Shown piece by piece: positions 1 to 32,787 of a stretch of DNA of 32,787 nt (positions are counted from its first letter, which is position 1; every line of letters starts with the position of its first letter). The notes beneath the pieces were generated by a model, which was not told the DNA's origin, made no database searches, and was given only the letters and a program-made list of their open reading frames with translations. Position numbers and translations under genes: made by a program. The DNA is from Providencia huaxiensis. GTDB taxonomy: Bacteria; Pseudomonadota; Gammaproteobacteria; Enterobacterales; Enterobacteriaceae. The stretch covers positions 1-32,787 of the forward strand of contig NZ_CP031118.1 in the NCBI RefSeq assembly GCF_002843235.3, given 5' to 3'.

Positions 1-1711
1 AAGAAAATCAGGTTTTTTCCCTGATGATAAAGCAAAAAAATTAAGTACAGCTTTATTGATTGGTAAGATTCACGAGGGAAAATATAAAGGCGAATATCTT
101 AAATATATCGGGCAGCAATTTTTAATGCTTTATGCACCTACCCGTTCGGGTAAAGGTGTTGGTATTGTTATTCCTAACTGTCTTTATTATCAAGAATCGT
201 TGGTTATTTTAGATATTAAACTTGAAAACTTCATTTTTACGGCAGGGCATAGGAAAGATAATCTTTTTCAAGAAGTTTATTTGTTTTGTCCTGATGGTTA
301 TTCAACAAGTGATGATATGAAAAATGGTAAAATGCGGAGTCACCGCTATAACCCATTGCATTATATTAGGCGTGATCCGATTTATTGTTTTGGTGATTTA
401 AGTAAGATTAGTTCTATCTTATTCCCGTTAACAGGCGATAAAAACGATATGTGGACGGATTTGTCAGCAAACGTTTTTATGGCGATTGTTTTGTTTCTTA
501 TTGATTGTGAAAATGAATATGAAATGAAAGAAGTTGAAGTAAAAACTGAGACAGGTTTTAAGGTAGTAGAAGAAAAAACATTAAAGTATAAAGTTACCTT
601 GTCACAAGCCTATGAGCTTTCAGTGCCTAAAGATGGTCAAACATTAGGCGATTGGTTCATTAGTGAAATCAATCAACGTAACACTGATGAAAATAAATCG
701 CTTTGGGATGCTTATTTGTTTAATGAATCATTAGGCGATAACAAAGACAAGTCTATTGAGCGTCCAGCACTGAGTTTATTGTCAGATCAAACGGTGTCTT
801 TGATGCGCCAGTATTCACAACAAAAACCTGAGCAACAACAAAGTATTTTGCTTACTTTTAATGCAAATATGAAAATGTTCGGAAACCCTGTTACTGCTGC
901 TGCGACTGATGGGAACGATTTTGATTTACGGGATGTTAGACGTAAAAAAATGACAATTTATTTTGGTCTTGCCCCTGCTGCGTTAAGTCAATATGCAAGG
1001 TTAACTAATTTATTCTTTAGCCAATTATTAAACGAAAACGTGAGAACATTACCAGAACAAGATCCAACGTTAAAATATCAGTGTGTCATGATGCTTGATG
1101 AATTTACGTCAATGGGTTGTGTTGACGTTGTTCAGGTGGCATTAGCATTTACGGCTGGTTATAACATGCGTTTTGTCTTTATTTTACAAAATCAGGAGCA
1201 GCTTTTTGATGATAAAAAAGGTTATGGTAAAAATGGTGGTAATACTATTTTAGAAAACTGTGCCGTCCAGTTGGTTTATCCTCCTAAGAAAGTCAATGAG
1301 ACTGTAAAACAGGTAAGTGAAACTATCGGTTATTACGATTTGAAATTGAAAAAGAAAAGCAAAACAAGCGGTAAAAATTCGTCAACGTCTGAATCTCCTG
1401 AAACACATAAACGTGCGGTATTACTACCGCAAGAGATCACTGAGTTAAGAGAGATTAAACACAAATCAGGGTTATCTTTGCGTGAGATTGTTTTGAGTGA
1501 ATCCTGTAAACCTATTGTTTGCAATAAAATTGTTTATTTTGAAGAACCTTACTTTTTAGATAGAAAAGGTTATTCAGAAAAAAATGTGCCTGTTATACCT
1601 GTGTTAGATATTGAACAAAACGAAGTATCACGATTACTTTTTGAAATGAATCAGCGTGATATTGCGTTTGTTTCAACCCAAAAAAGCGAGGAAATGGAAA
1701 ATGAAGCATAA
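1..1711 (+). CDS. virD4: VirD4 coupling protein, C-terminal part (gene continues from 32465 across the circular join)
   Basis: This is the type IV coupling protein, an inner-membrane ATPase that docks the relaxase-DNA complex onto the secretion channel. The frame is open from base 2 and matches the frame that leaves the window at 32787. Joined, the protein is 677 residues, normal for VirD4/TraG. The Walker A motif APTRSGKG lies at about residues 153-160 of the joined protein, and a Walker B-like MMLDEFTSMG lies about 230 residues further on. The two N-terminal membrane segments are in the other part. A charged Lys/Ser-rich stretch follows the ATPase core. The stop overlaps the start of the next gene (1701) by 11 bases, so the two are translationally linked. 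Confidence 0.95.
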   Translation, partial: RKSGFFPDDKAKKLSTALLIGKIHEGKYKGEYLKYIGQQFLMLYAPTRSGKGVGIVIPNCLYYQESLVILDIKLENFIFTAGHRKDNLFQEVYLFCPDGYSTSDDMKNGKMRSHRYNPLHYIRRDPIYCFGDLSKISSILFPLTGDKNDMWTDLSANVFMAIVLFLIDCENEYEMKEVEVKTETGFKVVEEKTLKYKVTLSQAYELSVPKDGQTLGDWFISEINQRNTDENKSLWDAYLFNESLGDNKDKSIERPALSLLSDQTVSLMRQYSQQKPEQQQSILLTFNANMKMFGNPVTAAATDGNDFDLRDVRRKKMTIYFGLAPAALSQYARLTNLFFSQLLNENVRTLPEQDPTLKYQCVMMLDEFTSMGCVDVVQVALAFTAGYNMRFVFILQNQEQLFDDKKGYGKNGGNTILENCAVQLVYPPKKVNETVKQVSETIGYYDLKLKKKSKTSGKNSSTSESPETHKRAVLLPQEITELREIKHKSGLSLREIVLSESCKPIVCNKIVYFEEPYFLDRKGYSEKNVPVIPVLDIEQNEVSRLLFEMNQRDIAFVSTQKSEEMENEA

Positions 1712-2231
1712 ATTTTTAAAATCAATGCTGTTACTGACGGGGGTTACGTTTTTGTTGCCCGTCAATGAAGCTGTAGCGGCTTCTCAAGATGAATGTGCTA
1801 TTTGGTTATGTTTACCTGCTGGCTTTGGTCAAGGTTGTGGTGGGGCGCATAGTGCCTTTAAAAAACGGCTTAAAAAAGGTAAGTCGCCTTTACCATCTTG
1901 GGGAAGTTGTGCTGTCGGTGACGATACGAGTGAGCCTTATTCATACAGAACAAAGTTTAAAACCTATACAAATTATGGGCGTGGGCAAATTTCAACAAGT
2001 AACGGGCGTTCGTGTCCTGAAAATGGGATCATTTATTGGGATAATAACCGCTATTCGGGTGTTCAAGCTATTTGCACAACCACTGAAATTTATACTACAA
2101 CTTTTTATGATGGTTCAGGTACTTATGTGCATGAAGAAGAACGATGGGGAAAACCATTAGAGCAAACGATGGATAAAAAATTTAAGCCTGAAAGACAGCG
2201 TTCAGACAGAGAAAGTGGTAGTAGTCGATAA
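1701..2231 (+). CDS. Secreted cysteine-rich protein linked to the type IV secretion operon
   Basis: This 176-residue protein has a clear signal peptide (Lys-rich start, hydrophobic core, AVA-A cleavage near residue 26). The mature part starts with a Cys-rich block containing CAIWLCLPAGFGQGC and a basic Lys-rich loop, and has further cysteines downstream. It should therefore be periplasmic and disulfide-bonded. I have an impression that this N-terminal block occurs in other proteins beside virD4-type genes, but I cannot name the family. The start at 1701 is preferred over the upstream in-frame 1656 because it places the signal peptide at the N-terminus. It overlaps the virD4 stop by 11 bases. 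A role in transfer is inferred from context only. Confidence 0.72.
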   Translation: MKHKFLKSMLLLTGVTFLLPVNEAVAASQDECAIWLCLPAGFGQGCGGAHSAFKKRLKKGKSPLPSWGSCAVGDDTSEPYSYRTKFKTYTNYGRGQISTSNGRSCPENGIIYWDNNRYSGVQAICTTTEIYTTTFYDGSGTYVHEEERWGKPLEQTMDKKFKPERQRSDRESGSSR

Positions 2232-2239
2232 TCAACAAA

Positions 2240-2259
2240 GGCTAGTCCTAGGACTAGCC
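2240..2259. terminator. Perfect 20-bp palindrome, probable terminator of the virB-virD4 operon
   Basis: The 20 bases from ggctagtcct are their own reverse complement. They are preceded by aaa and followed by ctttaaa, so an mRNA hairpin with a short U-poor tail can form 8 bases after the stop of the secreted Cys-rich gene. The weak U-tract leaves open that it is an operator instead. Confidence 0.5.
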
Positions 2260-2285
2260 CTTTAAACTAAAACATGAGGTTATGT

Positions 2286-2831
2286 ATGTCCTATATTCCA
2301 ATCTTGATGCCAACTGAGGTAGCCGAAACGTTTATAAGTAAAGGGGAAAAACTATCAGTTAAAGACGTACCTATAACGGAAATAACACAAATTGAAGCGT
2401 TAAATAACATGTATTATTGGTTAAATGGCTTTTCAGTTATAATGATAGCTTTAATTTTATTTTTTGGTTTAGTGATTACTTTGATTTTATTGAAAATAAA
2501 AAATAGTAAAAATACTATTCAGGGTAAACTCCTCATTCCGCATGGTGTTGGTGAATCTCATTTGACTGCTTATCGTAAAGGCAAGCCTTTTTTTTCCTCT
2601 TTATATGAGACTATAGAACATTCAGAGGGTGGGGTTTTGAAAAGAATAGATGAAAACAGAGAGTTACTAGAATTACTTTACAAAGATGCTCCTGATTTTA
2701 TTGGTAATCATAAGTGGGTTATTGAATGGTTTAAATCACAAGATAACTTCTTATTGCAATTGGCAGAAAAAACAACCATCAAGGAATCTGATTTTATCAG
2801 GGTTCGTCCATTTCCTATTGATAAGGAGTAA
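2286..2831 (+). CDS. Membrane protein of unknown function
   Basis: This is a 181-residue protein I do not recognise. It has an N-terminal region of about 50 residues, one strong hydrophobic segment (about residues 50-72, rich in Ile/Leu/Phe), then a soluble C-terminal domain of about 100 residues with charged helices. The first ATG in this frame (2274) belongs to the sequence ATGAGGTTA that serves as ribosome-binding site, so I start at 2286, where AGG lies 7 bases upstream. The same leader occurs before the genes at 7258 and 9087. It heads a run of closely packed small genes leading to topB. Confidence 0.68.
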   Translation: MSYIPILMPTEVAETFISKGEKLSVKDVPITEITQIEALNNMYYWLNGFSVIMIALILFFGLVITLILLKIKNSKNTIQGKLLIPHGVGESHLTAYRKGKPFFSSLYETIEHSEGGVLKRIDENRELLELLYKDAPDFIGNHKWVIEWFKSQDNFLLQLAEKTTIKESDFIRVRPFPIDKE

Positions 2832-2836
2832 TTGTT

Positions 2837-3088
2837 ATGAAACTTAATTTTTCTTTGAAAAAATTATTTTTTTGTTTAGTTATATTTTGTTATGTTTCTT
2901 TGATTGGATTCTTTGCAGCTTTTGTGATGAACCAAACAAATTATAAAATTATTAACAGTGAAAAATCTATCTTTAGTTATTTTTTGGTTGGTTTTTTATT
3001 TGTAACAGCTTTGTTTATGTTCAAACAAATTGCAATGCTTGCCATTGATGTGAAAAATAAAATTATTAATAAGGGTGACTTTAAATGA
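2837..3088 (+). CDS. Small protein with two membrane segments
   Basis: This 83-residue protein is almost entirely hydrophobic, with two predicted transmembrane helices (about residues 10-32 and 46-68) and a short basic tail. It starts 5 bases after the preceding gene and overlaps the next by 4 bases (ATGA at 3085), so it is part of the same operon. I do not recognise the family. By context it may be an exclusion or channel accessory protein, but nothing in the sequence proves this. Confidence 0.6.
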   Translation: MKLNFSLKKLFFCLVIFCYVSLIGFFAAFVMNQTNYKIINSEKSIFSYFLVGFLFVTALFMFKQIAMLAIDVKNKIINKGDFK

Positions 3089-3573
3089 AAAGTATAGCTA
3101 ACAATGATTCATTTTCTCCATCTGTTGTTGATATTGATTTTATGGTAGAACCTAAAATACTAGGGGATGATTACTTTAAGGGAATAGAACAGTGTGATGT
3201 AACAAACCATGCAATAATTAGTGTTGATAACTTTGTTATTAACGATGAAAGTGCAAAGCTAAGAGATCGGTTAAATCAGGGGGAACAACTCACTGAAAAT
3301 GAAATATCTTTATTACCTTATTCTGAAATGATGGGTGAAATACGAGTTATTGATAAAGCTGATTTGTATTTTTTAGCTGAATACTCAAAAGAAAATGGGC
3401 GTGATTTGCAACCTCTTTTCGAGATTGAAGGGAAAGTATACTTATCTTTATTTATACCGCCTGATTATATTAATGAATTTATGGAAGCCTTTTTGGATAA
3501 ATATCATTTACTAGATTTATTGAAAAGTAATGATACCGCTGAAATCTGTGTTAGCTTTCCTGAGAGGGTTTAA
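3085..3573 (+). CDS. Hypothetical acidic protein
   Basis: This is a 162-residue soluble, acidic protein without signal or membrane segments, which I do not recognise. The N-terminal 60 residues are probably loosely structured. The C-terminal part alternates hydrophobic and charged residues and ends in EICVSFPERV. That end resembles the DVQISFPLL near the end of the protein at 3910, so the two may be distant paralogs. Its start overlaps the stop of the small membrane gene by 4 bases. Confidence 0.6.
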   Translation: MKSIANNDSFSPSVVDIDFMVEPKILGDDYFKGIEQCDVTNHAIISVDNFVINDESAKLRDRLNQGEQLTENEISLLPYSEMMGEIRVIDKADLYFLAEYSKENGRDLQPLFEIEGKVYLSLFIPPDYINEFMEAFLDKYHLLDLLKSNDTAEICVSFPERV

Positions 3574-3891
3574 ATGACTAATCAAATTTTAAATCAATCC
3601 AAAACGATTGAAAGGATAATGTTATTATTAATTGACTTTAATATTGTTATTAATGACGTTAACAAAGTGAAAGTAGAGATAGTAAACTCACTTGATAGTA
3701 TTCAAGATGCTTTTATAAAGGTCTTTTGTTTTAAAAAAGAGATTTTCTTTAAAGGTGTTTTCACATTAACAATGTTTGATGTGATAAGATTATCCTATCG
3801 TTTGTTTATGTTAGGTTTTACATTAGGTCAGATAAAACTTATCTTGAGAATCATCAAATCAGACTATTCATCTTTGATTTTTGATTTTTAA
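3574..3891 (+). CDS. Hypothetical protein with hydrophobic C-terminal half
   Basis: This is a 105-residue protein of unknown function. The N-terminal 50 residues are amphipathic. The C-terminal half, from about residue 55, is rich in Leu, Ile and Phe and may associate with the membrane. Its ATG directly follows the stop of the preceding gene, with GAGAGGG just upstream as ribosome-binding site inside that gene. This tight junction supports a real gene despite the low-information protein. Confidence 0.52.
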   Translation: MTNQILNQSKTIERIMLLLIDFNIVINDVNKVKVEIVNSLDSIQDAFIKVFCFKKEIFFKGVFTLTMFDVIRLSYRLFMLGFTLGQIKLILRIIKSDYSSLIFDF

Positions 3892-3909
3892 TAGTTATGG
3901 GGGTGTTAA

Positions 3910-4296
3910 ATGAATATTAATCAAATTGATTTTAACCATGATTGCTATGTTGATTTACATGTTGGTGATTATGGCTCATTGTCTGGACTATTTTTTACGG
4001 GTAAAACTGCCGATTTGGCAATTCTTGAACAGCTTTTTACCAATTCCCATGATTGGCAGGACTCTTTTATGCGAGATGGTAGGCAGTATATAAAGGGTTT
4101 TGTTGATCCTGCTAATGTTCAGTTCATCGAGTTTATGGGTTTTTCCTTTATGTTTGCAAAGGCTCAAGCCGAAAAATTCTATCAGGAGAATGGTTTCTAC
4201 GAACAATCGCATGACTTTTTCGATATATGGTTTGATAACAATGTTAGCGATGTGCAAATCAGTTTTCCGCTTTTAAATGCATCTGAATTAATTTAG
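3910..4296 (+). CDS. Hypothetical protein upstream of topB
   Basis: This 128-residue soluble, acidic, aromatic-rich protein is unknown to me. It has no signal peptide. The start is supported by GGGGGTG 7-12 bases upstream. The C-terminal DVQISFP segment resembles the end of the protein at 3085. It ends 11 bases before topB and probably shares its transcript. Confidence 0.6.
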   Translation: MNINQIDFNHDCYVDLHVGDYGSLSGLFFTGKTADLAILEQLFTNSHDWQDSFMRDGRQYIKGFVDPANVQFIEFMGFSFMFAKAQAEKFYQENGFYEQSHDFFDIWFDNNVSDVQISFPLLNASELI

Positions 4297-4307
4297 GAGA
4301 TAATATT

Positions 4308-6617
4308 ATGAGATTGTTTATTGCAGAAAAACCATCATTGGCAAAAGCGATTTTTGAGGGGTTAGGGGGTAATCCTGCCACTGAAAAGAAAAACGGCTAT
4401 TTTGAACATGGTGATGATGTGGTTACTTGGTGTTTTGGTCACATGTTGGCTATTAATGATCCTCAAGATTATGATCCTAAATACGCTCAATGGAATTTAA
4501 GCGACTTACCTATTGCCTCCTATTTACCGCCTAAATACAAGTTAAAGCCTGAATCTCAAGCGCAAACAAAAATAATTATCTCATTGATTAATAAGGCAAA
4601 AACAATCTGCAACTGCGGCGATCCAGATGAGGAAGGCTGTAGACTGGTTGATGAAATTTTAGAATATGTTGAATGCAAAAAACCAGTGATGCGCTTATTG
4701 GTTGCAGACCTTAACCTTGCACCGGTTAAAAAAGCATTAGCGAACATGCAACCAAACGAAAATTTTAGGGGGATGTCGAACAGCGCATTATGCCGTTCAA
4801 TCCTCGATCAAAGTTTTGGTTACAACCTAACCAGAGTATCTACTCTAAAAGGTCGTGAACAAGGCTATCAAGGCGTTCTAAATGTGGGGCGTGTACAAAG
4901 TGCTGTGTTAGGGTTAGTGAACCTTAGAACGTTGGCAAACCAAAACCACTCTGAAAGTTTTTATTATGATGTATTTGCGGATATGTCTATTAACGGTAAT
5001 ACAATAAAAGCAAAATACCACGCGACAGAATCCGATCAGATTGATGAAAAAAACAGACTGATTTCAGAAGCGCAAGCAAAACACATTGCTGATAGGGTTG
5101 TTGGTAATAAATCCGTTGTCACTGTAGCTACAACAAAACCCGAAGTTACAAAACCGCCATTACCTTTAAATCTATCAACATTACAACAAATTTGTGCTAA
5201 ACGATTCGGTTATAAAGCCAAAGAAACACTTGATATTATGCAAGGGCTTTATGAAACACATAAACTATTAACCTATCCTCGAAGTGACAACCGTTATTTA
5301 TCTGATGAACATTTTTATCAGGCAAAAGATATAGCAACGGCAATAAGTTCTACTTTGTCAGATTTAGATTCCGCTGTTAATAGCATGGATTTATCTCAAA
5401 AACATAAAGCCTTTGATGCAAGTAAAATAGAAGCACACCATGCTATTGTTCCAACCACAAAAAGCGGTACGGGTATTCAATTAACTGAAAAAGAAAAAAA
5501 TGTTTACCGTATTGTTGCAACCTATTTTGTTGGGTTATTTTTACCTGATGCTATCCGCAATAAAACGAAAATTCATTTTGATGTTAATGGTGACACATTC
5601 ACCGCAACACAAAGCGTTTTAGTGCAAAAAGGGTGGGAATCTATCGGTAAAGATGATGATAGCGAAGAAATAGATGCTGATAGCAATCAAGGGGGGTATG
5701 ACCTAACAGCTCTTAAATTTAGTGATAGTGGTTTATGTGATTCCTCAAATGTTGATAAAAAAACAGCGTTACCGCCTAAATATTTCACTGAATCCACGCT
5801 ACTTGCAGCCATGACCAGGGCTGCTAAATTTATTGAAGATCCTGAATTGCGTAAAGCCCTAGAAGCAAAAGACGAGGGAAGCACTGACAGGGGAAGCATA
5901 GGAACGGAAGCAACACGGGCAGGTATACTCGACAAATTAGCCAGTAATACAGGTCTAATTTCCATTGAAAAGGAAAAAGGTTACTCTGAGCTTGTCTGGA
6001 AAACGACAAAGCAAGGGCAAGAATTTTGTGCCGCTTTACCTGATGAAATAACAAAACCTGATATTTCGGCATTATGGGCTGAAAAACAAATGTTAGTTAA
6101 GGACGGTAAACTCACTATAGAAGCGTTTATCAGGGAGACTGACGGTTATATTGCAGATATAACAAACAGAATTAAATCTGAGGGGCTGAATATCACCTCT
6201 AACGCTGTAACTTGTCCTAGCTGTGGTAAAGGTGGATTGCGGAAAATCAAAGGCAAGAACGGCTTCTTTTGGGGGTGTTCTAACTATCCTGAATGCAAAT
6301 CCACTTTTCAAGACAACAAGGGTAAGCCTGTAACTGAGAAGAAAGAAGAAAAACCAAAAGTTAGTATATCGTGCCCTGCGTGTTCATCCTCTTTAAGTTT
6401 GGGTGAAAAAGCACTAAATTGTACGGGCGGTTGTGGGTTTGTTTTATGGCGTACCATATCAGGTAAAAAACTGACTGACTCACAAATTGAAAGCCTAATC
6501 ACTAAAAAATCAACAGATTTCATTTCTGGTTTTGTAAGTAAAAAAGGCGATAAGTACGTTGCTAAGTTACACTTAACAGACGAAAACAAAATTAAATTTG
6601 AATATAAACCTAAGTAA
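4308..6617 (+). CDS. topB: DNA topoisomerase III (type IA)
   Basis: This 769-residue type IA topoisomerase cuts and passes single strands. Copies are common on conjugative plasmids (TraE of RP4 is one). The N-terminal TOPRIM domain starts with MRLFIAEKPSLAKAI and carries the acidic motif GDPDEEG, a variant of the usual DPDREGE. The catalytic tyrosine is Y323 in LTYPRSDNRYL. Two C-terminal zinc-binding segments start at C636 (CPSCGKGG...CSNYPEC) and C689 (CPAC...CTGGC). AGGAGA upstream decides the start. It is followed after 17 bases by the H-NS-like gene. In the plasmid it probably resolves intermediates during transfer or replication. Confidence 0.95.
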   Translation: MRLFIAEKPSLAKAIFEGLGGNPATEKKNGYFEHGDDVVTWCFGHMLAINDPQDYDPKYAQWNLSDLPIASYLPPKYKLKPESQAQTKIIISLINKAKTICNCGDPDEEGCRLVDEILEYVECKKPVMRLLVADLNLAPVKKALANMQPNENFRGMSNSALCRSILDQSFGYNLTRVSTLKGREQGYQGVLNVGRVQSAVLGLVNLRTLANQNHSESFYYDVFADMSINGNTIKAKYHATESDQIDEKNRLISEAQAKHIADRVVGNKSVVTVATTKPEVTKPPLPLNLSTLQQICAKRFGYKAKETLDIMQGLYETHKLLTYPRSDNRYLSDEHFYQAKDIATAISSTLSDLDSAVNSMDLSQKHKAFDASKIEAHHAIVPTTKSGTGIQLTEKEKNVYRIVATYFVGLFLPDAIRNKTKIHFDVNGDTFTATQSVLVQKGWESIGKDDDSEEIDADSNQGGYDLTALKFSDSGLCDSSNVDKKTALPPKYFTESTLLAAMTRAAKFIEDPELRKALEAKDEGSTDRGSIGTEATRAGILDKLASNTGLISIEKEKGYSELVWKTTKQGQEFCAALPDEITKPDISALWAEKQMLVKDGKLTIEAFIRETDGYIADITNRIKSEGLNITSNAVTCPSCGKGGLRKIKGKNGFFWGCSNYPECKSTFQDNKGKPVTEKKEEKPKVSISCPACSSSLSLGEKALNCTGGCGFVLWRTISGKKLTDSQIESLITKKSTDFISGFVSKKGDKYVAKLHLTDENKIKFEYKPK

Positions 6618-6634
6618 GAATTAAGGACAACACC

Positions 6635-7126
6635 ATGCAAGATGAAAACTATTCAGATCTACGAGGAATGTTAGCTAACATTCGCACATTAAGAAAAGCC
6701 CTAAAAGGGACTGACCTTGATTTGCTCAATGAATATGTTGAAAAACTAACCGTTGTACGTGATGAAACCATTGAAGAACACAAACAATATGAAAAAGAGT
6801 TGATTACAAAAAATGAAGCAAGAAACAAAGCCAGATCATACCTCGAAGAAGCTGGCTTGCCTGTGCCTGACGAATTAAAGAAAGAATATACAATTAATGA
6901 TTTGCTTGGCATCGAGAAAAAGGCAAAAAGAAAAGCGCAACGTAAAGGTTCTGCAACCACATTAAAACCAAAATACGCCATTAAAGATGATGAGGGTAAC
7001 TGGCAAGTTTGGGCGGGTCGGGGTCACAAGCCTAAATGGTTTACAGAAGCTCTTGAATCAGGACTAGCCAGAAGTGATTTAGAAGAATTAGCAAAAGAAT
7101 ACAACCTAGAACACGATGATAAATAA
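6635..7126 (+). CDS. H-NS family DNA-binding protein (xenogeneic silencer)
   Basis: This 163-residue protein has the H-NS layout. An N-terminal coiled-coil oligomerisation region (about 10-75) is joined by a basic linker to a C-terminal AT-hook-like domain with WAGRGHKPKW (126-135), a variant of the W(S/T)GxGRxP minor-groove motif. Plasmid H-NS homologues bind AT-rich DNA and reduce the fitness cost of plasmid genes in the host. It follows topB closely and ends at a terminator. It is longer than chromosomal H-NS (about 137 residues), mainly in the linker. Confidence 0.86.
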   Translation: MQDENYSDLRGMLANIRTLRKALKGTDLDLLNEYVEKLTVVRDETIEEHKQYEKELITKNEARNKARSYLEEAGLPVPDELKKEYTINDLLGIEKKAKRKAQRKGSATTLKPKYAIKDDEGNWQVWAGRGHKPKWFTEALESGLARSDLEELAKEYNLEHDDK

Positions 7127-7139
7127 CTGAATTTTGTTT

Positions 7140-7169
7140 AAAAGGCTCTCAACCATGAGGGCTTTTTTT
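7140..7169 (+). terminator. Rho-independent terminator after the H-NS-like gene
   Basis: A 12-bp stem (with two G-U pairs) and a 4-base loop is followed by seven T residues, 13 bases after the stop codon. It ends the topB/H-NS transcript. Confidence 0.85.
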
Positions 7170-7189
7170 ATTTGGTTTAAAAAAATCCT

Positions 7190-7235
7190 TTCACTGTTCC
7201 TGATTTTACTATATAGTGTTTTACTATAAAGTGTT
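7190..7235 (+). promoter_or_regulatory. Candidate promoter with 15-bp-period direct repeats
   Basis: A possible -35 TTCACT (7190-7195) and -10 TATAGT (7212-7217) are separated by 16 bases. Overlapping the -10 are two direct copies of TTTTACTATAWAGTGTT (7204-7220 and 7219-7235) that differ at one base and are spaced by 15 bases, as expected of an operator. It lies between a terminator and the gene at 7258. Confidence 0.5.
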
Positions 7236-7257
7236 AAGCAATCAACATGAGGTTATT

Positions 7258-7602
7258 ATGAAATTTATGGTATTTATTATTATGCTTCTTGTAGGTTACA
7301 TCGTTTTCTTTCCAGCAAATGAAAAAGATTTAACTAATCAAATGTACTTAGATAACATCCAAAAATGTGATGCTAAAAGCAAAGAAAAGGTTACAAAATT
7401 TTTGGGGAATGAAATATTTTTACTAAAGTGCGCTAACGATTCTACAATCGAAGTAAATAGTGATGTTTATAAAACAATTCCTGTAGAAGATGTTACGGCT
7501 AAAAAAGGTTTTGGGGATTACATTCTTTATTATGGAGTGCCTTTTGGTATTGTTTTCTTTGCTCTATCTTGTTTTTATTATGTATTGCGTCGTTTTTTTT
7601 GA
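7258..7602 (+). CDS. Small membrane protein with N- and C-terminal membrane helices
   Basis: This 114-residue protein has a hydrophobic helix at about residues 3-20 and another near the C-terminus (about 90-109). Between them is a domain of about 65 residues with two cysteines that would probably face the periplasm. I do not recognise it. An upstream in-frame start exists at 7216, but ATGAGGTTA 11 bases before 7258 acts as ribosome-binding leader and places the helix at the N-terminus. The next protein (7639) resembles it in layout: an N-terminal helix, then a lysine-rich domain with the pattern C...KC. Confidence 0.6.
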   Translation: MKFMVFIIMLLVGYIVFFPANEKDLTNQMYLDNIQKCDAKSKEKVTKFLGNEIFLLKCANDSTIEVNSDVYKTIPVEDVTAKKGFGDYILYYGVPFGIVFFALSCFYYVLRRFF

Positions 7603-7638
7603 ATGATAGTTAAATTACAAAATCTTTGAGGTGATAAT

Positions 7639-7920
7639 ATGAATGGTAAAAAAATCACTAACACATTATTTAGCATTATAATTTTATTTGGGATTGGCTT
7701 TGCTTTGTATGGGATTTTTTTTGATAAAAGTCTTTTTAGTAATGAACCAACAAATCATCAAATTGAAAGGGGCTTAACTAAAATAGATACATTTTTAAAT
7801 AAATGCACTGACCAGTATCAGATTAAAATAGCTAACAATCAGTATCAATTTAAATGTGATGCAGGATATATTTTAGTTGAACCTTATGTTTTAGATGCTT
7901 TTAACAGTAGAGGTAATTGA
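7639..7920 (+). CDS. Small membrane-anchored protein
   Basis: This 93-residue protein has one N-terminal membrane helix (about residues 9-28) and a C-terminal domain of about 60 residues with two cysteines, in NKCTDQ and KCDAG. It is probably anchored in the inner membrane with the domain outside. It shares its general layout with the preceding protein, and the two may be paralogs. A GAGGTGA ribosome-binding site lies 6 bases upstream. Function unknown. Confidence 0.58.
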   Translation: MNGKKITNTLFSIIILFGIGFALYGIFFDKSLFSNEPTNHQIERGLTKIDTFLNKCTDQYQIKIANNQYQFKCDAGYILVEPYVLDAFNSRGN

Positions 7921-7924
7921 TTAA

Positions 7925-8440
7925 ATGAAATTATTAGAATACATCAGTAAATATTATGATGGGAATCAATCTTCTTTTGCTCGAAGCTGTAATGTATCAC
8001 CATCCCAAGTAACACAATGGGTTAGGAAAGACTTTATTGTTGTTGACCACGTTCTGTATAGTCCACGTAGAGAGTTAGAGATTAATTTATGCAAACCTCA
8101 AGAGGTCAGTATGTTTTTTAAAAAAACAAAGCAGTTAAAAGAAGAAAACACTCGTTTATTTGATGAAAATTCATCATTAAAAAAAGAACTGATGGTTTAT
8201 AAAGATTTTTTTAAAACTGTTTATTATTATGCAGGTACTTACCCTGTATGGAAACTATTACATGAATATTCCGAAGCTATTCATCTGAATAAAAACACCG
8301 AACATGTTAATGATTATTTGGAAAAGTTAGTCCTTGCCGTAGAAAAAGTCCTTATTGAGCTGCACCCCGAGGAGATTGACTCTTGGAAAGAGTCTCTATG
8401 TAACATTCGTCTTTATATTTCTGATTTAGAAAAAAAATAA
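7925..8440 (+). CDS. Helix-turn-helix protein with coiled coil
   Basis: This 171-residue protein starts with a Cro-like helix-turn-helix (about residues 10-35, NQSSFARSCNVSPSQVTQWV) in which SPSQVTQWV is the recognition helix. A coiled coil follows (about 65-95, KKTKQLKEENTRLFDENSS) and then a helical C-terminal domain. It is probably a dimeric regulator. It begins 4 bases after the upstream small membrane gene and may control this accessory cluster, which also contains a direct-repeat operator candidate at 7204-7235. Confidence 0.68.
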   Translation: MKLLEYISKYYDGNQSSFARSCNVSPSQVTQWVRKDFIVVDHVLYSPRRELEINLCKPQEVSMFFKKTKQLKEENTRLFDENSSLKKELMVYKDFFKTVYYYAGTYPVWKLLHEYSEAIHLNKNTEHVNDYLEKLVLAVEKVLIELHPEEIDSWKESLCNIRLYISDLEKK

Positions 8441-8458
8441 ATTCAAAAGGAATAAACG

Positions 8459-9037
8459 ATGTCTAAAATAGCGGTTGGTTTCTTTTCTTTATTATTGTCT
8501 TTTTCACTATCAGCTAAAACTTTAGTCATTGGTGATAGCCTAGCCTATTCTTTAGCGGAAAGTGTAAAAAAAATTATCCCCGTTGATGGGTATTATCTTG
8601 AAAATAGCGGATTGAGTGACAATAGCCCTTTAAATTGGAATGAGTACATCAAAACAATCCCTGTAAATAACTATGATTCTGTTATTATTTCTTTGGGTGC
8701 TAACGATGCTATTTCGGATAAAAACATTGATGAATACCAACAAAAATCACTTGGTTTCATAAAAGAAATCAGCAACTTAAATGATAGCGCATTGGTTACA
8801 TGGGTTTTACCGCCAGTAATGAAGAATCAAACAACAGAAAATGGATTGGTTAACGTAAGAATTGCTATAAATAACGCCTGTAACGCATCAGGGATCACTT
8901 GCTTGAAAGTAGGTGATGTTATAGGTGATTTCTATTCTGATACGCTTAACGGTGCTCAAATTCGCTCTAGTGATGGTATTCACTATACTGCAAAAGGTGC
9001 TGATTTGATTGTTAGTGAATTGATGAAAATTAATTAG
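8459..9037 (+). CDS. Secreted SGNH/GDSL-type hydrolase
   Basis: This is a 192-residue protein with a signal peptide (about residues 1-19, SLSA-K). The SGNH blocks are visible: the nucleophile S27 in VIGDSLAYS (block I), N82 in SLGANDA (block III), and D172 and H175 in SSDGIHYT (block V). The oxyanion-hole glycine of block II is probably in LENSGLS. Such enzymes are serine esterases or deacylases. A periplasmic substrate, possibly a peptidoglycan or lipid acyl group, is an inference. The AAAAGGAA ribosome-binding site is strong. An enzyme of this kind is unusual cargo beside small membrane proteins on a conjugative backbone. Confidence 0.82.
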   Translation: MSKIAVGFFSLLLSFSLSAKTLVIGDSLAYSLAESVKKIIPVDGYYLENSGLSDNSPLNWNEYIKTIPVNNYDSVIISLGANDAISDKNIDEYQQKSLGFIKEISNLNDSALVTWVLPPVMKNQTTENGLVNVRIAINNACNASGITCLKVGDVIGDFYSDTLNGAQIRSSDGIHYTAKGADLIVSELMKIN

Positions 9038-9086
9038 TTTTGTATGTTGCGTTAAATTGACAATTCCATAAGACATGAGGTTACAC

Positions 9087-9296
9087 ATGAGTTCAAATAA
9101 AAGAACATCAATGGCTATAACAGCGGAAAGAAGAAATAAAATAGAAGCTATTGCAAGAATCAAAAGTTTGCGTGGTGATAAAATTTATTTATGGACTGAT
9201 ATTGTTAACGAAATCATTGATGATTACATAGCAAAAAATGAAGGTGAAATGGATAAAATAATGAATTTAATTAATGACCTCGATTTTGATAAGTAG
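9087..9296 (+). CDS. Small ribbon-helix-helix-like DNA-binding protein
   Basis: This 69-residue protein begins KRTSMAITAERRNKIEAIA and continues with WTDIVNEIIDDYIAK. That pattern is strand, helix, turn, helix, as in CopG/Arc-type proteins, with a somewhat long inter-helix loop. The start at 9087 follows the ATGAGGTTA leader also seen at 2274 and 7247. Its stop lies 11 bases before the start chosen for the next gene, so the two form a pair. An antitoxin-like or autoregulatory role is possible but unproven. Confidence 0.55.
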   Translation: MSSNKRTSMAITAERRNKIEAIARIKSLRGDKIYLWTDIVNEIIDDYIAKNEGEMDKIMNLINDLDFDK

Positions 9297-9306
9297 GTGG
9301 TATATT

Positions 9307-9816
9307 TTGATTGCTATTTCTGTATTTTTGATTGTTGTTTTGATGATTTCTGGTTATTTGTTTTTTTTGTATTTTAAAAAGGATAAAGATTTAATCCATG
9401 AAAAATCACAAGGCATTCCAGAAGATGCTTATGTTAATAAAAACCCCTTAACTAAGGCTGAGTTAAAAGCCTATTTGTTATTGAAAGAAAAAATAAAAAC
9501 AAATCATATTTTACTATCTCAAGTTAGACTAGCTGATTTGATTTCCGTTAACACAAAGAAATATAAACATAAATCAAGTGACTGGTATGTTTTTTTTAAT
9601 AAGATTAAAAGTAAACATTGTGATTTTTTAATCATAGATGAAATTACAGGAAATGTTATTATTGCAATAGAATTAGATGATTATACTCATAGAAATGAAA
9701 ATAGAATAAATAGAGATATTGAAGTTAACTATATTTTTTCTTGTATTGGCATAAATTTAATTAGGTGTAATGATGTTGATAAAATATGTGAGGATTTATC
9801 AACATCAGGGTACTAA
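9307..9816 (+). CDS. Membrane-anchored DUF2726 protein (restriction-endonuclease-like fold)
   Basis: This 169-residue protein has an N-terminal membrane helix (about 2-24) and a DUF2726-type domain. The motifs are LTKAELKAYLLL, LSQVRLADLI, CDFLIIDEITGNVIIAIELDD, then YTHR and GINLIRC. The D...ELD arrangement resembles the PD-(D/E)XK nuclease core. I choose a TTG start at 9307 because AGGTGG lies 6 bases upstream. A longer form from an ATG at 9274 would overlap the previous gene and has no ribosome-binding site. The role is unknown; nuclease activity is inferred from the fold only. Confidence 0.72.
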   Translation: MIAISVFLIVVLMISGYLFFLYFKKDKDLIHEKSQGIPEDAYVNKNPLTKAELKAYLLLKEKIKTNHILLSQVRLADLISVNTKKYKHKSSDWYVFFNKIKSKHCDFLIIDEITGNVIIAIELDDYTHRNENRINRDIEVNYIFSCIGINLIRCNDVDKICEDLSTSGY

Positions 9817-9817
9817 T

Positions 9818-9858
9818 AAAAAGAGTCACCATAGCGTTTGTTATGGTGACTCTTTATT
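9818..9858. terminator. Bidirectional terminator between converging operons
   Basis: A perfect 14-bp stem (9820-9833 with 9842-9855) and an 8-base loop lie between the stop at 9816 and the relaxase stop at 9859. T-runs follow on both strands, so it can end both the plus-strand accessory genes and the minus-strand mobilisation operon. Confidence 0.9.
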
Positions 9859-12800
9859 TTACATACTCATACCTTTATCTTGCTCTTTTTTGTTATTATT
9901 GGTTTGTTTATTTGTTTCTGGCTCAATATGTTTTTTCGCTTGAGCTACATTGTCCTCTAATTTTGCCCTTTCTGCTTTCATAGCTTTAAATTCATCAGGG
10001 CTAAATTCTTTGTTTTTAACACTGTTTTTAAATTCGTTTAATTTTTGCTCTGCATGTTTTAACGGTGTTTCTATCGTGGATGATTTAAGATTGTGAGTCT
10101 GAATATTAACAGGCTGTACGCTTCGCATATCAATTCCTTTTGTATCAATCCCCATACGTTGTAAGTCAGACTCTTTGACATTTTTCAATTCACTAACAAT
10201 TTTATCGTCTTGCTTAAAAGCCATATTAAACGATACGGATTTTTCGTAACCATCATCTTTTTGTGCAGGAACAACAATAAGTTTATTAAATTCTTTACCG
10301 TCAACAGTTGGTGTTGTAGCTGCCTGTTTTGGTTGTTCTGCTTTAGCCTGAACATTAAAGCCCTGCTCTTTCAGTTTAGCTTCGATGTTGTTTTTCGCTT
10401 GTTCTGGCATCGGAGAATATTTAGCCATTTGCTCTATTTCTTTCATAAATTGAGCATTTGGTGCGGTTTTCATTAATGCCTGAGCATATTCAGGGTTAGA
10501 TTCCACTTTACGCTGAATTTCGTAGGCACTAACTTTGTTGTTTTGAATTGCTTTCAGGTCTTGAGCTGCCATTGATTCCAGTTCGGACTTAGGCACATTA
10601 AAGTCCATAGCCTTAACTTTATTTTCAATGTTAATTCGTGCCTGTTCAGGGATTTGCGTAGGTTTTCCCATTAACTCGATACTTTGCATAGTGCTGTTAT
10701 CAGTTCCTAATGATTTCAGAGCATTAGCATATTCTGGGCTATGCTGAGATTTGAACATGATTTCATAAGCAGTGATTTTATTCTGCTCATACGCTCGTAC
10801 ATCGTTATGAGCCATTTCAGTGACTGGATTATCGGATTTAGGCTGAATGCCCGCCTGTTCTGGGGCTTTTTGTTGCTCTGGTTTTTCAACCTGTTCAACC
10901 GCCTGTTTTAACTGGCTAGGGGAAACAGGATCAGGGTTTTTCTCAACGGCGGCTTTGAGTTTTTCAGTATCAGGTTTAGCCTGAACGTCTGCCTGTTCAG
11001 GGGCTTTTTGCTCTGCGGTTATGCCTTTTGTTATGGTTGCTTGTTCCTGCTGTGCCGGTTGTTTCATTTTTTCAACATGATCAAGCATCATTTGGTGGTA
11101 TTTGTCAGGTGTTAGGATGATATTCATGCCCTTTTCTGCTGCGGTAATCGCTGCGGTCATTTTGAATTGTTCACTGCCTGATAATTGTAGCTTTCCTCCG
11201 AATTTTTTCTCTGCATACTCTAAGGCAAGAGCTATTTTTTCTTTTCCTTGTGTATCAGGAACATGCAAGTGACTTCCTTTATCAGTGAATACCTCTTTTT
11301 GGGTCTTTTTGTCTGTGTAAGTGATTTCTTTCTCTTTTTTACTGCAAACAAGGTCGGTTAATTTAACCCCTTTATCAATATCAGATTGATATTGTTGAAG
11401 AACTTTCTTTTTTTCCATTGATTTTGTAAATGATACATCTCTGTCTGCATTATATATTTCAGCCATATTTCTATCCTCTTTTGGAGTTGTAGCTCGAATT
11501 TCATTAGCAACAATTTGTTTAGCTGCCGTGATGGTATTAAGTTTTTCTGATGCTTTTAAATAATTAAACATGGCAAAGCCACGCTCTACTTCTCTTTTAT
11601 CTGTGTCTTTAATGCGGTTAATTTTAAATAGATCCCGTTGGTACTCTCGGTTTATTTGCTTTAACTCATGATAGTGCATTTTCTTTATAAGATTATCTGT
11701 TCTATTTGCTGATCGTTCATCCGTTTTTGAAAGATTGGTGTTTTTATTAAATTTAGTGTTGTTTAACTGTCCGTTATAGACTTCTATTAAATTTTCTTTT
11801 GCTTCTTTCCAATCTATTTTTAAATGCTTAGTTAAAAAATCACTGGCATTAAGATTTGTTTTCCCTACATTAAATCTTGGGCTACCATCTTTAGCAAAAG
11901 TAATAACATGGTCGTTTGGGTTTATTTTATATTTATCAGCACAAAACGCTAAAAAACGGTCAGGGTTTATTTTTGTTCGGATTTCTTTCATAACCTGTAA
12001 ATCATTATTATCAGGTTTATGTGTGATCTCTTTTTGTTCTTGTTTTAAATTACTGTTTATTCCTCTTGTATTATCCTGTGTCCATCGCATTGAGCTACTA
12101 TCATGTTGTCTTGTTTGTCGTACTTCTGCCATATCACGGCTGTTAGATGCGAACAATACAGTGTCAGATTGCTTGGTTTGTTGTCCTCTAAATCCCTGTA
12201 GCTCGTAAACCATGTGGCGTTCTTGCAACGATGGCAATCGCTCGGGCGTAAGTCGGGCATTAGGTTGTTCTCGACTAACTTTAAAACCTCGCTCAATAAG
12301 TCCTCTTGCGGATAAAGTTCTGTCACGTTCTTGATTTCTATCGTCTGTGAGATTGTATCTGTCATTGTATTTATCCTTGATTTGGTTCAAAACCTGTACT
12401 TTCTGGTCGTCAGATAACGCCTTATATGTATCACGGTTTTTTTTACTTGACGGGTAAATGTGTTTGATCTCATGGCTAGTTTTTTCTAGCCATTGCGTTA
12501 AATTCTTTTCAATTTCTTTTGGTGTTGGTTTGACAAGGGGTAGTTCCCGTTTTGTTATATACTGTTCTGAAAACAACGGGCTTTTTAATCGAGTAAACTT
12601 ATCATTATCAGGTAACTTGACCGCGTGATATTGATTTTCTTTACCTTTATTGTAGGTTTTCACTTCACCATAACGGGCTAAGTTGTCTAAAAAATCTTTT
12701 TCTGTTCTGATATTTTTAGAATCAAGATCATTAAAGATTTCTTTTTTAATGGTGTTTTCTCTACCCTTAAAAAAATCGCCTTTATAACGTGATAAAACAT

Positions 12801-13362
12801 TTGCATGATTGTTATCACTAACTCTTATGCTATCTTTAGGGCTGATTAAATTGTATTTATTGTTAATGTGTTCTTGAATTGAATCCATTAATTTGATTGA
12901 GTTAGATTTTGTTACATCACCTCTTGGATTTAATGATTTTTGAGTAACTAAATTAGTTCTTGGAATTACAATATGAATATGAGGTTTACGTTCTATTACC
13001 TCCCCTGTTTTTTCATCCGTTATATTTTTAATTTTAGGTAAATGAGCTTCGGCATAAAAACAATATTCATCTGTATGATAAGCGTTCATCAAAAGGTTTT
13101 TATATTCTTCTGTTACTGCTTGCAAAGTTTCTTTTGAAATTTCATTTTCAGCAAAAGATAAAGTGATGTGCATGTAACGCTCTTGCCCTTTATCCTCTAT
13201 ACTGTTTATTGTATTTTCAAGGTGATCAATATTACCATCTAGGATAATCCTGTTATCCAGATCATCCCGTCCGAACTCTCTACCTTGCTTTAAACCATTT
13301 TCAAGGTATTCACGGATTCCACTGTTACCGCCATTAATCCTTGCTAACATGATCAAGCCCAT
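9859..13362 (-). CDS. Relaxase with C-terminal LPD7 domain and internal duplication
   Basis: This 1167-residue protein would nick one strand at oriT, attach to the 5' end and pilot it through the channel. The N-terminus has a candidate catalytic Tyr19 in GGNSGIREYLENG and a metal-binding triad: H107 (EAHLP) with H128 and H130 in PHIHIVIPR. The motif order resembles MOBP-type relaxases, but I cannot fix the subclass. A variable linker (about 330-440) also encodes another gene in a second frame. A helical region and an LPD7-like domain follow, with FTDKGSHLHVPDTQGKEK and LSGSEQFKMTAAIT. Next comes a Pro/Gln/Glu-rich stretch with two similar units of about 75 residues. The start may be 13362 or the ATG at 13350; either overlaps the MobC-like gene. 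Confidence 0.88.
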   Translation of the reverse strand: MGLIMLARINGGNSGIREYLENGLKQGREFGRDDLDNRIILDGNIDHLENTINSIEDKGQERYMHITLSFAENEISKETLQAVTEEYKNLLMNAYHTDEYCFYAEAHLPKIKNITDEKTGEVIERKPHIHIVIPRTNLVTQKSLNPRGDVTKSNSIKLMDSIQEHINNKYNLISPKDSIRVSDNNHANVLSRYKGDFFKGRENTIKKEIFNDLDSKNIRTEKDFLDNLARYGEVKTYNKGKENQYHAVKLPDNDKFTRLKSPLFSEQYITKRELPLVKPTPKEIEKNLTQWLEKTSHEIKHIYPSSKKNRDTYKALSDDQKVQVLNQIKDKYNDRYNLTDDRNQERDRTLSARGLIERGFKVSREQPNARLTPERLPSLQERHMVYELQGFRGQQTKQSDTVLFASNSRDMAEVRQTRQHDSSSMRWTQDNTRGINSNLKQEQKEITHKPDNNDLQVMKEIRTKINPDRFLAFCADKYKINPNDHVITFAKDGSPRFNVGKTNLNASDFLTKHLKIDWKEAKENLIEVYNGQLNNTKFNKNTNLSKTDERSANRTDNLIKKMHYHELKQINREYQRDLFKINRIKDTDKREVERGFAMFNYLKASEKLNTITAAKQIVANEIRATTPKEDRNMAEIYNADRDVSFTKSMEKKKVLQQYQSDIDKGVKLTDLVCSKKEKEITYTDKKTQKEVFTDKGSHLHVPDTQGKEKIALALEYAEKKFGGKLQLSGSEQFKMTAAITAAEKGMNIILTPDKYHQMMLDHVEKMKQPAQQEQATITKGITAEQKAPEQADVQAKPDTEKLKAAVEKNPDPVSPSQLKQAVEQVEKPEQQKAPEQAGIQPKSDNPVTEMAHNDVRAYEQNKITAYEIMFKSQHSPEYANALKSLGTDNSTMQSIELMGKPTQIPEQARINIENKVKAMDFNVPKSELESMAAQDLKAIQNNKVSAYEIQRKVESNPEYAQALMKTAPNAQFMKEIEQMAKYSPMPEQAKNNIEAKLKEQGFNVQAKAEQPKQAATTPTVDGKEFNKLIVVPAQKDDGYEKSVSFNMAFKQDDKIVSELKNVKESDLQRMGIDTKGIDMRSVQPVNIQTHNLKSSTIETPLKHAEQKLNEFKNSVKNKEFSPDEFKAMKAERAKLEDNVAQAKKHIEPETNKQTNNNKKEQDKGMSM
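12057..12365 (-). CDS. Small four-cysteine protein nested in the relaxase gene in another frame
   Basis: This 102-residue protein is encoded on the same strand as the relaxase but in a different frame, inside the relaxase's variable linker. AAGGA lies 8 bases before the ATG, better than the relaxase's own ribosome-binding site. The protein is not random-looking. It has C44-x2-C47, an aromatic NATWF, C71 in LTLYCSHL, and C93 in AQCDG, which suggests a zinc site. From memory, small plasmid transfer proteins with the pattern CxxCxxAxW...C...CDG exist, but I cannot name one with certainty. It may be a relaxase partner or regulator. This is the only out-of-frame reading I accept inside a large gene. 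Confidence 0.68.
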   Translation of the reverse strand: MTDTISQTIEIKNVTELYPQEDLLSEVLKLVENNLMPDLRPSDCHRCKNATWFTSYRDLEDNKPSNLTLYCSHLTAVIWQKYDKQDNMIVAQCDGHRIIQEE

Positions 13363-13690
13363 TTAGCAGGTTATCACTAATACGGTTCAAAGCATTAAGG
13401 CAAAGTAAAGCCTGATGCTCGGTTATCGTTCCTGATTTTGCAAGCGTGTTAAACTGCTTGGCAATTTGATTCATGTTATTACTCGTTTTATTGAAAAGCC
13501 TGATTAGCTCAAGGTATTGTCTATCCCTCTTTTTGTTATGAATTTCTGGGTTAAGTTTAGCCGTTAACTGCAATCTGAAAAATTCAGATTTACTCTGCCC
13601 TAATGCCTCCATAGCCTGTTTAAACGGCTCATACTCTGCATCCGTCAACCTTAATGTAACATGATTACTCCTGTTTTCTTTTTCTTTCAT
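13334..13690 (-). CDS. MobC-like relaxosome accessory protein
   Basis: This 118-residue protein starts with a ribbon-helix-helix (HVTLRLTDAEYEPFKQAMEALGQSKSEFFRLQL, read in two parts: strand then helices). A helical C-terminal half with KTSNNMNQIAKQFNTLAKSG is typical of MobC/NikA-type proteins, which bind oriT beside the nick and help the relaxase. It is the first gene of the minus-strand mobilisation operon, directly next to the oriT hairpins, and overlaps the relaxase start by 29 bases (17 if the second ATG is used). Palindromes just upstream probably allow autoregulation. Confidence 0.82.
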   Translation of the reverse strand: MKEKENRSNHVTLRLTDAEYEPFKQAMEALGQSKSEFFRLQLTAKLNPEIHNKKRDRQYLELIRLFNKTSNNMNQIAKQFNTLAKSGTITEHQALLCLNALNRISDNLLNGLDHVSKD

Positions 13691-13712
13691 AGGCTCGTAG
13701 AGACTCCATTTA

Positions 13713-13765
13713 CATGATTAAAACCATGATTTAATCATGGGGGTTTAAAGGGGAACTCCCCTTTA
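13713..13765. promoter_or_regulatory. Two perfect inverted repeats upstream of the mobilisation operon
   Basis: A 10-bp inverted repeat (13713-13722 with 13730-13739, catgattaaa) is followed by an 8-bp one (13746-13753 with 13758-13765, taaagggg). They lie between the start of the MobC-like gene and the larger oriT hairpin. The first also resembles a MobC or relaxase operator over the minus-strand promoter; TAATCATG-type -10 sequence is present inside it. Confidence 0.6.
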
Positions 13766-13814
13766 GCACACGATTGTAGCAAAACTTTAGTTTTGTGTAC
13801 AATCGGTCTCGTGC
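13766..13814. other. Probable origin of transfer (oriT) hairpin
   Basis: A 49-base imperfect hairpin is built of three nested arms: gcac/gtgc at the ends, cgattgta/tacaatcg (13771-13778 with 13798-13805), and caaaac/gttttg (13780-13785 with 13790-13795), with loop ttta. It sits in the only large gap between divergent genes, beside the MobC-like and relaxase genes. This is where oriT lies in related plasmids. I cannot place the nick: no known consensus is evident. Alternatively it could be a strong transcription block. Confidence 0.65.
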
Positions 13815-13843
13815 CTTAGTAATATTTGATGAGTAATTTAAAA

Positions 13844-13966
13844 CGGCAATAATACGCTAATAAACCGACAAAACAACGGCAATAAAACGGCATTAAATGG
13901 ATAAAAACAAAGAAAAGCGGCACATATACGACAATTTAACGGCAAATATACGACAATTTAACGGCA
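13844..13966. repeat. Six phased CGGCA repeats, candidate partition or autoregulatory site
   Basis: CGGCA occurs at 13844, 13877, 13888, 13918, 13940 and 13962, nearly always preceded by AA or AAA. The spacings are 33, 11, 30, 22 and 22 bases, all close to whole helical turns, so the sites face one side of the DNA. The last two lie in a perfect 22-bp direct repeat (atatacgacaatttaacggc). They end just before the promoter of the operon at 14025. In R388, StbA binds direct repeats at the same place; a matching role here is an inference. Confidence 0.7.
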
Positions 13967-13973
13967 AAAACCA

Positions 13974-14019
13974 TTGACACTTAGAAAAATTTGATTATGA
14001 TGTTATTTCACATAAGGAG
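13974..14019 (+). promoter_or_regulatory. Promoter and ribosome-binding site of the stb-like operon
   Basis: TTGACA (13974-13979) and TATGAT (13996-14001) are 16 bases apart, a near-consensus sigma-70 promoter. AAGGAG (14014-14019) lies 5 bases before the ATG at 14025. The phased CGGCA repeats end 7 bases upstream of the -35, so a protein bound there could control it. Confidence 0.75.
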
Positions 14020-14024
14020 TCGGT

Positions 14025-14546
14025 ATGGATGATTTAAAAGAGATATGTAATTCATGGTTGTTAGAGCTTTATAGTTCTAGACAATCATGGGTAGACCATC
14101 ACTACCAAAAATTTATAGATTTAAAAGAAATTCATGGTTGGGATGTTGTTGTTAAACATATAAACCAATACACAAGCATGGAATTGACAAAAAAAGCATT
14201 TTTAGATGATATTTACAGATCTAAAAAGAAATTAACAAAAAAAGGCAACTTTCAAGAAAAACCACAAATAAACAATAAAACCCTAATCCCCACACCAAAT
14301 GAACAAAGTTTAAAGATGGTTAGTGGTGATAGTAACAGCAAATACCCTAAAGAATTTGATGATTACCCACAATTAACGTTATCATCAAAAATAGCTTTGC
14401 ATAAGCATAATCTAGGAGTGGCAAATTTTGAAGAAATTGGTATAAGTAATGTTTTTGATCAAAACACTGCCAACATGAAAGTAAAAGAATACATCAAAAA
14501 ACTGAATGAAGCCATTAAAGCCGAAGAATTGAAAAAACATCAATAG
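14025..14546 (+). CDS. First gene of oriT-proximal operon, unknown (position of StbA)
   Basis: This is a 173-residue protein I do not recognise. The N-terminal 70 residues are helical with many aromatic residues (SWLLELYSSRQSWVDHHYQKF) and end in a lysine-rich stretch. A polar, probably disordered linker rich in Asn, Lys, Pro and Ser covers about 70-110. The C-terminal part (NVFDQNTANMKVKEYIKKLNEAIKAEELKK) is a charged helix. In R388-like plasmids this position holds stbA, whose product binds repeats upstream. I see no certain DNA-binding motif, so StbA-like is a positional guess only. Confidence 0.66.
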   Translation: MDDLKEICNSWLLELYSSRQSWVDHHYQKFIDLKEIHGWDVVVKHINQYTSMELTKKAFLDDIYRSKKKLTKKGNFQEKPQINNKTLIPTPNEQSLKMVSGDSNSKYPKEFDDYPQLTLSSKIALHKHNLGVANFEEIGISNVFDQNTANMKVKEYIKKLNEAIKAEELKKHQ

Positions 14547-14555
14547 GAATTTAAA

Positions 14556-15269
14556 ATGAAAATAGCAATTGTAAATAATAGTGGTAACGTGGGTAAATCT
14601 ACTCTTTGTCAATACATGTTTGTACCTAACATGCCTAATGCCGAAGTTATTAGGGTTGAATCTATTAATAATGATGGTGATAGTGAGGGGGAAAAATTAA
14701 AAGCCCACGCCTTTGTGAAGATTTTTGATAAAATCATGGGTGGTGATGAAATATTAGTTGATGTTGGTTCATCTAATATTGAAGTGTTTATGGAAAAAAT
14801 GACGCATGAGTTTGAGGGTAGTCACATGTTTATTGATTACTTCCTCATTCCTTTAACACCTGATGAAAAACAACAAATAGATACAATCAATATGATAGTT
14901 TCTTTAATTGATTTAGGTGTTGATTCAGATAAAATAAAAATAATTTTCAACAAAACAGACAAAAAGAAAACGCTAGAAGAACAATTCTCTATTTTATTTA
15001 ACGATGAACAACTTCATGATTTAGATTTTACCATTGACAAAAATCAACCATCAGTAAGTTTAACTGAAATATTTAAAACAATCGCAGCAGCAGGTTATAA
15101 CTATAAAGATATATCTATATTATCTATGGATAAACTAAAAGAAAATCTAAAAACTGAAAATGATAAAGAAGAAAAGAAAAAAATACAACTACTGATGTTT
15201 TATAAAATGGGTGTTGATTCATTTAATAAAAACCTTTCAATCGTGTATAAATATCTTAATCTTAATTAA
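14556..15269 (+). CDS. StbB/ParA-like ATPase
   Basis: This 237-residue P-loop ATPase starts MKIAIVNNSGNVGKSTL, where residues 9-16 (SGNVGKST) form a ParA/MinD-type Walker A. EILVDVGSSNIEVF corresponds to the ParA switch/Walker B region, and IKIIFNKTDKKK looks like the NKxD-type base-recognition strand. The start resembles StbB of R388/IncN-type plasmids, and its place beside oriT fits. StbB-type proteins affect plasmid inheritance and conjugation. A signature lysine before the glycine (KGG) is not seen; here it is NSG. It follows the first gene after 9 bases. Confidence 0.8.
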   Translation: MKIAIVNNSGNVGKSTLCQYMFVPNMPNAEVIRVESINNDGDSEGEKLKAHAFVKIFDKIMGGDEILVDVGSSNIEVFMEKMTHEFEGSHMFIDYFLIPLTPDEKQQIDTINMIVSLIDLGVDSDKIKIIFNKTDKKKTLEEQFSILFNDEQLHDLDFTIDKNQPSVSLTEIFKTIAAAGYNYKDISILSMDKLKENLKTENDKEEKKKIQLLMFYKMGVDSFNKNLSIVYKYLNLN

Positions 15270-15316
15270 TCAAAATGGCGGGTTATACCGCCATTCTCCA
15301 TAAAAGGATAGAGACA

Positions 15317-15931
15317 ATGGAAGAAAAGCAAGATTTACAAGACACTATTAAAGCGTTGAAAGCTCTTGAGGGTAACGCTGAATTGCGCGGTTATGCTATG
15401 GGGCAATTACTTGAGTCTTATATGGATATTGAAGAAACATTTAAAAAAATATCCAATACTGTAGATGAAAAAATTCAAGCGCAAATAGAAGAATCCATAA
15501 ATGCCTTATCAGAGAAAGTTACATTAATAAGAGATACAATTAAAGAACTACCCTCTGATTTAGATCAGCAAGTTGCATCAATGCTTAATGTTGTTCAAAC
15601 TTCACACGATACAACTATGGCTGATATAAACCTCCTGCAAGAACGTGTAAACATAGCTAACGGAATGGCACTTAGTACCATTAGCGAAGCTATGCTAAAC
15701 GCTTCACATGCCTTTGAGAAAAGCCTGATTGAATCCAAAAACAAAGTTTTTGATGAAGCCATAAAAGAATTACATAATGTGACGGAAAAATACTCAAAAG
15801 AACACGACGAAATTAGTCGTAAACTTTCAACTGAAAATGCATCGACTAACAGACAAATGGCATGGGTTATCATTGGTGCTACGTTGGTGATTAATATTGT
15901 TGGTGTCGTATCAGCGTATTTATTTAATTGA
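15317..15931 (+). CDS. Tail-anchored coiled-coil protein (third gene of stb-like operon)
   Basis: This 204-residue protein is almost all helical with long coiled-coil stretches (about 10-170), ending in one membrane helix (about 181-202, MAWVIIGATLVINIVGVVSAYLF) at the extreme C-terminus. It would be tail-anchored in the inner membrane with the coiled coil in the cytoplasm. I start at 15317 because AAAGGA lies upstream. An earlier in-frame ATG at 15275 falls inside a perfect 8-bp hairpin (15274-15295) and has no ribosome-binding site. The arrangement suggests a membrane partner for the ATPase upstream. Confidence 0.72.
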   Translation: MEEKQDLQDTIKALKALEGNAELRGYAMGQLLESYMDIEETFKKISNTVDEKIQAQIEESINALSEKVTLIRDTIKELPSDLDQQVASMLNVVQTSHDTTMADINLLQERVNIANGMALSTISEAMLNASHAFEKSLIESKNKVFDEAIKELHNVTEKYSKEHDEISRKLSTENASTNRQMAWVIIGATLVINIVGVVSAYLFN

Positions 15932-15950
15932 TGAAGAAAGGATAATGCAA

Positions 15951-16391
15951 ATGAACGAAATAACACCAATTAAAAAGGCACAAAAAATTTTAAGAGAATC
16001 TGAACTTAGAATTTTAATTGTTGGTGATGAAGATTCCAACAAAAAACAACTAATTAAATCTTCACACATAGAAAATATGAAATACTTTGATTTTAAAGAA
16101 ATACTACAACCAGAAATGGGGGGGCTAGCAGAGAGTAATATTGATTTATATTATGAAGATATAATTAATTCAAAGGAAAAAGTGATTGTTCTTGATAGCG
16201 TTACTTTCTCAACAAATAGTTATGATTCTAAATTATGTAATCTTATTAAGACAGCAAGAAAAAACGGTAAGAAATTAATAATCTTAACCGAAAATATACC
16301 AGATGATAGGTTAAAAAATTTATTCGGCTTTGTTATCAAAATATCTGATGATAATTTTGATCGGCAATGTATCATTGAGGAAGTGTTTTAG
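15951..16391 (+). CDS. Protein with degenerate P-loop-like fold (fourth gene of stb-like operon)
   Basis: This 146-residue protein is rich in alternating strands and helices. RILIVGDEDSNKKQLIKS sits where a Walker A loop would be but lacks the GK(S/T). KVIVLDSVTF looks like a Walker B strand, and KKLIILTENIPDDRL like the following strand. I infer a P-loop NTPase relative that has lost nucleotide binding. AAGGA lies 9 bases before the start at 15951; ATG 15945 is too close to it. It follows the tail-anchored gene by 19 bases. Confidence 0.6.
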   Translation: MNEITPIKKAQKILRESELRILIVGDEDSNKKQLIKSSHIENMKYFDFKEILQPEMGGLAESNIDLYYEDIINSKEKVIVLDSVTFSTNSYDSKLCNLIKTARKNGKKLIILTENIPDDRLKNLFGFVIKISDDNFDRQCIIEEVF

Positions 16392-16399
16392 TTTGTAAC

Positions 16400-16426
16400 A
16401 GCCTGATTTATATATTAAATCAGGCT
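16400..16426. terminator. 11-bp hairpin after the stb-like operon
   Basis: agcctgattta (16400-16410) pairs perfectly with 16416-16426 across a 5-base loop, 8 bases after the stop at 16391. No T-run follows on the plus strand, so it may stabilise the mRNA end or serve as an operator for the gene at 16470 rather than terminate. Confidence 0.42.
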
Positions 16427-16469
16427 AAAATAGATATATGGATTTAAATTAAATAATTTGAGGTGTTAA

Positions 16470-16829
16470 ATGTCAGATAAAATCAAAGAAATGGAAACTA
16501 ATTTTTGTGAACTTGGTTTATCTTGGATGAATAAGGATGTGGCTGAACTTGAATTAAACGCTTTAATTTCTGCTTTAGAAGAACCGCAAAAAACACTTAA
16601 TGCCTTAGAAATAGCTCAATGGCATTACATGGATTTGCTAGGTATAACATCAAGTGGGCTATTTGACGAAAATACATTATCTCGCGAACAAAAAAAATAT
16701 GTCCATCTTATTAAAAAACAAGATGGACTATCGGTTTTTGAAGATGATCAGTGTGTTATTTTTATGTCAGAAAAACACAATCTTCCTATAAAACTCTGCG
16801 CTGCTTATGTTTGTTCTCATTCATGGTAG
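16470..16829 (+). CDS. Hypothetical protein
   Basis: This is a 119-residue acidic soluble protein of unknown function with GAGGTG 6 bases before its ATG. It contains several Trp, Cys and His residues, including AYVCSHSW at the end. It converges with the minus-strand gene at 16853 across a 23-base gap, so it is the last plus-strand gene before the probable leading-region cluster. No motif is recognised. Confidence 0.55.
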   Translation: MSDKIKEMETNFCELGLSWMNKDVAELELNALISALEEPQKTLNALEIAQWHYMDLLGITSSGLFDENTLSREQKKYVHLIKKQDGLSVFEDDQCVIFMSEKHNLPIKLCAAYVCSHSW

Positions 16830-16852
16830 AAAGACTAACTTTCATAACGGAT

Positions 16853-17158
16853 TCACTCACCATCATAAGTTATGAAAAAAATTTCTTCGTCGAGACGAAA
16901 ATTAACAAACTCTTTATCTTTTTCATTGAGTTGATTATAAGTAACAGAATACTTTTTAGCCATTTTTACTAAATCACCACTATTAGCAATAAACTCAATT
17001 TCATGCTGATTGATTTCACGCATGACTTTGAAATATTCAGTATTAGGGTGATAAAAAGCGTTTTCACCTGATTCTGTTTCCTCCTGTTTAATCCAGTCTG
17101 CCAAGTTTACTTTAATCTGTTCAGTTTCCATATTATTTTCCACATTGGTTGAGGTCAT
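16853..17158 (-). CDS. Hypothetical acidic protein, last gene of minus-strand cluster
   Basis: This 101-residue acidic protein has no recognised motif. It could start at 17158 or at the internal Met of NNMETEQIK (residue 10, 17131). It lies 7 bases downstream of the gene at 17166 and shares its transcript. Small acidic proteins are common among anti-defence proteins of leading regions, but that is context only. Confidence 0.55.
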   Translation of the reverse strand: MTSTNVENNMETEQIKVNLADWIKQEETESGENAFYHPNTEYFKVMREINQHEIEFIANSGDLVKMAKKYSVTYNQLNEKDKEFVNFRLDEEIFFITYDGE

Positions 17159-17165
17159 ATTTTCT

Positions 17166-17408
17166 TTATAGGTTGCCTAGCATATCCAATAAAACAGCGT
17201 GATCAAAGTCACTGGTATTGGCTTTAAATGACGCTAATCCGTCCTCTGTAAGCTCTACCGTTCTAACGTAGAGAACTCTTTTAGTTTTAGATTTTGTACG
17301 ATCAGGGTTTACCCTGATCGCTCTTTTTGACTTTTGAAATGTAGCACTAACACCATCGGGCAACATTTCAAGATAGTAAAAAAAATCACCTTTATTTTTT
17401 CTAATCAT
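17166..17408 (-). CDS. Hypothetical basic protein
   Basis: This 80-residue protein is rich in Lys and Arg in the middle (QKSKRAIRVNPDRTKSKTKR), with a predicted beta-strand pattern and an acidic end. Nucleic-acid binding is possible. Its ATG overlaps the stop of the upstream gene by 4 bases (ATGA), showing translational coupling. A 22-base near-perfect palindrome lies inside the gene at 17299-17320. Function unknown. Confidence 0.55.
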   Translation of the reverse strand: MIRKNKGDFFYYLEMLPDGVSATFQKSKRAIRVNPDRTKSKTKRVLYVRTVELTEDGLASFKANTSDFDHAVLLDMLGNL

Positions 17409-17962
17409 TTCAAATCCTTAATAAACGCTGATACTTTGATTAATTGCTCTGCGGTGAGATTATCAATTTTTAATGAATAACCGTTACTATAATTGTGATG
17501 GTCAATATAACCACTAAGTTTATTTCCCTCTGATCTAAATCCATGCCATTTACCATAGTGACCTGACAACGAAAAAAACTTACTTAAAAGATTTTTTATT
17601 AGTTGTTTTTCCTCGTTAAATACTTCTTGCTTTTTTTGATACTCTTGAACTTTTTCAATTTGCTCTATCATATCAAATAAAATCCTATTTTTAATTTCAA
17701 TCGCTATCGCTTCAGGGCTGCGATTTGTTGATAAATTACAAGTATTAATAGCAGACCTATAAACCCTGCTATCAACCGAGCCAACAACATGAAATTTATT
17801 TTTTTCAAGCCCTACGCTAATAGAATAGTTTTTAAATCTTGGGGAAAATATAAATATTCTGTAGTCATGGCATCTAATTTTGTTAACTCGCCAATCATTA
17901 CCCATGAAAATACAAACAGAATCAAAAAATGATAAATATTTATCTTTAAATGTAATACTCAT
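17405..17962 (-). CDS. Hypothetical protein behind the shared leader
   Basis: This is a 185-residue soluble protein I do not recognise. The N-terminal half looks beta-rich. A charged helix (about 108-135, IEQIEKVQEYQKKQEVFNEE) follows, then an aromatic, glycine-rich end (GHYGKWHGFRSEGNKLSGY). Its ribosome-binding region carries a short copy of the leader (ctaacccaaaagggg on the minus strand, 17969-17987) that also precedes the genes starting at 18834 and 19675. It heads a three-gene operon with the two small genes downstream. Confidence 0.6.
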   Translation of the reverse strand: MSITFKDKYLSFFDSVCIFMGNDWRVNKIRCHDYRIFIFSPRFKNYSISVGLEKNKFHVVGSVDSRVYRSAINTCNLSTNRSPEAIAIEIKNRILFDMIEQIEKVQEYQKKQEVFNEEKQLIKNLLSKFFSLSGHYGKWHGFRSEGNKLSGYIDHHNYSNGYSLKIDNLTAEQLIKVSAFIKDLK

Positions 17963-17997
17963 TAGAATGCCCCTTTTGGGTTAGTAAGTTAAAACTA

Positions 17998-18231
17998 TTA
18001 TAAACTTTTATTAGCTAGCTTTCTTTTTCTTTTCGTCAAAATATAATTAGGGTGTTCATTAGCCAATAATAAAAAAAACTCCCATTCAAGTTTGGATAAA
18101 TTACTACTATTTTGTGTGTTTACTTCTTCTTTTTTTTGCCAACTTCTTAAACTAGATCCTAAAATTTCAGCGCATTCTTTTGTGTTTAGACCTAATTTCT
18201 CTCTAATTCTTGTTACTTCTTTACCGTTCAT
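17998..18231 (-). CDS. Small XRE/antitoxin-like helix-turn-helix protein
   Basis: This 77-residue protein starts MNGKEVTRIREKLGLNTKECAEILGSS and continues with LRSWQKKEEV. That is an XRE-type helix-turn-helix in which residues 16-34 form the recognition unit. A second amphipathic helix and a basic tail follow. It is probably a transcription regulator of the minus-strand cluster. No toxin gene is obvious beside it. A perfect 14-bp inverted repeat (18256-18288) lies 25 bases upstream of its start and may be its operator. Confidence 0.68.
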   Translation of the reverse strand: MNGKEVTRIREKLGLNTKECAEILGSSLRSWQKKEEVNTQNSSNLSKLEWEFFLLLANEHPNYILTKRKRKLANKSL

Positions 18232-18255
18232 AAATACAGACTCCTATCTATTTTT

Positions 18256-18288
18256 AATTTACTAAAGGCTCGATGCCTTTAGTAAATT
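18256..18288. promoter_or_regulatory. Perfect 14-bp inverted repeat upstream of the XRE-like gene
   Basis: aatttactaaaggc (18256-18269) is repeated in inverted form at 18275-18288 with a 5-base spacer. Neither strand carries a T-run after it, so an operator is more likely than a terminator. It lies between the end of the DnaJ-domain gene and the XRE-like gene. Confidence 0.5.
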
Positions 18289-18293
18289 ATACG

Positions 18294-18322
18294 CTTAAAA
18301 ATCAAGGGGCTTGCGCCCCTTT
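18294..18322 (-). terminator. Rho-independent terminator of the DnaJ-domain gene
   Basis: On the minus strand, an 8-bp GC-rich stem (aaggggcg...gccccttg type, loop of 4) just after the stop codon at 18325 is followed by TTGATTTTT. It separates the DnaJ-domain gene from the XRE-like gene. Confidence 0.72.
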
Positions 18323-18324
18323 CT

Positions 18325-18834
18325 TTATGCTTTGATACGTTTTGCCCCTACTGCGTTTTTTTCTCCGCTTGTGCCGTATTTTGCCCTGATTTCTTCCATT
18401 GTGTGCGATTTACGGTTACGACTCGCTTTGTATTCTTCAGGGCGGTAGTACCACATTAATTTTTTTGGCGACCATTTACAGCCAATTCCATTAAGTTGGT
18501 CTTTGTGGGGTTTTGTCTCTCCACTAATCCAGATCCAATTGCCTGTAACCTCAAAAACAACGCCTAACATGCCATGTAATGCGTTTAGCACTTTTTCGAG
18601 TTCTTCCCCATAGTTGTAGGCTGTTGCTTCTCCTGTCTGTTGGTATGTATTCAGATTATCAATGTTAGCCATAATCATTTCATACGCTGCATTAATCGCT
18701 TTCATCATTTCAGAACCAATCGGATTGCGGTCAGGGTGAAACTTTAACGCTAGTTTTTTAAATGTGGCTTTTACGTCTTTCTCTGTAAGTTCACCTGATA
18801 AACCGAAAACATTTAGGGCTTGCTGTAAGTTCAT
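18325..18834 (-). CDS. DnaJ-domain protein behind duplicated upstream element A
   Basis: This 169-residue protein has an N-terminal J domain (about 1-60) with the HPD motif at residues 33-35 (LKFHPDRNP), which stimulates DnaK. The C-terminal part has VTGNWIWISGETKPH and WSPKKLMWYYRPEEY and is not a standard DnaJ zinc or substrate domain. It may target DnaK to a plasmid or replication protein. It starts directly at the end of the 340-bp repeat A, with AAAAGGGAA about 6 bases upstream. Its orientation is toward oriT, as expected of leading-region genes. Confidence 0.85.
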   Translation of the reverse strand: MNLQQALNVFGLSGELTEKDVKATFKKLALKFHPDRNPIGSEMMKAINAAYEMIMANIDNLNTYQQTGEATAYNYGEELEKVLNALHGMLGVVFEVTGNWIWISGETKPHKDQLNGIGCKWSPKKLMWYYRPEEYKASRNRKSHTMEEIRAKYGTSGEKNAVGAKRIKA

Positions 18835-19173
18835 AATAATTTCCCTTTTGGGTTAGTGAGTGGGGCTAATTCCCCTGTCTCTATGTGTTAATAATACGAC
18901 TTTTTAGTCGTTGAGTCAAGCAAATTTCACCTAAATAAATATATTTTTTTCATATAGTTAAATTTAAATTCTGTTTTTTTATGCCCGTAAACGGGCATGT
19001 AAGGCAACAACACGAAAGGAAAGGGATCACTAATGCGGATTTGCCGATAAAAAAGGGGGGGCTATTGGGCTGCTCTGCACCCATCCCCTGCGCTGCTAGA
19101 CGGGTTTTGTCCTTGAATACACTTAAAGCATCACGATAGTTTGACGGTCGGAGACAAAAGAAAGGAACAACGA
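18832..19173 (-). repeat. Conserved upstream element, copy A (promoter-bearing, about 340 bp)
   Basis: This near-copy of 19673-20006 lies exactly upstream of the DnaJ-domain gene. Reading toward the gene it holds the stretch cgttgttcctttcttttgtc, then a region able to fold (gggctgctctgcaccc), then a perfect 8-bp hairpin atgcccgt/acgggcat. Next are a TTGACT-17-TATTAT promoter (18891-18919) with an inverted repeat in its spacer, and the leader with AAAAGGG. By eye the copies differ mainly in homopolymer lengths and in a few bases around the promoter. No gene is seen in it. Confidence 0.88.
18891..18919 (-). promoter_or_regulatory. Promoter A with palindromic spacer
   Basis: On the minus strand TTGACT (18919-18914) and TATTAT (18896-18891) are 17 bases apart. 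The spacer contains ACGACT and its inverted copy AGTCGT around an AAAA centre, a good site for a repressor. The stop-to-start distance to the DnaJ-domain gene is about 55 bases. Confidence 0.78.
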
Positions 19174-19210
19174 AAAATAATAGGGGTTTTTACACCCCTA
19201 TTATTATATT
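19172..19210 (-). terminator. Terminator of the 45-residue gene
   Basis: A perfect 12-bp stem (19176-19187 with 19194-19205) and a 6-base loop lie just after the stop codon at 19213 on the minus strand, followed by TTTTTcg. It insulates repeat A from the upstream genes. Confidence 0.85.
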
Positions 19211-19212
19211 AG

Positions 19213-19350
19213 TTAAAACATTTCATAACCTTGTAAATAATTAAGCCACCATCTGAAATTTTCCCATTGCTCCCCGTTCATAGCTGGCACTGTTGCTTTT
19301 TGACCTTTGACAAGTCGCACCGCAGCTTGTAACATTGGATTCGTTAACAT
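19213..19350 (-). CDS. 45-residue hypothetical protein
   Basis: This small protein begins MLTNPMLQAAVRLVKGQKA and ends in a Trp-rich segment (WENFRWWLNYLQGYEMF). It is unknown to me. I start at 19350 because AAGAGG lies 7 bases upstream. An in-frame GTG at 19413 would put the start inside a perfect hairpin and 13 bases from the nearest ribosome-binding site. It follows the gene at 19448 and shares its promoter in repeat B. A terminator follows it directly. Confidence 0.58.
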   Translation of the reverse strand: MLTNPMLQAAVRLVKGQKATVPAMNGEQWENFRWWLNYLQGYEMF

Positions 19351-19381
19351 TTTAAAACCTCTTAACCTTAAATTGTTGACA

Positions 19382-19411
19382 GTGTTCAGGTTGTTGTAGC
19401 AACCTGAACAC
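19382..19411 (-). promoter_or_regulatory. Perfect 12-bp hairpin in the leader of the 45-residue gene
   Basis: gtgttcaggttg (19382-19393) pairs with 19400-19411 across a 6-base loop. AAGGAGGTG lies 9-20 bases before it on the minus strand with no ATG at a normal distance. In the mRNA the hairpin separates this strong ribosome-binding site from the start at 19350. It may be a processing site, attenuator or the remains of a leader peptide. Confidence 0.6.
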
Positions 19412-19447
19412 ACCCTAAAATTAACACCTCCTTTTTTAATTGATTAA

Positions 19448-19675
19448 CTAAACTTCAACCGCCTTTATTCCAAAATAACCATTCATTTCATAATCTCTTA
19501 TTTTATTTAAGAGTTCATTTGTGTTTTCAATTAAAATCGGTAAGGTTTCAATGTTAATAATTTCTTTATTTACATTGAAAGATTTAAAGAAAAATTTGAA
19601 TTTTTTACTTTCATTGAAAAGTAAATTACTGACTATTGTTTGGGTAGGATTTAAAATAAATATATTTGTGTTCAT
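19448..19675 (-). CDS. 75-residue hypothetical protein behind upstream element B
   Basis: This 75-residue protein has no recognised domain. It has alternating hydrophobic and Lys/Asn-rich segments and ends in MNGYFGIKAVEV. Its start codon is at the same place in repeat B as the DnaJ-domain start is in repeat A, with the same AAAAGGGAAAT leader. It and the 45-residue gene form one short operon. As a first-expressed leading-region candidate its function is worth testing, but I have no homology to offer. Confidence 0.66.
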   Translation of the reverse strand: MNTNIFILNPTQTIVSNLLFNESKKFKFFFKSFNVNKEIINIETLPILIENTNELLNKIRDYEMNGYFGIKAVEV

Positions 19676-20006
19676 AATATTTCCCTTTTGGGTTAGTGAG
19701 TGGGGCTATCCCCTCTCGATGTGTTAATAATACGACTTTTAAGTCGTATAGTCAAGCGAATTTCACCTAAATAAATATATTTTTCAGATAGTTAAATTTA
19801 AATTCTGTTTTTTTTATGCCCGTAAACGGGCATGTAAGGCAACAACACGAAAGGAAAGGGATCACTATTGCGGATTTGCCGATAAAAAGGGCGAGCTATT
19901 GGGCTGCTCTGCACCCATCCCCTGCGCTGCTAGACGGGTTTGTCCTTGAATAGACTCAAAGCATCACGATAGTTTGACGGTCGGAGACAAAAGAAAGGAA
20001 CAACGA
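19673..20006 (-). repeat. Conserved upstream element, copy B (promoter-bearing, about 334 bp)
   Basis: This is the second copy of the element at 18832-19173, in the same orientation and directly upstream of the gene that starts at 19675. It has a TTGACT-17-TATTAT promoter (19727-19755) with the spacer palindrome tacgactt/aagtcgta, the perfect atgcccgt/acgggcat hairpin (about 19817-19834), the foldable gggctgctctgcaccc region and the same distal end. Almost all differences from copy A are single bases or run lengths, and the promoter hairpin stems are kept although their bases differ. Confidence 0.88.
19727..19755 (-). promoter_or_regulatory. Promoter B with palindromic spacer
   Basis: On the minus strand TTGACT (19755-19750) and TATTAT (19732-19727) are 17 bases apart, the same as in copy A. 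The spacer inverted repeat is longer here: 8-bp arms TACGACTT and AAGTCGTA with 2 bases between. The half-site ACGACTT also occurs in every oriV iteron. Confidence 0.78.
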
Positions 20007-20010
20007 TGAT

Positions 20011-20041
20011 TAGGTTATCCACATAAAAAGTGAATAACCTA
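20011..20041. other. Stem-loop with DnaA box between repeat B and the rep region
   Basis: taggttatccac (20011-20022) pairs with 20030-20041 with one mismatch and a 7-base loop. The left arm contains TTATCCACA (20015-20023), a consensus DnaA box. It lies just outside repeat B and 58 bases beyond the stop of the frame described next, so it may be a replication element or the end of rep-side transcription. Confidence 0.5.
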
Positions 20042-20099
20042 TGATTAAGTGACTCAAAAATTAAAATATACTATTAGTAACAACATATTACATTATTGT

Positions 20100-20378
20100 T
20101 TATTTTTCATCCAATATGGATATACACTTAAACTCAACACCACCATAATATATTTCCTTTTTTATTTCTGGTTTATTTAGTAATGCTTTTAATTTTTCAC
20201 ATTTTTCAATATTTTTGACTGGAGTTAAATTTGTTGTAAAACGCATATCCCTTTTATTGTATGCAATTAAAAAACTTGTATTATCAGCATCATCAATTTT
20301 ATCTGAAATCTCATTTAATTTTTCAATTTGATTAACATCAATAGTGGGGTTTCCTGCTGCTACAGATATTAGTTTAAT
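20100..20378 (-). pseudogene. Open frame without a start codon, overlapping the end of rep
   Basis: On the minus strand 92 sense codons are open from 20378 to the stop at 20100. The composition is protein-like (NPTIDVNQIEKLNEISDKID, then NTSFLIAYNKRDMRF, ending YYGGVEFKCISILDEK). No ATG, GTG or TTG occurs before an internal ATG at 20246, which would give only 48 residues. The frame is minus-one relative to rep, and rep ends inside it. It could be a C-terminal extension of Rep reached by frameshift, a coupled gene starting at ATT (AGGA lies 9 bases before one), or a decayed gene. Confidence 0.5.
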
Positions 20379-21229
20379 TTATAAAGGTTATTTTCAATTT
20401 CATTTAGTTCTTGATTCAATTTCTTTTCTTCCTGACGCCTTATATCATTAATATGTTGATAGGATATTTTTAAATGAGTAGCCTTTCTTCCTTTTTTTTC
20501 AGCTATTTCAAAACTTACAATTTTGAATGATGTATTTTCTTTTAACCCTTTGATTAATGAATTTAATAATTTAGCTAGATCAGCATATCTTGGGTATTTA
20601 TATACTTTATTCTTGCCGTCATTATCAGTGTTAAATAACCACATTTCATCTTTTAATTCTTCTATACCAATAATAAATGATGTTTTATAAGCAATATTTA
20701 TATTGGACTTGGAGTAACGCTTCATAATTACTTGATGTAAATTAAATAAAGTCTTTTCAGGTATTTTCAATACCTCTTGTAAATTATTTCTTGTAAACGA
20801 CTTTGATAAGGCAAAGAAATAAGGATAAGCATCCCTATTTATTTTTATAGTACAATAACCCTCGCTGTAATGATAAATAACTTTTGATGTAATGTTAGTC
20901 TGCATTGTTCTTTTTAATGAACCTTTGCTAACATCCTCATAAATAAACGATTTTGATAAATCTCTGGCTGCTGACTCTAACGTTCCGTAAATATTAACTT
21001 TGTCACTTAACCCACAAAGTTTTGAAAAATCACTGGCTTTAATTTCAAAAATCAACTCATCGTCTTTAGGAATTTCTTTTGGATTATCAATCTGTGCTAG
21101 CATTAAAAACAATGCTCTTTTTGCTTGTAATGTTAAATTTGAAAGTGAATATTGAAAATTATCAGAATGCCTACAAACGGTTGATTCATTGGCATTTTTC
21201 AAGCCTGATTTTTTAAGTGGATTTGACAT
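20369..21229 (-). CDS. rep: Replication initiator, Rep_3 family
   Basis: This 286-residue initiator binds the iterons upstream and opens the origin. Two winged-helix domains are expected. The N-terminal SLSNLTLQAKRALFLMLAQID and FEIKASDFSKLCGLSDKVNIYGTLESAA are typical of RepB/RepE/pi-type (Rep_3) proteins. The second domain contains LYKYPRYADLAKLLNSL-like text (KVYKYPRYADLAKLLNSLIKG, read as two pieces) and a basic DNA-binding stretch (KKGRKATHLKISYQHI). GAGGAG lies 6 bases before the ATG. The promoter is next to a single iteron, so Rep probably represses itself. The C-terminus is a coiled-coil-like tail. Confidence 0.92.
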   Translation of the reverse strand: MSNPLKKSGLKNANESTVCRHSDNFQYSLSNLTLQAKRALFLMLAQIDNPKEIPKDDELIFEIKASDFSKLCGLSDKVNIYGTLESAARDLSKSFIYEDVSKGSLKRTMQTNITSKVIYHYSEGYCTIKINRDAYPYFFALSKSFTRNNLQEVLKIPEKTLFNLHQVIMKRYSKSNINIAYKTSFIIGIEELKDEMWLFNTDNDGKNKVYKYPRYADLAKLLNSLIKGLKENTSFKIVSFEIAEKKGRKATHLKISYQHINDIRRQEEKKLNQELNEIENNLYKLN

Positions 21230-21254
21230 ACTTAGCTCCTCAAAAATTTAATTT

Positions 21255-21283
21255 ATTAAATCATTAAAAGTGGTCTAGCACAA
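21255..21283 (-). promoter_or_regulatory. Candidate rep promoter
   Basis: On the minus strand TTGTGC (21283-21278) and TTTAAT (21260-21255) are 17 bases apart. The single distal iteron (21300-21321) lies just upstream of the -35, so Rep binding could repress rep. The strength is only moderate. Confidence 0.55.
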
Positions 21284-21299
21284 CAAAAAAAACACCTTT

Positions 21300-21321
21300 A
21301 ACGACTTTTCACACCACCTTT
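21300..21321. repeat. Distal single iteron near the rep promoter
   Basis: aacgacttttcacaccacct plus tt matches the 22-bp tandem iterons at 21439-21570 with one difference. It is isolated by 117 bases from the array and sits at the rep promoter. Confidence 0.85.
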
Positions 21322-21354
21322 AATAACGTGTTGATTTATATCAATAAAATCAAT

Positions 21355-21363
21355 TTATCCACA
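21355..21363 (+). other. DnaA box
   Basis: TTATCCACA is the consensus DnaA binding site. It lies in the AT-rich stretch between the distal iteron and the tandem array, as in many iteron origins. Confidence 0.75.
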
Positions 21364-21438
21364 TTAAAGTTAAAATAAATAAATATAAATCAATGGCTTA
21401 TATCGGTGTTGATTGAAATACAACCTTCCGACAATATT

Positions 21439-21570
21439 AACGACTTCTCACACCACCTTTAACGACTTTCCACACCACCTTTAACGACTTTCCACACCAC
21501 CTTTAACGACTTTCCACACCACCTTTAACGACTTTCCACACCACCTTTAACGACTTTCCACACCACCTTA
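21439..21570. repeat. Six tandem 22-bp iterons (oriV)
   Basis: The unit aacgactttccacaccacct plus tt is repeated head to tail at 21439, 21461, 21483, 21505, 21527 and 21549. Units 2-5 are identical, unit 1 has one change (ttctca) and unit 6 differs only at its last base. A 22-bp period places the sites on one face of the helix. Together with the distal iteron, the DnaA box, the AT-rich region and the adjacent rep gene, this is the replication origin. Confidence 0.95.
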
Positions 21571-22038
21571 AATAACATAAATAATTGTTATATATGTATT
21601 AGTTAGACCTGCAAGGTTTTAAAAAAGAAAAAAAAAGAAAAAGGTATTAAGGGCTGGCGTTCTCTTTGAGTGTGAATAACTTTGAAATTTTTAGCGTCTC
21701 TAACTGAACGCCCTCCGCTTCGCTCGGTTGTCTAACAGCGACACCGAACCGCAAAAACAAGTTTTGCGATTCTCTCGCTGTTCTGTCTTTAATTTATTCA
21801 ATTCTGTTTGCTAACAGGCTTCTGTAAGCGATTCTAAGCGTTTTTTTAACTACTGGCTTAGTGATTCATCAATTTTAGCTAAAAGTCGTTCTACGAGCCT
21901 CTCTCGTTGTTTTGGTGTTAGTTGTGTTCTCCATATAGATCGGCTGTAACGTCTATTGTATGATTTGCTACAAAATCATGAAGTTGTAATATGATTTTAT
22001 GGGAATAGATATAGTTATCTATTTGGTGATTTTTTAAC
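21571..22038. other. Non-coding stretch with hairpins and palindromes between oriV and the transfer operon
   Basis: About 470 bases hold no gene I accept. Near 21745-21788 a hairpin cgcaaaa/ttttgcg lies inside a wider inverted repeat aacagcga/tcgctgtt. At 21960-21998 the element atgattt occurs three times in alternating orientation (21960, 21972 inverted, 21991). At 22004-22023 there is an 8-bp inverted repeat aatagata. A 41-codon minus-strand open frame (21850-21975) without a start codon ends in LTPKQRERLVERLLAKIDES and may be a gene remnant. The palindromes nearer to 22039 probably belong to transfer-operon control. Confidence 0.5.
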
Positions 22039-22067
22039 TTGATTTTGGCACTTGTGCCATTTACAAT
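22039..22067 (+). promoter_or_regulatory. Promoter and operator of the virB-virD4 operon
   Basis: TTGATT (22039-22044) and TACAAT (22062-22067) are 17 bases apart. The spacer contains the palindrome TGGCAC-TT-GTGCCA (22046-22059), so a repressor bound there would block RNA polymerase. Transcription would start near 22074, leaving only a few bases before the ATG at 22080. Confidence 0.8.
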
Positions 22068-22079
22068 AAGTCGAGTTGC

Positions 22080-22313
22080 ATGTTTAATGGTGAGATTGTG
22101 AAAGCAAATAAAAAAATCTTAACCGATTTTATTGATGAAATGAAAATTTCAAATATTGAATTTTCTAGGGTTATAGAAAAAATAACCTTACGCCCATGCT
22201 CGGAAAGAACGGTAAGAGCATGGTTATTATCCTCTGATGCGCCTAGTTCTCGAGCTTGCCCTGATTGGGTTATTGGTTTATTACCTGAAATTAAAAAAGA
22301 GATCACAAAATGA
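22080..22313 (+). CDS. Small putative DNA-binding regulator heading the transfer operon
   Basis: This 77-residue protein appears helical. RPCSERTVRAWLLSSDAPSSRACPDWVIGLL can be read as a helix-turn-helix in which SERTVRAW is the recognition helix, as in small plasmid repressors and XRE-like proteins. It is the first gene after a promoter with a palindrome in its spacer, so autoregulation and control of the whole transfer operon is the natural inference. The leader is very short. A GTG 24 bases downstream is an alternative start but lies too close to GGTGAG. Its stop overlaps the next ATG by 4 bases. Confidence 0.62.
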   Translation: MFNGEIVKANKKILTDFIDEMKISNIEFSRVIEKITLRPCSERTVRAWLLSSDAPSSRACPDWVIGLLPEIKKEITK

Positions 22314-22678
22314 AAAAAAATCTTATTTTTGCGTTTGTAACAGCCTTGTCATTATCTGCATTAACAGGGTGCGGTGAAGATGATAATGGTCGGTTAGCTG
22401 GTACTTATATTAACAAAGAAAAAGATAAAATGGTTTTAGAGTACAAAAAACCAGCTTACTTAGTTTCTTTTGTCGCTTATGATAATTTTTCTGACTCTTT
22501 AGGTAAAAGTGGTGTTTATTCAAAACCTAAAAATTTAGGAATGATAGAAAAAGATGGCGGTTTCTTAGTCAAATCAGATGATGGAAAAGAAAAGTTTTTT
22601 GAAATTAAAAATGATGGTAAAGAGTTAGTAACTCTTTATACGCCAACACCAAAAACATATATAAAATCAGGTAATTAA
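22310..22678 (+). CDS. Lipoprotein of unknown function upstream of virB1
   Basis: This 122-residue protein has a lipoprotein signal peptide ending in the lipobox LTGC (Cys21), followed by GEDDNGRLAGTYINKE, so it is anchored to a membrane in the periplasm. The mature part looks like a small beta-rich domain. It overlaps the regulator gene by 4 bases. Possible roles are entry exclusion or assembly; in pKM101-type systems the exclusion lipoprotein lies elsewhere in the operon. I cannot assign it. Confidence 0.7.
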   Translation: MKKNLIFAFVTALSLSALTGCGEDDNGRLAGTYINKEKDKMVLEYKKPAYLVSFVAYDNFSDSLGKSGVYSKPKNLGMIEKDGGFLVKSDDGKEKFFEIKNDGKELVTLYTPTPKTYIKSGN

Positions 22679-22682
22679 CATT

Positions 22683-23279
22683 ATGATAAAGGCTGCGGTT
22701 TTAAGTGCGCTGTTTTCTCAATGTGCGCCTGATGTGAGTCCAGTTACATTAAACGCTTTGATCGGGGTTGAGTCAGCGGGTAAACCGTATGTCGTTGCGA
22801 ATGTTACTGATAATACAAGCCATTATTTTGATAATAAAGAAAAAGCCATTTTTTTTATTAATGATTTGTCAAGTAAAAATAAGCGTTATAGTGCAGGGCT
22901 GATGCAAATCTATTCAGGTAACTTTAAAGCCTATGGATTAACTAATGAAACGGTATTTGATCACTGTACAAACATTAAAACAGGCGCGGAAATTCTGAAA
23001 AGTTGCTATAACACCGCTTCAAAAGAAACAAGCGATCCGCAAATTGCTTTGCGTAAAGCTATGAGTTGTTATTATTCGGGTAATTTCACAAGAGGGTTTA
23101 AACAAGAATCAGACGGAAAAAGCTATGTACAACGTATCGAGTTAAAGGTTAACAAGGATTTTGCTGTTCCTGAAATGAAAGTGGCAGGTGAGCAAAAAAA
23201 ATCGAGTCCTGATAAGACGGTTGTTTACTCAAATCAGGAAAAACAAAAAAACGATTGGGATGTTTTCGGAGATTATTAA
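22683..23279 (+). CDS. virB1: VirB1 lytic transglycosylase
   Basis: This 198-residue muramidase opens the peptidoglycan for the channel. The slt-type fold is seen in NALIGVESAGKP, with the catalytic Glu30, in SAGLMQIYSGNF and in MSCYYSGNF. The C-terminal tail is polar. No classic signal peptide is evident, though the first 12 residues are hydrophobic. It is followed directly by virB2, whose ATG begins at the next base after the stop. Confidence 0.92.
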   Translation: MIKAAVLSALFSQCAPDVSPVTLNALIGVESAGKPYVVANVTDNTSHYFDNKEKAIFFINDLSSKNKRYSAGLMQIYSGNFKAYGLTNETVFDHCTNIKTGAEILKSCYNTASKETSDPQIALRKAMSCYYSGNFTRGFKQESDGKSYVQRIELKVNKDFAVPEMKVAGEQKKSSPDKTVVYSNQEKQKNDWDVFGDY

Positions 23280-23618
23280 ATGAATTATTTATCTGTATTG
23301 GGTTTTAAAATGAAAAAAGGTGCTGTCGCTAACACTTTAATGTTTGTTTTTGCTTTTGCTGTAATGTGTATTGCTCAACCTGTGTTTGCAGCAGGTGGGC
23401 TAGGCAGTTTAGATAAGGCAACAACTGCTTTACAAGATATTTTAAGTTGGTTGAAAGTGTTTGTTGTTGTCGCTTCCATTCTTTATATCACCTATTTGGT
23501 GGTTATGGCTATTGCAGAGAAAAAAGCATGGTCTGATGTCATGATGGGATTGGTTTATTGTGCAATCGCAGGTGGTGTCGTTATGGGTGGTGAGTGGGCG
23601 ACTACTCTTTGGGATTAA
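23280..23618 (+). CDS. virB2: VirB2 major pilin
   Basis: This 112-residue precursor of the transfer pilus has a long signal peptide ending AQPVFA-A at about residue 37. The mature part is about 75 residues with two hydrophobic helices (WLKVFVVVASILYITYLVV and VMMGLVYCAIAGGVVMGG), as in TraM/VirB2. An internal ATG at 23310 (MKKGAVANTLM) would give a more typical signal length. A terminator-like hairpin follows the gene, which probably raises pilin expression relative to the genes downstream. Confidence 0.9.
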   Translation: MNYLSVLGFKMKKGAVANTLMFVFAFAVMCIAQPVFAAGGLGSLDKATTALQDILSWLKVFVVVASILYITYLVVMAIAEKKAWSDVMMGLVYCAIAGGVVMGGEWATTLWD

Positions 23619-23627
23619 TATCAACAA

Positions 23628-23659
23628 TAAAAAAGTAGGGCTTCGTGCCCTATTTTTTT
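23628..23659 (+). terminator. Terminator-like attenuator between virB2 and virB3
   Basis: tagggc pairs with gcccta around a 5-base loop, extended by A-T pairs, and is followed by seven T residues. It lies inside the operon between two genes on the same strand. Partial termination here would set pilin above the rest of the channel. Confidence 0.82.
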
Positions 23660-23673
23660 AAATAAGGTTTTCT

Positions 23674-23979
23674 ATGAACGATGAAATTGATTCAGAATAT
23701 CTCACTTACAACGGTTTTAATCGTCCTGCTTTAGTCGCTGGCGTTCCGTTAATGTTAATGCTTCCCATTTTAGGTTTTGCAATCTTTGGTGGGTTTATCT
23801 TTGTTAATATTTTCGGGTTGTTTGGGATTATCCCTGTTGGGATTTCTCTTTTAAGCATTATTGTTATTAGGGCAATGACTGATAATGATCCTAACGCATT
23901 ACGGGTTGTCCGTTTCAATTTAAAAGGTTTTTTTATCAAATTGGGTAAACCTATTTTAGCAGTAAGGGGTCGAGAATGA
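23674..23979 (+). CDS. virB3: VirB3 inner-membrane channel protein
   Basis: This 101-residue protein has RPALVAGVPLMLMLPILGFA and a second hydrophobic segment (about 45-68), then the conserved MTDNDPNALRVVRFNLKGF typical of VirB3/TrwM. It is part of the inner-membrane complex and works with VirB4. Its stop overlaps the virB4 start by 4 bases. Confidence 0.92.
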   Translation: MNDEIDSEYLTYNGFNRPALVAGVPLMLMLPILGFAIFGGFIFVNIFGLFGIIPVGISLLSIIVIRAMTDNDPNALRVVRFNLKGFFIKLGKPILAVRGRE

Positions 23980-26339
23980 GTGAGGTTAAAAATGTTAATG
24001 CCAGTAAATACATTGCTGAGTATAACTTCCATGTTGCTGAAAATGTCATTTATACAAAAGATGGCAAGTTATTAACGACACTTGAAATTGATGGTTTTCC
24101 TTATGAGTCAATCAATGACAGTGAAATAGTTAATGAATTTTCAAACATGAAAAACTTTTTCGTGGGGTTAGGTAAGCAGGGTAACTTGTTTATCTGGTCG
24201 CATATTGTTAAAAAACGAATGCTTTTAAATGATAGTTATCGTTTTATCAATAATGCCTTTTTGCAAGGTTTTGCAGATAAATATGTGAATACTTTGAAAA
24301 ATGGCGATTTTTTTAAAACCTCTTATTTTTTAACTTTTGGTATCAGTGTTTCTTCGGTTGGCGATTCTATTAATGATGGGATTGAAAAACTGCAAGAAAT
24401 TGTTCAGCAGACTAAAAGTGTTTTCAGTAAAATGAATGTTCGCTCTTTAGGCGTAAGAAATGATTATGTTAGTGAAGTTGCCAGTGATTACCTATCATTT
24501 TTAGTTAATCATCAGATTGTCGATATTCCTTTATCGGGTACTCGTATTAAAGAAACGATTACTAATAGTGATCTTTTCTTTGGTTTTGATGTGGCTGAAA
24601 TTAAAAATTATGAATCAGAAAAAAATATTTTCTGTTCTAACTACGTTATTAAAGACTTTCCACGCACAACTTCTATTGGTCAATGGGATTTTTTATTAAA
24701 ACTCCCGTATGAGTTTGTATTGACTCAATCATTTATTGCTGAATCTCCTACAAAATCACTTAAAAAGTTAGAATCTCAATTGAATAAATTAGGTTCTACA
24801 AAAGATGCTGCGGTTACACAACAAGAAGAATTGGAAGTAGGGCAAGAAGTAGTACAAGACGGCTCAACGCTTTTCGGTTCGTATCATGCCGTTTTAACTG
24901 TATTTGGTGATAGTGTCGATGCAGCAAAAGAAAATGGCGTTAAAGTATCGTCTGAGTTTATTACAGGGGGTAAAGGTTTTCGCTTTATCAAATCAACAAA
25001 CGTTGCCCCTTTGACGTATTTTTCTCACTTACCAATGACTAAGTACCGTCCGTTACCGTCAAACAGGACGCTTACTAACCTAGCATGTCTATTTTCTTTA
25101 CATAATTTCAGTTATGGCAAGCAGTACGGTAATCCTATTGGTGATGGTACGGCAATCATGCCATTAAAAACTGTTTCAGATAGTTTGTATTACTTTAATA
25201 CACATTACAGTGACCTTTATAAAAATGTAACAGGTCAAAAAATAGCAGGTCACGCGCTCATATTAGGGGCTACTGGTGCAGGTAAAACAACATTTGAAGG
25301 AGCTGCGACGGCTTTTCTACAACGTTTCGATCCCTATATGTTTGTAATTGACTATAACCGTTCTACGGAGCTTTTTGTTAGAGCTTATGGGGGAAGCTAT
25401 TTTTCGCTTTCTGAGGGCGTTTATACGGGCTTAAATCCTTTTCAAATAGGTAACAGCGACGATCCCGAATTGATGTCTTTTTTAAAGGCATGGGTTAAGC
25501 GTGGGGCTGTTTTCAATGATGGAACAGATTGTACTGATAGTGAAGCCATTCAAATAGATAATGCAGTAGAAGCCATTATGGGATTGCCGTCTAATTTAAG
25601 GCGTTTCAGAGGGCTTTTAGAAAGCATACCATCCGATTCTGATTTGTTTTTACGCCTTAAAAAATGGTGTGGTGAGGGGGCGTTAGCGTGGGCATTAGAT
25701 AGTGAAACCAATACATTTAATCCTAATGATTATAAAAAAGTGGGTTTTGATACAACTGCCATTCTTGAAATGGTTGGGGGGAAAATTCATCCAGCCTGTG
25801 AAATGATTTTAAGTGTTTTGTTTTTCTACAAAAATAGAATGCAAAAATCAGGGGAATTAATGTTGACGATTGTAGAGGAGTTTTGGATGCCTGCAAACTT
25901 CCCTATGACGCAAGCCATGATTAAATCTGCTTTAAAAGCAGGGCGTATGAAAGGTGAGATGATCTGGTTAACAAGTCAGTCACCCGAAGATGCTATAAAT
26001 TGTGAGATTTTCGCTGCAATTGTTCAGCAAACGAGTACAAAAATTTGTTTACCAAATCCTGATGCTCAATGGTCTGGTTATGAAAAAATTGGTTTAACTA
26101 AAAAGGAATTTGATTTACTTAAATCACTTGGTCGTGAAAGTCGTATTATGTTAATAAAACAATCTAATGCGTCTGCGTTTGCAAAGATGGATTTATACGG
26201 TTTTGATGATTATTTACCTATCATATCAGGTTCACAAGCTGGCGTGGCTCTGTGTGATAAAATCAGAAAAGAAACGGGCGATAATCCGAATGATTGGATT
26301 CCTCGCTTTTTACAAGAACTTTCAAGCTCAAATAATTAA
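23976..26339 (+). CDS. virB4: VirB4 ATPase of the secretion channel
   Basis: This 787-residue ATPase powers pilus assembly and substrate transfer at the cytoplasmic base. Walker A is GATGAGKT at residues 431-438. Later motifs include MLTIVEEFWMP (Walker B) and IWLTSQSPEDA. The length is normal for a stand-alone VirB4. The start overlaps virB3 by 4 bases, and virB5 follows 10 bases after the stop. Confidence 0.95.
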   Translation: MSEVKNVNASKYIAEYNFHVAENVIYTKDGKLLTTLEIDGFPYESINDSEIVNEFSNMKNFFVGLGKQGNLFIWSHIVKKRMLLNDSYRFINNAFLQGFADKYVNTLKNGDFFKTSYFLTFGISVSSVGDSINDGIEKLQEIVQQTKSVFSKMNVRSLGVRNDYVSEVASDYLSFLVNHQIVDIPLSGTRIKETITNSDLFFGFDVAEIKNYESEKNIFCSNYVIKDFPRTTSIGQWDFLLKLPYEFVLTQSFIAESPTKSLKKLESQLNKLGSTKDAAVTQQEELEVGQEVVQDGSTLFGSYHAVLTVFGDSVDAAKENGVKVSSEFITGGKGFRFIKSTNVAPLTYFSHLPMTKYRPLPSNRTLTNLACLFSLHNFSYGKQYGNPIGDGTAIMPLKTVSDSLYYFNTHYSDLYKNVTGQKIAGHALILGATGAGKTTFEGAATAFLQRFDPYMFVIDYNRSTELFVRAYGGSYFSLSEGVYTGLNPFQIGNSDDPELMSFLKAWVKRGAVFNDGTDCTDSEAIQIDNAVEAIMGLPSNLRRFRGLLESIPSDSDLFLRLKKWCGEGALAWALDSETNTFNPNDYKKVGFDTTAILEMVGGKIHPACEMILSVLFFYKNRMQKSGELMLTIVEEFWMPANFPMTQAMIKSALKAGRMKGEMIWLTSQSPEDAINCEIFAAIVQQTSTKICLPNPDAQWSGYEKIGLTKKEFDLLKSLGRESRIMLIKQSNASAFAKMDLYGFDDYLPIISGSQAGVALCDKIRKETGDNPNDWIPRFLQELSSSNN

Positions 26340-26349
26340 GGGATTTAAA

Positions 26350-27036
26350 ATGAAAAAAAATATTGTTGCCGTTTTGTTATCTTCTGCTTTAGCTTCGCCT
26401 GTAGTATTTGGTGGGGGGATTCCAACTATTGATGGTGCTGCCATTGCTCAATCTGCACAAATTCTTAATGAAGCAAAAAACCAACTTAAAGAATTGCAAG
26501 ATCAGGTTAAAACCGCAAAAAATCAGTTGGCAGACTTTCAAAAAGAAGCCGAAGAAACGAAAAGACGGCTTGAGGGCTATACGGATTTTAGCAGCTATTT
26601 TGATTCGTCCAGTGCGTATCTAAAAGATACGTTAAACGATGTTAAAAAGGATATTACCTCTAAGGATTTATCTGATTTTTTTAATGATAATGATATTCAG
26701 GTTGAAGATGGTTCTGGTCTTGAGTCCATTTATAAAGCGAAAGTTGAAGAAATAAAAACGTATGAACGTTTACAAGATAATTTAACTACTCAAGCAAAAA
26801 AAATGGATCGCTTGCAAAGGGATTTTGAAAGTGCAACTACACCACAACAAAAACAAGATATTCTAAATACCTTACAAATGGAAAATCTTAAAATGGACAC
26901 AACCTTAAAGGCGGTTGATTATGAGCTTAAAAAACAAAAGGAAGAACAACAAATAAAAGAAAATGAATTGCAAAGAAAATACATGGAAAATGAAATGAAA
27001 ACGCCTGAAATAAAAGGGTCGTTTAATCTTAAATAG
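26350..27036 (+). CDS. virB5: VirB5 minor pilin
   Basis: This 228-residue protein has a signal peptide (about 1-21, SPVVFG-G). The mature part is mostly coiled-coil: an N-terminal pair of helices with AKNQLKELQDQVKTAKNQL, a middle helical region (about 80-140), and a Glu/Lys-rich helix at the C-terminus. This matches TraC/VirB5, found at the pilus tip. The ATG at 26350 is preferred to an upstream in-frame start inside virB4 because it begins the signal peptide. Confidence 0.88.
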   Translation: MKKNIVAVLLSSALASPVVFGGGIPTIDGAAIAQSAQILNEAKNQLKELQDQVKTAKNQLADFQKEAEETKRRLEGYTDFSSYFDSSSAYLKDTLNDVKKDITSKDLSDFFNDNDIQVEDGSGLESIYKAKVEEIKTYERLQDNLTTQAKKMDRLQRDFESATTPQQKQDILNTLQMENLKMDTTLKAVDYELKKQKEEQQIKENELQRKYMENEMKTPEIKGSFNLK

Positions 27037-27047
27037 TAGAGGTTTTT

Positions 27048-28040
27048 ATGGCTATCAATTTAGTTGCTGGTATGTTTGAAACGCTTGAAAATGCGATAAC
27101 TGAACAGGTAGCAAGTAATTTTGAAACTCTTTATACCGTAGTTCTTCCTATTTGGACTACGGGGGTTATTATTTATTATGTGGTTACTGTTTGGGAAATC
27201 ATTTACGGTGATAAACAAATTATTATTAATGAGTTTATTACTAAGTTTATGGTTCTAGCCGTAATTACCGCTTTTTTAGGGGGGTCTGCCGTCTACACGG
27301 CTAATGTTGTGCCTTTTGTAATGAAAAGCGGTCAGGAATTAGCAGGGCAGTTAATCGGGGGGGATAGCGGAACAACAGGGCAGATGATAGATGGTATGAT
27401 AAATAGCGTTATTGAGCTTGGTAAAAAGGAATATAAAGACATAGGTGATGCTGGGATGTTCGATAAAATAGGCGTTGCTATTATGTTTGCAATAAAATGT
27501 ATTATTCTTTTTATTACAGCAGGGGCTTTTATCATTTACAGTTCTGCTTATCTGATTATGGCAATGGTTATGGTTGGTATTTTGCTTTCTTTAGGTGGTA
27601 TCTTTATCATGTTTGCCGCTTTTCCATCAACACGGCAAATGTTTACCTCTTGGGTTGGCTCTTGCTTAAACTACATTTTTTTAAACATAAGCTATGCCAT
27701 TTTGTTTAGTATGATGATAAAGTATTTAAATGCTTTTATGTTAGAAAATGCCACTGAAGGTAATGATGATAATAACCTATGGGTTATTGCTATGGTCGGA
27801 CTTACTTTTGCAATTGGTTGTTTTCTTTTACAACAGGTTGCTGTTTTAGTTAGTCAGTTAACTGGTGGTGTTGGTATAAATGGTTTAGTCGGTGCTGTAA
27901 ATGGTTTTGCAGGTAGAGGTATGCAAGCATTAGGACTCGGAGCTAGAGGTGCAGGTAAAACCGCAAATGTTGTGGGTAATGCTGCATCTAAAGCAAGAGA
28001 TAGATTATGGAGTCAAGGCGGTAAGGTTAAGGGGTCATAA
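27048..28040 (+). CDS. virB6: VirB6 polytopic inner-membrane protein
   Basis: This 330-residue protein has at least five hydrophobic segments (about 30-52, 60-80, 145-200 as two, 225-285 as two) and a glycine/alanine-rich C-terminal tail (GLVGAVNGFAGRGMQ). That layout is typical of VirB6/TrwI, which forms part of the channel in the inner membrane. The stop is followed directly by the virB7 ATG. Confidence 0.92.
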   Translation: MAINLVAGMFETLENAITEQVASNFETLYTVVLPIWTTGVIIYYVVTVWEIIYGDKQIIINEFITKFMVLAVITAFLGGSAVYTANVVPFVMKSGQELAGQLIGGDSGTTGQMIDGMINSVIELGKKEYKDIGDAGMFDKIGVAIMFAIKCIILFITAGAFIIYSSAYLIMAMVMVGILLSLGGIFIMFAAFPSTRQMFTSWVGSCLNYIFLNISYAILFSMMIKYLNAFMLENATEGNDDNNLWVIAMVGLTFAIGCFLLQQVAVLVSQLTGGVGINGLVGAVNGFAGRGMQALGLGARGAGKTANVVGNAASKARDRLWSQGGKVKGS

Positions 28041-28178
28041 ATGAAAAAGTTAATCAGTATTTTATTGTTGGGTTTTTGTTTGGTTGGTTGTACAACAACT
28101 AATCCTCCTGATGCTCCAAAAGCAGAGGGTAAATGGCAAGATTTAAACACTAATTTAAAAGATATTCAGGCAAGGTGA
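28041..28178 (+). CDS. virB7: VirB7 lipoprotein
   Basis: This 45-residue lipoprotein starts MKKLISILLLGF, with lipobox LVGC (Cys17) and a mature end containing TTTNPPDAPK and KWQDLNTNLKDIQAR. It is an outer-membrane core-complex subunit that pairs with VirB9. It starts at the base after the virB6 stop and ends 3 bases before virB8. It is easily missed because of its size. Confidence 0.9.
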   Translation: MKKLISILLLGFCLVGCTTTNPPDAPKAEGKWQDLNTNLKDIQAR

Positions 28179-28181
28179 TAA

Positions 28182-28928
28182 ATGAAAAATCAAATTCACG
28201 ATAATGAAAAGTATTTTCAGGAATCTATTGCTGATGCTGAAAAACCGCAAAAGAAAAGCCAAAATGAAAAGCAAATCTTTGATGCGGTAAAAGTGTTTGA
28301 AACTGATGTGATAGAGTCGAAACAAAAGCGTATTGGTTTTTTGACTAAAATTAATATTTTTCAAGGTGTCACTATCGTTTTATTGGCAGGAGCATTAATC
28401 GGTTTAACACCGTTAAAAACGGTAGAGCCTTTTCTATTAAGGGTAGACAACACAACAGGATATGTTGATAAGGTTAATCCTTATGAAGTTAAAGGTAATA
28501 CTGTTAATGAAGCTGTTCAACGCTACTTTCTTGCTCGTTTTATCGAAAATAGAGAGGGCTATGAGTGGTTTACAGTACAAGATATGTATAATTTTGTTGA
28601 AGCTACATCAAATAAAGCCGTTTTTGATGCGTATAAAAATTATATGATTAGTAATCAATCCCCTGTTAAAGTTTTAAGTAACAGAATGAAAATGCTTGTT
28701 AAAGTTAACGGCATTACCTTTTTGGATGATTCAACGGCACAAATACGGTTTACTAAACTGATTACTGAGCCTGATGGAAAAGCTGCGGTTGGTTATATTC
28801 CAACTAAGTGGATTGCAACATTAAAATTTGATTTTTCTAAAAAAATCACGACTGAACAAGAAAGGCTTTTAAATCCTTTAGGTTTAAATGTTATTTCCTA
28901 TCGTGTTGATGCTGAGGTGGTGAAATGA
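28182..28928 (+). CDS. virB8: VirB8 inner-membrane assembly protein
   Basis: This 248-residue protein has a cytoplasmic N-terminus, a single membrane helix (about 58-76) and a periplasmic domain with the VirB8 pattern LRVDNTTGYVDKV, ARFIENREGYEWFTVQDMYN and IRFTKLI. It nucleates assembly of the channel. The stop overlaps the virB9 start by 4 bases. Confidence 0.93.
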   Translation: MKNQIHDNEKYFQESIADAEKPQKKSQNEKQIFDAVKVFETDVIESKQKRIGFLTKINIFQGVTIVLLAGALIGLTPLKTVEPFLLRVDNTTGYVDKVNPYEVKGNTVNEAVQRYFLARFIENREGYEWFTVQDMYNFVEATSNKAVFDAYKNYMISNQSPVKVLSNRMKMLVKVNGITFLDDSTAQIRFTKLITEPDGKAAVGYIPTKWIATLKFDFSKKITTEQERLLNPLGLNVISYRVDAEVVK

Positions 28929-29713
28929 TTAAAAAAACTACCTTAGCGATCAGTTTATCCCTGATGTTTTCTACTGCGGTTTATGCTGCCGCTATCCCTA
29001 AATCGTCAGGGGCGGATGTTCGAGTTCAGGAAATTACTTATAACCCTAATAATGTCACCATTGTAAAAGTAAAGTCTGGTGTGGCTACCTTAATTCAACT
29101 CGAAGCCGACGAATTTTTGAGTGGTGATGAAACAGGAATGGGGTTAGGCGATCCGCTTGCTTGGAATGTCTCCGTTCGGGGTAATAATATCTTTTTACGT
29201 CCTATTGCTGAACAACCCGACACCAATATTGCATTGGTGACAAACAAACGGACGTATGCGATTCAGTTAACCAGTGCTGGAACGGGTACACCGACTTTTA
29301 TTATGAGATACATTTACCCTAAAGCCCCTGAGCCTGTTAAACAGACTGTATTTTTAGGGAAAAGTACAATAAAACTACCTTGTTTTGATGGGGGCAAAAT
29401 CAATACCACATATCAGGTTAAAGGTAGCCAAAACATTAAACCAAATGGGATATGGGATAATGGCGAATTTACTTGTTTTAAATGGAATAATGCAAGTGAT
29501 TTGCCTGTGGTTTATCGTGTTTTACCTGATGGAAAAGAAAATCTTGTTAATTACCACATGGACAAAAACGTTATGGTAGTTCATGAGGTTTCTAATAACT
29601 TTGTCTTGAGGTTAGGTAATAGTGTTATGGAAGTGAAAACGGATCATAACATTAATCGTGGTTACAATTATAACGGTACAACTAACGGTGAAAAGTTATT
29701 GGAGCGTAAATAA
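28925..29713 (+). CDS. virB9: VirB9 outer-membrane core-complex protein
   Basis: This 262-residue protein has a signal peptide (about 1-22, YAA-A), then AIPKSSGADVRVQEITYNPN and a C-terminal CagX/VirB9 domain with a VFLGKSTIKLPCFDGG section and a final GEKLLERK. It forms the periplasmic and outer-membrane ring with VirB7 and VirB10. Its stop overlaps the virB10 start by one base. Confidence 0.93.
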   Translation: MIKKTTLAISLSLMFSTAVYAAAIPKSSGADVRVQEITYNPNNVTIVKVKSGVATLIQLEADEFLSGDETGMGLGDPLAWNVSVRGNNIFLRPIAEQPDTNIALVTNKRTYAIQLTSAGTGTPTFIMRYIYPKAPEPVKQTVFLGKSTIKLPCFDGGKINTTYQVKGSQNIKPNGIWDNGEFTCFKWNNASDLPVVYRVLPDGKENLVNYHMDKNVMVVHEVSNNFVLRLGNSVMEVKTDHNINRGYNYNGTTNGEKLLERK

Positions 29714-30939
29714 TGGGATTATTTAATAAAAAGAAAAAGCCTAGTAATCAACCTCCCGTAGAACATACGGGGGGGCAAACAAGTTTACAAGGTGACAGAA
29801 ATAAACTGTCAGTGTCAGGTAAACAAAGTAAAAATAAGAAAAAGCTGCTGTTAATAGCCTTGTTTCTTTTGTTGGTCGCAATAATAGGGGGTATTTCGTT
29901 ATATTCTTTTGTTAAATCAAAACAACAAAAGGAAATCCCTGTTGAGCTTTCTGATGCTGATAATGCTCAATATCAGCGGACGGATGCGTCAAATCGTGCA
30001 TTAACTGATTTTATGGATAAGCAAGAAAGAAACAACGAAACTCTAGCCGATGCCATAGATAAAGAAAAAGGAAAAATAAACAACAAAGAAGTTGAACCAA
30101 AAGAAGATAAACAAGATAACAGCGTTATCTTACCGCCTGTTACTGAAAATAGTGTTATTGATAAAAAACAATCTGGTAAAGACGAGATCACGCCAGAAAT
30201 GCGAAAAAATCAAGGTGAAATTCTGATCGCTCAAAATGCGATTGCTTCACCTGATAAAAGCAATGCTAATCAAAACACTAAAGATATGGCAGAAGAACGA
30301 GACGGAAAAAGAAGTGAGGGAGATTTTTTAAAAGGCGCACATTTCGCTGATGGGTCTGTAGGATTTATTAAAAACCGTCAATTTTTGCTTTCGGCTGGCA
30401 CGTCAATGCCATGTGTTTTAAAAACAAAAATTGTTACAAATTACCCTGCTGTGGTTATGTGTCAACTCACAAAAAATGTCTATTCCGATGATGGTAAAAG
30501 TATTCTTATTCGTTCAGGGGCATTACTGCAAGGTGAGCAAACAAAAGTCATTAAGCAGGGGATAGGGCGTGTTTTTGTTAACTGGTCAACGGTCAAAGAC
30601 GGCAATATCAGTGTAAGAATTGATGCTTTAGGTGCTGATGGGTTAGGTGCTTCTGGCTTACCTGCATGGATTGACTCTCATTTTTGGGAACGTTTTGGCG
30701 GTGCGATCATGCTTTCATTCATTGATGATGCGCTTGCTGCTGCTGCCAGTCATGCGAGTAACGATAAGTCTGATGGTGTAACGGTTGATAATACCCGTAG
30801 TACAGCGTCAAACATGGCTGAATTGGCTCTTGAAAACTCAATCAACATACCGCCTACGGCTTACGTTAATCAGGGTGAAATTTTAACGGTTATTGTGCCT
30901 AGAAACGTTGATTTTTCATCTGTATATAAAACTGAATGA
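29713..30939 (+). CDS. virB10: VirB10 channel protein spanning the envelope
   Basis: This 408-residue protein has a basic cytoplasmic N-terminus (about 1-44), one membrane helix (about 45-67), a long polar periplasmic linker (about 68-200) and the C-terminal VirB10/TrbI barrel. Markers are GDFLKGAHFADGS, TSMPCVLKTKIVTNYPAVVMCQ and ASGLPAWIDSHFWERFGGAIMLS. The end LTVIVPRNVDFS is conserved. It senses ATP use by VirB11 and VirD4. Confidence 0.93.
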   Translation: MGLFNKKKKPSNQPPVEHTGGQTSLQGDRNKLSVSGKQSKNKKKLLLIALFLLLVAIIGGISLYSFVKSKQQKEIPVELSDADNAQYQRTDASNRALTDFMDKQERNNETLADAIDKEKGKINNKEVEPKEDKQDNSVILPPVTENSVIDKKQSGKDEITPEMRKNQGEILIAQNAIASPDKSNANQNTKDMAEERDGKRSEGDFLKGAHFADGSVGFIKNRQFLLSAGTSMPCVLKTKIVTNYPAVVMCQLTKNVYSDDGKSILIRSGALLQGEQTKVIKQGIGRVFVNWSTVKDGNISVRIDALGADGLGASGLPAWIDSHFWERFGGAIMLSFIDDALAAAASHASNDKSDGVTVDNTRSTASNMAELALENSINIPPTAYVNQGEILTVIVPRNVDFSSVYKTE

Positions 30940-30949
30940 TTTTATAACC

Positions 30950-30995
30950 AATCCCGAGAAAACCTTGAAATATTTTCAAGGTTTGGGTCGGGATT
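30950..30995. other. Two-stage hairpin between virB10 and virB11
   Basis: An 8-bp outer stem (30950-30957 with 30988-30995) encloses an 11-bp inner stem (30960-30970 with 30974-30984) with a 3-base loop. No T-run follows. It lies in the 81-base gap between the two genes, the largest gap after the virB2 one, and may adjust mRNA stability or virB11 level. Confidence 0.6.
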
Positions 30996-31020
30996 AATTA
31001 TTGTATAGGGATTTTATTCA

Positions 31021-32040
31021 ATGGTTAGTGATAAAACAGTTAGACACTATCTTGATATAACGGGTTTAGGTGAATTTTTAGCTCAAGATGGTATCAGTGA
31101 GGTTATTATTAATAAACCTTGTGAGATTGTGATTGAGGGGGACAACGGTTGGACTTTTCATAAAGCCCCTAATGCAACCTTTGAAAATCTGCAACATTTA
31201 GGTACTGCATTAACAACTTACAATAATGCAGGGTCATTAGACGCAAAAAATCCAATCAAATCATTAGTGCTGCCTGATGGTGAACGTAGTCAAATAATTA
31301 TTCCTCCTGCCTGTGAAGCTGGCTGTATATCTATGACAATCCGTAAACCGTCATTAAAACGATTTACATTGAGAGACTATGTTGAGTCGGGGCGATTTAA
31401 AAAAATAAAGAGAGCAAGAAAATTTGATGGTGAATTGTCTGAATCTCAAAAAGATATGTTATCTCTTTATGAAAAGGCTTTAGATAATACCGATCTCTTT
31501 GAGGATTTTTTTAGGTTAGGGGTTCAAAATAGGTGTAATTTCTTAGTGGTTGGCGGAACTGGATCAGGGAAAACAACTTACGGTAAAACAATTGCTGATG
31601 AATTTCCTAAAGATAGAAGAATTATAACGATAGAAGATGTTCACGAAATGCCATTACCGTTACATAGAAATCATGTGCATTTATTTTATAAAGAGGGGGG
31701 AGTTAAACCTCGTACTTTGATTGAATCAGCTATGCGTATGAAACCTGATCATATCTTTTTAGCTGAATTAAGGGGGGATGAAGCATGGAGCTACTTAGAA
31801 GCCTTAAATACGGGGCATGAGGGAAGTATCACAACAATTCATGCAAATAATTGTTATGCCTCTTTTGAGCGTTTAAAATCATTGATTAAACAATCCCCCG
31901 TTGGTTTAACAATTGATATGGATTTAATAAATTATACAGTTAAAACAAGTTTGGATATTATTGTTTTTATGAATCATTCATACCCTACAGAAGTTTATTT
32001 TGATCCAATCGAAAAAATGAAGTTATTAAGTGGGGTTTGA
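31021..32040 (+). CDS. virB11: VirB11 traffic ATPase
   Basis: This 339-residue hexameric ATPase of the VirB11/GspE family switches the channel between pilus assembly and transfer. Walker A is GGTGSGKTT at residues 178-186. The Asp box TIEDVHEMPL, the Walker B region HIFLAELRGDEAW and the His box NTGHEGSITTIHAN follow. Length is normal. A hairpin precedes it, and the next gene starts 2 bases after its stop. Confidence 0.95.
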   Translation: MVSDKTVRHYLDITGLGEFLAQDGISEVIINKPCEIVIEGDNGWTFHKAPNATFENLQHLGTALTTYNNAGSLDAKNPIKSLVLPDGERSQIIIPPACEAGCISMTIRKPSLKRFTLRDYVESGRFKKIKRARKFDGELSESQKDMLSLYEKALDNTDLFEDFFRLGVQNRCNFLVVGGTGSGKTTYGKTIADEFPKDRRIITIEDVHEMPLPLHRNHVHLFYKEGGVKPRTLIESAMRMKPDHIFLAELRGDEAWSYLEALNTGHEGSITTIHANNCYASFERLKSLIKQSPVGLTIDMDLINYTVKTSLDIIVFMNHSYPTEVYFDPIEKMKLLSGV

Positions 32041-32042
32041 TT

Positions 32043-32330
32043 ATGCCTATAATTTATTTTCTCATTTTTGTTTTTTTTGCTTTTTTTGTTTTTAAATTAA
32101 AGCTGGTTGACCGTGTTTTTGATAGGTTTTCAATTATTGATTTATTGATTTTTAATGGTTTTATTGTGCCTTTAGCTGTTTTTTTGGCTTTGTTTTATTT
32201 TGGGTATGCTATTGATGATTCTTGTGTGGCTGCTTCTACGTTGTCACTTGCTTTAAATGCAATGGTTACTTTGTTATTTACTGTTAAAAAGGAAACGAAA
32301 GATGAAATTTCAAAAAAAAATATTAAATGA
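32043..32330 (+). CDS. Small membrane protein between virB11 and virD4
   Basis: This 95-residue protein has two or three hydrophobic segments (about 3-20, 33-53 and perhaps 60-80) and a Lys-rich tail. I start at the ATG 32043, with GGGG 7 bases upstream; a TTG at 32037 is possible but overlaps the virB11 stop. I do not recognise the family. Its position in the operon suggests an exclusion or channel accessory role. Confidence 0.6.
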   Translation: MPIIYFLIFVFFAFFVFKLKLVDRVFDRFSIIDLLIFNGFIVPLAVFLALFYFGYAIDDSCVAASTLSLALNAMVTLLFTVKKETKDEISKKNIK

Positions 32331-32475
32331 TTATATGTTTAACTTTAAATCGTTACAAACAAATCCTAGAAAGGGTAAATCTATACCTAAAGTTACTCTA
32401 ATGAGTAACTTTCCTTTTAATAGTATGAATAGAATAGTAACAATCGGTGAGGTCATAGATATTTATGGAAAATAA
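32302..32475 (+). CDS. 57-residue basic protein between virB11 and virD4
   Basis: This small basic protein (MKFQKKILNDYMFNFKSL at the start, IGEVIDIYGK at the end) overlaps the upstream gene by 29 bases and virD4 by 11 bases. AAGGA lies 9 bases before the ATG. The tight overlaps on both sides argue for a translated gene, although the protein has no recognised motif. It may help VirD4 expression by translational coupling. Confidence 0.5.
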   Translation: MKFQKKILNDYMFNFKSLQTNPRKGKSIPKVTLMSNFPFNSMNRIVTIGEVIDIYGK

Positions 32476-32787
32476 AAAGCCATTAATTATTTTCTTTTGT
32501 GCGTTATTTTTTATAGCGTTTGTATCTAGTTTCTATGTATCAGGGATTGCCTTGTTAACGGCTGCTGGCTTACCAGTGACCTTTGATAGTGTTCATTGGA
32601 ATACCTTTATTGATACTTACAGCCAATACAGTAGCAACAAAGCCTATAGATGGTACTTTGTTGCTGGCTTTGTTGGAATGGCAATCCCTTTTGTTATTTT
32701 TATTTTGTTTTGTGTGGTTGTATTTTTGGCTTTACGAAAAAAAATAACGATACATGGCGCTGCTAGGTTAGCTAATGATACTGATTT
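32465..32787 (+). CDS. virD4: VirD4 coupling protein, N-terminal part (continues at base 1)
   Basis: The first 107 complete codons of virD4 hold two membrane helices (about 6-30 and 60-85) with a periplasmic loop, then KKITIHGAARLANDTD. Text of the type HGxARxA before the nucleotide-binding domain is usual for VirD4. The last two bases join with base 1 to a TTA codon, and the frame then runs from base 2 to 1711. GGTGAGG lies about 11 bases upstream of the ATG. Confidence 0.93.
   Translation, partial: MENKKPLIIFFCALFFIAFVSSFYVSGIALLTAAGLPVTFDSVHWNTFIDTYSQYSSNKAYRWYFVAGFVGMAIPFVIFILFCVVVFLALRKKITIHGAARLANDTD

What the first reader, a model, noticed from the sequence alone, without database searches (positions are those of the whole stretch)
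18832..20006. Two 340-bp conserved upstream elements in a probable leading region, CUP- or Frpo-like
Copies at 18832-19173 and 19673-20006 each end exactly at a start codon on the minus strand. Only the last 90 bases are needed for the ordinary promoter and leader, yet about 250 further bases are conserved, with perfect or compensated hairpins. The genes behind them point to oriT on the side opposite the relaxase, the orientation required if the entering strand is the template. IncN CUP elements and the F-plasmid Frpo do this; these may be a new family of single-stranded promoters or priming sites.
Basis: partly seen in the sequence, partly recalled or inferred. Interest (0 to 1): 0.88.

Follow-up and report, generated by a model that had tools for sequence, protein, structure and literature searches.

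The report
DNA-copying start sites before establishment genes
Two matching stretches on a conjugative plasmid each appear to join a start site for copying single-stranded DNA to a repressor-controlled promoter, which could let genes be read soon after the plasmid enters a new cell.

Summary
The two ~340-bp copies are real (94% identical) and conserved beyond this plasmid. Each is a composite. The upstream ~205 bp (module S) also stands alone on many enterobacterial plasmids. Its 3' half is homologous to four IncN CUP elements, its 5' half to the pSC101 par region. Its central block aligns with the annotated primer start of phage G4, and an S model hits R100 downstream of repA, where the primase 'G-site' lies (recalled). 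S also follows the pIV gene in two filamentous phages, its predicted template on the viral strand. S is therefore most likely a G4-type (DnaG) single-strand initiation site. The downstream ~120 bp (module P) is a sigma-70 promoter whose spacer palindrome differs between plasmids but recurs among P copies within most: an operator, probably for a leading-region HTH protein. In the window the predicted template is the inferred entering strand, so priming would make promoter and gene double-stranded early. Frpo is not supported: no long T-strand hairpin, -35/-10 mostly unpaired. Nothing was tested at the bench; S copies beside oriT in IncX point the other way.

The parts
18972..19175 (-). Module S copy 1: G4-type single-strand initiation site; predicted template is the + strand
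   Evidence: nhmmer S model E 1.1e-46 (training member); CM R1 hit at 18976-19107 (training member)
19804..20008 (-). Module S copy 2
   Evidence: nhmmer E 1.9e-47 (training member); CM R1 hit at 19811-19941 (training member)
19143..19160 (-). S 5' block CTTTTGTCTCCGACCGTC, copy 1; a near-identical block is in the pSC101 par region
   Evidence: read; aligned
19976..19993 (-). S 5' block, copy 2
   Evidence: read; aligned
19093..19095 (+). Predicted primase start, CTG on the template (+) strand, copy 1; the G4 primer start aligns here
   Evidence: CTG start rule recalled
19927..19929 (+). Predicted primase start, copy 2
18981..18998 (.). Terminal hairpin H1 copy 1, conserved by compensating changes
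19816..19833 (.). Terminal hairpin H1 copy 2
18830..18951 (-). Module P copy 1: sigma-70 promoter (-35 18914-18919, -10 18891-18896), operator-like palindrome in spacer 18897-18913, leader
   Evidence: (training member)
19676..19787 (-). Module P copy 2 (-35 19750-19755, -10 19727-19732, spacer 19733-19749 with palindrome)
   Evidence: (training member)
18325..18834 (-). J-domain (DnaJ) protein gene behind copy 1
   Evidence: PF00226 E 1.5e-9
19448..19675 (-). 75-aa ORF behind copy 2, no Pfam match at E 0.1
17998..18231 (-). 77-aa HTH protein, candidate repressor of P (next gene after the J-domain gene; whether in one transcript is not known)
   Evidence: PF20432 E 3.3e-5 and PF15731 E 6.7e-5, both below the curated cut-offs; relatives aligned
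20369..21229 (-). Rep_3 initiator gene
   Evidence: PF01051 E 8.5e-19
21437..21590 (.). 22-bp direct repeats (iterons), probable vegetative origin
13334..13690 (-). NikA-like relaxosome protein gene
   Evidence: PF21983 E 2.6e-10
9859..13362 (-). Relaxase with LPD7 domain
   Evidence: PF03432 E 2.9e-5, PF18821 E 2.2e-16
13691..14024 (.). Probable oriT region (inferred; inverted repeat 13771-13778/13798-13805; nic not found)

Best explanation
Each element is a G4-type single-strand DNA initiation site (S, ~205 bp) placed upstream of an ordinary but repressed sigma-70 promoter (P). When the transferred strand (+ strand, inferred) enters a recipient, host primase (DnaG) on SSB-coated DNA recognises S and starts a primer at the conserved CTG (19093-19095; 19927-19929). 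DNA polymerase III extends it towards oriT, which within about 200-260 nt makes P and then the gene double-stranded. The recipient lacks the plasmid's HTH repressor, so P fires (zygotic induction) until the repressor, encoded downstream of copy 1, accumulates and shuts P off again. Shown by computation: homologies, block order, covariation of the terminal hairpin, strand choice in two filamentous phages, shared operators within most plasmids. Inferred: DnaG dependence, transfer direction in this plasmid, identity of the repressor, early expression.
For: (1) S recurs on unrelated replicons with conserved block order and spacing. (2) The S3 model, built from 22 plasmid copies without phage, R100 or F, has its best whole-genome hit, on the right strand, at the complementary-strand-origin primer start of G4 (annotated in the record; GGCTTTGC|AGTAGGG aligns with S GGCTTAGC|AGGGAGGGG) and at the corresponding place between genes G and H of alpha3, phiK and St-1 (by homology to G4, not annotated): 4 of 4 phages. 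0 of 60 shuffles reach the score for alpha3, phiK and St-1. M13 gives no hit with the S3 or extended model. (3) The same model hits R100 downstream of repA at E 3.4e-5 and F near oriT at E 0.0016 (0 of 20 shuffles each). (4) Full S lies after pIV in the host's tandem inovirus prophage (E 5.7e-20) and in a diverged IMG/VR inovirus (E 5.3e-24), in both with the predicted template on the gene-sense strand, which is the packaged strand in filamentous phages (recalled). (5) H1: 47 of 48 pairs over 8 distinct left arms against 35.9 permuted, 1 of 20000. (6) Where a probable nic was found, 4 of 4 leading-region S or half-S copies (IncX8 L031 two; IncX4 L004 two, weak, E 0.027 and 0.028, aligned) have the template on the T-strand. 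(7) Window and IncX4 share an operator and the stretch of the HTH protein read here as its recognition-helix region.
Against: The G4 hit is at noise level (E 0.58; 12 of 60 shuffles reach it); the negative control phiX174 scores almost as high (E 0.79; 11 of 60), though elsewhere in its genome: for G4 only the place tells. alpha3, phiK and St-1 are close relatives and count about once. In one search one copy stood for each arm; 5 of all 20 copies have one mismatch. oriT-proximal S copies in IncX3, IncX4 and IncX8 (0 of 3) have the template on the non-transferred strand. pSC101 and others carry only the S5 half, IncN and the IncX4 leading copies only the S3 half. One inovirus relative (L095) has no S in the 470 nt held after pIV, only a partial hit elsewhere (E 0.0016). 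S copies beside oriV suggest a vegetative role as well. Statements on G-site function and CTG starts are recalled.
Confidence: 0.64

Rival explanations
1. Single-stranded promoter of Frpo type: the T-strand folds so that -35 and -10 are double-stranded and RNA polymerase transcribes and primes from it.
For: Leading-region position, gene orientation and hairpins; the spacer palindrome would form on ssDNA.
Against: Fold no better than shuffles while the 328 nt upstream of F ssb give z -4.58; -35/-10 mostly unpaired; no S or P match at that F region; P recurs without S.
Confidence: 0.08
2. Cis-acting stability site of pSC101 par type that binds DNA gyrase and raises local supercoiling.
For: The S5 half lies at L033 4379-4482 in pSC101 (E 2.9e-15), between the AvaI and HincII sites and between the sequences to which the par-deletion primers of PMC4041236 (passages) correspond; par binds gyrase (PMC4041236, PMC5043065, passages). 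Both orientations occur in one plasmid (L005, L031), which suits a strand-independent site.
Against: Does not explain the match to phage primer starts, the viral-strand template in two inoviruses, or covariation of the H1 hairpin, over which the model did not match pSC101.
Confidence: 0.12
3. Vegetative replication signal (leading- or lagging-strand start near oriV, like the R1 G-site) with no role in transfer; linkage to P is incidental.
For: In the plasmids examined by eye, leading-region S copies point away from the rep/iteron region; S5 copies lie beside or downstream of rep in several plasmids.
Against: Two copies in the window and four in the R46 leading region, each upstream of a promoter; IncN copies lie up to about 8 kb from rep.
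Confidence: 0.15

Closest known systems
IncN CUP elements (pKM101/R46; Delver & Belogurov 1997, known from citing papers)
   Same: Same S3 block, hairpin, -35/17/-10 layout, position and orientation before leading-region operons; repressor-controlled regulon (passages)
   Different: The models find no S5 half in R46; its operator and repressor (ArdK, TrfB-like per PMC6289460, passages) differ from the spacer palindrome and small HTH here
R1/R100 G-site (recalled: Masai & Arai 1989)
   Same: S3 model hits R100 downstream of repA, E 3.4e-5
   Different: Lies downstream of repA, not before a leading-region operon; R100 was not searched for P
Complementary-strand origins of phages G4, alpha3, phiK, St-1
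   Same: Primer-start block and strand
   Different: The model aligns only about 24-30 positions; S adds a 5' block and its own 3' part
pSC101 par
   Same: S5 half (E 2.9e-15)
   Different: No S3 half found by the model; function in print is gyrase binding and stability
F Frpo / ssi promoters
   Same: Leading-region position and orientation
   Different: No S or P match at the region upstream of ssb; no long T-strand hairpin

Membership tests
IncN CUP elements | Sequence homology to the conserved upstream block | tested here: met
   4 sites before leading-region genes plus 1 near rep in R46, E 3.9e-5 to 6.9e-9; alignment. That these are the published CUPs is inferred from gene order
IncN CUP elements | Placed at the 5' end of leading-region operons, all in one orientation | tested here: met
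   transfer direction of the window inferred
IncN CUP elements | Controlled by ArdK | not testable with these tools
   Different palindrome and a different candidate repressor; no binding assay possible
G4-type (DnaG) single-strand initiation site | Primer-start block as in G4-type phages, right strand | tested here: met
   Best genome-wide hit in 4 of 4 phages, significant against shuffles in alpha3, phiK, St-1; G4 alone is not, and phiX174 scores nearly as high elsewhere
G4-type (DnaG) single-strand initiation site | CTG start triplet on the template (recalled rule) | tested here: met
   CAG in 19 of 21, 20 of 22 and 14 of 17 alignment rows; L039 reads TAG; L038, pSC101 and L035 look shifted by one column; X3o has a gap
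G4-type (DnaG) single-strand initiation site | Conserved stem-loops downstream of the start | tested here: inconclusive
   One hairpin (H1) covaries; other stem-loops were not tested, and RNAalifold on the 16-copy alignment found 8 pairs, 0 with double changes
G4-type (DnaG) single-strand initiation site | Used by ssDNA replicons with template on the packaged strand | tested here: met
   2 of 2 inoviruses carrying S after pIV; L095 has none in the 470 nt held, L097 no sequence held
G4-type (DnaG) single-strand initiation site | Priming by primase alone with SSB | not testable with these tools
   needs purified proteins
Frpo single-stranded promoter | T-strand forms a long hairpin with -35 and -10 paired | tested here: not met
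   F region as control
Frpo single-stranded promoter | Sequence similarity to F Frpo | tested here: not met
   no S or P model hit at the region upstream of F ssb; no published Frpo sequence was at hand
pSC101 par | Homology to the par region | tested here: met
   S5 half only
pSC101 par | Gyrase binding | not testable with these tools
   no assay; the published GC periodicity was not computed
phiX174-type primosome site / M13 RNA-polymerase-type origin | Similarity to S | tested here: not met
   phiX174: best hit E 0.79, 11 of 60 shuffles as good; M13: none with two models, E 5.5 with the third

The most novel reading that the evidence does not exclude
Priming-coupled zygotic induction: a widespread module in which a primase site is fused upstream of a repressed promoter so that the entering strand is made double-stranded exactly where establishment genes start. 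It would be an alternative to Frpo, shared by IncN CUPs and IncX-like plasmids and built from the same element as the R1 G-site, pSC101 par and some filamentous-phage origins.
Probability: 0.5. Interest if true: 0.82.

Novelty: new variant of a known kind. Interest (0 to 1): 0.66.

Why it matters
In the passages I saw, CUP elements are treated as repressor-controlled promoters; what their long conserved upstream part does is not stated there. [quoted passage not shown] It would also tie together separately described sites: IncN CUPs, the R1/R100 G-site, pSC101 par, G4-type origins and filamentous-phage origins. Scans for leading-region promoters that start from known Frpo/ssi sequences and -35/-10 consensus (as in PMC11541004, passages) may miss it.

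Tried and rejected
Frpo/ssDNA promoter: folded both copies and an F control; rejected. Rfam: no match at gathering score. Covariation by RNAalifold on the first 16-copy alignment: 8 pairs, 0 with double changes; covariation was seen only when the hairpin was compared arm by arm, with the first listed copy standing for each distinct arm. The permutation for the spacer palindromes is biased because each centre was chosen to maximise pairing, and Citrobacter and R46 lack the palindrome; I use the palindromes descriptively. 'Within one plasmid the same palindrome' holds for the window (core), IncX4, L031 and L039; L005 has one imperfect copy (Kp1); the Proteus plasmids share a CCCG/CGGG core with variable flanks, and three more P copies (Pv5, Pm1, Pt5) did not fit my promoter pattern. 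Blast of the element against phages: two Geobacillus phage matches at E 0.4, taken as chance; none for the prophage S. Blast search of 295 family genomes: 21 with a match, beside the window's own two only short ones, mostly the AT-rich part. The CM found S in 49 of 295 (own genome included; the model was trained on IncN, IncX, R100 and F copies among others, so plasmids of those kinds are expected). Viral pattern scans: 4 contigs with the central motif and only short S hits, and none. R6K was not held under the accession tried. Gyrase periodicity was considered, not computed. Hand-picked sets: S model 13 copies (Yersinia, Citrobacter and one Proteus duplicate of the 16 left out), extended model 21, S5 17, S3 22. 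Matches of training members are by construction.

Literature: ten searches listed no paper that joins CUP with primase sites, judged from titles, starts of abstracts and passages of 15 papers. The key older papers are not held (Wahle & Kornberg 1988) or were not looked up (Delver & Belogurov 1997, Nomura 1991, Masai & Arai 1989 and 1997), so this is no proof of novelty.

Full report
What is there. The window is contig C1, 32.8 kb, of a 4.8-Mb genome: a plasmid by its content, with T4SS genes, a NikA-like protein and an LPD7 relaxase, a Rep_3 initiator and 22-bp direct repeats. The two copies at 18832-19173 and 19673-20006 are real and 94% identical. Each consists of an upstream module S (~205 bp) and a downstream promoter module P (~120 bp). 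In other plasmids S occurs without P and P without S.

Module S. Blast with the element hit 125 plasmid records, none covering 80% of it (the 60 listed hit the promoter part or a central block). The central block hit 20 records and the far upstream part 17. These parts lie at about constant spacing in Proteus, Providencia and Klebsiella plasmids. With models built from such copies, S or a half of it was found in pSC101 (between AvaI and HincII sites), a 1.5-kb Col(MG828) plasmid, Arsenophonus, Morganella, Yersinia and Pantoea plasmids, IncX3, IncX4 and IncX8 plasmids, and R46. In R46 the 3' half sits upstream of ccgAI, ardA, ccgD and ardB, the genes behind the IncN CUP elements, and once near rep. 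In L005 and L031 S occurs in both orientations.

What S is. The block GGCTTAGCAGGGAGGGG aligns with the complementary-strand origin of G4-type phages; in the G4 record the RNA primer is annotated from exactly this place. A model of 22 plasmid copies has its best hit there in G4 and at the corresponding place in alpha3, phiK and St-1 (E 0.58, 0.031, 0.031, 0.031); shuffles reach these scores in 12, 0, 0 and 0 of 60. The controls: phiX174 has E 0.79 (11 of 60), elsewhere in the genome, so the G4 score by itself is noise and only its place counts; M13 has no hit with two models and E 5.5 with the third. R100 downstream of repA scores E 3.4e-5 with this model (0.088 and 0.18 with the other two) and F near oriT E 0.0016. 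From recall, the R1/R100 'G-site' that primase alone uses lies there; PMC10989972 (one figure legend seen) marks an ssi on the R1 replicon.

Filamentous phages. A covariance model of the S3 part found two further copies in the host chromosome at E 2.9e-14 (a fifth match at E 0.09 was not followed). They lie in a tandem prophage with an 8865-bp period that carries pIV, Zot/pI, a Rep_trans protein and a G3P-like protein, each just after pIV and with the predicted template on the gene-sense strand, the packaged strand in such phages (recalled). A diverged inovirus from IMG/VR shows the same. A nearer relative (L095) shows none in the 470 nt held after pIV, only a partial hit elsewhere; for a third (L097) no sequence after pIV is held. 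In 295 family genomes (own included) 49 have a match at E <= 0.001.

Structure. The terminal hairpin keeps its pairing through changes: 15 of 20 copies compared are perfect over six pairs and 5 have one mismatch; with one copy per distinct left arm, 47 of 48 pairs are kept against 35.9 by permutation (1 of 20000). The whole + strand does not fold better than chance.

Module P. TTGACT-17-TATTAT in both copies. The spacer holds a palindrome that is shared by the window and IncX4 and differs in IncX8, Proteus, L038, L039 and IncX3, while Citrobacter and R46 lack it at this place. [quoted passage not shown] window and IncX4, with the same operator, also share its WQKKEEVNTQNS stretch. I read P as a repressed promoter. 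In print, ArdK binds CUP sites (PMC6289460, passages; putative sites in PMC5371602).

Strand. In IncX3, IncX4 and IncX8 relatives TATCCTGC marks a probable nic (consensus recalled). The entering strand then runs from oriT into the leading region. Leading-region S or half-S copies have their template on it in 4 of 4 cases (two of them weak hits); the copy beside oriT does not in 3 of 3. For the window the same layout is assumed. The oriT-proximal copies remain unexplained; they may serve vegetative replication.

Mechanism and rivals. Primase starts on the entering strand at S, synthesis runs over P and the gene, and P fires in a cell without repressor. Frpo is unlikely. A gyrase/par role is possible in addition. 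A purely vegetative role is not excluded.

Noticed in passing
window 20011-20041: Hairpin (12-nt arms, 92% complementary) containing a DnaA-box-like TTATCCACA directly beyond copy 2, like the recalled R6K ABC-primosome site.
   Followed up: partly
L033:4379-4482 (pSC101): pSC101 par region carries the S5 half with a primer-start-like block; par may include a priming site.
   Followed up: partly
L090 (host chromosome C6:1563500-1579500): Tandem filamentous prophage, 8865-bp period, with S after pIV.
   Followed up: yes
L004:12641-12829, L042:10606-10807, L031:8872-9078: S copy beside oriT in IncX plasmids, opposite in orientation to the leading-region copies of L004 and L031.
   Followed up: partly
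window 18255-18289: Perfect 15-bp inverted repeat between the J-domain gene and the HTH gene, no T-run after it on the minus strand.
   Followed up: no
window 17967-17996: Partial copy (67% identical) of the P leader upstream of the 185-aa ORF; the P model finds no promoter there.
   Followed up: no
L034 (1506-bp Col(MG828) plasmid): A 1.5-kb plasmid devotes about 180 bp to an S element (E 3.2e-10).
   Followed up: no
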